Source: Gammaproteobacteria bacterium (GTDB lineage Bacteria; Pseudomonadota; Gammaproteobacteria; Steroidobacterales; Steroidobacteraceae). From it: a stretch of DNA of 57,335 nt. The stretch covers positions 1-57,335 of the forward strand of contig JAGWPE010000241.1 in the NCBI GenBank assembly GCA_028870635.1, given 5' to 3'. Positions within the stretch are counted from its first letter, which is position 1; each line of letters begins with the position of its first letter. The position numbers were made by a program, and so were the translations under genes. A model generated the notes under the pieces. That model was not told the DNA's origin. It saw only the letters and a list, made by a program, of their open reading frames with translations, and did no database searches. This document shows positions 1-57,335 of the stretch, piece after piece.

Positions 1-135
<135 letters not shown>

Positions 136-220
136 TGTGCGCCCGAATTAAAGTCGTTACCTCCGAATTAAAGTCCTTACCAGGGAATTAAAGTCGTTAC
201 CCCGGAATTAGAGTCGCTTC
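136..220 (+). repeat. glmS-proximal (Tn7R-like) transposon end: four tandem 20-bp TnsB-like sites
   Basis: After the terminal TGTGC come four direct repeats with an exact 20-bp period: GCCCGAATTAAAGTCGTTAC (141-160), CTCCGAATTAAAGTCCTTAC (161-180), CAGGGAATTAAAGTCGTTAC (181-200) and CCCGGAATTAGAGTCGCTTC (201-220). The core is GAATTAAAGTCGTTAC. Tn7R likewise has four closely packed TnsB sites next to glmS. The sites match those at the distal end in inverted orientation. Confidence 0.85.
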
Positions 221-437
221 CCGGGGATGCGACATAATTCGACCAGTGCGCAAAGCTGATGGGCTTGCCGCGATCCTGGAACAACGGCGGCAGCTTTGTC
301 CCTAATGAGGGCCGGGCCGCACTGCCGAACAAGACGCCTCTGCCGTCGATCGGGGGGAGGCGACGGCTGCCGCAAATTCCGCAATACTACAAAGCTGAGC
401 CGTATAAAAACTGCGTAACAGCAAGGACTTACCGCTC
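221..437. other. Non-coding leader between transposon end and hsdM remnant
   Basis: No convincing gene is seen. A GACATAATTCGACC stretch just after the last TnsB-like site could be a decayed fifth half-site. In Tn7 the tnsA gene would lie here, and it is absent. A short AAGGA precedes the GTG of the hsdM remnant. Confidence 0.5.
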
Positions 438-1963
438 GTGACAGCCGATCTCGTTGCCGTGGAAGCCCAACTCTGGGCTGCTGCAGACCAGCTTTGGGCG
501 AACACGGGTCTGCGCCCGGCCGACTTTTCCGAGCCCGTCCTGGGGCTGATATTCCTTCGATACGCTGATAAGCGATTTTCCGAGGCGCACGCGGCGCTGC
601 TCGCCAAGGGCTTCGATGGCGATGACCTCGATCGCACCGACTACCAGGCGGAGGGGGTGGTATACCTGCGGAATCGGCCCGTTTCGCCCGCCTGCTGCGG
701 CTTACCGAGGGCGACAACGTCGGCAAGGCGTTGAACGAGGCGATGCTGGCGATTGAGGGGGGCAACACGGACCTCAAGGGGGTGCTTCCGCGCAGCTACA
801 ACCGGCTTCCGAATGCCACGCTCGTTGAACTGATGCGGCTGCTGTCCCCGCTCGATGTGGAAGGGGACGCCTTCGGCAAGGTGTACGAGTACTTTCTCGG
901 CAGCTTCGCACGAGCGGAGGGATCGAAGGGCGGGGTGTTCTATACCCCGACCAGCATCGTGCGGTTGATCGTGGAAGTCCTGCAACCCTTCCACGGCCGC
1001 ATCTTCGATCCGGCGTGCGGCTCCGGGGGCATGTTCGTGCAGTCGGCGGCCTTCGTCGCGCGCCACCACAAGAGCGCGACCCGGGAGCTGACCGTCTTCG
1101 GCACCGAGAAGGACGTCAAGACCGTCAAGCTCGCCCGGATGAATCTCGCCGTGCACGGCCTCTCCGGGGACATCCGCGAATCGAATACGTACTACGAGGA
1201 CCCGCACAAGGCGCTCGGGCGCTTCGATTTCGTGATGGCGAATCCGCCCTTAACGTCTCCGGCGTGGACAAGGACCGGCTGAAGGACGATCGGCGCTTCT
1301 CGCTCGGGTTGCCGAGCACCGACAACGCCAACTATCTCTGGATCCAGCTCTTCCATGCTGCGCTCAACGACACGGGGCGCGCGGGCTTCGTCATGGCCAA
1401 TTCCGCCGGCGATGCGCGCGGGAGCGAGCTCGAGATCCGCAAGAAGCTTATCCAGTCCGGCGCCGTCGATGTGATGGTAAGCGTGGGATCGAATCGTGAC
1501 GCTGCCCTGCACGCTGTGGTTCCTCGACAAGGGCAAGCGGAAGGGGAAGCGGCGGGACAAGGTGCTGTTCCTCGATGCCCGGCCCTACTTCAAGCAGGTC
1601 ACGCGGGCGATTCGGGAGTTCACGCCCGAGCAGATGGAGTTCCTCGCCAACATCGTGCGGCTGTATCGGGGAGAGAAGCCCGAGTTCGATGCTGACTCGA
1701 AGAAGATGCTCAAGGAGCGGTTCGCGAAGCTCGCATATGCGAACGTGGCGGGGCTGTGCAAGGTCGCGACGCTCGACGAAATCGAGGCGCAGGGGTGGAG
1801 CCTCAATCCCGGGCGCTATGTCGGTGTCGGCGAGCGGGCTGGGGACGGGTTCGACTTTGCGGAGAGACTGGAGGAGCTGAATGAAGAACTCGAAACCCTC
1901 TCTGACGAAGCAGTACAACTGCAAGAGAAGATCGCGGATTCTGTCAGGACCGTCCTTCGATGA
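438..1963 (+). pseudogene. hsdM: Type I restriction-modification DNA methylase (HsdM), multiply frameshifted
   Basis: The coding sequence can be followed through successive frames. ORF 438-~662 gives the HsdM N-terminal helical domain (VEAQLWAAADQLWANTGLRP, LGLIFLRYADKRF). ORF 731-~1250 gives the N6-adenine methylase core with the SAM motif [11 protein letters not shown] and the catalytic ANPPL motif. A third frame covers [15 protein letters not shown] to [13 protein letters not shown], and ORF 1496-1963 gives the C-terminal part ([20 protein letters not shown]). At least three frame changes, one with missing sequence near 662-731, make it non-functional as written. It overlaps the hsdS remnant by ATGA, as in intact hsdMS operons. 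No hsdR is seen. Confidence 0.88.
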
Positions 1964-2088
1964 AGTGGCCGCTTCGGAGAGTTGGAGACCTTGCCGACTT
2001 ATGTCTCGGCAAGATGCTGGATCAAAAGATTACAGACACGCATGTCATCAGAGCCCTCTGCTACGAGATGCGACGTACCTCCGCATAA
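1960..2088 (+). pseudogene. hsdS: Type I restriction specificity subunit (HsdS), N-terminal remnant
   Basis: An ATG overlapping the hsdM stop (ATGA) opens a 42-codon frame beginning [20 protein letters not shown]. This is the typical start of HsdS (a W-x-x-x-x-LGD segment followed by GKML). The similarity ends after about 25 residues, near position 2030, where unrelated sequence begins just before the 3' end of the rmuC remnant. Only the first part of the first target recognition domain survives. Confidence 0.7.
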
Positions 2089-2095
2089 ACGCTGG

Positions 2096-2908
2096 CTAAA
2101 TCGTCTCCAATATCCCTGCTTCTGAGTCCATCTCTTCCGACAACGCTGACTGTCCCTGAGAGGCATCATCGCTGTCGCTCTCATCGCCAGACTCGATCGC
2201 CGGAACCCCCGGTAGCCTGAGAATAGTTGCGGACTCGGCGGGATCCAGTTGCTCGACCGACCGCAATTTGCGTTCCATTGCTCGCGTGCGGGTGCCCGTC
2301 TCTTCGATCGTCTTGGTGGCCGTCTGTAGTTGGCGCTGCACCTTACCCAGCCAGGTGCCGAATTTGCCAAATTCCGCTTTCACGCCGCCCAGCACTCGCC
2401 GGACCTCAGCTGCCCGTTGCTCGACTGCCAGCGTTTGGAAGCCCATCCGGAGACTGCTGAGGATTGCGGACACCGTGGTGGGCCCGGCGATGACCACACG
2501 ATGCTTCTGCAGCAGTTCTTCAACGAAGGCGGGCTGCCGCAGGGCCTCTGCGTAGAGTCCCTCGGTCGCAAGGAACATGATGGCGAAATCTGTCGTGGCG
2601 GGCGGATTCACGTATTTATCATGAATATCCCGGGCTGCCGCGCGAAGGGCTCGCAAGAGCGCATCAGCCGCGCTCTGGGTAGCCCCGGGATCACCGGACT
2701 CTGCTGCACTCTGCAGCCTGGCGTAATCCTCGGTCGGGAACTTCGAATCGATCGGCAACCACATGCAGCGGCCGGGGTCATCCTTGGGTCCTGGAAGGCG
2801 GACCGCAAACTCCACTCTCTCGGCCGAGTCCTCCCGGACAGACACGTTCCGTGAGAACTGATCAGGGGTGAGCACTTGGTCGAGTATCGCGCCGAGCTGC
2901 ACCTCAGC
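2096..2908 (-). pseudogene. rmuC: DNA recombination protein RmuC, 5'-truncated
   Basis: The frame encodes the RmuC nuclease-like core: EVQLGAILDQVLTPDQF, LPIDSKFPTEDYARLQSA, DKYVNPPATTDFAIMFLATE, AGPTTVSAILSSLRMGFQTL and the terminal RTRAMERKLRSVEQL. RmuC is linked to limiting recombination at inverted repeats. The usual N-terminal membrane segment and long coiled coil are missing. Homology begins near 2908, where the opposite-strand transposase fragment begins, so the gene was cut at that junction. The ORF track extends it to 2992 through antisense transposase sequence. A 105-bp piece of this gene (2226-2330) recurs at 11618-11722. Confidence 0.85.
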
Positions 2909-2911
2909 CCG

Positions 2912-4013
2912 GCAAGCTGCTATGACCGGCTGCTCGACTTCTTCCATAGTCCGGCCGTCGACGTCGATGTCCTCACGCGCCGGTGGGTACAACGGGTGAT
3001 GGAGTCCTTACCCGTGCATCGTGTGGCCGGCCGCCCGGTGCTCCTCGGCGACGGTCTGAAGGTGGCCAAGGCGGGCCGGAAAATGCCGGCGGTGAAGCTC
3101 CTGCACCAACCGGGAGAGAGCAATACCAAGCCCACCTACATCATGGGGCATTCCGTGCAGGTGGTCTCCGCTCTGGTTGCTGCTGCCGACTCTCATTTCG
3201 CCGTCCCGCTCGCCGGACGCATCCACGAGGGGGTGAGGTTCACCAATCGCGATCACAGAACCCTGCCGAGCAAGTGCTGCGATCTGCTCGAGAGCCTGGG
3301 ACTCGATGAGCCCTTCTACTTCGTCGCCGACGCCTATTACGGCTGCAAAACCGTCGCCCAGCGCCTGCGGGGCAGCGGCAGCCATCTGATCTCGCGCGTG
3401 CGCCGCAGCGTTGTCGCCTATATACCGGCCCCTGCACCGACCGGCCGGCGCCAACGAGGCCGGCCGCGCCTTTATGGCCGCAGGATCAAGCTGTGGACGC
3501 TGTTCGATTCTGACCAACACTCCTGGCAAGAGGCCGAGAGTCCCGTCTACGGTGAGCGCGACGTGACCATCCGCTATCTCTACCGCGACCTGATCAGGCG
3601 CCCCGTGCGAACCCTCGTGCGCTTCGTGCTCGTCGATCACCCCACCCGGGGCCGCTCGATCTTCATCACCACAGATCTCGCGCTCCCGCCGATCGAGGTC
3701 ATCCGCCTCTACGGCCTGCGTTTCAAGATCGAGCTGTCCTTCAAACAGGCCCTGAGCGTGCTCGGGACTTACGCCTATCACTTCTGGCTGCGCGCCATGC
3801 CGAAGATCTCCCGCGGCTCAGGCACCCAGCACCTGCACCGCGCCTCAGAGCGCTACCGCCAAGCGGTACGCCGCAAGCTTTCCGCCTATCAACGCCACAT
3901 CCAGGTCGGCGCGATCGCCCAGGCATCTTTGCAGGCACTCGCCATCCAACACCCGCGCCTCGTCTGGTCCTCCTTCGGCTCCTGGCTGCGCGGCCGGCCG
4001 GCTGCACCGCGAA
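2912..4013 (+). pseudogene. DDE transposase fragment (IS4/IS701-like), truncated at both ends
   Basis: The reading frame from about YDRLLDFFHS through LLGDGLKVAKAGRKMPAVKL, MGHSVQVVSAL, FYFVADAYYGCKTV, IYGLRFKIELSFKQAL-type sequence (LYGLRFKIELSFKQAL) and YAYHFWL is a DDE-superfamily transposase. Candidate catalytic residues are the D of GDGLKV, the D of VADAYYG and the E of KIELSFKQ. The N-terminal ~25-30 residues are missing at the rmuC junction, and the C-terminus is cut at ~4013, where hipA sequence starts. No flanking inverted repeats remain. Family assignment within IS groups is by general resemblance only. Confidence 0.8.
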
Positions 4014-4318
4014 TCGCAGTACGTCTTCAACTACGAGGCACGGATCGGGTCAGCGAAGTTTCGTTGACGATGCCCATCCGCGCGCAAAGCTACGCAAGTC
4101 ATCCGCTCATGCCGGTGTTCGTAATGAACCTGCCGGAAGGCTACCTCTTCAACATGATCGCGCGGCGACTGGCCAAGCATGAGCAGGTCGACGATATGCG
4201 ACTGCTGGCAATCACCGGACGACACCAGATCGGACGCCTGCAGTTCGTGGAACCCGGCGAACAGCAGGAGACGCCCCCTCGCATCGGTCTGTCGCAGCTG
4301 CTTACCCGGCGAGGTCAC
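4014..4318 (+). pseudogene. hipA: HipA-type toxin kinase, N-terminal domain remnant
   Basis: One frame gives SQYVFNYEARIGSA. After a shift near 4045-4052 a second frame gives SLTMPIRAQSY, PVFVMNLPEGYLFNMIARRL and LAITGRHQIGRLQF. Together these match the HipA N-terminal domain (YVFNY, SLTMP, F-MNLPEG, GNQVGR-type motifs). The kinase domain is absent: the sequence stops at about 4318, three bases before the end of the permease gene. The second part is fused in frame to the upstream transposase fragment in ORF 2876-4366, by chance rather than as a real gene. Confidence 0.75.
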
Positions 4319-4320
4319 GT

Positions 4321-5739
4321 TTACTCTGTAACGGCAACTGTATGCTGGGCTGACTTGTGTAGATAGAACGGAACCCCCGCCAGGATCACCAGCATGCCAA
4401 GTGAGGAGCGCACCGGCTGCTCGATCCAGAGATTCGTCGTGAGCGCCACAGTGGCGGCGATGAACAAGAGCGGGGTCCATGGATAGCCCCATGCAAGGTA
4501 CGGACGCAGCAGGTCGGGCTCGGTCAGGCGCAAGCGGATGACCGTGAGAGCTCCGAGAGCCGCAAACATCCACATCACAAATACATAGAAGGAAAGGAGC
4601 TGCTCGAACGTGCCGGTGAGCGCGATGAGTGCCCCCAAGGTTCCCTGGAAGGTCAGGGCTCCTATCGGACTGCGGCGACGGGGCTGAACGCTGCCCACCC
4701 ACTCGAAGAAAAGCCCGGCGCGCGCCATGGCGTAGGGCACGCGGGCGTCTTCCATGACTACCCCGTGAAGCGAGGACAGAGCCGATATTCCCATGGCGAT
4801 GGTGAGCCAGATGGCGCCCCTCGGACCAATGAGGGACTTGACGACATCGGAAGCCACGTCGCCCGACCGTGCCACTTGCCCGAAGGTCAGCACATGGAAA
4901 TAGATGATATTGACCAGTACGTAAAGGACGCCCACGATGAGCATCCCGAAAAAGAGAGCACGAGGAATGTTCTTCGCGGGTTGTCGTATTTCGGCGCCGA
5001 GGTTTCCCAGATATTGAAAGCCATTGTAGGCCCACATCACCGGCACAATCGCGGACAGCGTCGCTGCGAATGCCCCGCCGCGTGGTGAGCTCAGCTCGTA
5101 GCTCACTGCGCCGCCCGTCGGCCTGGCCAACAGGAAGCCGGTCAGAATGATGATTACGATTGCCGCAACCTTGAGCGAACTCAGTACGAGTTGAATGCTG
5201 CCGCCAACATTGACGCTGAGACAGTTCAGCGCGGTCAGACTCAAAATGACCGCTGCGGCCAGCGGCTGGGCCGCGGTGAGCGTGAAGACATGGTGGCCGG
5301 CATGAAGTGTGAGCCAGGGGGCATTGAGTCCGGGAGAAAGGAAGCCGGCGAACTTCATGAAGCCGGCCGCCAAAGTCGCGAACGCGACCGGACCCATCAG
5401 CAGCGAATCCGCCCAGCCGAACAGGAATCCCCAGATCGGACCCAGGCCGCGGGTGAGATACGCAAACAGACCGCCCGTGTGGGGAAGCGCCGCGCCGAGC
5501 TCGGCGAAGCACAGCATTCCGCTGAGCGCAATGACGCTGCCAACCAGCCACGCGACGAGGACGAGGCCGGGAGAACCGGCCGCACGAGCCATGGGCGCGG
5601 CGACCAGAAAGACCCCTGTGCCGATGATCGTGCTGACCACTACGGCAGTGGTCTGCCAAGGCCCGAGGCCACGGACGAGGTCCGCGCTTTCCAAAGAGCG
5701 CGCGCCGCATTCGGGTACCGGTGCTTCCGTAAGATTCAT
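4321..5739 (-). CDS. APC-superfamily amino acid permease
   Basis: A 472-residue protein with about 12 hydrophobic segments. The first carries the APC signature VVSTIIGTGVFLVAAPMARA, and LGAALPHTGGLFAYLTRGLG follows. Such carriers move amino acids or related amines across the inner membrane, usually with protons or by exchange. The substrate cannot be read from sequence. It is one of the few intact cargo genes of the Tn7-like element. Its 3' end abuts the hipA remnant and its ATG is 299 bp from the end of the STAND gene, so it probably has its own promoter there. Confidence 0.88.
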   Translation of the reverse strand: MNLTEAPVPECGARSLESADLVRGLGPWQTTAVVVSTIIGTGVFLVAAPMARAAGSPGLVLVAWLVGSVIALSGMLCFAELGAALPHTGGLFAYLTRGLGPIWGFLFGWADSLLMGPVAFATLAAGFMKFAGFLSPGLNAPWLTLHAGHHVFTLTAAQPLAAAVILSLTALNCLSVNVGGSIQLVLSSLKVAAIVIIILTGFLLARPTGGAVSYELSSPRGGAFAATLSAIVPVMWAYNGFQYLGNLGAEIRQPAKNIPRALFFGMLIVGVLYVLVNIIYFHVLTFGQVARSGDVASDVVKSLIGPRGAIWLTIAMGISALSSLHGVVMEDARVPYAMARAGLFFEWVGSVQPRRRSPIGALTFQGTLGALIALTGTFEQLLSFYVFVMWMFAALGALTVIRLRLTEPDLLRPYLAWGYPWTPLLFIAATVALTTNLWIEQPVRSSLGMLVILAGVPFYLHKSAQHTVAVTE

Positions 5740-6038
5740 GGCGTGCCTTGCTCAGAGGATCGCATCGGTATACCTCCAGCCGTGAACAGTCCTTGTGGCA
5801 ATCGCGTTCCAGGCCGACCGCTTGGCCGGCATGTATTTCCGCTGGATGCGGAACGGTAACGGGCGTCTTACTTTGGTGTTCTCGTCAATCCGCGGGCCCA
5901 TGCGATCGAATGCTGCATTTTGCCTCCTGGCCGAGCAACTATAAACCTATTGGCTCGCCGCCATCCGCAGACGGACGTGTTCGTGGCGGTGCGGTTCTCA
6001 TTCTTCCGCGTGCAACTGGCCTGCTTCCTGACGCTCGA
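5740..6038. other. Intergenic region upstream of the permease
   Basis: About 300 bp between the 3' end of the STAND gene and the 5' end of the permease, both on the minus strand. It should hold the permease promoter. I see no clear -35/-10 pair, terminator or repeat by eye. Confidence 0.4.
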
Positions 6039-9277
<3,239 letters not shown>

Positions 9278-9281
<4 letters not shown>

Positions 9282-10663
9282 TGACGTGCCCGCATGAAGT
9301 CGGCGAGCCTCGCGGCGAACTCCGTCGGCACTTCGCCCGCATGCAGCTGCGCGAAGTGCAGCGCCTTGAATTTGTCGGGCACCAGCGCGCGCGCCGGATC
9401 GGTGTTGTCAATGGTGACCGGCAGGATGAACACCGCCCCATCGGCCATGTTGCGCGAGCGGTCGATCGCGTAGCTCCACTCGCGGCGGAAGTAGGCTTCG
9501 AGGCGCCGTTCGGTGGTCGCCGAGATCACCGGGATGAAATACGAGCAGCGGGCGACGTTGCGTTGGATCTTGCGATCGTAGTCATCGCCTCCCTCCAGCC
9601 GGTCGACGTCGAACCAAGTGGTAATCCCCGCCGCCTCGAGCCCGGCTTTGATGCGCTGCACGGCCGGAAGGTCCTCGCGGGCGTAGCTGAGGAACACCGC
9701 GCGGTCCGGCATCTCGCGCGCGGGCGGGGCGAAGCGCGCAGGGGCGGCCGGCGCTGCCGGCTTGGCGGACACTCGCCGTGCCGTCCAGCGCGCATGCAGC
9801 TCGTTGACGAAGCGCTCGGCGCCCATGTAGATGCGCGTGCGTACGCTCACCTGCTGCAGAAACGCGACCAGCCGCTCGTCCTCGGTCACATGATCGTCGG
9901 CGAGCACTTCACCGACGTCGCGCGGGTCCGACAGACGCTGGCGCTTGGCCATGCGCAGGAACAGCCGGGCGAGCCAGTTGGTGAAGTTGCTGCCGATGAA
10001 CAGCAGGTGATTGTGCTCGAGCTCGTGGAACAGTTTTTCGGGCGCGAGGTGCTCAGTTTGCAGCGCGCAGATGAACTCGAGCAGGTCTTCGTCCGAGATC
10101 ACGTAAGTGGGCGAAGCCGACAGCCGGCCGAACAGGTGATAGACCACCGGGCGGTTCAGGCCATCGCGCTCGCTCGGCAGGTCGACGACCCGGTTGGGCG
10201 CGTAAGCGATCACCTCGGTCGACGGTGCGCCGCCGAAGCGCTCGAGATTGATCGCGCTCTCCAGCAGCGAGTCGAAGGTCGTCGATACGAACAGGTCGAA
10301 GTCGCTGATCGCCGCGAGCCGGCGCAACGCCGGCGAGGGCTCGAACGGCGCATCCTTGAGAATGCCCCGAAGGCGAACGTAGGCCTCCTCGCGACGGCCG
10401 CGTGCCGCGAGGAACCAGCAGACCACGTCGTTCAGCGAGTACGGCTGCGGGAGCGATGCCGGATCGACTCCCAGGCGGCCGGCGAGCTTCTCAGCGAGCC
10501 AGTCGTAGAGCAGTCTCGGTCCGCGATCGGTCTCGACCTGCAGGAGCTCCGCACCGACGATCGGGATGACGCGCCGTTCTTCGATGAAACTCAGCAGGTC
10601 GTCCCAGGCGTCATCGTCCAGTGTGGTCGGCGCAAGGGTCTTCAGAGCGGCGGCGCTCGGCAT
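9278..10663 (-). CDS. SIR2-like / TIR domain protein, candidate NAD+-consuming effector
   Basis: From the chosen ATG (10663) the protein has 461 residues. Residues ~25-265 form a SIR2-like fold (VIPIVGAELL, LFVSTTFDSLLESA, VVYHLFGRL, LLFIGSNFTNWLARLFLR). After an Ala/Pro linker a TIR domain starts at ~322 (AVFLSYAREDLPAVQRIKAG, TTWFDVDRLEGGDDYDRKI) with the likely catalytic Glu in YFRREWSYAID. The usual SIR2 Asn (TTN) and His (LHG) are replaced by Thr and Phe, so NADase activity is more likely in the TIR domain. The ORF extends to 10765 with an unconserved-looking leader. The gene is first in an operon with the STAND ATPase. Confidence 0.85.
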
Positions 10664-10940
10664 CGTGGACTCGATTACTCGGCAGAGTCGTTGTTGTGAA
10701 TGGTTCGCGACCGCGCGGGACCGAGTATGCAGTACCTCGAGGCGCATCGGCAAGGCTGCCCCCACATGGCAGATTACGCCGCCGTCGGAGGCGGTCGCTC
10801 AGTCCAGCCGAGGGTGCCTGGTCCATCCGCCGCACGGAAGCCGGACGCCCCTTTCCGGCAGGCACGGATGCTCCGCCCGTGACGGGAGCCGCCAACGCCT
10901 CGAGCTCGTCGACGTCAGCCTCCCGGCCTGACCGGCCCAT
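10664..10940. promoter_or_regulatory. Putative promoter region of the SIR2/TIR-STAND operon
   Basis: A 277-bp stretch between the chosen start of the SIR2/TIR gene and the breakpoint of the fic remnant. The operon promoter should lie here or in the fic remnant. No clear sigma-70 boxes or operator palindromes were found by eye. If the longer ORF start at 10765 is used, the region shrinks to 175 bp. Confidence 0.35.
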
Positions 10941-11223
10941 GAGATGAAGGCCATCAGAAATAGGGATTGCTCGAAGGGCTCTTCGATCTGCGCCGCTTTG
11001 GCCGCAAGTGTGGTCAGTTCCTCCGTGAGCTTCTGCGGTATCGAGAGCGGCACGTACGCGGATCCTCCGATGTCCACGGGTCGCTTGCGTACGTCGCCCA
11101 CTGCGGACGGCTCGACCAATCCGCGTGACAACAGAGCGTGGAGGGTGCGCAGCTCCCGCGGGGAGATCTCGAGTTCGGAGATGTTGTCGACCAGGTAGCG
11201 GATCGCCTCCTTGTGGTCATCAC
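10941..11223 (-). pseudogene. Fic/DOC family protein, internal remnant
   Basis: The minus-strand frame reads EAIRYLVDNISELEI, LRTLHALLSRGLVEPSAVGD, VRKRPVDIGGSAYVPLSIPQ and QIEEPFEQSLFLMAFISW. This matches the region just before the catalytic motif of Fic AMP-transferases of the DPFEQAFF...DVNKR group. The catalytic motif itself is lost: after AFISW the sequence runs into unrelated DNA leading to the SIR2/TIR operon. The upstream end is also lost, at a frame break near 11223. It cannot encode an active enzyme. Confidence 0.7.
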
Positions 11224-11475
11224 CGGCGGCGCTGCGGCAGGCGCTGCACCGTCAGCAGCGGCGCGGCCGCATCGCCCGGCTGGGCACGCGGCGCGGACCA
11301 ATAGGTGATCGTGCCGCTCATGTACGCGCAGAGCGGTGCTCCTCCGCTTGAGAGCTGGTTGCATCGATTCCTCGGCTTCGCGCTCCACGTCTCCCGCATC
11401 CGATCGCGGGAGTCTCCACGAAGGTGAAACTAGCGTTGCGACGGATACCTCGCAGAGTCACCCGCAAGTTCGCCC
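11224..11475. other. No recognisable gene
   Basis: About 250 bp of cargo with only short unconvincing ORFs. A minus-strand frame starting MSGTITYWSAPRAQP (near 11320) may be part of the gene that contained the fic piece, but I do not recognise it. Confidence 0.4.
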
Positions 11476-11617
11476 GATCGTTCGCTGCATAATGTCGAAG
11501 CGACCACATTCCTGGCAGGGGGCGCGACTCCACACCGGGGACGGATGATCGGTGGGAACTGAGGTAACGATTCGCCGAGCAATTCGCTCGCTCAGGAAAC
11601 GCCCTTCATTCTTAATG
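11476..11617. repeat. Degenerate internal Tn7L-like end
   Basis: This stretch aligns with the distal end at 12517-12687. TTCGCTGCATAATGTCGAAG corresponds to TTCGCTACATAATAGCGAAA, GGGAACTGAGGTAACGAT to GGAAACTCGGGTAGCGAC, and CAGGAAACGCCCTTCATTCT to GAGGAAACGACTCTAAATTC. Order and approximate spacing of all three TnsB-like sites are kept. The terminal ACA is missing; the sequence runs straight into the rmuC duplicate. It looks like the distal end of a related, older element. Confidence 0.65.
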
Positions 11618-11722
11618 GTTGCGGACTCGGCGGGATCCAGTTGCTCGACCGACCGCAATTTGCGCTCCATTGCTCGCGTGCGGGTGTCCGTCTACTCGAT
11701 CGCCTTGGTGACCGTCTGTAGT
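11618..11722 (-). repeat. 105-bp duplicate of part of rmuC
   Basis: This segment matches 2226-2330 without gaps; I count five mismatches (about 95% identity). Read on the minus strand it includes the RmuC fragment MERKLRSVEQLDPAESAT. It starts directly at the broken edge of the degenerate transposon end. It is non-coding by itself. Confidence 0.85.
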
Positions 11723-11887
11723 GGCGACTCCGCCAACCCGTTGCTCACGGTACATTCTATACGGTGGGCTCTCCAGGCAGAAATACGGGAAAATTCAGTC
11801 AGGCTTCAGATTGGACTCGTAACATCCGCGGCGGTTGCCGCGGAGATTTCTCGAGGCGGCATTTTGACTCCAAGAGGTATGACGATC

Positions 11888-12433
11888 ATGACGAGAATTG
11901 CGAAAGCCGCGTGCGCAGCGCTCTTCGGAGCCTCGCTGGCGCTCGGAGCCCTGGCCCATGCGGCGCCCGAGGCGCACAAGAAGAACTGGGCGCCGCCCAC
12001 CGGCAAGATCTATGCCCAGAAGCTCGCCGACGACATCATGGCCCACCACCCGGAGCTGATCAGCGTGACGTTCCACGGCGTCCCCCCGGGCATGCACGAT
12101 GCCTATACGATGTTCGCCGGGTCCTTCCCCGACCGGATCGGCAACGCGGACGATCCCGATGACATCACCATCAGCAAGCTGGGTATCACGATCGTGGACC
12201 CCCGCTGGCACCGGACCAACGACACCGTGCGCAAGTTCGTCATGATGCTGCCATTGCGGGATGCCGCTGGCGCGAACCTCGGTGAGCTGGTGCTTTCCTA
12301 CAAAAACCCGCCCCACAGCGAGAAAACCAACAGCCGCTATGAGCGGCGCTTCTTCCTCGCGTCGGTGGCGCTGCGCGACTCGCTCGAGAAGAAGATCCCG
12401 AGCTACGCGGCACTGTTTGCGCCGGCCCGCTAG
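11888..12433 (+). CDS. Small secreted protein of unknown function
   Basis: 181 residues starting MTRIAKAACAALFGASLALG, a typical Sec signal peptide with probable cleavage after AHA. The mature part holds KIYAQKLADDIMAHHPELIS, TFHGVPPGMHDAYTMFAGSF and a hydrophobic strand FVMMLPLRDAAGANLGELVL. That last segment recalls the single-Cache/PAS-like sensor fold, but this is only a resemblance. AGAGG about 10 bp upstream supports the ATG at 11888; an in-frame ATG at 11879 is too close to it. The gene lies between the two Tn7L-like ends, is followed by a strong hairpin and has no operon partner. Confidence 0.75.
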   Translation: MTRIAKAACAALFGASLALGALAHAAPEAHKKNWAPPTGKIYAQKLADDIMAHHPELISVTFHGVPPGMHDAYTMFAGSFPDRIGNADDPDDITISKLGITIVDPRWHRTNDTVRKFVMMLPLRDAAGANLGELVLSYKNPPHSEKTNSRYERRFFLASVALRDSLEKKIPSYAALFAPAR

Positions 12434-12445
12434 ACTCATGACTGA

Positions 12446-12488
12446 GCGGAGCTGTGGCCCAAGCCGCAACGCAGGGCCGCAGCTCCGC
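12446..12488 (+). terminator. Strong hairpin after the secreted-protein gene, possible terminator
   Basis: GCGGAGCTGTGGCCC and GGGCCGCAGCTCCGC pair as a 15-bp stem with one G-T type mismatch and a 13-nt loop, starting 13 bp after the stop codon. There is no T-run, so it may act as a terminator only weakly. It could instead insulate the transposon end from incoming transcription. Confidence 0.5.
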
Positions 12489-12530
12489 ATGGCAGCGACG
12501 GGCTCAGTCGGACCGTTCGCTACATAATAG

Positions 12531-12687
12531 CGAAACGACTATATTTGCGGTGAGGATGACGCCTCCGCCGGGAATGGGCGGTCGGCGGAAACTCGGGTAG
12601 CGACTTTGGAATGGCCGGCCGCCCGGAACAGCGAAATCTCACGAGCTATTTGTGCCTCGAGGAAACGACTCTAAATTCATGCCCACA
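12531..12687 (-). repeat. Distal (Tn7L-like) transposon end: three spaced TnsB-like sites
   Basis: Three inverted copies of the site seen near glmS: 12662-12681 (reverse complement CATGAATTTAGAGTCGTTTC), 12597-12616 (GGCCATTCCAAAGTCGCTAC) and 12531-12550 (CCGCAAATATAGTCGTTTCG). They are spaced about 65-66 bp apart, and the end terminates in ACA at 12687. Tn7L also has three separated TnsB sites in about 150 bp. The ATTGC target duplication follows directly. Confidence 0.82.
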
Positions 12688-12692
12688 ATTGC
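12688..12692. repeat. Target site duplication, distal copy (ATTGC)
   Basis: ATTGC lies between the ACA terminus of the element and the TGT of a second proximal-type end, and matches 131-135. Confidence 0.82.
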
Positions 12693-12737
12693 TGTGCGCC
12701 CGAATCAAAGTCGTTTCCCGAGAATTCGGCATGAGCC
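12693..12737 (+). repeat. Second, older Tn7R-like end abutting the first element
   Basis: Counting the preceding ATTGC, 28 of 30 bases match the glmS-proximal end: TGTGCGCCCGAATC, then AAAGTCGTTTC. A second GAATT core sits exactly 20 bp after the first (12722 versus 12702), but the rest of that site and any further sites have decayed. Its orientation equals that of the first end. This is what repeated TnsD-directed insertion at one att site gives: the newer element sits between glmS and the older one. The far end of the older element was not found. Confidence 0.75.
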
Positions 12738-13921
12738 GCCCAAAAGGCAGTAGTGCTTCGCGGCGGGCTCTGCAACGAGGACCGTCAAGAGTACTTTCGG
12801 CAGGCCACCGCATCGTCCACAGCCTATCCTTGGCGCTCCCACAAGCGCCGGGCGCAGCGGGACCGCCGTGGCCGGCAGACTCTCCCGACTCGAGCCCGGC
12901 CCTGAGCTGGAGGGTCGGTCTTTGTATATATGCCGTGATCGTAGCGGGGCTGTGGCTGGCGGCGCATGCGTTCGGCATTCCGAGTGATCTGCGCGGGCAT
13001 TTCGGCGGTCCCTTCCTCGCCGTCGCGCTCATGTTCGGGGTGTTGTGGGCATTCGGCTGGGGAGCGGGTGAGCCGCTGACCCGTTGGATTTCGCCCGAGC
13101 CGCCGCTCGGCAGCGCTAGCCGCGCGGTACGCCCGCTCACCACAGTTTCGATCGCACGGGTGCTGGCGCCCGGCGCGTTCGCTGCGGGCATATACCTGCT
13201 GATCGCCGTGCCGCTCCATGAGCTGTCAGCGTGGTCCCTTCTGCTGTATTTCGGCTTTCCTTCGCTCCTTGCCGGCGCGCTCGAATACGTCCCGCCGGGA
13301 CCGAAGCTCGGCTGGCAGGACGTGATGGTGCTTGGCGCTCTGGGCTGCGCAGTCGAGTACGGATGGCTCGAGCCGGGACTTCGTCATCCCGGGCTGGGCA
13401 ATATTCCGAAGTTCCTGCTGGCCGATGTGGCGCTTTATCTCTACATCGTGCAGCGGCGCTTGCCGGGAATGGGCTTCGACCTGCGGCTGCGCCTGCGCGA
13501 TCTGCGTATCGGCGCACGGGAGTGGGCGCTCTTCGCGCCCATCGGTATCGCGCTGGGCCTCTTGCTCGGTTTCTTGCGCTTTCACGCCCGCCTCCCGGCG
13601 GCCGGTACCTTCGCCGGCACGGTCCTGGTGACGTTCATCTTCGTTGCGCTGCCGGAGGAGCTGTTCTTCCGCTGCCTGCTGCAGAACCTGTTGGAGACAC
13701 GCCTGCCGCGCCGGCTGGCACTGGCGCTCGCGGCCGCCATCTTTGGATTGTCTCACTACATCCATGGGGCAGTATTCAACTGGCGATACGTGATCCTCGC
13801 CGCGATCGCAGGCTGGTTCTACGGCCGCGCCTGGCGGAGTGAAAGACGCGTCGGCGCCTCGGCCGTCAGCCACACTATGGTCGATACCGTATGGGTCACA
13901 TGGTTTCTCGCCCAAGGGTGA
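12731..13921 (+). CDS. CPBP family intramembrane metalloprotease
   Basis: Up to 396 residues with about eight hydrophobic segments. The C-terminal Abi/CPBP domain holds the motifs FVALPEELFFRCLLQNLLET (glutamate pair and Arg), AIFGLSHYIHG and SHTMVDTVW, which provide the Glu and His ligands of Rce1-type membrane proteases. Bacterial members have been linked to peptide modification and bacteriocin self-immunity. The ATG at 12731 lies within the older transposon end, and the first ~60 residues are not hydrophobic or conserved-looking, so the true start may be downstream. It is followed after 12 bp by a second CPBP-like gene. Confidence 0.8.
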   Translation: MSRPKGSSASRRALQRGPSRVLSAGHRIVHSLSLALPQAPGAAGPPWPADSPDSSPALSWRVGLCIYAVIVAGLWLAAHAFGIPSDLRGHFGGPFLAVALMFGVLWAFGWGAGEPLTRWISPEPPLGSASRAVRPLTTVSIARVLAPGAFAAGIYLLIAVPLHELSAWSLLLYFGFPSLLAGALEYVPPGPKLGWQDVMVLGALGCAVEYGWLEPGLRHPGLGNIPKFLLADVALYLYIVQRRLPGMGFDLRLRLRDLRIGAREWALFAPIGIALGLLLGFLRFHARLPAAGTFAGTVLVTFIFVALPEELFFRCLLQNLLETRLPRRLALALAAAIFGLSHYIHGAVFNWRYVILAAIAGWFYGRAWRSERRVGASAVSHTMVDTVWVTWFLAQG

Positions 13922-13933
13922 TTGCGGTGTCAC

Positions 13934-14593
13934 ATGAGCGTATTCGCGAGCGCTGAGCTCGACAGAGCCGATCGCCGGGCACAGTGGCGCCAGGTGCTGT
14001 TGGTGTATGCCTCGCTCGAAGGCGCTCTATGGACCGCGGGTGCGGTGCAAAGCCTCTTCATAGCTTTGACCGTGGCGCTGGCCGTCGCCTGGAGCTTCTC
14101 CGAGAGATACGCATGGCGGGATCTGGGGCTCGATCCAGCCTCCATCCGCCGCGGCTGGTGGATCGCTCCGGTCGGGGCTGCGGTCGCCGCACTCATCCTG
14201 CTTGCCGCCTGGCTATCGCACACGTTGCGGTGGCCGGCGAGCGGTATGGTGATTTGCCTGAACATCGCGCTCAGCCTGACCTGGGCCTTCGCGCAGCAGT
14301 TTCTGGCTCAGTCCTTCTTCTTCCTGCACTTCGAGTACCTGTTGCGCAGCGGACGGCGGGCGGTGATTGCGACCGCCCTGTTGTTCTCGAGCGCGCACAT
14401 ACCCAATCCGGTACTCATGCCGGTGACACTCGCCGGTGGATTGATCCTCAGCGAGCTATTCCGCCGCCATCGAACGCTCTATCTGCTTGCGGTTGCCCAT
14501 GCGCTCGTCGCGCTCGCCCTCGCCATCAGCGTGCCGGAGATCGTGCTGCACGACATGCGCGTCGGCATTGGCTACATCAGCTACCGACCTTGA
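13934..14593 (+). CDS. CPBP-like membrane protein lacking the glutamate pair
   Basis: 219 residues with about six hydrophobic segments. The arrangement AFAQQFLAQSFFFLHFEYLL, LLFSSAHIPNPVL and AVAHALVALALA follows the three CPBP motifs. The catalytic EE is replaced by QQ and the following Arg is missing, while both His positions remain. It is probably not a protease, perhaps a partner of the CPBP protease encoded 12 bp upstream. The chosen ATG (13934) gives a normal N-terminus; the ORF track starts at an upstream TTG. Confidence 0.7.
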   Translation: MSVFASAELDRADRRAQWRQVLLVYASLEGALWTAGAVQSLFIALTVALAVAWSFSERYAWRDLGLDPASIRRGWWIAPVGAAVAALILLAAWLSHTLRWPASGMVICLNIALSLTWAFAQQFLAQSFFFLHFEYLLRSGRRAVIATALLFSSAHIPNPVLMPVTLAGGLILSELFRRHRTLYLLAVAHALVALALAISVPEIVLHDMRVGIGYISYRP

Positions 14594-14715
14594 TTGCCGC
14601 CGGTGGAAGTACTCGGGATCGTCACGGTGGAAAAAGACAGCCTCATCGTGCGTGTTGCCGATGAGGAGCGGCACGGCCGCCGCGAGCGCCGGCGCAGTCG
14701 CCGATCGAAAGACTG
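14592..14715 (-). pseudogene. Carboxylesterase type B remnant (short)
   Basis: The minus strand encodes AAAVPLLIGNTHDEAVFF followed by HRDDPEYF, a pattern typical of the VPLLIG-T-DEG region of type B carboxylesterases. Nothing else of the enzyme is visible on either side. Only about 40 codons resemble the family, so this is a tentative relic in the 339-bp gap between the CPBP pair and yqgE. The rest of that gap holds nothing I recognise. Confidence 0.4.
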
Positions 14716-14932
14716 TGCCACGCTGATCGATGCTCCGGATGGTATCGCTACCAATGTAGCATGGACATTGCCCCTGCCGCATTCCGGAGTCTTCATGCGT
14801 GTCGTGATCAGCTTCGCCCGATCCAGGATCCGGCGCCGGGAGTTCCAGGCAGAACTGCCGTCACGGAGAACGGCGTAGAATCTGCAGGTGGCCCGCTTGC
14901 ACCCACGCGTCGCGGGGAGGCGAGTGTCCCCG

Positions 14933-15583
14933 ATGAAACAGACATCCTCCATACGGCACTGCCTGGCGGCGGCGCTCATCGCGGTACTGCTCCTGCCCGG
15001 GTCGCTGCGTACGGCTTCAGCCGCCGGCGCCACGGCTTCCGGATCGGCCCCCGCCGACAAGGCAGCCGCGAAGAGCTCCCTCACGTCGATCGTCCTTGTC
15101 GCTCAGAGCGTCGTATCCGATCCCAACTTCGGCGGCTCGATCGTGGTCGTCATGAACAACCTCGGCCCGGGCCCGGTAGGCATCATCGTAAACAGGCCGA
15201 TGCCGCTCACCGTCGCGCGCTTCTTTCCGAAGCTGAAGCGCGTCGCGCAAGTGCACGACAAGGTGTACTTCGGCGGTCCCGTGGAATTCGGCACCGTGTG
15301 GTTTCTGTTTCGCGCGAAAACGGCGCCTGCGAGTGCAACCCGGGTGTGCGACGGCGTCTACGTGAGCTCGGACGACAAACTCCTGCTCCATCTGCTCGGC
15401 CGCCGCAAGCCCATGGAGGGTCTGCGGATCTTCGTCGGCCACGCGGGCTGGGCGCCGGGGCAGCTGCAGGCCGAGATAGAAGGGGGCGCCTGGCTTCCAC
15501 GCCGCGCCGCCGCCGACGCGATCTTCAACGCGAAGCCGCAGCTCCCATGGCCGTCGCGGCGAGGTCCGAAGGCGGGGGCCTGA
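14933..15583 (+). CDS. YqgE/AlgH family protein with signal peptide
   Basis: 216 residues. The N-terminus MKQTSSIRHCLAAALIAVLL ... TASAAG is a probable signal peptide. The rest is the YqgE/AlgH domain: SIVVVMNNLGPGPVGIIVNR, VYFGGPVEFGTVWFLF and RIFVGHAGWAPGQLQAEIEG. Most YqgE proteins are cytoplasmic and of unknown function, so export is unusual. GGGGAGG lies 12 bp upstream of the ATG. It stands alone and converges with the S10 peptidase gene. Confidence 0.85.
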   Translation: MKQTSSIRHCLAAALIAVLLLPGSLRTASAAGATASGSAPADKAAAKSSLTSIVLVAQSVVSDPNFGGSIVVVMNNLGPGPVGIIVNRPMPLTVARFFPKLKRVAQVHDKVYFGGPVEFGTVWFLFRAKTAPASATRVCDGVYVSSDDKLLLHLLGRRKPMEGLRIFVGHAGWAPGQLQAEIEGGAWLPRRAAADAIFNAKPQLPWPSRRGPKAGA

Positions 15584-15638
15584 CGCTGATGCAAGCCGCC
15601 GTGACGCGAGAAGCGGTTCCGCGACTTGCCGCCGCTCG

Positions 15639-17234
15639 TCAGTGTCCGGCCGCCGTTCCGCCCGAGCTGGCGCGAATGAACTGCGCGATGTTGTCATGCA
15701 GCAGGGCCAGCGCCTGCGGCGCCACGTAGATCATGTGGCCGGTATCGTAGAAGCGGTACTCGATGTTCTTCTGCAGATTCGCGGCCATGGGCAGCTGCTG
15801 CATCTGATACACCGCAGCGTAGTACGGAGTCGCCAGATCGAAGTAGCCGGCGTTCACCATCACCTTGAGGTCCGGGTTGATGGTCATCGCGGCGGCGAGG
15901 TCCGGCAGGACATTGGGCGCCGTATACGCGGGAGTGCTCTGCCCGGGCGGCGTGTGCAGCATGCTCCACTGGCTGTTGATGTCGAGGGAGAGGAACTCAT
16001 AATGATGCTCGCCGCCGAAATGCAGCGTGCTGCGAACGTAACCGTTGAGCGCCGAGGTGTAGGCCGAACCGATCGCGGCGATCTCCGGGTCATACTCGAC
16101 GTACTCGGCCAGCGGATCCAGCGTCGGTCCCGAGAATCGCGCGTCCAGCCGCCCGGTGCTCTCATCGCGGGGCAGCAGCAGCTGCTGCTCGAATTGCGGC
16201 CCGGTGACGCGCAGATCCGCCTTCAAGATGTAGCTCTCCGGCAGGCCGGTGTACCGGGCCATCTGCGCGGCGATGCCTGCCTTCTGCGGCTGCGGCAGCG
16301 TGCTGCCCGCGTCGAGAGCCTGCAGGTAAGGACCCATGGCCCAGGTCTGCACTTCCTCCAGCCATGGGTGCAGTGCCGGCGGCGGCTGCGGCAGCACCTT
16401 GTGGTACCAGGCAACCGCCGCGTAAGTCGGCAGCGCCAGCGCATAAGGCAGATTCACCCCGGGGTTGAGATTCGCCTGGTCCACACTGGTATCGAAGTTG
16501 AGGATGCTCGAGAGCAGCACGATGCCGTTCAGGTCGATGCTGTCTTCCTGCTCCAGCACGTTGGCCACGGCGGCGGAGCGTGTCGTGCCGTAGCTCTCGC
16601 CGATCAGGTACTTCGGTGAGTTCCACCGCCCGTATTTCGACAGGAACTGGCTGATGAACCGCGCGAACGCCTTCGCATCCGGATCGACGCCATAGAACTC
16701 CTTCGGCGTTCCGACCCCGCCGTCATCCTTGCCGAGGATGCGGCTGAACCCGGTGCCCATCGCATCAACGAACACCAGATCACAAACGTCGAGCAGGCTG
16801 TACTGGTTGCTGACGAGCTGATAGGGCGCTGGAGGCGTATGCGTGTGACCTTTGGTGACGACGCGCACCGGTCCGAATGCGCCCATGTGCAGGGGAGAGG
16901 ATGAGCCGCCCGGCCCGCCGTTGTAAAGAAACGCGATGGGCCGCCGCGAGGCATCACCGCCGCTTTTGAAATAGGCCACGTAGAACATTTCGCCGGTCGG
17001 CTTGCCGTCCTTGTTGCGCAGAATAAGCGTGGCCGCGTCCGCGCTGTAACGGATGTGTTGACCGCCGGCCGTCACTTCACCCTGCGTGGTGACGCTATGC
17101 GGCGTCGCCCAGTAGTGCTCGGGATTGCCTGCCTTGGAGGCAGCCGTGTCGGCTGGCGCGGCCGCCGCCAGCGCCGCCAGCGGCATCGCCCCGATCGCGA
17201 GCAACAGAACGAACGGCCTTCGGAAAGCGGACAT
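15639..17234 (-). CDS. Secreted serine carboxypeptidase-like peptidase (S10)
   Basis: 531 residues from the ATG at 17234, which starts a signal peptide (MSAFRRPFVLLLAIGAMPLA). Family S10 features are the oxyanion motif YNGGPGGSSS, the nucleophile in LIGESYGTTR, the catalytic Asp region NAGYFDLATPYYAA and the His in DTGHMIYV. It should release C-terminal residues from peptides in the periplasm or outside. The ORF continues upstream to 17342 without a convincing start. Confidence 0.88.
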   Translation of the reverse strand: MSAFRRPFVLLLAIGAMPLAALAAAAPADTAASKAGNPEHYWATPHSVTTQGEVTAGGQHIRYSADAATLILRNKDGKPTGEMFYVAYFKSGGDASRRPIAFLYNGGPGGSSSPLHMGAFGPVRVVTKGHTHTPPAPYQLVSNQYSLLDVCDLVFVDAMGTGFSRILGKDDGGVGTPKEFYGVDPDAKAFARFISQFLSKYGRWNSPKYLIGESYGTTRSAAVANVLEQEDSIDLNGIVLLSSILNFDTSVDQANLNPGVNLPYALALPTYAAVAWYHKVLPQPPPALHPWLEEVQTWAMGPYLQALDAGSTLPQPQKAGIAAQMARYTGLPESYILKADLRVTGPQFEQQLLLPRDESTGRLDARFSGPTLDPLAEYVEYDPEIAAIGSAYTSALNGYVRSTLHFGGEHHYEFLSLDINSQWSMLHTPPGQSTPAYTAPNVLPDLAAAMTINPDLKVMVNAGYFDLATPYYAAVYQMQQLPMAANLQKNIEYRFYDTGHMIYVAPQALALLHDNIAQFIRASSGGTAAGH

Positions 17235-17345
17235 GCGAACCCCATTGAGATGACGCGACGGCGCGAGGCGAGAGCTCGATCGTAGCATTTGGACGCTCCC
17301 TCCACCGCCCCGGTTTGAGGTCCGCGAGTCGCGAAGCGGCACGTA

Positions 17346-17559
17346 ACCCGCTACTCCATCCGTCTTCGAAGGCGGCGCGCCGCTGCTTTTCGGCGCCCTG
17401 TCGGAATGGCTGGGCGGTGGTCAGGCCGGGGTGACGAGGACCTTCCTGATCAGGCTCATCCCGATGCTGGTTGCCAGCCTCCTCGGGGTATGGGCGCGCG
17501 AGACCTACCTGCGCGACGCCGCGACTGCCGCGGCCTCGAGCCGCGCATGCAAGTCGTAG
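17346..17559 (+). pseudogene. MFS transporter, C-terminal remnant
   Basis: After an in-frame TAA the plus strand reads [60 protein letters not shown] and a stop. This resembles the last transmembrane helices and tail of an MFS permease (PLLFG-LSD, A-TYPRDVATA). The rest of the gene is not present upstream. Its end overlaps the 3' end of rimO on the other strand by about 55 bp. Confidence 0.5.
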
Positions 17560-18887
17560 GTGTCGCTGGAGGTGACCTCGACATCGGCCCAGTCACCGGG
17601 CCGAAGTCCGTCCGCGGCTGCGATCCGCACCACGCCGTCGATGTCCGGCGCGTCAGCCGCGCTGCGCGCGATCGCCTCACCGTCCGCAACCGAATCCACC
17701 AGCACCCGCATCCTGGCGCCGATACGCCGCGCCAGACGGCCGGCACTGATGGCCGCGGCGCGCTCCATGAAGCGGGCGTACCGCTCTTCCTGAACCTCGG
17801 CCGGTACGTGGCCTTCGAGCGCATTCGCGGTGGCGCCTGCGACCGGCGAATACTTGAAGCACCCCACGCGGTCGAGCTGAGCCTCCTGCAGCCACTGAAG
17901 CAACTCGTCGAACTCGCTCTCCGTCTCGCCGGGGAATCCGACGATGAACGTGCTGCGCAGCGTCAGGTCCGGGCACTGCTCCCGCCAGGCCGCGATGCGC
18001 CGCAGCACATCCTCGGAGTGGGCGGGGCGCCGCATGCGCTTCAGCACCGACGGGCTGCCGTGTTGGAAGGGAATGTCGAGGTACGGCAGGACGCGCCGCT
18101 GCGCCATCAGCGGGATGACTTCGTCGACGTGCGGATAAGGATAGACATAGTGGAGCCGGATCCAGATGCCCAGCGACCCGAGGCCGCGCGCGAGGTCGAT
18201 GAAGCGGGTGCGATATTCCTCATCGCGCCAGCTGGCGGGCTCGTAGCGGATGTCCGCTCCGTAGGCGCTGGTGTCCTGGGAGATGACCAGCAGCTCGCGC
18301 ACGCCCGCGGCGGCCAGCCGCTCCGCCTCGCGCAGCACCTCATCGATGCGCCGGCTCGCCAGTCTGCCGCGCAGCGCCGGGATGATGCAGAAGCTGCACT
18401 TGTTGTTGCAGCCCTCGGAGACCTTGAGGTACGCGTAGTGGCGCGGCGTCAGCCGCACTCCCTGCGGCGGTACGAGATCGAGGAAGGGGTCGTGCCGCGG
18501 CGGCAGATGCTCGTGAACGGCCGACATGACCTCACCGTAGGTCTGCGGCCCGGTGACCTTGAGCACGCGCGGATGCCGCTCGAGGATTCGCTCCGGCCGC
18601 GCGCCGAGACACCCCGTCACGATCACCTTGCCGTTGCGCTCCAGAGCCTCGCCGATGGTCTGCAGCGACTCGTCGATGGCCGCATCGATGAATCCGCACG
18701 TGTTGACGACGACGAGATCCGCCTCCTCATAGGTCGGGGATACCTCGTAGCCCTCAGCCCGCAGCGTCGTCAGAATGCGCTCGGAGTCGACCAGCGCCTT
18801 GGGACAGCCCAGGCTGACGAAGCCGATTCTCGGGATGCGCTCGCGCGGTTTCGCGCGGCGGCGCGCTGTTCGGGATGGGCTGGGCAT
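17505..18887 (-). CDS. rimO: Ribosomal protein S12 methylthiotransferase RimO
   Basis: 460 residues from ATG at 18887. The N-terminal MTTase domain has [16 protein letters not shown] and TGCLGARPE with the three auxiliary cluster cysteines. The radical-SAM core has [12 protein letters not shown] (CX3CX2C), and a TRAM domain closes the protein ([10 protein letters not shown]). RimO adds methylthio to the conserved aspartate of S12. The ORF track joins this gene to upstream antisense sequence (to 19646), but the real start follows the PEBP gene by 62 bp. Confidence 0.95.
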
Positions 18888-18949
18888 CGGGGGCGCGAAG
18901 CCTACCTGCCGGTCCTCCCGGCCGCAATAGCGGCACCGCTCATCGGCCC

Positions 18950-19525
18950 TTACCGGCCGTAGAGCCCCACGATTTGCGCCTGCGCGAGCGCGTTCGCCCG
19001 CGCCTTGGCGGCGACCTCCGCCGGTCCGGCGCTCGCGCCGAGCCCGAGCGTGGCAATGCGCAGGGCGTAGAGCATCAGCTGGTAATGATGCGGCGGGCCC
19101 GGCGGCGGGCAGGGGCCGCCGTAGCCCAACGGGCCGAAATCGTTGCGTGCCTGGATGGCGCCCGCGGGCAGCAGGTGCTTGGCCGGATCGCCGGCGCCTG
19201 CCTGCAGCGCGCTCACGCCCGCCGGGATGTCGAAGACAGCCCAATGCCACCAACCCCCGCCCGGAGCATCCGGATCGAACATCAGCACCGCAAAGCTGCG
19301 AGTGCCCGCGGGCGGATCGTTCCAGGAAAGCGCGGGGGAGATGTTGCCGCCGCGGCAGCCGGAGCCGTCGTAGACGTGCTCGAGAGCGATCGCTGCGCCC
19401 GGCGTGATGTCGGGGCTTCGAAGAGCGAAGCCGGACGCCGATGCCGGCGGCGGGCTCGCCAGGAGCGCCGCTGCGAGCGCGGGCAAGACCCCCCGGCCGT
19501 AGATCTTCCGCGCTCCTCGCCGCAT
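18950..19525 (-). CDS. Exported PEBP-family protein (YbhB/YbcL-like)
   Basis: 191 residues from ATG at 19525 with a signal peptide ([17 protein letters not shown]). The PEBP fold is shown by [38 protein letters not shown] and [19 protein letters not shown], which line the anion-binding pocket. The function of bacterial members is unsettled. It is upstream of rimO on the same strand and divergent from the SDR gene. Confidence 0.88.
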
Positions 19526-19599
19526 GGCTCTGCACCTCTGGCAGCCTCGTGGATCGATGAAGTGTGCAGCGCAGGACGCCATCCGGCAAACTGCATCCC

Positions 19600-20451
19600 A
19601 TGACGACCTCCGAGTCGCGGAAGATCGCGCTGATCACGGGCTCCACGGACGGCCTCGGCCGTGCGGTCGCGCGCGGGCTCGCGGCCTCCGGCTTCCTGGT
19701 CTTGATCCACGGCCGCGATGCGCAGCGGGGCGAGGCTCTGGTGCGCGAGATCTGCGCGCAGGGCGGCGCAGCTCGCTTCCACCGCGCCGATTTCGCATCC
19801 CTGGGTGAGGTGCGTGCTCTGGCCGACGCCGTCCGCCGCGATCACGATCACCTCCATCTCCTGATCAACAATGCCGGCATCGGCACCGGCGACGGCGGCC
19901 GTCCCGCGCCGCGCCAGACGAGCGCGGACGGATACGAGCTGAGGTTCGCGGTCAACTATCTCGCCGGCTACCTGCTGACCAGGCTGCTGTTGCCCATGCT
20001 CGTGCGCAGCGCGCCCGCGCGCATCGTCAACGTGGCCTCGGCGGGGCAGTACCCGCTCGATTTCGACAATCTGATGCTGACACGCGCCTACAGCGGCATG
20101 CGCGCGTACGCGCAAAGCAAGTTGGCGCAAGTCATGTTCACATTCGACCTCGCGGCGCAGCTGCGCGGCGGCGGCGTGACCGTGAACTGCCTGCACCCTG
20201 CGACCTACATGAATACGACGATGGTCCGCGCCGCCGGCGTCGAGCCCACGAGCTCGGTCGAGGAGGGTGCCGCGGCCGTGACGAATCTGGCCCTCTCACG
20301 GGAGCTCGAAGGCCATACGGGCGAGTACTTCGACGGCTTGCGCGCCGCTCGCGCAAATGCCCAGGCCTACGACGCGCAGGCCCGCCGGCGCCTCGCGGCA
20401 CTCAGCGCCCGGCTCACCGGCCTCGACCAGCATCCGGGTCCGGCAACATAG
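19600..20451 (+). CDS. Short-chain dehydrogenase/reductase
   Basis: 283 residues from ATG at 19600. The Rossmann motif is TGSTDGLG, with NNAG (LINNAGIG), an NVAS active-site Ser and the catalytic YAQSK. A retinol dehydrogenase-like C-terminus follows ([16 protein letters not shown]). It is an NAD(P)H-dependent oxidoreductase of unknown substrate. The ORF starts 36 bp earlier, but [14 protein letters not shown] is the better start. Confidence 0.88.
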
Positions 20452-20478
20452 GCACACCCGCCTGATAGAATCCCAGCC

Positions 20479-21081
20479 ATGGGAGTCGAGAAGCCCGCGG
20501 TTCCGTTCGACCGCGAGTACTACCGCCGCTACTACTACGACCCGCGCACGGCGGTGACGAATCGGCGGGAAATGCAGGCCCGAGCCCGTCTCATCGCGGC
20601 TTTCACCGAGCACGTCGGCCTGCCGGTCCGCAGGCTCCTCGACGCCGGCTGCGGCACCGGCCTGCTGCGCACCCCCCTCAAGCGCCTTCTGCCGAAGGCC
20701 GAGTATGTCTGTCTGGAGACGAGCGCCTATCTCTGCAGCCGCTACGGCTGGCAGCATGGCCGGATCGAGGACTACCGCAGCGGCCCGGCCTTCGATCTCG
20801 TGATCTGCTACGACGTGCTGCAGTACCTGGACTCGCGGGCCGCGGCGCGCGCGTTGAGCAACTTCGGGCGGCTGTGCCGCGGAGCGCTGTATTTCAGCGC
20901 CCTGACCCGGCGCGACTGGGACTGGAACTGCGACCCGGCGAGAACCGATTCCAACGTGCACCTGCGCGCCGCGCAGTGGTATCGGCTGCGCCTGCAGCGC
21001 AACTTTCGCGAGGTCGGCGCCGGCTTCTGGCTGCGCCGCGGCGCCCCGCTCACCGTCTGGGAGCTCGAGGCCCAGTTCTGA
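20479..21081 (+). CDS. Class I SAM-dependent methyltransferase
   Basis: 200 residues. Motif I is LLDAGCGTGLL and a motif IV-like LVICYDVLQYL follows (Methyltransf_11/23 type). The substrate is unknown. The stop overlaps the start of the next small gene (TGATG), so the two are translationally coupled. It lies 27 bp after the SDR gene, giving a possible three-gene operon. Confidence 0.85.
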   Translation: MGVEKPAVPFDREYYRRYYYDPRTAVTNRREMQARARLIAAFTEHVGLPVRRLLDAGCGTGLLRTPLKRLLPKAEYVCLETSAYLCSRYGWQHGRIEDYRSGPAFDLVICYDVLQYLDSRAAARALSNFGRLCRGALYFSALTRRDWDWNCDPARTDSNVHLRAAQWYRLRLQRNFREVGAGFWLRRGAPLTVWELEAQF

Positions 21082-21506
21082 TGCAGGATCATCCCGTGAC
21101 CGACATCGACGCCGCGTCCTCGCCGTTGGCCGCCTTTCAGGGCCCGGTCGCCTGCCGCCGCACCGCCGATGCTCTGATTCTCACCGGCGCCGCCGCCGAT
21201 TGCGCCGATGATATCCTGATCCTGACCTTCATCGCGCCAGCGGTCGCCGGCCTGCCCGAACGGCTGGCCGGGGCGGCCGTGCGCGCCGCCGGCGGATGCC
21301 GTTACCGCATCGTTTCCGGATCTCGGGATTGGGCCGTCGAGGCGGCCTCGGTCCATGTCCACCGCGACATCGGGAAGGCGTTCTACCGCGCCGTGCCTCC
21401 GCGCCCCACGCCGCTCAAGAAGCGCCTCTTGTGGGGAGTGGTGTTGGCGCTCGCCGGTACCCGCGGGGGCAAGCGCCTCCTGTTGTCCCTTCGCCGCCCG
21501 GCCTAA
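21081..21506 (+). CDS. Hypothetical protein coupled to the methyltransferase
   Basis: 141 residues, not listed from its true start in the ORF track because the longer frame begins at 20874. The ATG overlaps the methyltransferase stop (TGATG). The middle (DDILILTFIAPAVAGLPERL) is hydrophobic and the C-terminus is basic (LKKRLLWGVVLALAGTRGGK). I do not recognise a family. It converges with the glycosyltransferase gene, overlapping it by 4 bp at the stop codons. Confidence 0.65.
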   Translation: MQDHPVTDIDAASSPLAAFQGPVACRRTADALILTGAAADCADDILILTFIAPAVAGLPERLAGAAVRAAGGCRYRIVSGSRDWAVEAASVHVHRDIGKAFYRAVPPRPTPLKKRLLWGVVLALAGTRGGKRLLLSLRRPA

Positions 21507-22651
21507 CTCGGCTCCGCGACTTCCCTGCCCGGCACCGCGACCCTCGCCCTGCCCAGGAGCGCCTTGTAAGCCGCCATCTGCCCTTGAAACGCCCGATTCC
21601 AGGTGAACTTCCGCAACACCCTCGCTCTGGCGTTGGCCCCCAGCGCCTCGATGTCCCGCTCGTAGAGGCCCGCGATCGCCTCCGCCATCCTGGCGCCGCT
21701 GCCCGGATCCGCGAGCATTCCCACTCCCTCGTCGACGAACTCCGGAATCGCCCCGGCGCGCGCCGCCACTACCGGCCGCCCGCAGGCCATGGCCTCCAGG
21801 ATGACCAATCCGAAGGTTTCCTTCGTGCCCGCATGCACCAGCGCGTCCGCGGATGCCAGCCACTCGGCGAGCTCTATGCTGTCCCGCCGGTAGGGCAGCG
21901 TAGTCACGTTCGCGGTCCGCTGCGCTTCCCGGCCGCCGCCGATGAGCAGCAAGTGGTACGGTGAGCCGAGCTTCGCGAAGGCCTGCAACAGCACCGGCAG
22001 GTTCTTCTCGCCCGCGAAGCGTCCCGCGTACACCAGCACGCGCGCCTGCGGCGGCAGCCTCAGGCGTTCCCGCAGCCAGTCCCCGCGCCGCTGCGGCTGG
22101 AACACCTCCGCGTCGACTCCGAGCGGCTGGTGTACGGCGTGCTGTACGCCCAGCCCGTTGAGCAGGTCGCACATCAGCAGGCTCGGCGCGAACACGACGT
22201 CGAAGCGCTCGTAGAGCCAGCTCACGTAGCGCCCGAGCGCCCGTTCCGTGAGACGCCCGCCCACGCGGCGGCTGATGATCTGGGGCAGATTGGAGTGATA
22301 AAACGCGGCGAGTGGAATCCCCCGCCGGCGGGCGAGGCGCCAGGCGGCCCACGCCGGATGGAAGGCGTCCCCGGCCTCGATCAGATCCGGCTCCAGCGCA
22401 TCGAGCAGCCGCAGCCAGCGGCGCGGATCGAGCGGCAGGCGATAGTTGAAAGTGCCGGGCACCGGATGGCCGGCGAGCGTGCATACACCGCCGCGCTCGG
22501 TCCGGTCCCGCTCCCCGGGCACGACCAGGGTGTGCTGCCAGCGGCTGTGCGCCGCCAGCCACCCGTGCTTCGCGGTCAGGTAACGTTTGACGCCGCCGCT
22601 CGTCGGCGAGTAGAAAAGGGTCGTATCGACGAGGTGCGGCCGGTCATTCAC
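21503..22651 (-). CDS. GT4-type glycosyltransferase
   Basis: About 382 residues from a GTG at 22651 ([20 protein letters not shown]); a TTG at 22714 would add 21 residues. A GT-B fold is shown by the N-terminal [28 protein letters not shown] and the E-x7-E motif [20 protein letters not shown]. It resembles retaining mannosyl/glucosyl transferases that act on lipids (PimA/SqdX/MgtA group). The acceptor is unknown. No other envelope glycan genes are nearby. Confidence 0.85.
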
Positions 22652-22742
22652 GCCGGAAGTTGTCCCAGCAAGCTGCTTGCCCGCATTGCACCTTTCCGGG
22701 GCGGGCGTTGTCAAGGCGCGCGTCGGCGCGCGCGGGGTGTCT

Positions 22743-24113
22743 TCAGGCCGCCGTCGGCTGTGCCTGGGGGATGGCGCGGCTGCGCAGCGCGGCCGCGGCC
22801 TCGATCACTTCATCGGCCGTGTTGAAGCGATCCTCGCGCCGCTTGGCGAGCAGCCGCGCCAGAAGCGGCGTATGGCGGGAAAGTGACAGCGGCAGCAGCG
22901 GCGGCGGCGCGTTCACGTGCTGTTGCAAAACCTCCATCGCCGAGCCGCCGGTGAACGGCTTCTTGCCGGTCAACATCTCGTGGTAGATGACGCCGAGACT
23001 GTAGAGATCGGAGCGCGCGTCCAGCTCTTCGCCGAGCGCCTGCTCGGGGCTCATGTAGTACGGTGAGCCGCGCAGCACGCCGGTGCGGGTGCTGTGCGAG
23101 CCATCGAGTGTGCGCGCCAGCCCGAAGTCGATCAGCACGACATCATCGCTCTCGCGCAGCATGACGTTGGGCGGCTTCAGGTCGCGATGCAGCACGCCGG
23201 CTCCGTGCACGACGCGCAGCGCAGCGGCGATCTGCTCCAGGTAGCGCAGCGTTTCCGCCTCCGTTACGCCGAAGTACATCCGCGCCTTGAGGTCCCCGCG
23301 CGGGAAGTATTCCATGGCGAGGTACTCCAGCCCCTTCTCGACGCCATAGTCATGGATCCTGACCACCGCCGGATGGCGGATGGCGAGAATGGCCTTGTAT
23401 TCGCGCTCGAGCACCTGGCGCTCCGCGTTCCCCTCGCGCATGGTCCTGCTGACTTTCAGCGCGACGTCCGTGCCGAGCGCCGCGCTCGCAGCCAGGTAGA
23501 CGACCGCCTTTTCCGACTCGCCGATCTTCTTGGCAATGGAGTATCCGGGGATCACCGGCGGGGTTTCGGCGTCGAGCTCGCGCGGTGCGGCGGCCGCATC
23601 GCCCGGTCTCTCCGGCAGCTGTTGCGCGGTCGCATCGAGCGTAACGGCCTGTGCCGTGTGGGCCAGGTCCGCGAGCCGGCGCGCGACGCGCTGCTCGATG
23701 CGGCGCAGCGCCACGCGCACCGAGGTCCTCAGCCGTTCCGGCGTGACCAGGCGCTTCGGCAGGTAGTCCGCGGCGCCGAGTTGCAGCGCCCGCACGGCCG
23801 TGAGCTCGTTGCCGTCCTCGGCCAGAGCGATCACCGCCGATGAGACATTGCGCGCCCTGAGCTTGCGCAGCAGGTCGAGGCCTTGGGCCTCGGGGTCCTC
23901 CGGGCTCGTGCCGAAGCTGGCCGCCAGCAGGAGCACGTCGCAGTCGCGGTCGGCCACCATCGAGGCCCAGGGCTCGAATTCCGCCAGGTCGATGGCGCCC
24001 ACGGTCGCTTCCGGGCACAAAATGCCCAGGTGCAGCCGCAGCCACTCGCGATACTTCGCATCGCGATCGACCACCAGCATGCGCGCGGGAGAGTCTGTCC
24101 GCCTCGTTTCCAC
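22743..24113 (-). CDS. Hanks-type Ser/Thr protein kinase with receiver-like N-terminal domain
   Basis: 456 residues from GTG at 24113; an ATG at 24080 (MLVVDRDAKYREW) is an alternative. Residues ~12-130 follow a response-regulator receiver: acidic VVDRD, beta-3 DVLLLA and the conserved Lys in YLPKRL. The phosphoacceptor Asp is replaced by Ala (A64). Residues ~190-440 are a complete kinase: IGESEKAVVYLA, VALK, HRDLKPPNVM, DFGLAR and GSPYYMSPEQAL. A phosphorylation-independent input or dimer role for the receiver-like part is inferred. No transmembrane segment is present, so it should act in the cytoplasm. Confidence 0.88.
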   Translation of the reverse strand: METRRTDSPARMLVVDRDAKYREWLRLHLGILCPEATVGAIDLAEFEPWASMVADRDCDVLLLAASFGTSPEDPEAQGLDLLRKLRARNVSSAVIALAEDGNELTAVRALQLGAADYLPKRLVTPERLRTSVRVALRRIEQRVARRLADLAHTAQAVTLDATAQQLPERPGDAAAAPRELDAETPPVIPGYSIAKKIGESEKAVVYLAASAALGTDVALKVSRTMREGNAERQVLEREYKAILAIRHPAVVRIHDYGVEKGLEYLAMEYFPRGDLKARMYFGVTEAETLRYLEQIAAALRVVHGAGVLHRDLKPPNVMLRESDDVVLIDFGLARTLDGSHSTRTGVLRGSPYYMSPEQALGEELDARSDLYSLGVIYHEMLTGKKPFTGGSAMEVLQQHVNAPPPLLPLSLSRHTPLLARLLAKRREDRFNTADEVIEAAAALRSRAIPQAQPTAA

Positions 24114-24245
24114 CTGCCACCCGAGAACGGCTGTTCTCTAAGCGGAAAACGATGGACCAGCCAGGGCGGAGTTGTCGCTAGGCGGCGGCCGATTCTGTGA
24201 AGCGCGTCATTTGCCCCGCCGGGACTGTGACCGGCGTCTAGGCCG

Positions 24246-25043
24246 TCAATTCCGCGGCAGCAGGAAGCGGGTGCCGCGGTAGCTGAGCACCACCCCATCG
24301 GAGCGGATGGCCTCCACCTGCACCCCGTTCGGCAGGGAGTCCCCTTCCCCGAGCCGGTGCATATTGATCATGACGAAGCGGTCCTGCGGCCGATCGGCGA
24401 ACACGTGCAGGTCCAGGTGAAGCGCCGGCAGGCCGTCGGTGGAAACGATCTGCTGGTAGAGCGGCAGGTCCCCGCCCGCGCCTGCCGCGTCCCCCGATGC
24501 CCCGGCGCCGGCAGCCGGCTGGACCGCGGGAGCGTAGTCGCTCGAGCTGGCGCCAGGTGGCTGGTCGGCATCGCGGCCGGCATCGCCGGCGAGGGCAGCT
24601 GCCGCCGGAGGCTGAGCCGGGCTCGCAGCGCGCTCTGCCGGCGGCGCCGCGGCAGCCGCGGATGAGGCTGTTCCGGCACTCATGGGTTGGACCGAAGCGG
24701 CCGTGCTGGGCGGTGCCGCGCCGGGAGCAGCCGCGCTGGGGTCCGCCGTGCTGGACGGTACCGAGCCGGATGGGGCCGGTGGCACGGCCTCTCCTCGGGA
24801 AGCCGTCACCGGCGGCGCCGCGGCCGGCGCATTGTCCGCTGCCGCCGGCTTTTGCGCCGCAGGATGCCGCAGCAACATCCACGAGATCACGACGACGTTG
24901 ATCAAAAGGAGTATCGCGATCGCCACGGCCCAGATCGGCAGCGTTCGCCGCGGCGGGGCGACCTTGACCTCGAAGAGCGACGGCCCGCTCTGCCGCTGCC
25001 GGTCGCTCTCCGATTTCTTCAACGCATCCAGGATGAACGACAT
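24246..25043 (-). CDS. gspB: General secretion pathway protein B-like (GspB/ExeB)
   Basis: 265 residues beginning MSFILDALKKSESDRQR, the diagnostic GspB N-terminus. One transmembrane helix follows (IWAVAIAILLLINVVVISWM), then a long Pro/Ala-rich periplasmic linker and a C-terminal GspB domain (LPALHLDLHVFADRPQDRFV, VQVEAIRSDGVVLSYRG). GspA/GspB help the type II secretin assemble through peptidoglycan. It starts 5 bp after gspA. No other gsp genes are in the window. Confidence 0.9.
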   Translation of the reverse strand: MSFILDALKKSESDRQRQSGPSLFEVKVAPPRRTLPIWAVAIAILLLINVVVISWMLLRHPAAQKPAAADNAPAAAPPVTASRGEAVPPAPSGSVPSSTADPSAAAPGAAPPSTAASVQPMSAGTASSAAAAAPPAERAASPAQPPAAAALAGDAGRDADQPPGASSSDYAPAVQPAAGAGASGDAAGAGGDLPLYQQIVSTDGLPALHLDLHVFADRPQDRFVMINMHRLGEGDSLPNGVQVEAIRSDGVVLSYRGTRFLLPRN

Positions 25044-25048
25044 GATGG

Positions 25049-26619
25049 CTACTCGTGCGCCGCGGTCAGGAGGGGAGATCCAGGGCGGGCCAGCGCACCG
25101 GCCAGCGCGACCTGTGTTCTGACACCCGCGATGCCGTCTACCGCGAGCCGGTGGTTGCGCTGGAACTGGCGCACCAGGCTCGTGAGGGCGGCATCGTATA
25201 CATCGCTCGCCGGGCCGGGATCGGATACGCCCGCGAGCTTCTCCAGGCTGCTCCGCAGCCAGCGCACGCCGGCCCCGCGCATGCCGGCGGACAGCGTCTG
25301 CACCGGCGCCGCCTCGGGCCGCCACAACATGACGTAATCGCCCATCCAGTAGGTCGACAGCTCGCCGTCGCCGACCTGATGCTCCGACTTGCCGAGATCG
25401 ATGCTGGCATGCTCGCCGTCGAGCCGCGTCAGCACCACTTCATGACTGCCGCCCGAGGCGTCGGTCAGCATCAGGATCGCCGGCCGGTTGTAAAGGCGCA
25501 GCTGGCCGAGGGAGCCGCGCTCGGTGAGGCAGGCGAGCCCGTGTTGGGTTGCCTGGGTACACGGATCGGTGCCATCCACGGCGTAATGGATACCCCAGAG
25601 GCCGAAGAGCGTAGTGAACGCCGCATCCGTGGTCGTGTCGCTCGAGTGCTCGGCCAGGAGCCCCGAAAGAGTCTCGGCCGCCTGCGCGCCTGCCGCCGCG
25701 GATACCGCGTCGGGCTTGGCGCCCGGCAGGGCGCCGGGCGCGGCGGCGGGCGGGCTCGTCGCTCGGGCCGAAGCCGGTGTCGAGGGCCCGGCATGCATCG
25801 ACGTCACCTTGGGCGCATGAGCCCATCGCCATGGCTGCAGCCGCCAGAGGCCGAAGCTTGCCAGAGCCAGGGCCACCGCCACCGCCGCCGTCCCCACCCA
25901 CGGCAGCCACGGCGGCGTGAATCGCTTCCCGAAGACTTCCGAGGCGGCATTGCGCACCAGAGGCCCGGTGATGCGGTGGCGATCCAGCGAGTAGCCGCCG
26001 AGCAGCGCCCGGTCGCAGATGACATTGATCACCCGCGGCACGCCGCCCGAGAGCCGGTAGATCTCCTCGAGTGCGAAGCGGTTGAAGATGTCGGCCGTCG
26101 CGCCCGCGACGCGCAGGCGGTGGCGCACGTAGGCCGTGGTCTCCTCCGCGCTCAGCGGGCTGAGGTGATACCGGCCGGTGATACGCTGCGCGAGCTGGCG
26201 CAGCTCGTTGCGCGCGAGCAGCTCACGCAGCTCCGGCTGGCCGATGAGGATGATCTGCAGCAGCTTCTGGGTGTTGGTTTCCAGGTTGGTGAGCAGCCGC
26301 ACCTGCTCGAGCACCTCGGGCGCGAGGTTCTGCGCCTCATCGACCACCACCACCACGCGCCGCCCGCCGGCGCGGTCATCCTCGGGTTGAGGATCAGAGC
26401 GATCTCGGCATTCTTCGGCGCCTGCGCGAGCAGCGAGCGCACGATCGTGGTCTTGCCCGTGCCCACCTCGCCGGTGAGCTGCACGAAGCCGCCGGCCTCG
26501 TTGATGCCGTACAGCAGGTGCGCCATCGCCTCCGCGTGCCGCTCGCTGAGGTACAGGTAGCGCGGGTCGGGGGTGATGGAGAACGGCTTTTCGTTGAGGC
26601 CGAAGAACGCTAGATACAT
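25049..26619 (-). pseudogene. gspA: General secretion pathway ATPase GspA (ExeA), internal deletion and frameshift
   Basis: The first frame (from ATG 26619) gives MYLAFFGLNEKPFSITPDPR and Walker A in GEVGTGKTT, ending at LILNPR. The second frame resumes at GRRVVVVVDEAQNL (Walker B) and runs through a transmembrane helix near 25870 to a C-terminal peptidoglycan-binding domain (SLVRQFQRNHRLAVDGIAGV). ExeA-type proteins have about 50 residues between NPR and the Walker B strand. Here they are missing and the frames do not match at about 26370. As written it cannot make an active ATPase. A sequencing or assembly error would need to explain both the loss and the shift. Confidence 0.8.
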
Positions 26620-26631
26620 GGACGGATGAGA

Positions 26632-27810
26632 TTACTCGATCGTGTTGCCGCGCCGCAGCGCCTGGAGGCCGAACCGCGCGCGCACCTCATCCAGCGTGGA
26701 ATCGAGGCGCGGGTCGCGGCCGCCTTCACCGGCCGGGCGCGGCTCGCCGCCCACATCGAAAAGGCCGAGCTGCGAGGCCGGGCTCAAGTCGGTCAAGACC
26801 ACCCCCAGGAGCCGAAGTTTCGCACCGGAGTGCTCGCTGAGCCAGCGCGAGAGCAGCTCGCGGGCCACATTGCGCAGCGTACGCCCCTCGTGCGTGGGCG
26901 GCGCGATCGCCCGTTGCCGGGTGAACGTCGCAAAATCATGACGGCGGATCTTCACGCCCACTCGCCCCGCCATCAGCCTCCGGGCCCGCAGCCGCTCGCA
27001 GGCGAGGTCCGCGAGCCGGCAGAGCTGCGCATCGAGGCGGCGCGGATCGGCGACGTCCTGTGCGAAGGTATCCTCCGCGCTCAGCGATTTCTCCTCGAGG
27101 TCCGGCTGCACGGGCCGGTCATCGAGGCCCGCGGCGCGCTCGCGCATCCTGGGCGTATCGCGGCCGAAGAGCGGCCAGAGGACCGCATCCGTGGCGGCCC
27201 GCAGCTCGCCCAGCGTGCGCAGTCCCGCGGCCTCGACTCGTTCGCCAAGCTTGCGCCCGAGCCCGGGCAGACGCCGCACCGACAGCGGATCCAGGATCTC
27301 GACGATGCGCTCCTGCGGCACGACCGTCAGTCCGTCGGGCTTGTCCAGGTCCGAGGCGATCTTCGCCACCAGCTTGTTGGTGGCGACGCCGACCGAAGCG
27401 GTCAAACCGGTCCGCGCCCTGATGGCCTCCTTGATCCGCCGGGCGATCGCGGCGGGCTCCCCGAGCAGCGCCTGGCTCTCGGAGACATCGAGGTATGCCT
27501 CGTCGAGCGAGAGGCCTTGAACGAGAGGAGTGATCTCGTGAAAAACGCCGAATACCTTCCCCGAGACCTCACGGTAGCGCTGCATGCGCGGTGGGATGCA
27601 GATCGCGCGCGGGCAGAGCCGCAGCGCCGTGTGCATCGGCATCGCCGAGCGCACGCCGAACTTGCGGACTTCGTAGCTGGCCGCCGCGACCACTCCGCGG
27701 CCGCCCGGCCAACCCACTATGACCGGTTTTCCGACGAGCTCGGGGTTGTCGCGCTGCTCCACCGACGCATAGAACGCGTCCATGTCGACGTGGAGGATCG
27801 CCCGGCTCAT
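26632..27810 (-). CDS. dinB: DNA polymerase IV (Y-family)
   Basis: 392 residues from ATG at 27810. The Y-family motifs are ILHVDMDAFYASVEQRDNPE, GRGVVAAASYEVRKFGVRSA and SLDEAYLDVS (catalytic acids), followed by helix-hairpin-helix LSVRRLPGLG and the little-finger domain. It carries out error-prone translesion synthesis. No clamp-binding QLxLF-type end is obvious except SQLGLFDVG, which fits that motif well. Its ATG overlaps the stop of the upstream DUF3667 gene. Confidence 0.95.
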   Translation of the reverse strand: MSRAILHVDMDAFYASVEQRDNPELVGKPVIVGWPGGRGVVAAASYEVRKFGVRSAMPMHTALRLCPRAICIPPRMQRYREVSGKVFGVFHEITPLVQGLSLDEAYLDVSESQALLGEPAAIARRIKEAIRARTGLTASVGVATNKLVAKIASDLDKPDGLTVVPQERIVEILDPLSVRRLPGLGRKLGERVEAAGLRTLGELRAATDAVLWPLFGRDTPRMRERAAGLDDRPVQPDLEEKSLSAEDTFAQDVADPRRLDAQLCRLADLACERLRARRLMAGRVGVKIRRHDFATFTRQRAIAPPTHEGRTLRNVARELLSRWLSEHSGAKLRLLGVVLTDLSPASQLGLFDVGGEPRPAGEGGRDPRLDSTLDEVRARFGLQALRRGNTIE

Positions 27811-28871
27811 AACGTCAGGAAGCTGTAGGAGGCGGTCGCCGCTATCATCACCGCTCCGAGCACGAAATAAGCGGCCCCGAGCGCGGTCAGCTTGCCCAGC
27901 GTGAGCCATACGCCCTGCCCGTAAACCCGCCGCATCGCCAGATAGAAGTAGATCGGGACATAAACGGCGATGGCCGTGTCGATGGGATCGAGCACAACGC
28001 CTGACGAAGTGGTCATCCCGAGCAGCGTGCTCAACCCGAGCATCACGAACAGGAACGCGTGGCTATGCAGGAAAAACAGCAGATGCTCGACGTAGTGCCT
28101 CGGCGGCCGGAGATAGAGCGGTTTCATCATCAGCGCGAGCAGCGGCAGGAACAGGAACATCGCGCGCTCGAGGTTGTGCTCCACGATCTGGTTGAAACGC
28201 TCCACCCCGCCCTGCGCGAGGGCTGTCAGGCAACTCTGCGCCATGCGCGGTCCGAAACGTGCGAGCCAGCCCGCGTGCTGCTCGACGAAGGTTGCCGATT
28301 GCGCGCAGAGACGCTGTCGTGCCGCCGCAGTCGGGGCGATGGCTGTGATGTCGCTGCCGGATCCGCTCACGGTGCGCGCCGGCGAATGGGTAACGACTCC
28401 CGGTTTCGTGGCGTCGGGGGCCGGGACGACCTTGTAGTTGAACGACTTGCCGTTGTAGCTCACCACGACGTATGAGCGCACGGTCCGCGCGTCCAGGCCG
28501 ACGATGACGAAGAAGATCACGCTCACCACCAGATACAGCCGCAGCGGCGGCAGGTAGCGCACGCGGCGGCCCTCGAGGAACTCCCGCGTCAGGAACCCGG
28601 GCCGGAACAGCAGCGCGATCAGGGTCTGCCAGAGGCGCGAGTCGGCGTGAGTCAAATCCTCTATTGCTTCGCTGATGAAGTGCCAGAAGTGATGAACCGG
28701 CTGATCATGGTGGCGCTGGCCGCACTCGCTGCAGTATCTGCCGGCCAGCAGCGCGCCGCAGTTGGCGCACGGCGTTGCCCCGATGACGGACGGCTGAGCC
28801 GCGGCGGCTGGTGGGGCTGCGACGGCTGCGCCTGCGGGCGGGGCGGGCTCTGCCGTGGCGGGGCTGCTCAT
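27807..28871 (-). CDS. DUF3667 membrane protein with zinc-ribbon motif
   Basis: 354 residues from ATG at 28871. After an Ala/Pro-rich leader comes CANCGALLAGRYCSECGQRH, a four-Cys zinc ribbon, then HHFWHFISEAIEDLTHADSR and GFLTREFLEGRRVRYLPPLR, typical of DUF3667. The first membrane helix follows the signature and about four more lie at the C-terminus, separated by a ~110-residue hydrophilic loop. Function unknown. It lies between fadE and dinB on the same strand, 7 bp after fadE and with a 4-bp overlap to dinB. Confidence 0.82.
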   Translation of the reverse strand: MSSPATAEPAPPAGAAVAAPPAAAAQPSVIGATPCANCGALLAGRYCSECGQRHHDQPVHHFWHFISEAIEDLTHADSRLWQTLIALLFRPGFLTREFLEGRRVRYLPPLRLYLVVSVIFFVIVGLDARTVRSYVVVSYNGKSFNYKVVPAPDATKPGVVTHSPARTVSGSGSDITAIAPTAAARQRLCAQSATFVEQHAGWLARFGPRMAQSCLTALAQGGVERFNQIVEHNLERAMFLFLPLLALMMKPLYLRPPRHYVEHLLFFLHSHAFLFVMLGLSTLLGMTTSSGVVLDPIDTAIAVYVPIYFYLAMRRVYGQGVWLTLGKLTALGAAYFVLGAVMIAATASYSFLTL

Positions 28872-28878
28872 GCCGCGC

Positions 28879-31404
28879 TCACACAGCCCGGACGGCGGCC
28901 CTGGCGTCGGATTCCAGTTGCGTCTCCGCGTGTCCCGCGCTCTGGCGCTCCAGGTCCGCATGCGCGCGGGTTCCGAGCTCGTGCGGCGCGAAGTCGTCCA
29001 CGTGCACGAGGCTCATCACCTTGCGGTCGTAGTCCCGCAGCGCTGCGGCTTCCGTCTCCGAGACGATCCCCGCCGCCAGCGCTTGTGTGATCTGCCCAGG
29101 CAGATCGAGCGCCGTCACGCGTCCAGTCTTGACGCCTTCGACGCGGATGCGCTTCTCGATCGGCTCCAGCGTCTCCGCCAGCCTCAGGGCCTCCTCGAGG
29201 AGGCCCAGCGGATTGCCGGGCTCGAGCGTCCAGTAGACATGCTCGCAGAGCCGCTCGCGCGGATCGCCGGCGCGGGTAACGAGCTCCGCGACTCTGCGGC
29301 CCAGCCGGTCCGACGGTGCTGAATAGGCGCGTCCGCGTGGGAAGACGACGGTGCGCATCACGCCGGCGAGCAGCCGGTTGGGGAAGTTGCGCAGGAAGCC
29401 GTGCAGCTGCTCCTGGGCGTGATAGAGAAGGTTGCGGCACGCCCATTCGACGATCGGCAGATCCTCCGCCGGCCGCCCCTGGTTGTCGTGATGCTTGAGC
29501 ACCATCGAGGCGAGGTACATCGCCGACAGCACATCCCCGAGCCGCGCCGACAGGCTCTCCTTCTTCTTGAGATAGCCGCCCAGAGTCAACATCGCCACGT
29601 CCACGGTGAAGGCGAAAGATGCGCTGAACCGTACGATGTGTTGGTAATACCGGCCGATGGGGCCCGACACCGGCGCGCGGGTGAAGCGTGCGTGGGTGAG
29701 CGCCATGACGAGCGAGCGCACGGCATTCGAGATGGTGAAGCCGATGTGCGAGAAAAGCGCCCGGTCGAACTCATCGACGCCGCGGGCGCGATCCGGATCG
29801 CGCGCGGCGCTCATCTCCCGCAGCACGAACGGATGGCAGCGCACCGCGCCCTGGCCGAAGATGATCAGATTGCGCGTGAGGAGGTTCGCGCCCTCGACCG
29901 TGATGGCGATCGGCACCGACTCGTAGCCGCGGGCCAGGTAATTGTGGGGGCCCAGGCAGATGCCCTTCCCCCCATGCACGTCCATCGCATCGTTGGCGAC
30001 CTGACGGCCCATCTCCGTAACGTGATATTTGAGCATTGCCGATGGCACTGACGGCTTCTCGCCCCCATCGATGGCGCCCGCGGTAACGGAGCGGGCCGCG
30101 TCCATGGTGTACGTCAGCCCCACCATCCGGGCGATTACGGCCTCCACCCCCTCAAACCGCCCCACGGGCATGTTGAACTGCCGGCGGATCCGCGCATACG
30201 CCCCGGTCGCCCATACGGCCCCCTTGGCACCGCCGGTGGCGTTCGAGGGCAGGGAGATGCAGCGCCCGACCGACAGCTGCTCGACCAGCATGCGCCAGCC
30301 CGCGCCGGCCATGCGGGTGCCGCCGATGATGCAGTCGAGCGGCACGAAGACGTCGCGGCCCTCGATGGGCCCGTTCTGGAACGGGATATTGATCGGGTAA
30401 TGGCGCCGGCCGATGCTGATACCGGGCGTGTTGCGCGGAATGAGGGCGCAGGTGATGCCGATGTCCGCCCGCTCGCCGAGGAGCTTCTCCGGATCGAACA
30501 TCCGGAAGGCGAGGCCGATCACCGTCGCGATGGGCGCGAGCGTGATGTAGCGTTTGCTGAAATTGAGCCGAATGCCGACGATCTCGCGGCCCTGCCACAT
30601 CCCGCGGCAGACGACGCCGGTATCCGGAATGGAGGCGGCATCGGAGCCCGCGCGCGGGCCGGTGAGCGCGAAGCAGGGCACTTCCTCGCCGCGCGCGAGC
30701 CGCGGCAGATAGTGGTTTTTCTGCTCCTCGGTACCGTAGTGATTGAGCAGCTCGGCAGGACCGAGGGAATTGGGTACCGCGACGGTGGATGCACAGGTGG
30801 CGCTGCGGCTGGCAAGCTTGGCCAGCACGCAGGAGTGCGCGTAGGCGGAGAATTCGAGGCCGCCGTAACGCTTCGGGATGATCATCGCGAAGAAGCCGCG
30901 CGACTTGAGGAAGTCCCACACCTGCGGCGGCAGGTCACCCAGTTGATGAGTGATGGCCCAGTCGTCGAGCATCCGGCAGAGCTCCTCGCAGGGCCCTGCA
31001 AGGAATGCCTGTTCCTCCGCCGTGAGCTGCGGCGCGCGGGCCGAGAGGAGCTTCGACCAGTTCGGCGCGCCGGTGAACAGCTCCCCGTCCCACCAGACCG
31101 TCCCGGCCTCCAATGCCTCCCGCTCCGTCTGCGACATCGCCGGCAGGAGCTTCAGGTAGGCCTTCATGAAAGGCCGGGTGATGATCGCCTTGCGCAGCGG
31201 CCGCAGGTTGAGGAGCCACAGCCCAGCGAGCAGCAGCCACAGGAATCCCTTCCACGCCCCCGCCGGCGCCCCGGAGGCGCCGAGAAGGGTGTAGATGACG
31301 AGCAGCGCGGTGAAGGTCGCGGTGAACGCGAGCAGCGAGAGGCGGCGGTACGCGAGGAAGAGCACCGCCGCCACGAACACCAGAGTGATGAATCCTCCCA
31401 GCAT
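28879..31404 (-). CDS. fadE: Acyl-CoA dehydrogenase FadE
   Basis: 841 residues from ATG at 31404, close to the ~814 of E. coli FadE. Two N-terminal hydrophobic stretches anchor it to the membrane. The dehydrogenase core has FFAMIIPKRYGGLEFSAYAH, FALTGPRAGSDAASIPDTG and AMDVHGGKGICLGPHNYLAR, and the FadE-specific C-terminal DUF1974 domain follows. It performs the first, FAD-dependent oxidation of fatty acid beta-oxidation. The ORF extends 48 bp upstream into non-conserved sequence beside a repeat copy. Confidence 0.93.
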   Translation of the reverse strand: MLGGFITLVFVAAVLFLAYRRLSLLAFTATFTALLVIYTLLGASGAPAGAWKGFLWLLLAGLWLLNLRPLRKAIITRPFMKAYLKLLPAMSQTEREALEAGTVWWDGELFTGAPNWSKLLSARAPQLTAEEQAFLAGPCEELCRMLDDWAITHQLGDLPPQVWDFLKSRGFFAMIIPKRYGGLEFSAYAHSCVLAKLASRSATCASTVAVPNSLGPAELLNHYGTEEQKNHYLPRLARGEEVPCFALTGPRAGSDAASIPDTGVVCRGMWQGREIVGIRLNFSKRYITLAPIATVIGLAFRMFDPEKLLGERADIGITCALIPRNTPGISIGRRHYPINIPFQNGPIEGRDVFVPLDCIIGGTRMAGAGWRMLVEQLSVGRCISLPSNATGGAKGAVWATGAYARIRRQFNMPVGRFEGVEAVIARMVGLTYTMDAARSVTAGAIDGGEKPSVPSAMLKYHVTEMGRQVANDAMDVHGGKGICLGPHNYLARGYESVPIAITVEGANLLTRNLIIFGQGAVRCHPFVLREMSAARDPDRARGVDEFDRALFSHIGFTISNAVRSLVMALTHARFTRAPVSGPIGRYYQHIVRFSASFAFTVDVAMLTLGGYLKKKESLSARLGDVLSAMYLASMVLKHHDNQGRPAEDLPIVEWACRNLLYHAQEQLHGFLRNFPNRLLAGVMRTVVFPRGRAYSAPSDRLGRRVAELVTRAGDPRERLCEHVYWTLEPGNPLGLLEEALRLAETLEPIEKRIRVEGVKTGRVTALDLPGQITQALAAGIVSETEAAALRDYDRKVMSLVHVDDFAPHELGTRAHADLERQSAGHAETQLESDARAAVRAV

Positions 31405-31447
31405 CCTTGGGAGTTTACTCCAGCGCAATCGCGAAGCACGGACCATA

Positions 31448-31550
31448 GGCACAGGGACGTGCCCGCCGCCGTAGGCGGCGAGCGGCGGGCAAAGGCCGCG
31501 CCTTTTGCACGCCGCCGCGCTGGGCCGGGCTGGATGCCCGGATCCAGCGC
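31448..31550 (+). repeat. Interspersed hairpin repeat, copy 1 (short form)
   Basis: It starts GGCACAGGGACGTGCCCG and ends CCCGGATCCAGCGC, like the copies at 36591, 39379 (inverted) and 51352. Its internal palindromes are partly lost. It fills the gap between the end of mdh and the start of fadE. Confidence 0.75.
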
Positions 31551-31551
31551 T

Positions 31552-32529
31552 TCAGAGCAGGGACTTGACCCCTTCCCGCTCCTCCTTCAGCTCCGCCAGC
31601 GTGGCATCCATCCGCTTGCGGCTGAACTCGTCGATCGAGAGCCCCTGGACGATCTGGTATTCCCCATTCTTCGTGGTCACCGGGTAAGAGTAGATCACCC
31701 CTTCCGGGATGCCATAGCTGCCGTCCGAGGGGATAGCCATGCTCACCCAGTCGCCTTCCGCGGTCCCGTGCGCCCAGGTATGGACGTGATCGATGGCGGC
31801 GGACGCGGCCGATGCGGCCGAGGAGGCGCCCCGCGCCTTGATGATGGCGGCGCCGCGCTGCTGCACCACCGGGATGAAGCTCTGCTCCACCCAGGCGGCA
31901 TCGACGAGCGACCGCGCCGGCTTGCCCTTGACGAGGGTGTGGCTGATGTCCGGGTATTGCGTGGCGGAGTGGTTGCCCCACACCGTCATGCGGCGGATGT
32001 CGCTGACGTGAGTGCCCGTCTTCTCGGCAAGCTGGGACAAGGCGCGATTGTGATCCAGGCGCATCATCGCGGTGAAGTTGCGCGGGTTGAGGTCCTTGGC
32101 GTTGGAGCGGGCGATGAGCGCGTTGGTATTGGCGGGATTGCCGACCACCAGCACCTTGACGTTGCGATCGGCGGCCTCGTTGAGCGCCTTGCCTTGGGCG
32201 GAGAAGATCTGCGCGTTGGCGAGCAGCAGGTCCTTGCGCTCCATGCCCGGGCCGCGCGGCCGCGCGCCGACGAGCAGCGCCACGTGGCAATCGCGGAACG
32301 CGACTTTCGCATCGTCGGTGGCCACGATCCCGTTGAGCCGCGGGAAGGCACAGTCGGCCAGCTCCATGACAACGCCGTTCAGCGCCTGCAGCGCCGGGGT
32401 GATCTCGAGCAGATGCAGGTTGACCGGCTGGTCGGGCCCGAGGAGCTGTCCGGAGGCGACACGGAAGGCGAGGGCATAGCCGATCTGGCCGGCGGCGCCG
32501 GTGATCGCGACGTTCAAGGCTGGCTTCAT
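31552..32529 (-). CDS. mdh: Malate dehydrogenase (cytosolic type 2)
   Basis: 325 residues from ATG at 32529. The NAD-binding motif is [11 protein letters not shown], followed by [15 protein letters not shown] (substrate loop Arg residues), [10 protein letters not shown] and the catalytic His region [13 protein letters not shown]. It interconverts malate and oxaloacetate in the TCA cycle. It is followed by a repeat copy and divergent from the mlaE operon. Confidence 0.95.
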
Positions 32530-32634
32530 GGCGGGCTTTTCGGTTGGCGGGAGGGAAAAGGACCGCGATTCTACTCGCTGCCTCGCCGCCGGCAAATGAC
32601 CCACGGCCGCGCCTCAGCCCTTATCATTCGGAGT

Positions 32635-33795
32635 ATGGTCGTCGAAGTCATCAGGACCGAGGGGGGGCTCGCGCTGCAGCTGACGGGCGAGTGGCGGGCG
32701 CTCGCGTACCGGCAGATCGATACGGCCCTCGCGGCCGTGGACCTGTCCGGCGCGCACCGCATCGAGATCGCCACCGACCGGCTCGCCGCGCTCGACCTGA
32801 CAGGCGCCTGGCGCCTGCGGGAATTCGTGCGGCACGCGCGCGCGGCGGGCGCGGAGGTGGCTTTCGCCGGCACGCCGCCGGATCAGCTGCGCCTGGTGGA
32901 CGATACTTTGCGGCCGATCGAGGCGGAGGCTGAGGGGACAGCCCCGGGCGCCGTGAAAGGACTTCGCGAGGAGCTCACGGAGCTGCCCGCCGAGGCCGAG
33001 GTCGCAACGCTCACTTTCATCGGCCGCCGCGCGGTGACTCTCTGGCGCGATATGATCGGTGCGCTCGCCTTCCTCGGCAGGCTCAGCGCCACGGCGCTCG
33101 GTGCGCTGCCGCATCCGCGGGGCCTGCGCCCGACCTCGATCGCGCGGCACGTATACGACACCGGGATCACCGCCATCCCGATCGTGGCGCTGATCGCCTT
33201 CCTCATCAGCGTCATCATCGCCTACATGAGCGCGCAGCAGCTGCGCGGCTTCGGCGCGGAGATCTTCGTGGTCGACCTCGTCACCATCGGCGTGCTGCGC
33301 GAGCTCGGCGTACTGCTCACCGCCATCATCGTCGCGGGCCGCTCCGGCAGCGCCTACGCGGCCGAGATCGGCTCCATGAAGCTCAATGAGGAGGTCGATG
33401 CGCTGCAGGCGACCGGCGTCGACCCCTTCGAGGCGTTGGTGCTGCCCCGCGTGCTCGGGCTGGTCATCTCATTGCCCCTTCTCACCGTCGTCGCGGACCT
33501 GATCGGCCTGGTCGGCGGCGCAGTGCTGTGCGCATACCTGCTGCACATGCCGCTCGACCAGTACGTCACCCGGGTGAGTCAGGCCATCTCCGCCACTACT
33601 TTCTGGGTCGGCATCATCAAGGCTCCGGTCTTCGCCGTGCTCATCGCCATGGCCGGCACTCACAGGGGCATGCAGGTGCGCGGCTCCTCGCGGGAGCTCG
33701 GCCGGCTCACCACCGTCGCGGTGGTCCAGGCCATCTTCCTGGTGATCCTGGCCGATGCCCTCTTTGCCGTGCTCTTCATGGAGATCGGCGTTTGA
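32635..33795 (+). CDS. mlaE: Lipid ABC transporter permease MlaE with N-terminal STAS domain
   Basis: 386 residues from ATG at 32635, first gene of a four-gene operon. Residues ~1-105 look like an MlaB-type STAS domain fused to the permease (RIEIATDRLAALDLTGAWRL). The MlaE part has GITAIPIVALIAFLISVIIA, AGRSGSAYAAEIGSMKLNEE and DALQATGVDPFEALVLPRVL. It forms the inner-membrane channel of an MCE-type phospholipid transport system. The ORF track starts it far upstream (30400) by reading antisense through fadE and mdh. Confidence 0.92.
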   Translation: MVVEVIRTEGGLALQLTGEWRALAYRQIDTALAAVDLSGAHRIEIATDRLAALDLTGAWRLREFVRHARAAGAEVAFAGTPPDQLRLVDDTLRPIEAEAEGTAPGAVKGLREELTELPAEAEVATLTFIGRRAVTLWRDMIGALAFLGRLSATALGALPHPRGLRPTSIARHVYDTGITAIPIVALIAFLISVIIAYMSAQQLRGFGAEIFVVDLVTIGVLRELGVLLTAIIVAGRSGSAYAAEIGSMKLNEEVDALQATGVDPFEALVLPRVLGLVISLPLLTVVADLIGLVGGAVLCAYLLHMPLDQYVTRVSQAISATTFWVGIIKAPVFAVLIAMAGTHRGMQVRGSSRELGRLTTVAVVQAIFLVILADALFAVLFMEIGV

Positions 33796-34565
33796 TCTAC
33801 CCCATCCTGGAGGTGTGCGGCCTGGTCAACCGCTTCGGCTCCCAGGTGGTCCACGACGGCCTCGACATGGAGGTCCGCGAGGACGAGGTGTTCGGCATCG
33901 TCGGCGGCTCCGGGACCGGCAAGTCGGTACTCCTCAGGAGCGTACTCGGCCTGCAGCGCCCACAGGCCGGCACGATCCGCATCGAGGGGCATGACATCAC
34001 GCAGCTCTCCGGCGGCGCGCTGCGCGCCGTGAAGGCGCGCTACGGGGTGACCTTCCAGCAGGGCGCGTTGTATTCCTCGCTCGACGTGCTGCAGAACGTG
34101 CAGCTGCCCATGCTCGAGTACATGCAGGACCTCTCCCCGTCGGCGCGCGACGAGCTGGCGATGCTGAAAATCCGCCTCGTGGGTCTTCCCGCGGACGCTG
34201 CGCGCAAATATCCTGCGGAGCTCTCCGGGGGCATGGTCAAGCGGGCCGCCCTGGCGCGGGCGCTGGCGCTCGACCCCCGGCTGCTGTTCCTGGACGAGCC
34301 GACCTCCGGACTCGATCCGATCGGCGCGGCGGAGTTCGACGAGCTGATGCTGTACCTGCAGAAGCAATTGCGCTTGACCGTGGTGATGATCACGCACGAC
34401 CTCGACTCCATCTTCCGCACCTGCAACCGCGTCGGTGTGATCGTGGACCGTCGCATGGAGACAGACACGTTGGACCGCATCGTCGAGCATCCACACCCCT
34501 GGATACAGGCTTACTTTCACGGCGATCGCGCCAGCATTCACCTCAAGGTGGCCCATGGAGCGTGA
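33792..34565 (+). CDS. mlaF: Lipid ABC transporter ATP-binding protein MlaF
   Basis: 257 residues with a TTG start (33792) overlapping the mlaE stop as TTGA. GGAG lies 8 bp upstream of the TTG. Motifs are Walker A GGSGTGKS, signature ELSGGMVKRAALARAL, Walker B LLFLDEPTSGLDP and switch VMITHDLDS. It powers the MlaE channel. Its end overlaps mlaD by 11 bp. Confidence 0.92.
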   Translation: MIYPILEVCGLVNRFGSQVVHDGLDMEVREDEVFGIVGGSGTGKSVLLRSVLGLQRPQAGTIRIEGHDITQLSGGALRAVKARYGVTFQQGALYSSLDVLQNVQLPMLEYMQDLSPSARDELAMLKIRLVGLPADAARKYPAELSGGMVKRAALARALALDPRLLFLDEPTSGLDPIGAAEFDELMLYLQKQLRLTVVMITHDLDSIFRTCNRVGVIVDRRMETDTLDRIVEHPHPWIQAYFHGDRASIHLKVAHGA

Positions 34566-35484
34566 AGCAAACTATGCCGCGGTTGGCGCGTTCGTACTGT
34601 TGGTGGCGCTGGCGGCGGCGCTCTTCGTCTACTGGTATTCGGGCACCCGCGTGCACCGGACGTATGAGCGCTACGAGATCTATTTCAACGGCAGCGTCAG
34701 CGGCCTGGAGCAGGGCGCGGCGGTCAGATATCTCGGCGTGCGGGTCGGCCGCGTCGTGGAGATGCGCATCGATCCGCGCGATGCGGGCCGCGTGGAGGTG
34801 ATCGCCGCCATCGAGTCCACGGCGCCGATTTCCCCCCGCACCGTCGCGGAGCTCAACCTGCAGGGCGTGACCGGACTGCTCTACATCGATCTGCAGCAAT
34901 CGGCGCTGCCGGCGCCGCCGTCGGTGCCGAGCCTCGAATACCCGGTGATCCGCGCGGCGCCATCCCAGTTCGATGTGTTCATGGCGCAGCTTCCCCGCCT
35001 GTCAGCGGCCGCCGGGGGCGTGATCCAGCGTTTGAACCGGCTGTTGAGCGATCAGAACATAGACGACGTTTCGCGCAGTCTCGACAACCTTTCGCAGGCG
35101 AGCACCTCGCTGCCGCAGACGATTCGTAACGTCAACGCGCTGCTGACGCAGCTTCGCACTGCGACGGCGGAGCTCGCCTCCACCGCCGGCAGCGCCCGCA
35201 AGGTGATGGATACCGCCGGTCCGCAGGTCGTCACGACCATGCAGCGCCTGCAGACAGTGGCTGCCAACCTCTCGCAGGCTACCGACCAGCTCGACAAGAT
35301 GATCGCGGAGAATCGGGCCGACGTCCGCTCCTTCGCGCGCTCCAGCTTGCCGGAGCTCGAAAGCTTCGTACGCGAGGGCCGCGCGGCCGCCAAGGACATC
35401 CGCCAGCTCTCCGAGAGCCTGCGCCGCAATCCGTCGCAGCTCCTCTACCAACCGGCCCGCGCGGGCGTGGAGATTCCGCAATGA
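34555..35484 (+). CDS. mlaD: MCE-domain substrate-binding protein MlaD
   Basis: 309 residues with one N-terminal transmembrane helix (AAVGAFVLLVALAAALFVYW) and a single MCE domain (YEIYFNGSVSGLEQGAAVRY, LGVRVGRVVEMRID). A long predicted helical C-terminus of Ser/Ala/Gln-rich repeats follows (~155-300). The MCE ring binds phospholipids in the periplasm. It overlaps the next gene by ATGA. Confidence 0.92.
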   Translation: MEREANYAAVGAFVLLVALAAALFVYWYSGTRVHRTYERYEIYFNGSVSGLEQGAAVRYLGVRVGRVVEMRIDPRDAGRVEVIAAIESTAPISPRTVAELNLQGVTGLLYIDLQQSALPAPPSVPSLEYPVIRAAPSQFDVFMAQLPRLSAAAGGVIQRLNRLLSDQNIDDVSRSLDNLSQASTSLPQTIRNVNALLTQLRTATAELASTAGSARKVMDTAGPQVVTTMQRLQTVAANLSQATDQLDKMIAENRADVRSFARSSLPELESFVREGRAAAKDIRQLSESLRRNPSQLLYQPARAGVEIPQ

Positions 35485-36179
35485 CACCCTGGAAGCCGCT
35501 GCTGCGGATCGGGCCGGTTCTGCTCGCCCTGGCGCTCAGCGGATGCTCGAGCCTGCTGCACAGCGATGCCGCGCCCGTGCAGGTCTACACCCTCCGGGCG
35601 GGATCTGCCGCGGCCGGCGATGGCGCCGATCCGCCCGCGGCCCTCGCTGCCTCGCTGCGCGTGGCGCATCCGCTTGCCGGGCCCGGCCTCGGGACATCTC
35701 AGATCGTGCTGTTGCAGCCCGATCACCGCTTGAACGTCTATGCGGCCAGCGCTTGGGCGGCCGACACGCCCGCGCTCATCGAGTCGCTGGCTGTCGCGAC
35801 CCTGCGCGACTCCGGCCACTGGCGCTCGATCGAGGATGCGGAGAGCCCTTTCCCCTCCGATTATCTCCTGCAGATCTCCATCCGCCGTTTCGATGCCGAC
35901 TACTCCGGAGGTCAGGGCATCGCTCCCACAGTGCGAGTGACGCTCGATTGCACGCTGGGCAAGGAGGAAGGGCGCGACATCGTCGCAACCTTCGTGGCGA
36001 GCGGATCCGCTGTCGCGGGTGCCAACCGCCTGGGCGCCGTCGTCGCCGCTTTCCAACAGGCCACCAACGCCGCAATGGCGGCGCTCTCGCAAGAGACCTC
36101 AGCGGCAATCCGCCGGGGTGCGAGGAACGCACGGGCGGATGGCCGGTCCGCGGTCGTGCAGCCTGCCGGCAAGCCCTGA
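35481..36179 (+). CDS. ABC-type transport auxiliary lipoprotein (PqiC/ABC_trans_aux type)
   Basis: 232 residues. The signal peptide ends in the lipobox ALSGCS, and the domain VYTLRAG ... QIVLLQPDHRLNVYAASAWA ... LLQISIRRFDADY fits the ABC_trans_aux family found with MCE transporters. It is probably the outer-membrane lipoprotein partner of the MlaEFD complex encoded just upstream. No mlaC-like gene is present. Confidence 0.82.
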   Translation: MTPWKPLLRIGPVLLALALSGCSSLLHSDAAPVQVYTLRAGSAAAGDGADPPAALAASLRVAHPLAGPGLGTSQIVLLQPDHRLNVYAASAWAADTPALIESLAVATLRDSGHWRSIEDAESPFPSDYLLQISIRRFDADYSGGQGIAPTVRVTLDCTLGKEEGRDIVATFVASGSAVAGANRLGAVVAAFQQATNAAMAALSQETSAAIRRGARNARADGRSAVVQPAGKP

Positions 36180-36180
36180 C

Positions 36181-37134
36181 TTGAAATACCGCCACGAGCA
36201 TCACGCCGGCAACTTCGCGGACGTCCACAAGCATGTGACGCTGCTGGCGCTGCTCGCCGCCTTGAAGCGCAAGGAGAAGGGCTTTCTCTACCTCGAGACC
36301 CACGCCGGCCGGGGCGCCTACGATTCGTCGGGGGCGGACGGCGAATCGGCCAGCGGTATCGGGCGGCTCGATGCGCAGCGTCTCTCGGAGGCAGCAGGGC
36401 CGTCCGCCGCCGAAGAGATTCGCCACTATCTGGCACGAGTGCAGCTGCTGCGCCGCGAGCGCCGGCAGCCGCGGCTCTATCCCGGCTCTCCGCTGCTCGC
36501 CGCCAGCGAGTTGCGCCCGCAGGACCGCGCGGTTCTGATCGAGCAGCAGCCCCCCGAGGCGCGCGCGCTCGAGAGGGCGTTGTCCGCTCAGGCGCAGGGA
36601 CGTGCCCGGCCGCCGCGGGTGGCCGGGTCTCGGGCAAAAACCACGCCTTTTGACCGAGACGGCGCTGGGCCGGGCAGGAGCCCGGATCCAGCGCCTCATA
36701 TCACGGTTGAGATCGGTGACGGCTTCGAGCGCCTGCGCGCCTGGCTGCCGCCGCCCGAGCGCCGCGGGTTGACCTTCATGGATCCGCCCTACGAGGAGAG
36801 CCGCCGGGACTTCGAGCGGACCCGGCATGCGGCCGCGGAGGCGCTGCGGCGCTTTCACACCGGCGTGGTGGCGATCTGGTATCCGATCAAGGACGAGCGC
36901 GACACATCGGCCTGGCATGTGGCACTCGCGGGCGAGCTCGATTGCGGCCTGCTCGCGGCGGAGCTGTCACTCTATCCGCGCGATTCCCGGGTGGCGCTCA
37001 ACGGCTCCGGCATGCTCATCCTCAATCCTCCCTACCAGCTCGCCGAGCGGATGGAAACGTGGCTGCCGCAGCTGCACGCCTGCCTCGACTCGGGGCACGG
37101 CGGCCGCACGAGCGTGCGAAATCTGAAGGCCTGA
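36181..37134 (+). CDS. rlmJ: 23S rRNA (adenine-N6) methyltransferase RlmJ with in-frame repeat insertion
   Basis: 317 residues from a TTG start (KYRHEHHAGNFADVHKH), which matches the conserved RlmJ N-terminus. Other features are LYLETHAGRGAYDSS, RLYPGSPLLAASELR, catalytic DPPYE in TFMDPPYEESR and VALNGSGMLILNPPYQL. E. coli RlmJ has ~280 residues. The extra ~35 here (about residues 137-172, GRARPPRVAGSRAKTTPFDR onward) are encoded by a copy of the genomic repeat seen at three other sites. The frame is kept. The insertion falls between two structural elements before the GDGFERL strand, so activity may survive. It starts 2 bp after the lipoprotein stop. Confidence 0.88.
   Translation: MKYRHEHHAGNFADVHKHVTLLALLAALKRKEKGFLYLETHAGRGAYDSSGADGESASGIGRLDAQRLSEAAGPSAAEEIRHYLARVQLLRRERRQPRLYPGSPLLAASELRPQDRAVLIEQQPPEARALERALSAQAQGRARPPRVAGSRAKTTPFDRDGAGPGRSPDPAPHITVEIGDGFERLRAWLPPPERRGLTFMDPPYEESRRDFERTRHAAAEALRRFHTGVVAIWYPIKDERDTSAWHVALAGELDCGLLAAELSLYPRDSRVALNGSGMLILNPPYQLAERMETWLPQLHACLDSGHGGRTSVRNLKA
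36591..36696 (+). repeat. Interspersed hairpin repeat, copy 2, inside rlmJ
   Basis: GGCGCAGGGACGTGCCCGG to CCCGGATCCAGCGCCTCA matches the other copies in order. It includes the GGGCAAAAACCACGCC segment and the terminal GCGCTGGGCCGGGC / GCCCGGATCCAGCGC inverted pair. It has no stop codon in the rlmJ frame. Confidence 0.8.
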
Positions 37135-37195
37135 GCGCTCATCCGTGTCGGCCGGGACCGTGACGGCGGCGTGGCAAGGGAGCAGAATCCGCTCA

Positions 37196-38023
37196 ATGAG
37201 CGGCACGGTCGATCAGTACGGGGTCGTGGGTCACCCCGTGGCCCACAGCCTCTCACCCTTCATCCATGCCATGTTCGCGCGCCAGACCGGACAGGCCATG
37301 AGTTATCGCCTCTTCGACTTCGCACCGGAGGTGCTCGAGGAGCGCATCACCGCGTTCTTCACCCAAGGAGGGCGCGGTCTCAACATCACGCTGCCTTACA
37401 AGATGGCCGCCGTGGCGCGCGCCGACGAGCTGACCAGCCGGGCCCAGCACGCGGGCGCCGTCAACACGCTGGCCATGCGCAAGGACGGCACCATACTCGG
37501 CGACAACACCGATGGCGTCGGACTCACGCAGGACCTTTGCGTCAATCAGCGCGTCATCGTGACGCGCCGGCGCGTTCTGGTCATCGGCGCCGGCGGCGCC
37601 GTCCGCGGGGTGCTGGCGCCGCTCCTTGCGCTGGGGCCGGAGGTCATCGTGATCGCCAATCGCACGGCGGATCGCGCCAAGGCGCTTGCCGCGACTTTCG
37701 CGCAGATGGGCAACGTCGAGGGCGTCGGCTTCCGCTACATCGCGGGCGGCCCCTACGATCTCGTGATCAACGCCACGTCCGCCAGCCTCACCGGCGAGAT
37801 ACCCGACGTACCGGTCGCCGTCATCGGTTCGGACACGTTCTGCTATGACATGGCGTATGGAAAGGGTGACACGCCATTCGTTCGTTGGTGCGTGGAGCTC
37901 GGCTGCCGCGCGGCCGCATCCGGCTGGGGAATGCTGGTCGAGCAGGCGGCGGAGTCCTTCCGCCTGTGGCGCGGCGTCAGGCCCCTCACCGGGCCGGTGC
38001 TCGCGGCGCTCACCTCATCGTAA
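37196..38023 (+). CDS. aroE: Shikimate dehydrogenase
   Basis: 275 residues from ATG at 37196. The substrate-binding motif is [20 protein letters not shown], the catalytic Lys is in [11 protein letters not shown] and the Asp in DNTDGVGL. The nucleotide-binding loop is [12 protein letters not shown] with [11 protein letters not shown] for NADP. It reduces dehydroshikimate in aromatic amino acid synthesis. It converges on the glutathione reductase gene with a 14-bp overlap. Confidence 0.93.
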
Positions 38024-39359
38024 CGAGCTCCTCGGCGCTGGTGGGGTGGATGGCCACGGTGTCGTCGAAGTCCTCCTTGGTGGCGCCCATCCTCATGGCT
38101 ACCGCAAAGCCCTGCATCATCTCGTCCGCGCCCGGGCCGACGACGTGCACGCCAACGACCCGCCGAGTGGGTCCCACGGTCACCAGCTTCATGTCACAGC
38201 GCGGCTTGGCCGTCGTGAGCGCGTGGTACATCGGGATGAAGCTCGATTTGAAGACGGTGACGGCCTCATCACCGTAGTCGTCGCGCGCGGCCTGCTCGGA
38301 CAGGCCGACGGTGCCGATCGGCGGATGCCCGAACACGACAGTCGGGATGTTGCGGTAGTCGAGGTGCCGGTCGCCCTTGCCCCCGAAGAGGCGATCGCTC
38401 AGGCGCCGGCCGGCGGCGATCGCCACCGGCGTGAGCGGCGCCCGGCCGGTTATATCGCCGATGGCGTACACGCCCGCGGCGCTCGTGCACTGATACTTGT
38501 CCGTGACGATGAACCCGTAGGCATCGAGCTCCACGGCCGCCCGATCCAGCCCCAACTCCTCCACCGCGGGCGCGCGCCCGATGGCCCAGAGCACGCAGTC
38601 GAACCGCTCGAGCCGTCTGCCGTCGCGCAGCGAGAGCGCCAGGCTTCCGCGGTTGTCGCAGTCGAGCGCCGACGGCCACGCCTGTGTAACGATGCTCACG
38701 CCGTCGTCGCGGAGGATCTTCAGCATCGACTCCCCGATCATGGAGTCGAAATGCTTCAGCATGGTCTCGCCGCGCAGGATGAGGGTCACGTCGGAGCCCA
38801 GCGACGCGAAGATGCCCGTCAGCTCGATGGCGATATAGCCGCTGCCGACGATAGCGACTCGCTCCGGCCTGCGGGGCAGCTCGAAGAAGCCGTCGGAGGT
38901 GATGCCGAGCTCCGCGCCTGGGATGGGCGGCAGCAACGGACGGCCGCCGGTAGCGATGATGATGTGCGGGGCGGAGAGTGAGGACCCCGCCGCCTCCACG
39001 GTCCGGCCGTCCACGAAATGCGCGCGGCCGCGGACGAGGCTCACTCCGCGCTTGGCGAGATTGGCCTCGTAGATGCCATTCAGGCGCAGCACATAGGCAT
39101 CACGCTTCTGCTTGAGCAAGGCCCAGTCGTGCTCCCCGGCCGAGAGCGCAAAGCCGTAATCCGGCGCATCGCGCAGGCCCTCGGCGAGACCGGCCGCGTT
39201 CCACATGACTTTTTTCGGCACGCAGCCGACGTTCACGCAGGTGCCGCCGAGGCGGTGCGACTCCACCAGGGCGACCCTGGCCCCGTATTCCGCCGCGCGC
39301 TGCGCCGCGGCCAGCCCACCGCTGCCGCCGCCGATGACAATCAGGTCGAACTCACTCAT
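38010..39359 (-). CDS. gor: Glutathione-disulfide reductase type flavoprotein
   Basis: 449 residues from ATG at 39359. FAD motif [19 protein letters not shown], redox disulfide [16 protein letters not shown], second dinucleotide motif [19 protein letters not shown] and the C-terminal [12 protein letters not shown] with the catalytic His. The gamma/bacterial glutathione reductase group fits best. The GYIAIE motif with nearby Arg residues suggests NADPH. A trypanothione- or mycothiol-type substrate is less likely. The ORF runs on to 39821 through a repeat copy. Confidence 0.88.
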
Positions 39360-39378
39360 TATCGGATTGTAGTATGAA

Positions 39379-39521
39379 GCGCTGAATCCGGGCTCCTGCC
39401 CGGCCCGGCGCGCCTCGGGCAAAAAGCGTGGTTTTTGCCCGAGGCTCGCTCGGCGGGCGAAGCGGTGCTTCGCTGAAAGGCACCGCCTCGCCCTACGGCG
39501 GCGGGGCACATCCCTGTGCCT
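39379..39521 (-). repeat. Interspersed hairpin repeat, copy 3 (inverted, long form)
   Basis: The reverse complement runs from AAGGCACAGGGATGTGCCCC to GCCCGGATTCAGCGC. It includes GCGAAGCACCGCTTCGC and GGGCAAAAACCACGCTTTTT palindromes shared with copy 4. It fills the gap between the divergent gor and prlC genes. Confidence 0.78.
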
Positions 39522-39573
39522 TGCTTCCAGGTCGCGAGGTGCAATTGCAACCAGCTCGAATGATAGGTGTGTG

Positions 39574-41610
39574 ATGGACAATCCACTGCTCGCCGAGGAG
39601 CCGCTGCCGCCGTTTCCCCGCATCCGCCCGGAGCACATCGAGCCGGGAGTGCGCGAGGTGCTGTCCCGGGCGCGAGCGCGGATAGGGGAGATTGCCGCGC
39701 GGGATACCCCGACCTTCGCCGCCGTCGTCGAGCCGCTCGAGGAGCTGCACCATGGGGTCGCGCGCGCCTGGTCGCCCGTCAGCCATCTGAACGCCGTGCT
39801 CAACTCCGAGGCGCTGCGCACCGCCTACAACACCTGCCTGCCGCTTCTCTCGGCCTACCAGACGGATCTCGCGCAGAGCGAGCCGCTCTATCGGGCTTAC
39901 CGGGCGATCGAGGAGCGGGAAGGCGCCGCGCTCGATGCGGTGCAGCGCCGCGTGCTCGAGCACGCGCTGCGGGACTTCCGGCTCGCCGGCGTCGGACTCG
40001 GCGCCGCCGACAAGCAACGCTTCAAGGACGTGATGCTGGAGCTGACCGGTCTGCAGGCGAAGTTCGAGGAGAACGTGCTCGATGCGACCAACGGCTGGAG
40101 CTACCGTGTCACCGACGGTGCTCTGCTGCGCGGTCTCAACGAAATGCTCATCGACCAGGCGCGCCGTCGCGCCCACGATCAGCGGCTCGAAGGCTGGGTC
40201 CTGACACTCGATCAGCCGACCTACGTTGCCGTCGTGACCGACGCGGAGTCTGACGTCCTGCGCCGCGCCTTTTACGAGGCGTGGACCACGCGCGCCTCCG
40301 ATCAGGGCCCCAATGCGGGCAAATGGGACAACGCGGACGTCATGGAGCAGATCCTGCGCAAGCGCCACCAGGCCGCGGGCATCCTCGGCTTCGGCAACTA
40401 CGCGCAATACGCGCTCGCCACGCGCATGGCGCACAGCGTCCCGGAAGTCATGCAGTTTCTCGAGGAGCTGTCGCGATCGGCCCGGCCCGCGGCCGTGCAG
40501 GAGTTCGAGGAGCTCGAGGCTTTCGCCGGGCATCGGCTGGAAGCATGGGACGTCGGCTTCTACGCGGAGCGGCTGCAGCGCGAGCGCTACACCGTCTCGC
40601 AGGAGGAGATGCGCCCCTACTTCCCGCTGCCGCGGGTGCTTGCCGGGCTGTTCGAGGTCGCCGAGAAGCTCTTCGACGTGCGTATCCGGGAGCGTAGCGG
40701 CGCCCCGGTGTGGCACCCGGACGTGCGCTTCTTCGAGATCGAGAGCGCCGCGGGGCGGCCTGTCGGCAGCTTCTTTCTCGATGCTTACGCCCGGCCCAAC
40801 AAGCGCAGCGGCGCCTGGATGGACGAGTGCATCGGGCGCAAGCGCCTCGCCTCCGGCTCGGCGCTGCCGGTGGCCTACCTCGTCTGCAACGTATTGCCCC
40901 CGGGCGAGGGCCGGCCGGCCCTCCTCACTCACGACGACGTGCTGACACTCTTCCACGAGTTCGGGCACGGCCTGCACCATCTGCTCACCCGCGTCGACTA
41001 TCCGAGCATCGCCGGGATCAACGGCGTTGCCTGGGATGCCGTCGAGCTGCCGAGCCAGTTCATGGAGAATTACGCGTGGCACCCGGACGTGCTCAGCAGG
41101 ATTTCCAGTCATTTCCAGACAGGGGCGCCCCTGCCGGCGCAGACGCAGGAGCGGCTGCGCGCGACGCGCAGCTTTCATGCGGGACTGCAGATGATGCGCC
41201 AGCTCGAGTTCGCGCTCTTCGACTTCCGCTTGCATGCCGAGTACTCCCCGGAGCGGGGCGGCCGCGTGCGCGAGCTGCTGCGGGAGGTACGCCGGGAGGT
41301 CGCGGTCGTGCCCGCCCCGGAATGGAACCGGTTCGCCAACAGCTTTGGACACATCTTCGCCGGCGGCTATGCGGCCGGGTACTACAGCTACAAATGGGCC
41401 GAGGTCCTGGCCGCGGACGCCTTCTCGGCCTTCGAGGAGCGGGGCGTTTTCGATCGCGCCACCGCCGCGCGATTCCTGGATTCCATCCTCTCCCGGGGAG
41501 GCAGCCGGGACGCTCTGGACGCCTTCATCGAGTTCCGTGGGCGCCGCCCCGACATCCGCCCGCTGCTGGCTCAGCACGGGATAGCCGCCCCCGGCGAGAC
41601 AGCCGGCTGA
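39574..41610 (+). CDS. prlC: Oligopeptidase A (M3 metallopeptidase)
   Basis: 678 residues from ATG at 39574. The zinc site is [20 protein letters not shown] (HEXXH) with the third ligand in [14 protein letters not shown]. The N-terminal helical domain ([17 protein letters not shown]) and the C-terminal [20 protein letters not shown] are also typical. It degrades peptides, including signal peptides, in the cytoplasm. About 180 bp without a recognisable feature follow. Confidence 0.95.
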
Positions 41611-41791
41611 CCTCTATCCGGCGCGCAGCGCCGCTATTCGTACGGGCTTGGCGCAGCCAGCCCCGTTGCGACCTGCGCGCCAGCGCATAAAACTGTGCGG
41701 TGCTTCGCAGTGGCGGGGAGGGGGCGGCTCCTAGACTGACCCGAATCTCGCTCCCGGGGAACGGCCGCAGGCCGTGCGACAGACCACCAGA

Positions 41792-42799
41792 ATGAGCAGC
41801 GCCCGGCGCAGTGACTTCGACGTAACCAATTCCGTCCAGGTGAGCTCCCCGGAGGCGGTGCTGCGCGCCGTCGAGGCGCTCTACCGGCCCACCTGGCCGG
41901 ACGCGCCCCTGGAGCCCTTGCGCCGGTCCTTCCGCCACTTCGGGGCGCTGTTCGCGGGCGAAGTCCCCGGCTTCCATGGCGTGGACACCGTCTACCACGA
42001 CCGACAGCACACGCTGGACATCACCCTGGCTCTGGCGCGGCTGCTCGTCGGCTATGAGCGCCAGGCGCCCGAGGCTCAGCGCCTGGGGGGTGAGCGGGCG
42101 GTGGCGGGCCTCATCACCGGCCTTTTCCATGACGTCGGGTATCTGCGCCGCGCCGACGATCAGGACTCGCGCAATGGCGCGGAATTCACCCGCATCCACG
42201 TCAGCCGCGGCTCCCGTTTTCTGGAGGAATTCCTGCCCGAGGTCGGGCTCGCTCCCTGGGCGCCGGTCGCGCGCGAGATCATCCACTTCACCGGCTACGA
42301 GCTGCCCTTCGCCGAGATCGAGGCGCGGGTGCCCGATCCTCGCGACATCATGGTGGGCCACCTCCTCGGCACCGCCGACATGATCGCCCAGATGGCCGAC
42401 CGCTGTTACCTCGAGAAGTGCCGCGACCGGCTGTACGCGGAATTCGTCCTCGGGGGAGTCGCCCTGCCGATCGCCGCCAATGGCGGCCGCCAGGTGAAGT
42501 ACGCCTCGGGCCTGGACCTGCTGCGCCAGACCCCGGACTTCGTGGCGGAAGTGCGCGAGAAGCGCCTGGACGGGGAGTTCGGCTCCGCCTATCGCTACCT
42601 CGAGATCCTCTATGGCGGCAGAAATCCCTACATGGAAGCCATCGACCGCAACGTCGATTATCTGCGCCAGGTGCTGCGCAGCGAGAACTGGCGGCTGCTG
42701 CGGCGCAAGCCGCCGATCTTTTCAGCGGTATCCGACCCCATGTCCACCATGCGCGGGCTGATGGTGGGCTACATAAAGAAAGTGTGGTCGGGGTATTAG
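41792..42799 (+). CDS. HD-domain phosphohydrolase-like protein
   Basis: 335 residues from ATG at 41792. Metal-binding motifs are YHDRQHTLDITLALARLL, GLFHDVGYLRRADD (HD) and ARE-IIHFTGYE, with a further Asp in LLGTADMIAQMADR. This is the HD fold of cyclic-nucleotide and nucleotide phosphohydrolases. The exact substrate cannot be told; it lacks the HD-GYP signature. The GGDEF-EAL gene follows 62 bp downstream, which makes a second-messenger role possible. Confidence 0.75.
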   Translation: MSSARRSDFDVTNSVQVSSPEAVLRAVEALYRPTWPDAPLEPLRRSFRHFGALFAGEVPGFHGVDTVYHDRQHTLDITLALARLLVGYERQAPEAQRLGGERAVAGLITGLFHDVGYLRRADDQDSRNGAEFTRIHVSRGSRFLEEFLPEVGLAPWAPVAREIIHFTGYELPFAEIEARVPDPRDIMVGHLLGTADMIAQMADRCYLEKCRDRLYAEFVLGGVALPIAANGGRQVKYASGLDLLRQTPDFVAEVREKRLDGEFGSAYRYLEILYGGRNPYMEAIDRNVDYLRQVLRSENWRLLRRKPPIFSAVSDPMSTMRGLMVGYIKKVWSGY

Positions 42800-42861
42800 T
42801 GATGGTTTAAGCCAGGGGCGGCGGTTAATATCAGGGGCTGATCAGAGCGATTAGCCCCCTT

Positions 42862-44934
42862 TTGACCGCTGCCAACCTCAAGCTGAAGTACGCGAGCGCC
42901 GCATTTGCGGTCGTGCTGCTTGCGACCGCGGCCGTCATCGGATTCTTCGTCTGGCGGCACCCGCCCGATACGCTCACCGTTCAGGGGGTCAGCGGGCTCG
43001 CGCTGCTCGGTAGTCTCGCCGCGGCGGTGATCGCGTGGCGGGCGGCGCGCGGCATCCAGTCCTCGACGGCGGCGCTCATCCGCAGCGCCGATCGCGTCGG
43101 GCAGGGCGATTACACCCGGCAGATCGAGGTGCGCCGCAGCGACATCATCGGCGAGCTGGAGCAGGCGCTCGAGCGCATGCGCTCGCGGCTGCGCCAGTCG
43201 ACCATCCACAAGAATTACCTGCACAATGTCCTCAACAGCATGACGGACGCCGTGTTCGTCACCTCTCCCGACGGCGTGGTGAAGGTGGCCAACTCCTCGG
43301 CCTGCAAGCTCCTCGGCTACGGCGAGGAGGAGATCCTGGGGCGAAGCATCATCGCGCTCCTGGATGAGCGCGAGCGCGAAGGCTTCGACCTGCTGGAGGC
43401 CGCGCAGGAGACGCGGGAGACCGTGGTGCGGACACGGGCCGGCCAGACGATCCCGGTGTCGCTCACCGGCTCGCGGATAGAAAGCGCCGACCCGCAATTC
43501 CAGGGCAACATCTTCGTCGCGCGCAACATCACCGACCGCAAGCGCGCGGAGCGGCGCATCCGCTATCTCGCCCGCTACGATGCGCTCACCAAGGTTCCCA
43601 ACCGCATGCAGTTCCATCACGTGCTGCAGCAGACCATCGCGCGCGGTCTGCGCAGCGGGCAGGCGGTGGCTCTCCTGTACCTCGACATCGACCGGTTCAA
43701 GGAGGTCAACGATACCTTCGGTCACGGGGCCGGCGATCGCGTGCTCGAGGTGCTGGCGGAGCGGCTGACCGGGGCGCTGCCGAAGGGCGCGCTGCTCGGA
43801 CGTCTCGCGGGCGACGAGTTCGCCTTGGTGCTCGACGGCCTCCCGGCGGAAGCCGACAACCGCGGTCCGATCGCGCACCTCGCGCGCGCTGTGCTCACGG
43901 AGGTGAGCCGTGCGTTCCAGTTGAATCAGCACGAAGTGTTTCTCACGGCGAGCATCGGCATCGCCTTCTGCCCGCGGGATGCGGAGAACGTCATCGACCT
44001 CATCCGCAACGCCGATGCGGCGATGTACTACTCGAAGCAGAACGGCGGCAATACCTTCGCCTTCTACTCCCCCGAAATGAACGCCGCGGCCGTCGAGCGG
44101 CTGATCCTGAAGAGCAAGCTGCGCCGCGCGCTCGAGCGCGACGAGCTCGTGATCCGCTACCAGCCCAAGGTGGATCTGGCCAACGGCCGCATCATCGGCG
44201 CCGAGGCGCTGCTGCGCTGGCGTCTGCCGGGACACGGCGACATCCCGCCGTCGCAGTTCATCCCGCTCGCGGAGGAAACCAACCTCATTCTCGACATCGG
44301 CGAGTGGGTGTTGAATCGCGTCTGCATGGATTACCGGCAGATGCAGGCCGAGATCGGCGATCCGGGCCGCATCTCGCTCAACCTCTCGCTGAAGCAGCTG
44401 CGCCAGGCGAGCTTCATCCTGCGCTGCCGCTCGGTGTTCCGCCGGCACGGCGTCTCGCCGACTGCCTTCGAGCTCGAGATCACCGAGACCACGCTGATGG
44501 CGGACGCCAAGCGGACATTGCGCCTGCTCGATGAGCTTTACGCGATGGGCCTGCACCTGTCGATCGATGACTTCGGCACGGGGTATTCCTCCCTCTCCGC
44601 CCTGCAGCAGTTTCCCATCGACACGCTCAAGATCGACCAGTCCTTCGTCCGCGACGTTGGCGACAACGCCGGCAACGCCACCCTGGTGCGCACGATCATC
44701 GAGATGGGGCGCAACCTGGAGATCGACGTCATCGCCGAGGGCGTCGAGTCGGTCAGCCAGCTCGAATTCCTGCGCCGCAACGGCTGTCATTTCGGGCAGG
44801 GAAGATTGTTCGGCGAGCCGCTGAAGGCCGAGGAGCTGCTCGGCCTGCTGCAGCGCCAGGCGTCCTCAGGCCCGGCTTTCAGGCGCTATGTGCAGGATTC
44901 CGCCGCGCTCGTCGTTGGCAAGCCCGGTGCCTGA
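42862..44934 (+). CDS. Membrane PAS-GGDEF-EAL protein (c-di-GMP turnover)
   Basis: 690 residues from a TTG start. Two N-terminal transmembrane helices, a HAMP-like segment (ADRVGQGDYTRQIEVRRSDI) and a PAS domain (MTDAVFVTSPDGVVKVANSS) precede a GGDEF domain with the variant GRLAGDEFALVL. No RxxD inhibitory site is seen upstream of it. The EAL domain is complete: GAEALLRW, ITETTLMADA, DDFGTGYSSL, IDQSFV and AEGVES. Phosphodiesterase activity is expected. Cyclase activity is possible, since AGDEF variants can be active. Confidence 0.92.
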   Translation: MTAANLKLKYASAAFAVVLLATAAVIGFFVWRHPPDTLTVQGVSGLALLGSLAAAVIAWRAARGIQSSTAALIRSADRVGQGDYTRQIEVRRSDIIGELEQALERMRSRLRQSTIHKNYLHNVLNSMTDAVFVTSPDGVVKVANSSACKLLGYGEEEILGRSIIALLDEREREGFDLLEAAQETRETVVRTRAGQTIPVSLTGSRIESADPQFQGNIFVARNITDRKRAERRIRYLARYDALTKVPNRMQFHHVLQQTIARGLRSGQAVALLYLDIDRFKEVNDTFGHGAGDRVLEVLAERLTGALPKGALLGRLAGDEFALVLDGLPAEADNRGPIAHLARAVLTEVSRAFQLNQHEVFLTASIGIAFCPRDAENVIDLIRNADAAMYYSKQNGGNTFAFYSPEMNAAAVERLILKSKLRRALERDELVIRYQPKVDLANGRIIGAEALLRWRLPGHGDIPPSQFIPLAEETNLILDIGEWVLNRVCMDYRQMQAEIGDPGRISLNLSLKQLRQASFILRCRSVFRRHGVSPTAFELEITETTLMADAKRTLRLLDELYAMGLHLSIDDFGTGYSSLSALQQFPIDTLKIDQSFVRDVGDNAGNATLVRTIIEMGRNLEIDVIAEGVESVSQLEFLRRNGCHFGQGRLFGEPLKAEELLGLLQRQASSGPAFRRYVQDSAALVVGKPGA

Positions 44935-45006
44935 CGCACCCAGGCCCGGATGGCCCTGATGCGCGCCCGATGACGGCGGCTTCGCGCGCTCGCTGACGGC
45001 CGCTCC

Positions 45007-46941
45007 ATGCTCACGCTCTCTGACGTCCGCCTGCGGCGCGGACCGCAGATTCTCATCGACGCCGCGACCTGCAGCGTCTTTCGCGGCGAAAAAGCGGGCA
45101 TCGTCGGCCGCAACGGCTGCGGCAAGTCGACTCTGCTGGCGTTGATCCGCGGCGATCTCACACCCGATGCGGGGGAATACCGTGCGCCGCCCGGTCTCGC
45201 CATTGCGTCCGTCGCGCAGGAGCTGCCGGAGACCGATGCAACGCTCGGCGACTACATCCGCGGCGGGGATCTGGAGCTTGCGCAGCTCGAGCGGCGGATC
45301 GAGGAGATGCACGACGTCGCGGTGAGCGATGCGGCGGAGCGCACAGCCGACGGCGCGCGCGTGGCAATGCTGCACGCGGAGTACGACCGCTTGGGCGGCT
45401 ATGCCGCGCGCAGCCGCGCCGGCCAGCTTGCCGCGGGCCTCGGCTTCGCGCCGGATGATCTGCAGCGTCCCGTGCGCCGGTTCTCCGGCGGTTTGCAGAT
45501 GCGCGCCAACCTCGCCCGCGCGCTGATGCGCCGTTCCGACGTGCTGCTGCTCGATGAGCCTACGAACCACCTCGATCTCGACGCGGTGCTGTGGCTCGAG
45601 AGCTGGCTGCAGAGTTATCCCGGCACGCTGCTGCTCGTCTCTCATGACCGCGAATTCCTGGATGGCGTCGTCGGGCGCATCCTGCACATAGAGGGGGGCC
45701 AGCTGCGCGGCTACGCGGGGAACTACAGCGCGTTCGAGATGCAGCGCGCGGCGGAGGCCGAGCGTACGCAGGCGATGCTGGCGAGTCAGCAGCGCGAGCG
45801 CGCGCGAGTGGAGAGCTTCGTCACTCGCTTTCGCGCGCAGGCCAGCAAAGCGCGCCAGGTGCAGAGCCGCCTGAAATGGCTGGCTCGCCTGCCGCAGATT
45901 GCGCCTCTGCACCTCGAGGAGGGCTTCGGCTGGGAATTCGCGGCGCCGGTGAAGTTGCCCAGGCCTCTGCTGACGCTCGAGCACGTTGCGGCCGGATACG
46001 GTGACCGCCGCGTACTGCAGGACGTATCGGTGAGTGTCAGTCCCGGCGATCGCATAGGCATTCTCGGCCGCAACGGCGCCGGCAAATCGACGCTGATGCG
46101 GGTACTGGCCGCACAGCTGCAGCCGCTGGGCGGCGGAATGGAAACCGCGCCCGAGGTCGCGACGGGGTTCTTCGCGCAGCTCGAGCTCGAGCATCTCGAT
46201 GCGGACGGCACCGCACTAGCCGAGCTCGAGCGCCGCGGCGGCCCCGACCAGCAGCGCTGGAGCGAGCTCGACCGGCGCAATCACCTCGGCCGCTTCGGCT
46301 TCCGCGGCGAGCGCGTGTTCGAGCCGACACGCCAGTTCTCGGGCGGCGAGCGCGCGCGGCTCGCACTTGCCATACTCGTCGCGCGCAAGCCGAACCTGCT
46401 GCTGCTGGACGAGCCTACCAACCATCTGGATCTCGACATGCGCCACGCGCTGCTCATGGCGTTACAGGACTTCGCCGGCGCGGTGGTGATCGTGTCGCAT
46501 GATCGCGCGCTGTTGCGCGGCGCGTGCGACCGGTTTCTTCTGGTGGCCAATGGCGCCGTAGTGCCCTTCGACGGCGATCTCGAGGACTATGCCGCCTGGC
46601 TCGCGCGCGGCGCCGGCTCTCCTCGGGCGGCAGACTCCGAGAGCTCAGGGGCATCGGCAACCCCCTCTCGCCGCGAGCAGCGCCGCCTCGAGGCGCAGGT
46701 GCGCAACCGCCTCACCCCTCTGCGCGCCGAGCAGCGCGAGCTCGAGACTCAGCTCGAGCGGTTGCTGGCCGAGCGGCGGGAGATCGAGTCGGGTCTCGCC
46801 GATCCGGCGACCTACGCGGCCGCGACTGTCGAGGAGCAGCGGCGCCTGAGCGCCCGTCACGGCGAGCTGTCGCGGCAGATCTGCGCTCTCGAGGAGCGCT
46901 GGCTCGAAGTCGCCTCGAAGCTGGAAGCGGCTGGACAATAG
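45007..46941 (+). CDS. ABC-F family ATPase (YheS-like)
   Basis: 644 residues with two ABC domains. Domain 1 has GRNGCGKST, RRFSGGLQMRANLARAL and LLLDEPTNHLDLDAV; domain 2 has GRNGAGKST, RQFSGGERARLALAIL and LLLDEPTNHLDLDMR. A charged arm joins them (FVTRFRAQASKARQVQSRLK) and a coiled-coil tail follows an Arg/Glu-rich stretch. No transmembrane part is present. ABC-F proteins act on translating ribosomes. The arm and tail fit the YheS group better than EttA. Confidence 0.9.
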   Translation: MLTLSDVRLRRGPQILIDAATCSVFRGEKAGIVGRNGCGKSTLLALIRGDLTPDAGEYRAPPGLAIASVAQELPETDATLGDYIRGGDLELAQLERRIEEMHDVAVSDAAERTADGARVAMLHAEYDRLGGYAARSRAGQLAAGLGFAPDDLQRPVRRFSGGLQMRANLARALMRRSDVLLLDEPTNHLDLDAVLWLESWLQSYPGTLLLVSHDREFLDGVVGRILHIEGGQLRGYAGNYSAFEMQRAAEAERTQAMLASQQRERARVESFVTRFRAQASKARQVQSRLKWLARLPQIAPLHLEEGFGWEFAAPVKLPRPLLTLEHVAAGYGDRRVLQDVSVSVSPGDRIGILGRNGAGKSTLMRVLAAQLQPLGGGMETAPEVATGFFAQLELEHLDADGTALAELERRGGPDQQRWSELDRRNHLGRFGFRGERVFEPTRQFSGGERARLALAILVARKPNLLLLDEPTNHLDLDMRHALLMALQDFAGAVVIVSHDRALLRGACDRFLLVANGAVVPFDGDLEDYAAWLARGAGSPRAADSESSGASATPSRREQRRLEAQVRNRLTPLRAEQRELETQLERLLAERREIESGLADPATYAAATVEEQRRLSARHGELSRQICALEERWLEVASKLEAAGQ

Positions 46942-47033
46942 GGCCGAGCCGCGCGGGTAACCGCCATTTCTATACGATTACCCCAGTTTCTCGGGGGACC
47001 GGACGCGAAGAGGCGCCGATAAGCTCCCGGCGC

Positions 47034-48152
47034 ATGAGCCTTGCGATGGTTGGCGCAAAGCTGGTGCGCAGTCCCGGACTCACCGGCGATCATGTTCGGA
47101 CTCTCCTGGCGGCGGCGGAGGGTGACCGGGAGAGGATCTGTCAGCCGGAAATCCTCGCTCGCGTGAATTTGCCGCCGGCGGCGCGCGAGTTCCTGCTGCG
47201 TCCCGATCGGGAGGCGCTTGCGGCCGATCTCGAATGGCTGCGCACGAGCGGTGCGCGGCTGCTCTTGTGGGGGGATGCCGACTATCCGCAGCCGTTGGCG
47301 GCGATAGCGGGCGCACCTGCGGCGATTTACGTGACCGGGAATGCCGCGGCACTGAGCATGCCGCAGCTTGCGATGGTCGGGGCCCGCAGGGCTTCGCCGT
47401 TGGGACGCGCGATCGCCCGGGAGCTCGCCGGCGCGTTGGCGCAGGCGGGCCTCACCATCACCAGCGGCCTGGCAGCCGGGATCGATGCGGCGAGCCACGA
47501 AGGGGCGCTGGGCGCGGGCGGGCATACCGTGGCGGTGCTTGGCGCCGGACTCGATCGCATCTATCCGGCCGAGAATGCCGGCTTGGCGGCGCGCATCCAG
47601 GCGGCAGGGGCGCTGGTCTCGGAGTTCCCCCCGGGGACGAGACCGCAACGGCGGCACTTTCCGCGCCGCAACCGCATCATCAGCGGCCTCGCGCTCGGAA
47701 CGCTCGTGGTCGAGGCCGCCCAGCGCAGCGGGTCCCTCATCACCGCCGACCGGGCGTTGGAGCAGGGGAGAGAGGTCTTCGCGGTGCCCGGCTCGATCCG
47801 CAGTCCGCTCTCCTGGGGATGCCACCGGCTGATCCGCGAAGGGGCGCACCTCGTCGAAGGCGCGCCGGATGTCCTGGCTGAAATCCAATTTAATTTTATA
47901 AATCAAAGACTTAGAAGTACGGGTCGGGGTGGCCGGGAAGGCCGCGGAGCGCCCCCCGCCGGCGGCGCCCCATTGGACAAGGAGTATGAAATGCTGTTAG
48001 ATGCGCTCGGTTTCGAACCCGCGACCATCGATGCGCTCATGGCCCGCTCAGGCTTGTCCGGCGAGTCGATCGCCTCGATGTTGCTGATTCTCGAGCTTGA
48101 AGGGCGCATCGCGCCGTATCCCGGCGGCCTTTACGGCCGACTATCCAAATGA
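47034..48152 (+). CDS. dprA: DNA-processing protein DprA (Smf)
   Basis: 372 residues from ATG at 47034. The Rossmann-like core has LAMVGARRASPLGRAIAREL, ITSGLAAGIDAASHEGALGA, FPRRNRIISGLALGTLVVEA and GSLITADRALEQGREVFAVP. A C-terminal winged-helix domain is present. DprA loads RecA on incoming single-stranded DNA during transformation. It overlaps smg by ATGA. A short AT-rich patch (FNFINQ codons near 47890) stands out against the GC-rich background. Confidence 0.95.
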   Translation: MSLAMVGAKLVRSPGLTGDHVRTLLAAAEGDRERICQPEILARVNLPPAAREFLLRPDREALAADLEWLRTSGARLLLWGDADYPQPLAAIAGAPAAIYVTGNAAALSMPQLAMVGARRASPLGRAIARELAGALAQAGLTITSGLAAGIDAASHEGALGAGGHTVAVLGAGLDRIYPAENAGLAARIQAAGALVSEFPPGTRPQRRHFPRRNRIISGLALGTLVVEAAQRSGSLITADRALEQGREVFAVPGSIRSPLSWGCHRLIREGAHLVEGAPDVLAEIQFNFINQRLRSTGRGGREGRGAPPAGGAPLDKEYEMLLDALGFEPATIDALMARSGLSGESIASMLLILELEGRIAPYPGGLYGRLSK

Positions 48153-48637
48153 CCACCGGCAGTGTTCTGAAAGTGCTGATTTACGTTTACGACCACTACA
48201 TGCTGGCCGATCCGGCGGAAGTGCCGGAGCGGCACCACATGCTCGAGGACCTGCAGAAGCGAGGCTTCTCGGTGAGTGAGGTCGTGCACGCGATGGAATG
48301 GCTGTCGGCGCTGGTTGCTGACCAGCGGGCCTCGCCCGGACCGGCGGACATGGAGCCCGCTCCCGGGGCGTTGCGCCTCTTCGCCGATGGCGAGCTGTCG
48401 CGTCTGTCGGCCGACTGCCGCGCCTTCCTCATGCTGATGGACTGCCAGCACGTACTCACTGCCCGGCAGCGGGAGCTCGTCATCGAGCGCGCACTGGCTC
48501 TGGACGTCGATGAGATCGACGTCGAGCAGCTGAAGTGGGTCGTGCTCCTCGTCCTCTCCAGCCACCCCGGGCAGGAGCTGGCGTTCGCCCGCTTCGAGAG
48601 CGTCATGTCGGCGGACGCCGGCACCGTCCGGCACTGA
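48149..48637 (+). CDS. smg: Smg family protein (DUF494)
   Basis: 162 residues, beginning VLKVLIYVYDHYMLADPAEV and containing LEDLQKRGFSVSEVVHAMEW and MDCQHVLTARQRELVIERAL, typical for Smg. Its function is unknown, but it is regularly encoded between dprA and topA, as here. It overlaps dprA by 4 bp and ends 24 bp before topA. Confidence 0.93.
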   Translation: MTTGSVLKVLIYVYDHYMLADPAEVPERHHMLEDLQKRGFSVSEVVHAMEWLSALVADQRASPGPADMEPAPGALRLFADGELSRLSADCRAFLMLMDCQHVLTARQRELVIERALALDVDEIDVEQLKWVVLLVLSSHPGQELAFARFESVMSADAGTVRH

Positions 48638-48661
48638 TCCAGCCGAAGGACTCGCTGCTAC

Positions 48662-51319
48662 ATGGCTGACAATCTGGTCGTGGTCGAGTCGCCCGCCAAG
48701 GCGAAGACGATCAAGAAGTACCTGGGCAAGGACTTCGAAGTCCTGGCCTCCTACGGCCACGTTCGCGACCTCGTGCCGAAGGAGGGCGCGGTCGATACCG
48801 AGCGCGGCTACGCGATGCGTTACCAGGTGCTCGAGAAGAACGAGCGTCACATCGAGAGCATCGCCCGCGGGCTCGCGAAGTCGAAGGCGCTCTACCTCGC
48901 CACGGACCCTGACCGCGAGGGTGAGGCGATCGCCTGGCACCTGAAGGAGATTCTCAAGTCGCGCGGCGAGCTCGACGGCAAGGCGGTGCACCGCGTGGTC
49001 TTCTACGAGATCACGCGCAACGCGATCCGTGAGGCGGTGGCGCAGCCCCGCGACCTGTCGCTCGACCTGGTCAACGCGCAGCAGGCGCGCCGGGCGCTCG
49101 ACTACCTGGTCGGCTTCAACCTCTCGCCGCTGTTGTGGAAAAAGGTGCGGCGCGGCCTCTCGGCGGGCCGGGTGCAGAGTCCGGCACTGCGCATGATCTG
49201 CGAGCGCGAGGCGGAGATCGCGGCGTTCGTCGCCCAGGAGTACTGGACTTTGGAAGGGTCGGGCACGCACGCCTCGCCGCCCTTCCCGCTGAAGCTCACC
49301 GAGTACACCGGGAAGAAAGTCGAGCAGTTCTCTTTCACCAACGAGACGCAAGCCCGCGAGGTCGAGCGCACCCTCCAGGAGGCGGCGCGTGCCGCCGCCG
49401 GCGGCCGAACCCCCGGCCAACTGCGCGTCGTCGCGGTGGAGCGCAAGCAGCGGCGGCGCACGCCGGCGCCTCCCTTCACCACCTCGACGCTGCAACAGGA
49501 GGCGGCTCGCAAGCTCGGGTACAACGCCCGGCGCACGATGCGCCTCGCGCAACAGCTGTACGAAGGCGTCGATCTTGGTGAGGGCAATGTCGGCCTCATC
49601 ACCTACATGCGCACGGATTCCGTCTCGCTCGCGGCGGAGGCGGTCCGGGAGATCCGCGAGGTGGCCGGGCGTCTCTATGGCAACGACGAGGTCGCCGAAG
49701 AGCCGCGTGTCTACAAGACGAAATCGAAGAACGCGCAGGAAGCCCACGAGGCGATCCGGCCGACGTCGGCTGCCATCACACCGGGCGATGTCGAGGGCAA
49801 GATCGACGGTGACCTCTACAAGCTCTACGCGCTCGTATGGAAGCGCGCCGTGGCCTCGCAGATGGCACAGGCGATCTTCGACACGGTAGCGGTCGATATG
49901 CTCGCAGGGCCGGACGGTCCCGAGCGCCACGTGCTGCGCGCGAACGGCTCCACGCTGGTCAAGCCGGGATTCATCGCCGTTTACCAGGAGGGGGCCGACG
50001 ACGTTAAGTCGGACGAAGATGACCACGTGCTGCCCCCGTTGCAGGAGGGCGATCTCATCGACCTCGTCACGCTGCATGCGGATCAGCACTTCACGGAGCC
50101 GCCGCCCCGCTACAGCGAGGCCTCTCTGGTGAAGGCGCTGGAGGAGCACGGCATTGGCCGTCCTTCGACGTATGCAACCATCATCTCGACACTCCAGGAC
50201 CGGGAGTACGTCGAGATGGACAACCGCCGCTTCGTGCCGACCGACATCGGCAAGATCGTGAACCGCTTTCTGACGGACCACTTCCATCGCTACGTGGAGT
50301 ACGGCTTCACCGCGGCGATGGAGGACGAGCTCGATGCGATATCCCGCGGCGAGGAGGAGTGGACCCAGCCGCTCGACAAGTTCTGGAAGCCCTTCATCCG
50401 CCAGGTCGAGCAGATCGAGAAGAACGTCTCGCGCGAGGAAGTCGCGCAGGCGCGGGAGCTCGGCAAGGATCCGGCGACCGGCAAGCCGGTCACCGTGCGG
50501 ATGGGGCGCTACGGCCCGTTCGTGCAGATCGGTACCAAGGACGATGTCGAGAAGCCGCGCTTCGCCGGGCTGCGGCCCGGGCAGAAGATGGACGCCATCA
50601 ACCTCGCCGATGCGATGGAGCTCTTCAAGCTGCCGCGCGCGCTCGGCCAGACCGCCGAAGGCGAGCCGGTCGTTGCCAACATCGGGCGCTTCGGCCCGTA
50701 CGTGAAGTACGGCAGCAAGTATGTATCGCTGAAGGACGATGATCCTTACACAGTGACGTTGGAGCGGGCGCTCGAGGTCATACGCCTGAAGCAGGAGGCG
50801 GACGCCAATCGCCTCATCGCCGACTTCGCCGTGGACAGCATCCAGGTGTTGAATGGCCGCTACGGCCCGTACATCACCGACGGCAAGAAAAACGCCAAGG
50901 TGCCGAAGGACCGGGAGCCGAAATCGCTGACGCTGGAGGAGTGCCGCACCCTTCTGGCGCAGGCGCCGGAACGGGGCAAAGGCAGGTTCGGGCGTGGCAG
51001 GCGAGGCGCGGCGGCGCGCGGCGCCGGCGCACCGGCCGCGCCCGCTCCGCAAGCAAGCTCTACTGCGGGCGCAGCGCGCACATCGGCTCGCGCGAGGCCG
51101 TCACGCGCTCGTCCACCGGCGCCCGCCGCCCGCCGCCCGGAAGCCGCTCACGCGGCGGCGCCACGCCGCGCCAGGCCCTCCGCCGCAAAAACCAACGGCT
51201 CCAACGGTGAGGCCGTCAGACGCCGCGCCGCTACCGCGAAGAAACCCACGAAGGGCAAGCCGGTCGCGCGCAAAGCGCCCCGCAACCCCCCCCCGGCCCG
51301 CACCCGCAGCGCGAAATAA
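48662..51319 (+). CDS. topA: DNA topoisomerase I
   Basis: 885 residues. The Toprim domain has VVESPAKAKTIKKYLGKDFE and LATDPDREGEAIAWHL, and the catalytic Tyr is in GLITYMRTDSV. Three Toprim C-terminal repeats occur at ~605-760 (VRMGRYGPFVQIG, IGRFGPYVKYG, NGRYGPYITDG). The CxxC zinc ribbons of the E. coli enzyme are absent. Instead there is a ~120-residue Ala/Arg/Lys/Pro-rich basic tail, which may bind DNA. It relaxes negative supercoils. Confidence 0.95.
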   Translation: MADNLVVVESPAKAKTIKKYLGKDFEVLASYGHVRDLVPKEGAVDTERGYAMRYQVLEKNERHIESIARGLAKSKALYLATDPDREGEAIAWHLKEILKSRGELDGKAVHRVVFYEITRNAIREAVAQPRDLSLDLVNAQQARRALDYLVGFNLSPLLWKKVRRGLSAGRVQSPALRMICEREAEIAAFVAQEYWTLEGSGTHASPPFPLKLTEYTGKKVEQFSFTNETQAREVERTLQEAARAAAGGRTPGQLRVVAVERKQRRRTPAPPFTTSTLQQEAARKLGYNARRTMRLAQQLYEGVDLGEGNVGLITYMRTDSVSLAAEAVREIREVAGRLYGNDEVAEEPRVYKTKSKNAQEAHEAIRPTSAAITPGDVEGKIDGDLYKLYALVWKRAVASQMAQAIFDTVAVDMLAGPDGPERHVLRANGSTLVKPGFIAVYQEGADDVKSDEDDHVLPPLQEGDLIDLVTLHADQHFTEPPPRYSEASLVKALEEHGIGRPSTYATIISTLQDREYVEMDNRRFVPTDIGKIVNRFLTDHFHRYVEYGFTAAMEDELDAISRGEEEWTQPLDKFWKPFIRQVEQIEKNVSREEVAQARELGKDPATGKPVTVRMGRYGPFVQIGTKDDVEKPRFAGLRPGQKMDAINLADAMELFKLPRALGQTAEGEPVVANIGRFGPYVKYGSKYVSLKDDDPYTVTLERALEVIRLKQEADANRLIADFAVDSIQVLNGRYGPYITDGKKNAKVPKDREPKSLTLEECRTLLAQAPERGKGRFGRGRRGAAARGAGAPAAPAPQASSTAGAARTSARARPSRARPPAPAARRPEAAHAAAPRRARPSAAKTNGSNGEAVRRRAATAKKPTKGKPVARKAPRNPPPARTRSAK

Positions 51320-51351
51320 CTCCGCTTCACGCTCAGGTCTTTTCTTTCTTC

Positions 51352-51500
51352 AGGCACAGGGAGGTACCCGGCCGCCGCAGGGCGAGGCGGTGTTTTCAGC
51401 GAAGCACTGCTTCGCTCCGCCGAGCGGCGTTGAGCAAAAAACCACGCTTTTTTGCTCAACGCGCCCTGGTCCGCGCAGGATGCGCGGATCCAGCGCCATC
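51352..51500 (+). repeat. Interspersed hairpin repeat, copy 4 (long form)
   Basis: AGGCACAGGGAGGTACCCGG to GCGCGGATCCAGCGCC. It contains three palindromes: GCGAAGCACTGCTTCGC, TTGAGCAAAA / TTTTGCTCAA around CCACGC, and the end pair GCGC ... GCGCGGATCCAGCGC. It separates the convergent topA and LysM genes and could end transcription from both sides. Confidence 0.78.
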
Positions 51501-51502
51501 AA

Positions 51503-52750
51503 TCAAGGATTGTGGACGACGTCCCCGACCTTGATCGTGTCGGAAGAGCCCACGATCAGCCCGAAGCTGAGTTGCGGATAGGTCTTGAAGACGAGCACTG
51601 TGCCGGCCCGCTCATCGGGCAGCCGCACCCGCGGTGCGAGTGATGTACCCATGGAGCCGAGGTGCCGGAGTACCCCGCCATGGGGGCCGTAGGTGTCACG
51701 CACCACTTCACCGGCCTGATCCACTTCCAGCACGTTGCCGGGCTCGAGTCCGGCATCCGACCCGCGGTTGATCACCACGATGTCATATTGCCCGGCGAGA
51801 TCGCTGACCCCGGTGTCCCCCACGATCCAGGCGATCCTGCCGTTGACCTGGGTGGAGGGGGCGCGGGGCTCCAGGTTCAGAGGCAGCTGCTCGTTCGTCG
51901 ACAGCAGCTTGTCGCCCCGCAGCGTCTCGCGCGAAGTGTCGATGAGCTCGGCGCGCGCCGGGCGGGTGACCGGCTGGGTGATCAAAGCGGTTGCCGTATA
52001 GATTCCGAGGTAGCCCAGCACGTGCCCGTTATCCGGGTCGCGCAGCTGCTCGCTGACATGGATGACGCTGTAGCGCGCGTGCTGCTCGGGCCCGAGGCCG
52101 CGGATGTAGGCGATGTGCCCGGAGCCGGCGATCACGTGCTCGTTGCGGAATGCGACGATATGCGGCGCATCGCGCGCTTCCTGCTTGGTGAGCACCGTCG
52201 GCCGCTCGAGAAATGCGGCGATGGAGGCGTACGGGATCGTCGGGATCGCGGCCGTGATCGGCGTGCTGCGCAATCGGGGCTCGAGCCGCAGGGCGCTCGC
52301 CTCGACCAGCCGGACCTGCGGCCGGCCCTTGCCGTCATAGGCCAAGGCCAGCTTGTCGCCCGGATAGATCAGGTGAGGATTCCGGATGTTCGGATTGATG
52401 TACCAGACCTCAGGCCAATCCCAGGGGTCTCGCAGGTACATCGAGGCGATGCCCCAGAGCGTGTCGCCGCGCTTGACGGTGTACGTCAGCGGCGCGTTCG
52501 GATTCACCTGCGGAGCCGGTGCAGCCTGCGCCTGAGGCTGCTCGCCTGCTGCGGCGACCGCGACCGCGGCCGCGGTCGCGGTCTGGTTATCGTCCGCGGC
52601 TGCAGCCTGGCTGGCGGGCGGGGCCGTATTCTCCGGCACAGCCGGCGGCGTCGCACGGCGCGAGCCATGCAGGAGTGAACAGCCGGCCAGCGTGACCGAC
52701 AAGGCGATACCCGCGGCCAGGCGGGCCCTGAAAGCTTGATTCGAGACCAT
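51503..52750 (-). CDS. LysM-domain lipoprotein
   Basis: 415 residues from ATG at 52750. A signal peptide ends at the lipobox TLAGCS, a Pro/Ala/Gln-rich linker follows, and the LysM domain (YTVKRGDTLWGIASMYLRDP, IRNPHLIYPGDKLAL) lies near ~90-140. The ~270-residue C-terminal part is conserved in the neighbour of def in gammaproteobacteria but has no assigned activity. It should bind peptidoglycan. It is divergent from def. Confidence 0.88.
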   Translation of the reverse strand: MVSNQAFRARLAAGIALSVTLAGCSLLHGSRRATPPAVPENTAPPASQAAAADDNQTATAAAVAVAAAGEQPQAQAAPAPQVNPNAPLTYTVKRGDTLWGIASMYLRDPWDWPEVWYINPNIRNPHLIYPGDKLALAYDGKGRPQVRLVEASALRLEPRLRSTPITAAIPTIPYASIAAFLERPTVLTKQEARDAPHIVAFRNEHVIAGSGHIAYIRGLGPEQHARYSVIHVSEQLRDPDNGHVLGYLGIYTATALITQPVTRPARAELIDTSRETLRGDKLLSTNEQLPLNLEPRAPSTQVNGRIAWIVGDTGVSDLAGQYDIVVINRGSDAGLEPGNVLEVDQAGEVVRDTYGPHGGVLRHLGSMGTSLAPRVRLPDERAGTVLVFKTYPQLSFGLIVGSSDTIKVGDVVHNP

Positions 52751-52956
52751 CCTCAACCCCTTGAGCTAAGCGAACGGGGCGCTCCGGCCGCTGCTACCGC
52801 CGGCTGCGACCAGCTTGAATGGGCGGGCTATAATCGCATGCCGGTACCGGGCGCAGGGTGGCTTAATGTCAAGTTGTGCGCTCGGTCACGGGCCGGCCCG
52901 GGCCGCTTCCCTTCCTCTGCCTTGAACCCGCACTTCCCGCCGCAATCGAACCCCCC

Positions 52957-53499
52957 ATGGCCATTAGAACCATTCTCGAATTCCCCGACCCCCGGCTGCG
53001 CACTCGGGCGCAGCCCGTCACTCGGTTCGATGCGGACCTGCACCGCGTGATCGATGACATGCTCGAGACCATGTATGCCGCGCCAGGCATCGGCCTCGCC
53101 GCCACGCAGGTCGACGTGCACCAGCGGCTGGTCGTAATCGACATCTCGGACGATCGCAACGACCCCCTGGTCCTCATCAATCCTGAGATCCTGTCCCGCG
53201 AGGGCGAGACTGCCACCGAGGAGGGATGCCTGTCCGTTCCCGGTTATTTCGATGAGGTGAAACGCGCGTCCAAAATTCGCGTGCGCGCACAGGACCGCGA
53301 CGGCAAAGTCTTTGAGCGCGACTGCGAGGAAATCCTCGCCGTCTGCGTCCAGCATGAGATGGATCACATCGACGGCAAGCTCTTCGTCGACTATCTCTCC
53401 AGCCTCAAGCGCGAGCGCGTTCGCAAAAAGCTCGAAAAGGAGCGTAAGGAACGCGCCGCCCGAGCGTCCGCGCCTGAGCGCCGCCGCAGCGCTCTTTAG
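52957..53499 (+). CDS. def: Peptide deformylase
   Basis: 180 residues from ATG at 52957. All three motifs are present: [17 protein letters not shown] and QHEMDHIDG, which bind the catalytic metal. It removes the formyl group from new proteins. A charged tail of ~20 residues ([20 protein letters not shown]) extends the end. It leads the def-fmt-rsmB cluster. Confidence 0.96.
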
Positions 53500-53532
53500 C
53501 GCGCTGCGACACCCGTCTCAACGGCCGCCGCT

Positions 53533-54516
53533 ATGACGCGATTGCGTGTGGCATTCGCCGGCACGCCGGATTTCGCCGTGCCGACGCTGCTGGCGCTCAC
53601 GAGCTCGCCGCACGAGCTCGTCGGCGTACTGACTCAACCAGACCGGCCGCGCGGCCGGGGACAGCGTCTGAGTCCCTCACCCGTGAAGGCTGCCGTCAGC
53701 GGCGCCGTGCCGGTGGCGCAGCCGGCCACGCTCAGATCTCCTGACGACCGGGCACAGCTTGCCGCCTGGCGCCCGGATGTGTTGGTGGTGGTGGCCTATG
53801 GGCTGATCCTGCCCAAAGCGGTGCTCGAGATCCCGCGGCTCGGCTGTGTGAACGTCCATGCCTCGCTCCTGCCGCGCTGGCGGGGCGCTGCGCCGGTCGA
53901 GCGCGCTCTGCTCGCCGGTGACGAGACCACCGGGGTAACCATCATGCTGATGGACGCAGGGCTCGACACCGGGCCCATTCTGCTGCAGCAGCCGCTCGCG
54001 ATCGACCCGCACGACACCGGCGCCACCCTGCGGACGAGGCTCGCCGAGATGGGTGGCCGGCTGCTGCTTGCGGGACTCGAGGGACTTGCCGACGGCACTC
54101 TGAGCCCGCATGCGCAGCCCGCCGAAGGCGTCACCTACGCACGCAAGCTGGAGAAACGCGAAGCGCCCATCGACTGGAGGCGCCCCGCCGCCGAGATCGA
54201 GCGGCAGGTCCGGGCCCTCCAGCCCTGGCCGGTGGCGGAGACCCTCGTGTGCGATCCGCGCACGGGCGCAGCGGAGCGTCTTCTCGTCCATTCCGCCAGA
54301 GTCGCGCCGGACCTCGGCGCGGCTGCCGGCCCGCCCGGCTGTATCGTCGAAACCGACGGACGTCAGGACGGGGGGTACGTTCGCGTCCAGTGCGGTGATG
54401 GTCGCCTGGACCTCCTGACCCTGCAGCGTCCGGGCGGGCAGCGCATGCCGGCCTCGCTGTTCACCCGGGGGGCGCGAGCGCTCGAGCGCTCGATGGTGCT
54501 GGGCGAGCCGGCTTGA
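53533..54516 (+). CDS. fmt: Methionyl-tRNA formyltransferase
   Basis: 327 residues. VAFAGTPDFAVPTLLALTSS, the formyl-folate site VNVHASLLPRWRGAAPVERA and MLMDAGLDTGPILLQQPL are diagnostic. It formylates initiator Met-tRNA, the partner reaction of def. It starts 33 bp after def and overlaps rsmB (TTGA). Confidence 0.96.
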   Translation: MTRLRVAFAGTPDFAVPTLLALTSSPHELVGVLTQPDRPRGRGQRLSPSPVKAAVSGAVPVAQPATLRSPDDRAQLAAWRPDVLVVVAYGLILPKAVLEIPRLGCVNVHASLLPRWRGAAPVERALLAGDETTGVTIMLMDAGLDTGPILLQQPLAIDPHDTGATLRTRLAEMGGRLLLAGLEGLADGTLSPHAQPAEGVTYARKLEKREAPIDWRRPAAEIERQVRALQPWPVAETLVCDPRTGAAERLLVHSARVAPDLGAAAGPPGCIVETDGRQDGGYVRVQCGDGRLDLLTLQRPGGQRMPASLFTRGARALERSMVLGEPA

Positions 54517-55868
54517 GCGGCCGCCCTCAGAAGCCGGGCGCGCAGGCCCTTGCCGAGGCTGCGCGCGCAGTCGCCGCCGTCGTTCGCGGGCGGTCGGCCG
54601 ACGAGGCGCTGGCCGCCTCGGACGCGAGCCCCCGGCGCCCCGCCGTTCGGGCTATCGCGCTGGGCACGATGCGCTGGTACCTGCGCCTGCGCCCGGCCAT
54701 GGAAGCGCTGCTCAGCCGGCCGGAGCAGCTGACCCGCGAAGTCCATGCGCTCCTCATCGCCGCCGCGTATCAGATCGAGTATTCGCGCGACGCTCCGGCG
54801 CTCGTCGTGAGTCTTGCTGTGGACGCAACCCGAGCGCTGGGCCAGCCGCGTGGCGCCGGGCTCGTCAATGCCGTACTGCGCCGATTCGTCCGCGAACGGC
54901 AGGCGCTCCTCGCGGGCGCGGATGCAGATCTGGCCGTCCGCACTGCGCACCCCCGCTGGCTGGTCCAGGCGCTTGCCGACGCCTGGCCTGGGAGCTACGA
55001 GCAGATCCTGCAGGCCAACAATGCGCATCCGCCCATGGTGCTGCGCCTGAATACCCGGCGGCGTCCCCCCGCGGATTACCTTGCCGATCTGGCGGCCGCC
55101 GCACTGGGCGGGTCGCTCGTGGACTGGACCGGCGGCGCCCAGGCCGGCTCGGTCGCCGTGGTGCTGGAGCGGCCGGTCGCGGTGGCCGCGCTACCCGGCT
55201 TCAAAGAGGGGTGGGTGTCCGTGCAGGACGGCGGCGCACAGCTCGCGCCCATGCTGCTCGATGTCTCGCCGGGCATGCGGGTTCTCGATGCATGCGCTGC
55301 TCCGGGGACGAAAACGAGTCATCTGCTCGAGAGCGCAGCCGGCCCGCTCGACCTCACCGCCGTGGACATCGATGCCGGCCGGCTCCGCCGGGTCGAGGAG
55401 AACCTGAGCCGGCTGGGGCTCAGGGCGCGCCTCGTCGCGGCGGATGTGCGTGACCCCGCGTCCTTTTGGGATGGCAGGCCCTTCGACCGCATTCTGGTCG
55501 ATGCGCCGTGCTCCGGCACGGGCGTGATCCGCCGCCACCCCGATATCAAGCTTCTGCGCCGCGCCGAGGACGTCGTGTCCTTCGCCGCGGCCCAGCTCGA
55601 GATCCTGCGTGCGGCGTTCGGAATGCTTGCGCCCGGGGGGCGCCTGGTCTACGCGACGTGCTCGGTCCTGCCGGCGGAGAACGAAGCCGTCGTCAGCCGT
55701 TTCCTGCAAGAGGAGCCGCGGGCGTGTCCGGCCGTCATGCCTCGCGGCGAGGAGCTCGCCCCCGGGGGGCTCGCGCGTCCCGTCGGCACCCAGCTTCTTT
55801 GCGGAGGAGCGGCGGGAAGCGACGGGTTCTATTATGCTTGTCTCGAAAAGACAACGCGCGGAACATGA
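54513..55868 (+). CDS. rsmB: 16S rRNA (cytosine-C5) methyltransferase RsmB
   Basis: 451 residues with a TTG start overlapping the fmt stop. The N-terminal NusB-like domain holds DEALAASDASPRRPAVRAIA. The SAM core has LDACAAPGTKTSHLLE, and the two catalytic cysteines lie in LVDAPCSGTGVIRRHPDIKL and VYATCSVLPAENEAVV. It methylates C967 of 16S rRNA. Confidence 0.95.
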   Translation: MSGRPQKPGAQALAEAARAVAAVVRGRSADEALAASDASPRRPAVRAIALGTMRWYLRLRPAMEALLSRPEQLTREVHALLIAAAYQIEYSRDAPALVVSLAVDATRALGQPRGAGLVNAVLRRFVRERQALLAGADADLAVRTAHPRWLVQALADAWPGSYEQILQANNAHPPMVLRLNTRRRPPADYLADLAAAALGGSLVDWTGGAQAGSVAVVLERPVAVAALPGFKEGWVSVQDGGAQLAPMLLDVSPGMRVLDACAAPGTKTSHLLESAAGPLDLTAVDIDAGRLRRVEENLSRLGLRARLVAADVRDPASFWDGRPFDRILVDAPCSGTGVIRRHPDIKLLRRAEDVVSFAAAQLEILRAAFGMLAPGGRLVYATCSVLPAENEAVVSRFLQEEPRACPAVMPRGEELAPGGLARPVGTQLLCGGAAGSDGFYYACLEKTTRGT

Positions 55869-55914
55869 GTGGCGCGTTAAAGTCCGGGACACTCAAGCAT
55901 CTACCGTTGCATTC

Positions 55915-56535
55915 ATGCCACGATGGTTCTCAGCACCGGGGCGCGCGCTCGCACAGCTGCGCAGGGGTCGCTGGCGGAGCCTGACCACTCTCGCCGGGGT
56001 CCTGCTGCTGGCGCTCTCGGCAACGCTGGCGCTGGCCAATGCCCTGGATGGGGTGCTGGAAGTCAGCTCTGCTTACGTCAATTTCGATCACGGGGTCATC
56101 CAGCTCTACGCGCGTGTCCAGTACCCGCTGAATCCGGCGATCCGCGAGGCGCTGCAGGATGGAGTCACGCTGACGTTCGATGTCGAGGCGAGAGTCGACC
56201 GCGCGCGGCATCTCTGGTTCGATGCGAACGTCGTCGACCTCACGCTGCGGCGGGAGCTTGCCTATCACGTGGTCACCGACCGCTTCGTCGTTCGCGACGT
56301 GCGCAGCGGCGATCAAAAGAGCTTCGACACGCTGAAGGAGGCGCTGGCCTACCTCGGCAAGGTCGATGGCTGGCCCATCCTCGTGGAGCCGCAGCTCGAC
56401 GGAGGGCGCTATATCATCAGCGTGCGCGCCGGTGTGCGGCGCGGCAAGCTGCCCGCATCCCTGCGGGCGCTGCTCTTCTGGACGGATGACTGGCAACGCG
56501 TGAGCAAGTGGTACTCATGGCCCCTGCCGGTGTAA
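55915..56535 (+). CDS. DUF4390 membrane-associated protein
   Basis: 206 residues from ATG at 55915, one N-terminal hydrophobic segment (LTTLAGVLLLALSATLALAN), then DUF4390 (VLEVSSAYVNFDHGVIQLYA, RRELAYHVVTDRFVVRDVRS, LRALLFWTDDWQRVSKWYSW). Function unknown. The family is usually encoded just before ntrY-type kinases, as here, with a 19-bp overlap. Residues may fold in the periplasm. Confidence 0.88.
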   Translation: MPRWFSAPGRALAQLRRGRWRSLTTLAGVLLLALSATLALANALDGVLEVSSAYVNFDHGVIQLYARVQYPLNPAIREALQDGVTLTFDVEARVDRARHLWFDANVVDLTLRRELAYHVVTDRFVVRDVRSGDQKSFDTLKEALAYLGKVDGWPILVEPQLDGGRYIISVRAGVRRGKLPASLRALLFWTDDWQRVSKWYSWPLPV

Positions 56536-57335
56536 GCGACGATCGCGACGCCGCGCACCGGCTGCGCGCACGCCGCCGCGGCGCGTGGTCCCTGGCGCTC
56601 TGGGGCGTCGTCGGCCTCGGCGCGTTGCTGCTCCTGCTCGCCAAGAGCGTGCAGAATTCCTCCGAGTTCGGCCGGCTGCAGCCGTGGATCCTGCTGCTCA
56701 ACATCGCCGGCGTGCTCACTCTCACGGTGCTGCTGGTGCGCAAGCTCTGGCAGCTGGTGCGCGACTACCGCAACCACGTGCCGGGCTCGCGCCTGACGGC
56801 GCGCACCGTGATCATCTTCGGCGCCCTCGTGGTGGCGCCGCTTCTCATCGTCTATCTGTCCTCGCTCGAGTTCCTGAACCGCGGCATCGATAGTTGGTTT
56901 CGGGTGGAGGTGCGCCAGGGGCTGAAGGACGCACTGGTTCTCTCCCGCGCCGCGCTCGACCTGCGGGTGGAGGAATGCTCGCGCCGCACGGAGCTGCTCG
57001 CCCGCTCGCTGACCTCGCGATCCGGCGTGGAGATTCAGACGCGCCTCGATGAGGAGCGGCGCGCAACCGCCGCCTCCGAGATCGTCCTGTTCGGGGGTGA
57101 CGAGCGCATTCTCGCGGCGAGTCTCGAAAACCCGCTGGCCAGCGTGCCGCTCGCGCCACCGGCGGAGCTGGTCCGCCGCGTGAGCGGGCATCGCCCGTAC
57201 GTCAGCCTGGAGCCGCAGTCGGACGGCCAGTACCTCATTCGCATCGGCGCGCCGCTCAGCGAATCGTCCGCCAGTCCGGAGGAACGCTATGTCATGGCGG
57301 TCTATCCGGTGCCGACCCAACTCGCGGCGCTTTCC
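56517..57335 (+). CDS. ntrY: NtrY-type sensor histidine kinase (N-terminal part, runs off the window)
   Basis: 273 codons are visible, without a stop, which is why the ORF track omits it. Transmembrane helices lie at about residues 24-44 (LALWGVVGLGALLLLLAKSV), 59-79 (WILLLNIAGVLTLTVLLVRK) and 96-117 (VIIFGALVVAPLLIVYLSSL). A periplasmic sensor region containing NRGIDSWFRVEVRQGLKDAL follows. This is the NtrY pattern; HAMP, PAS and kinase domains should follow beyond the edge. The position after rsmB-DUF4390 supports it. Confidence 0.82.
   Translation, partial: MAPAGVSDDRDAAHRLRARRRGAWSLALWGVVGLGALLLLLAKSVQNSSEFGRLQPWILLLNIAGVLTLTVLLVRKLWQLVRDYRNHVPGSRLTARTVIIFGALVVAPLLIVYLSSLEFLNRGIDSWFRVEVRQGLKDALVLSRAALDLRVEECSRRTELLARSLTSRSGVEIQTRLDEERRATAASEIVLFGGDERILAASLENPLASVPLAPPAELVRRVSGHRPYVSLEPQSDGQYLIRIGAPLSESSASPEERYVMAVYPVPTQLAALS

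Follow-up and report, generated by a model that had tools for sequence, protein, structure and literature searches.

Results and Discussion

Here, we describe a mobile hairpin repeat that lies in frame within rlmJ, the gene for a 23S rRNA methyltransferase, in the genome of an uncultured gammaproteobacterium. The explanation we favour, at a probability of roughly 0.87, is that of a single old insertion, which is read through as a disordered, basic loop and persists as a tolerated scar. From the comparisons given below we infer that the insert is translated, that RlmJ activity is unchanged, and how the insertion may have taken place. The window, i.e., the whole stretch of DNA analysed, comprises 57,335 nucleotides; its features are collected in Table 1.

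Table 1. Position of rlmJ, the inserted repeat and further repeat copies in the window.
Feature	Position	Strand	Remarks
rlmJ (23S rRNA A2030-N6 methyltransferase)	36181..37134	+	TTG start at 36181, stop at 37134; 317 aa; complete intact frame
Inserted repeat copy	36589..36698 (3' end approximate)	+	110 nt; encodes 36 residues, 137-172
Small 5' hairpin of repeat	36591..36606	+	minimum-free-energy fold
Second hairpin of repeat	36607..36625	+	minimum-free-energy fold
Third hairpin of repeat, TCTCGGGCAAAAACC.../...TTTTGACCGAGA	36627..36660	+	minimum-free-energy fold
Fourth hairpin of repeat, GGCGCTGGGCCGGGC...GCCCGGATCCAGCGCC	36661..36695	+	minimum-free-energy fold
Catalytic motif IV DPPY	36781..36792	+	from translation; 3' of insert, same frame; invariant across 24 RlmJ
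Junction segments of insert-bearing RlmJ			ALSAQAQGR and SPDPAPHITVEIGDGFER
Intergenic repeat copy (L020)	31447..31554	+	80% identity; 3' end overlaps stop codon of adjoining minus-strand gene
Longer-variant intergenic copy	39373..39522	-	extra middle hairpin segment; site empty in G032, G065, G080
Longer-variant copy	51350..51500	+	sequence match to repeat

The rlmJ gene and its product

The ORF that carries the repeat matches the Pfam family RsmJ (PF04378, E=1.5e-50) as two stretches with the insert between them. The best PDB match of its product is E. coli RlmJ (4blu, E=2.6e-44; 7p8q), and RlmJ also ranks first (4blv, E=6.6e-22) in a Foldseek search with the AlphaFold2 model. In the E. coli enzyme, Y4, H6, K18 and D164, the latter within D164PPY167, are critical according to mutagenesis (PMC3814359). 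Their counterparts here are Y3, H5, K17 and D201-PPY204, all of which are invariant columns among 24 aligned RlmJ sequences. By predicted fold and by these catalytic equivalents, the product is best assigned to RlmJ, with methylation of A2030 as its predicted activity.

The insert makes up residues 137-172 of RlmJ. As the sequence-only reading had stated, it is an Arg/Pro/Gly-rich segment without a stop codon that keeps the frame. In the AlphaFold2 model it is placed between a helix (residues 124-141) and a strand (174-178) of an otherwise normal RlmJ fold and is disordered, with a pLDDT of about 40 over residues 150-171; structure prediction for a surface loop had been proposed as a check on the initial observation. 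Between the helix ending in ALERAL and the VE.GDGF strand, the loop of congeners has about 11 residues versus 41 here. Counted to GDGF, the segment measures 9-20 residues in 79 named relatives (30 in one case) versus 44 here. The predicted disorder, together with a loop of variable length, explains why the insert can be tolerated. Judged by the named relatives that RlmJ recovered, the clade lies near Steroidobacteraceae and uncultured Gammaproteobacteria.

A genus-specific family of hairpin repeats

The ends of the element were set by column conservation in 110 copies with flanks. They refine the ~105-bp repeat first read at 36591-36696, and a 121-base query around the insert confirms its repetitive nature with 44 matches in the same genome, a 3.5-Mb assembly of 420 contigs. 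Sister species are similarly rich in matches, with 57 in G036, 43 in G032 and 46 in G035. The family was found in 18 of 58 congeners (E<=1e-15) and in none of 23 genomes from other families of the order. The hairpin repeat is genus-specific and mobile.

A consensus built from 136 copies measures 109 nt and folds as one small and three large hairpins; the minimum free energy of the rlmJ copy is -72.3 kcal/mol overall. Rfam gave no match for the repeat, and a tRNA was the sole Rfam match in five other loci. Terminal inverted repeats are absent, as the two termini of the consensus, CAGGCACAGGGA... and ...GGATCCAGCGCTTCA, bear no inverted relationship. The GTAG tag does not occur in the consensus, and CGTC occurs only within a stem, on the complementary strand. 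A RAYT (PF01797) was sought as mobiliser and is unsupported: in four copy-rich genomes no complete gene was detected, with fragments only in this genome (G000) and G036 and none in G032 and G035. The latter two genomes hold dozens of repeat copies, and in neither was a Y1 (RAYT) transposase gene detected.

Two copies in the window belong to a longer variant of about 150 nt, which has an additional hairpin segment, GCGAGGCGGTG..., in its middle. This segment is probably the reason why about a dozen copies from related genomes match the short form over its 3' two thirds only. In G036, the repeat also forms short tandem-like arrays, in which two or three similar copies are spaced by ~115 or ~170 nt (C191:16182-16636, C101:20968-21194, C61:5404-5685).

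The intergenic copy L020 adjoins a minus-strand gene that ends at ~31552. At its 3' end the repeat has TTCA, read as TGA on the opposite strand, which provides or adjoins the stop codon of this gene, and in five species with a repeat at this site the gene stops at the repeat. In G080, where the site is empty, a native TAA follows one codon later. The 3' end of the repeat likewise supplies or abuts the stop of the adjoining gene at two further loci, L021 and L125.

Two other repetitive features of the window may be recorded. A 109-nt direct repeat (2222-2330 and 11614-11722, 94% identical) is unrelated to the hairpin family. A short tandem motif, GAATTAAAGTCGTTACC, at 131-209 has a related stretch at 12688-12726; both perhaps represent insertion-sequence ends.

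Filled and empty alleles

Four genomes carry the filled allele, namely G000, G036, G065 and G080, with matching junctions on both sides and in the same orientation. The close sisters G032 and G035 as well as 20 further congeners with complete rlmJ have the empty allele. Most of the genomes used are fragmentary assemblies. The alignment with RlmJ of close relatives, proposed as a check on the initial observation, thus separates carriers from non-carriers, and no genome was found that shares the insert and lacks the repeat family. The G080 copy shows a single 6-nt deletion at the repeat edge. In G035, contigs C76 and C218 (L264, L265) both hold an insert-free rlmJ region and are perhaps overlapping strain variants.

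The two kinds of site have diverged too far for a target-site duplication to be delimited. At rlmJ there is a net loss: the filled allele lacks some 20 nt of the original loop. With this loss, RlmJ is 30 residues longer than in the sister species, and not ~35 as first read.

We propose that the repeat was inserted once, in an ancestor of these species. The target would have been the helix-to-strand surface loop just 5' of the strand leading to the GDGF segment, and ~20 nt of the old loop would have been lost upon insertion. Since most frames of the GC-rich repeat are open and the length changed by a multiple of three in all, RlmJ would have been lengthened by ~30 residues, not broken. The enzyme would retain its fold and catalytic residues, with the repeat translated as a disordered basic loop, and selection would from then on hold only the reading frame and not the inserted residues.

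One insertion or several

The nucleotide identity of about 86% in the neighbourhood of rlmJ points to a deep divergence of the species concerned. An alignment of 17 kb around the gene yields the tree ((G032,G000),(G036,(G035,(G080,G065)))), on which the carriers as one clade are rejected (AU p=2e-4). This tree is therefore at odds with one clean gain that was followed by no loss, recombination or lineage sorting. With rlmJ alone, the six sister species are left unordered and a carrier clade is not rejected (AU p=0.29). These two results are what would be expected if the carriers had gained the insert separately, by site-specific insertion, or had swapped the allele by recombination instead of inheriting it. 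We regard this as unlikely. The matching junctions and the common orientation in all four carriers argue for one insertion, and the inner branches of the neighbourhood tree are short (about 0.01 versus 0.1 for the tips), so that one old insertion, with lineage sorting or replacement of the allele, is enough to explain the pattern. We infer one old insertion, with the empty alleles of G032 and G035 derived from lineage sorting, recombination (allele replacement) or loss.

A recent transfer or gene conversion of the insert was considered as well, based on its divergence lying below the synonymous divergence of the flanks. It was dismissed, as the orthologous intergenic copies are equally similar (mean identity 88%, compared with 91% between G000 and G036 for the copy in rlmJ).

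Selection on frame and residues

The absence of a stop codon, noted in the sequence-only reading, is uninformative on its own, as this frame is also open in 118 of 134 other copies. More generally, in each of five frames out of six, 85-94% of the repeat copies are open. The intergenic copies provide a better comparison for the frame. Of the 23 pairs of orthologous intergenic copies, 20 contain a frame-shifting indel, or 16 if the strictest gap cost is applied, and no frame-breaking indel occurs in the rlmJ copy across the four species. This test is suggestive: it covers four lineages and control pairs that are not fully independent, and the chance of an intact frame under neutrality lies, very roughly, between 0.02 and 0.1 and varies with the gap cost.

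The constraint on the downstream, catalytic half of the gene is the stronger argument for read-through. The rlmJ frame is open at full length in all four carriers, and omega outside the insert is 0.073 among them, i.e., rlmJ is under strong purifying selection. The frame is presumably held because the catalytic DPPY lies downstream of the insert.

Inside the insert, omega is 0.758 in the four carriers; fixing it at 1 costs 0.2 lnL and fixing it at 0.1 costs 11. The inserted residues thus drift almost neutrally: omega is not separable from 1, and values near 0.1 are rejected. Among the varying codons, 13 are amino-acid-changing and 6 silent in the insert, as opposed to 74 and 117 outside (Fisher p=0.015). 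Judged from these alignments, selection appears to keep the reading frame and not the inserted residues. With the frame held and the residues close to free, the insert is best seen as a tolerated scar.

Could the basic loop have been put to use, e.g., as an additional tail that binds RNA at helix 72 and is kept by protein selection? The insert has 7 Arg/Lys versus 3 Asp, rRNA binding was proposed for a surface of RlmJ that is positively charged and poorly conserved (PMC3814359), and the insert persists in four species through a deep divergence. Against this, the omega of 0.76 is not separable from 1, the majority of the varying codons change the amino acid, close species do without the insert, and it is predicted to be disordered. 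We hold such a use to be improbable. The more specific proposition of a selfish repeat exapted in the catalytic domain, with the loop as a working part of RlmJ for an additional rRNA contact or for regulation, seems to us a shade less probable still.

It is also conceivable that the insert does not end up in one polypeptide, either because translation restarts 3' of it or because it is bypassed or removed. The strongly folded mRNA (-72 kcal/mol per 110 nt, predicted) would lend itself to this. A restart, however, would lift the constraint on the frame, which is kept in four species, and intergenic copies shift readily; the insert bears no signature of self-splicing or bypass, given the lack of an Rfam match. 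We thus consider this very improbable. That rlmJ is dead or unexpressed in the carriers, with the repeat residing in a decaying gene, is hardly credible: the TTG start would fit such a reading, and the low omega outside the insert, the conservation of all catalytic residues and the full-length frame in all four carriers speak against it.

Frequency of in-frame insertions

The survey covered 145 repeat copies from this and related genomes, 131 of which have enough flank to be classified. Only four of the 131 are located in one open, coding-like frame, among them the copy in rlmJ of G000 and that of G036. For the other two, no Pfam domain was found on both sides of the repeat when the best spanning frames were checked. 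Three candidates for a second in-frame insertion, in genes for polyphosphate kinase (L025), nnr (L162) and BrkB (L123), were discarded because the Pfam domain begins only past the repeat; here the repeat may provide N-terminal extensions. Another five (L062, L090, L136, L150, L008) were discarded as no domain was found. The insertion in rlmJ is the only clear intradomain case among about 145 copies, and hence a rare event and not a genome-wide habit.

Known counterparts

In Rickettsia, the palindromic elements (RPE) are hairpin repeats that occur in frame within protein genes. The rlmJ insertion resembles them in its outcome: a hairpin of ~100-150 nt sits in frame in a conserved enzyme gene and adds 30-50 tolerated residues. 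The comparison with RPE made in the sequence-only reading holds in this respect and does not hold for habit, as RPE recur across many genes and here we see essentially one intragenic event. The likeness is one of description. Unlike the hosts of RPE, the genomes studied here are of the free-living type, 3-5 Mb in size and high in G+C.

The reading had further described such repeats as rarely reported in free-living proteobacteria. This part holds less well: in-frame intragenic repeats in free-living bacteria are already published (PMC3733652, PMC2759123), and Coxiella provides cases as well (PMC5896051). Di Nocera et al. 2013 tabulate REPs inside genes for many free-living bacteria, among them Thauera, Thioalkalivibrio, Xanthomonas, Stenotrophomonas and Opitutus (PMC3733652). 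As described there, GTAG/CGTC REPs are, like the present repeat, mostly intergenic hairpins of which some lie in frame in genes, and the ends of GTAG REPs often supply the stop codon of a flanking gene. That codon is TAG in the GTAG REPs and TGA in our case. In the same description, the REPs are tagged and 20-40 bp long, whereas our repeat has ~110 nt and several hairpins, lacks GTAG and is accompanied by no complete RAYT.

Delihas 2007 lists 24 enterobacterial loci where the ERIC-like MITEs RU-1, RU-2 and RU-3 are fused to genes (PMC2759123). These elements are likewise mobile, 100-170 nt long, open in their frames and found inside annotated genes. In that survey the fusions are C-terminal and none is reported from within a conserved superfamily domain (PMC2759123), whereas the copy studied here lies within the methyltransferase domain. 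In Coxiella, QMITE1/2 have inserted in frame in proteins (PMC5896051). They are comparable as small, non-autonomous elements that contribute protein residues in a gammaproteobacterium, and differ in sequence, in their intracellular host and in their terminal inverted repeats, of which none are seen here.

Implications

The phenomenon itself is known; what is new is the well-resolved history of one in-frame repeat insertion. With filled and empty alleles in sister species, it shows unusually cleanly how a selfish repeat became protein sequence, and the intergenic copies serve as a built-in neutral control. Unlike what the enterobacterial survey found (PMC2759123), a repeat can sit within a conserved catalytic domain. 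From a functional perspective, the case supports the view that such insertions survive via the openness of GC-rich frames and landing in a loop, and not via usefulness.
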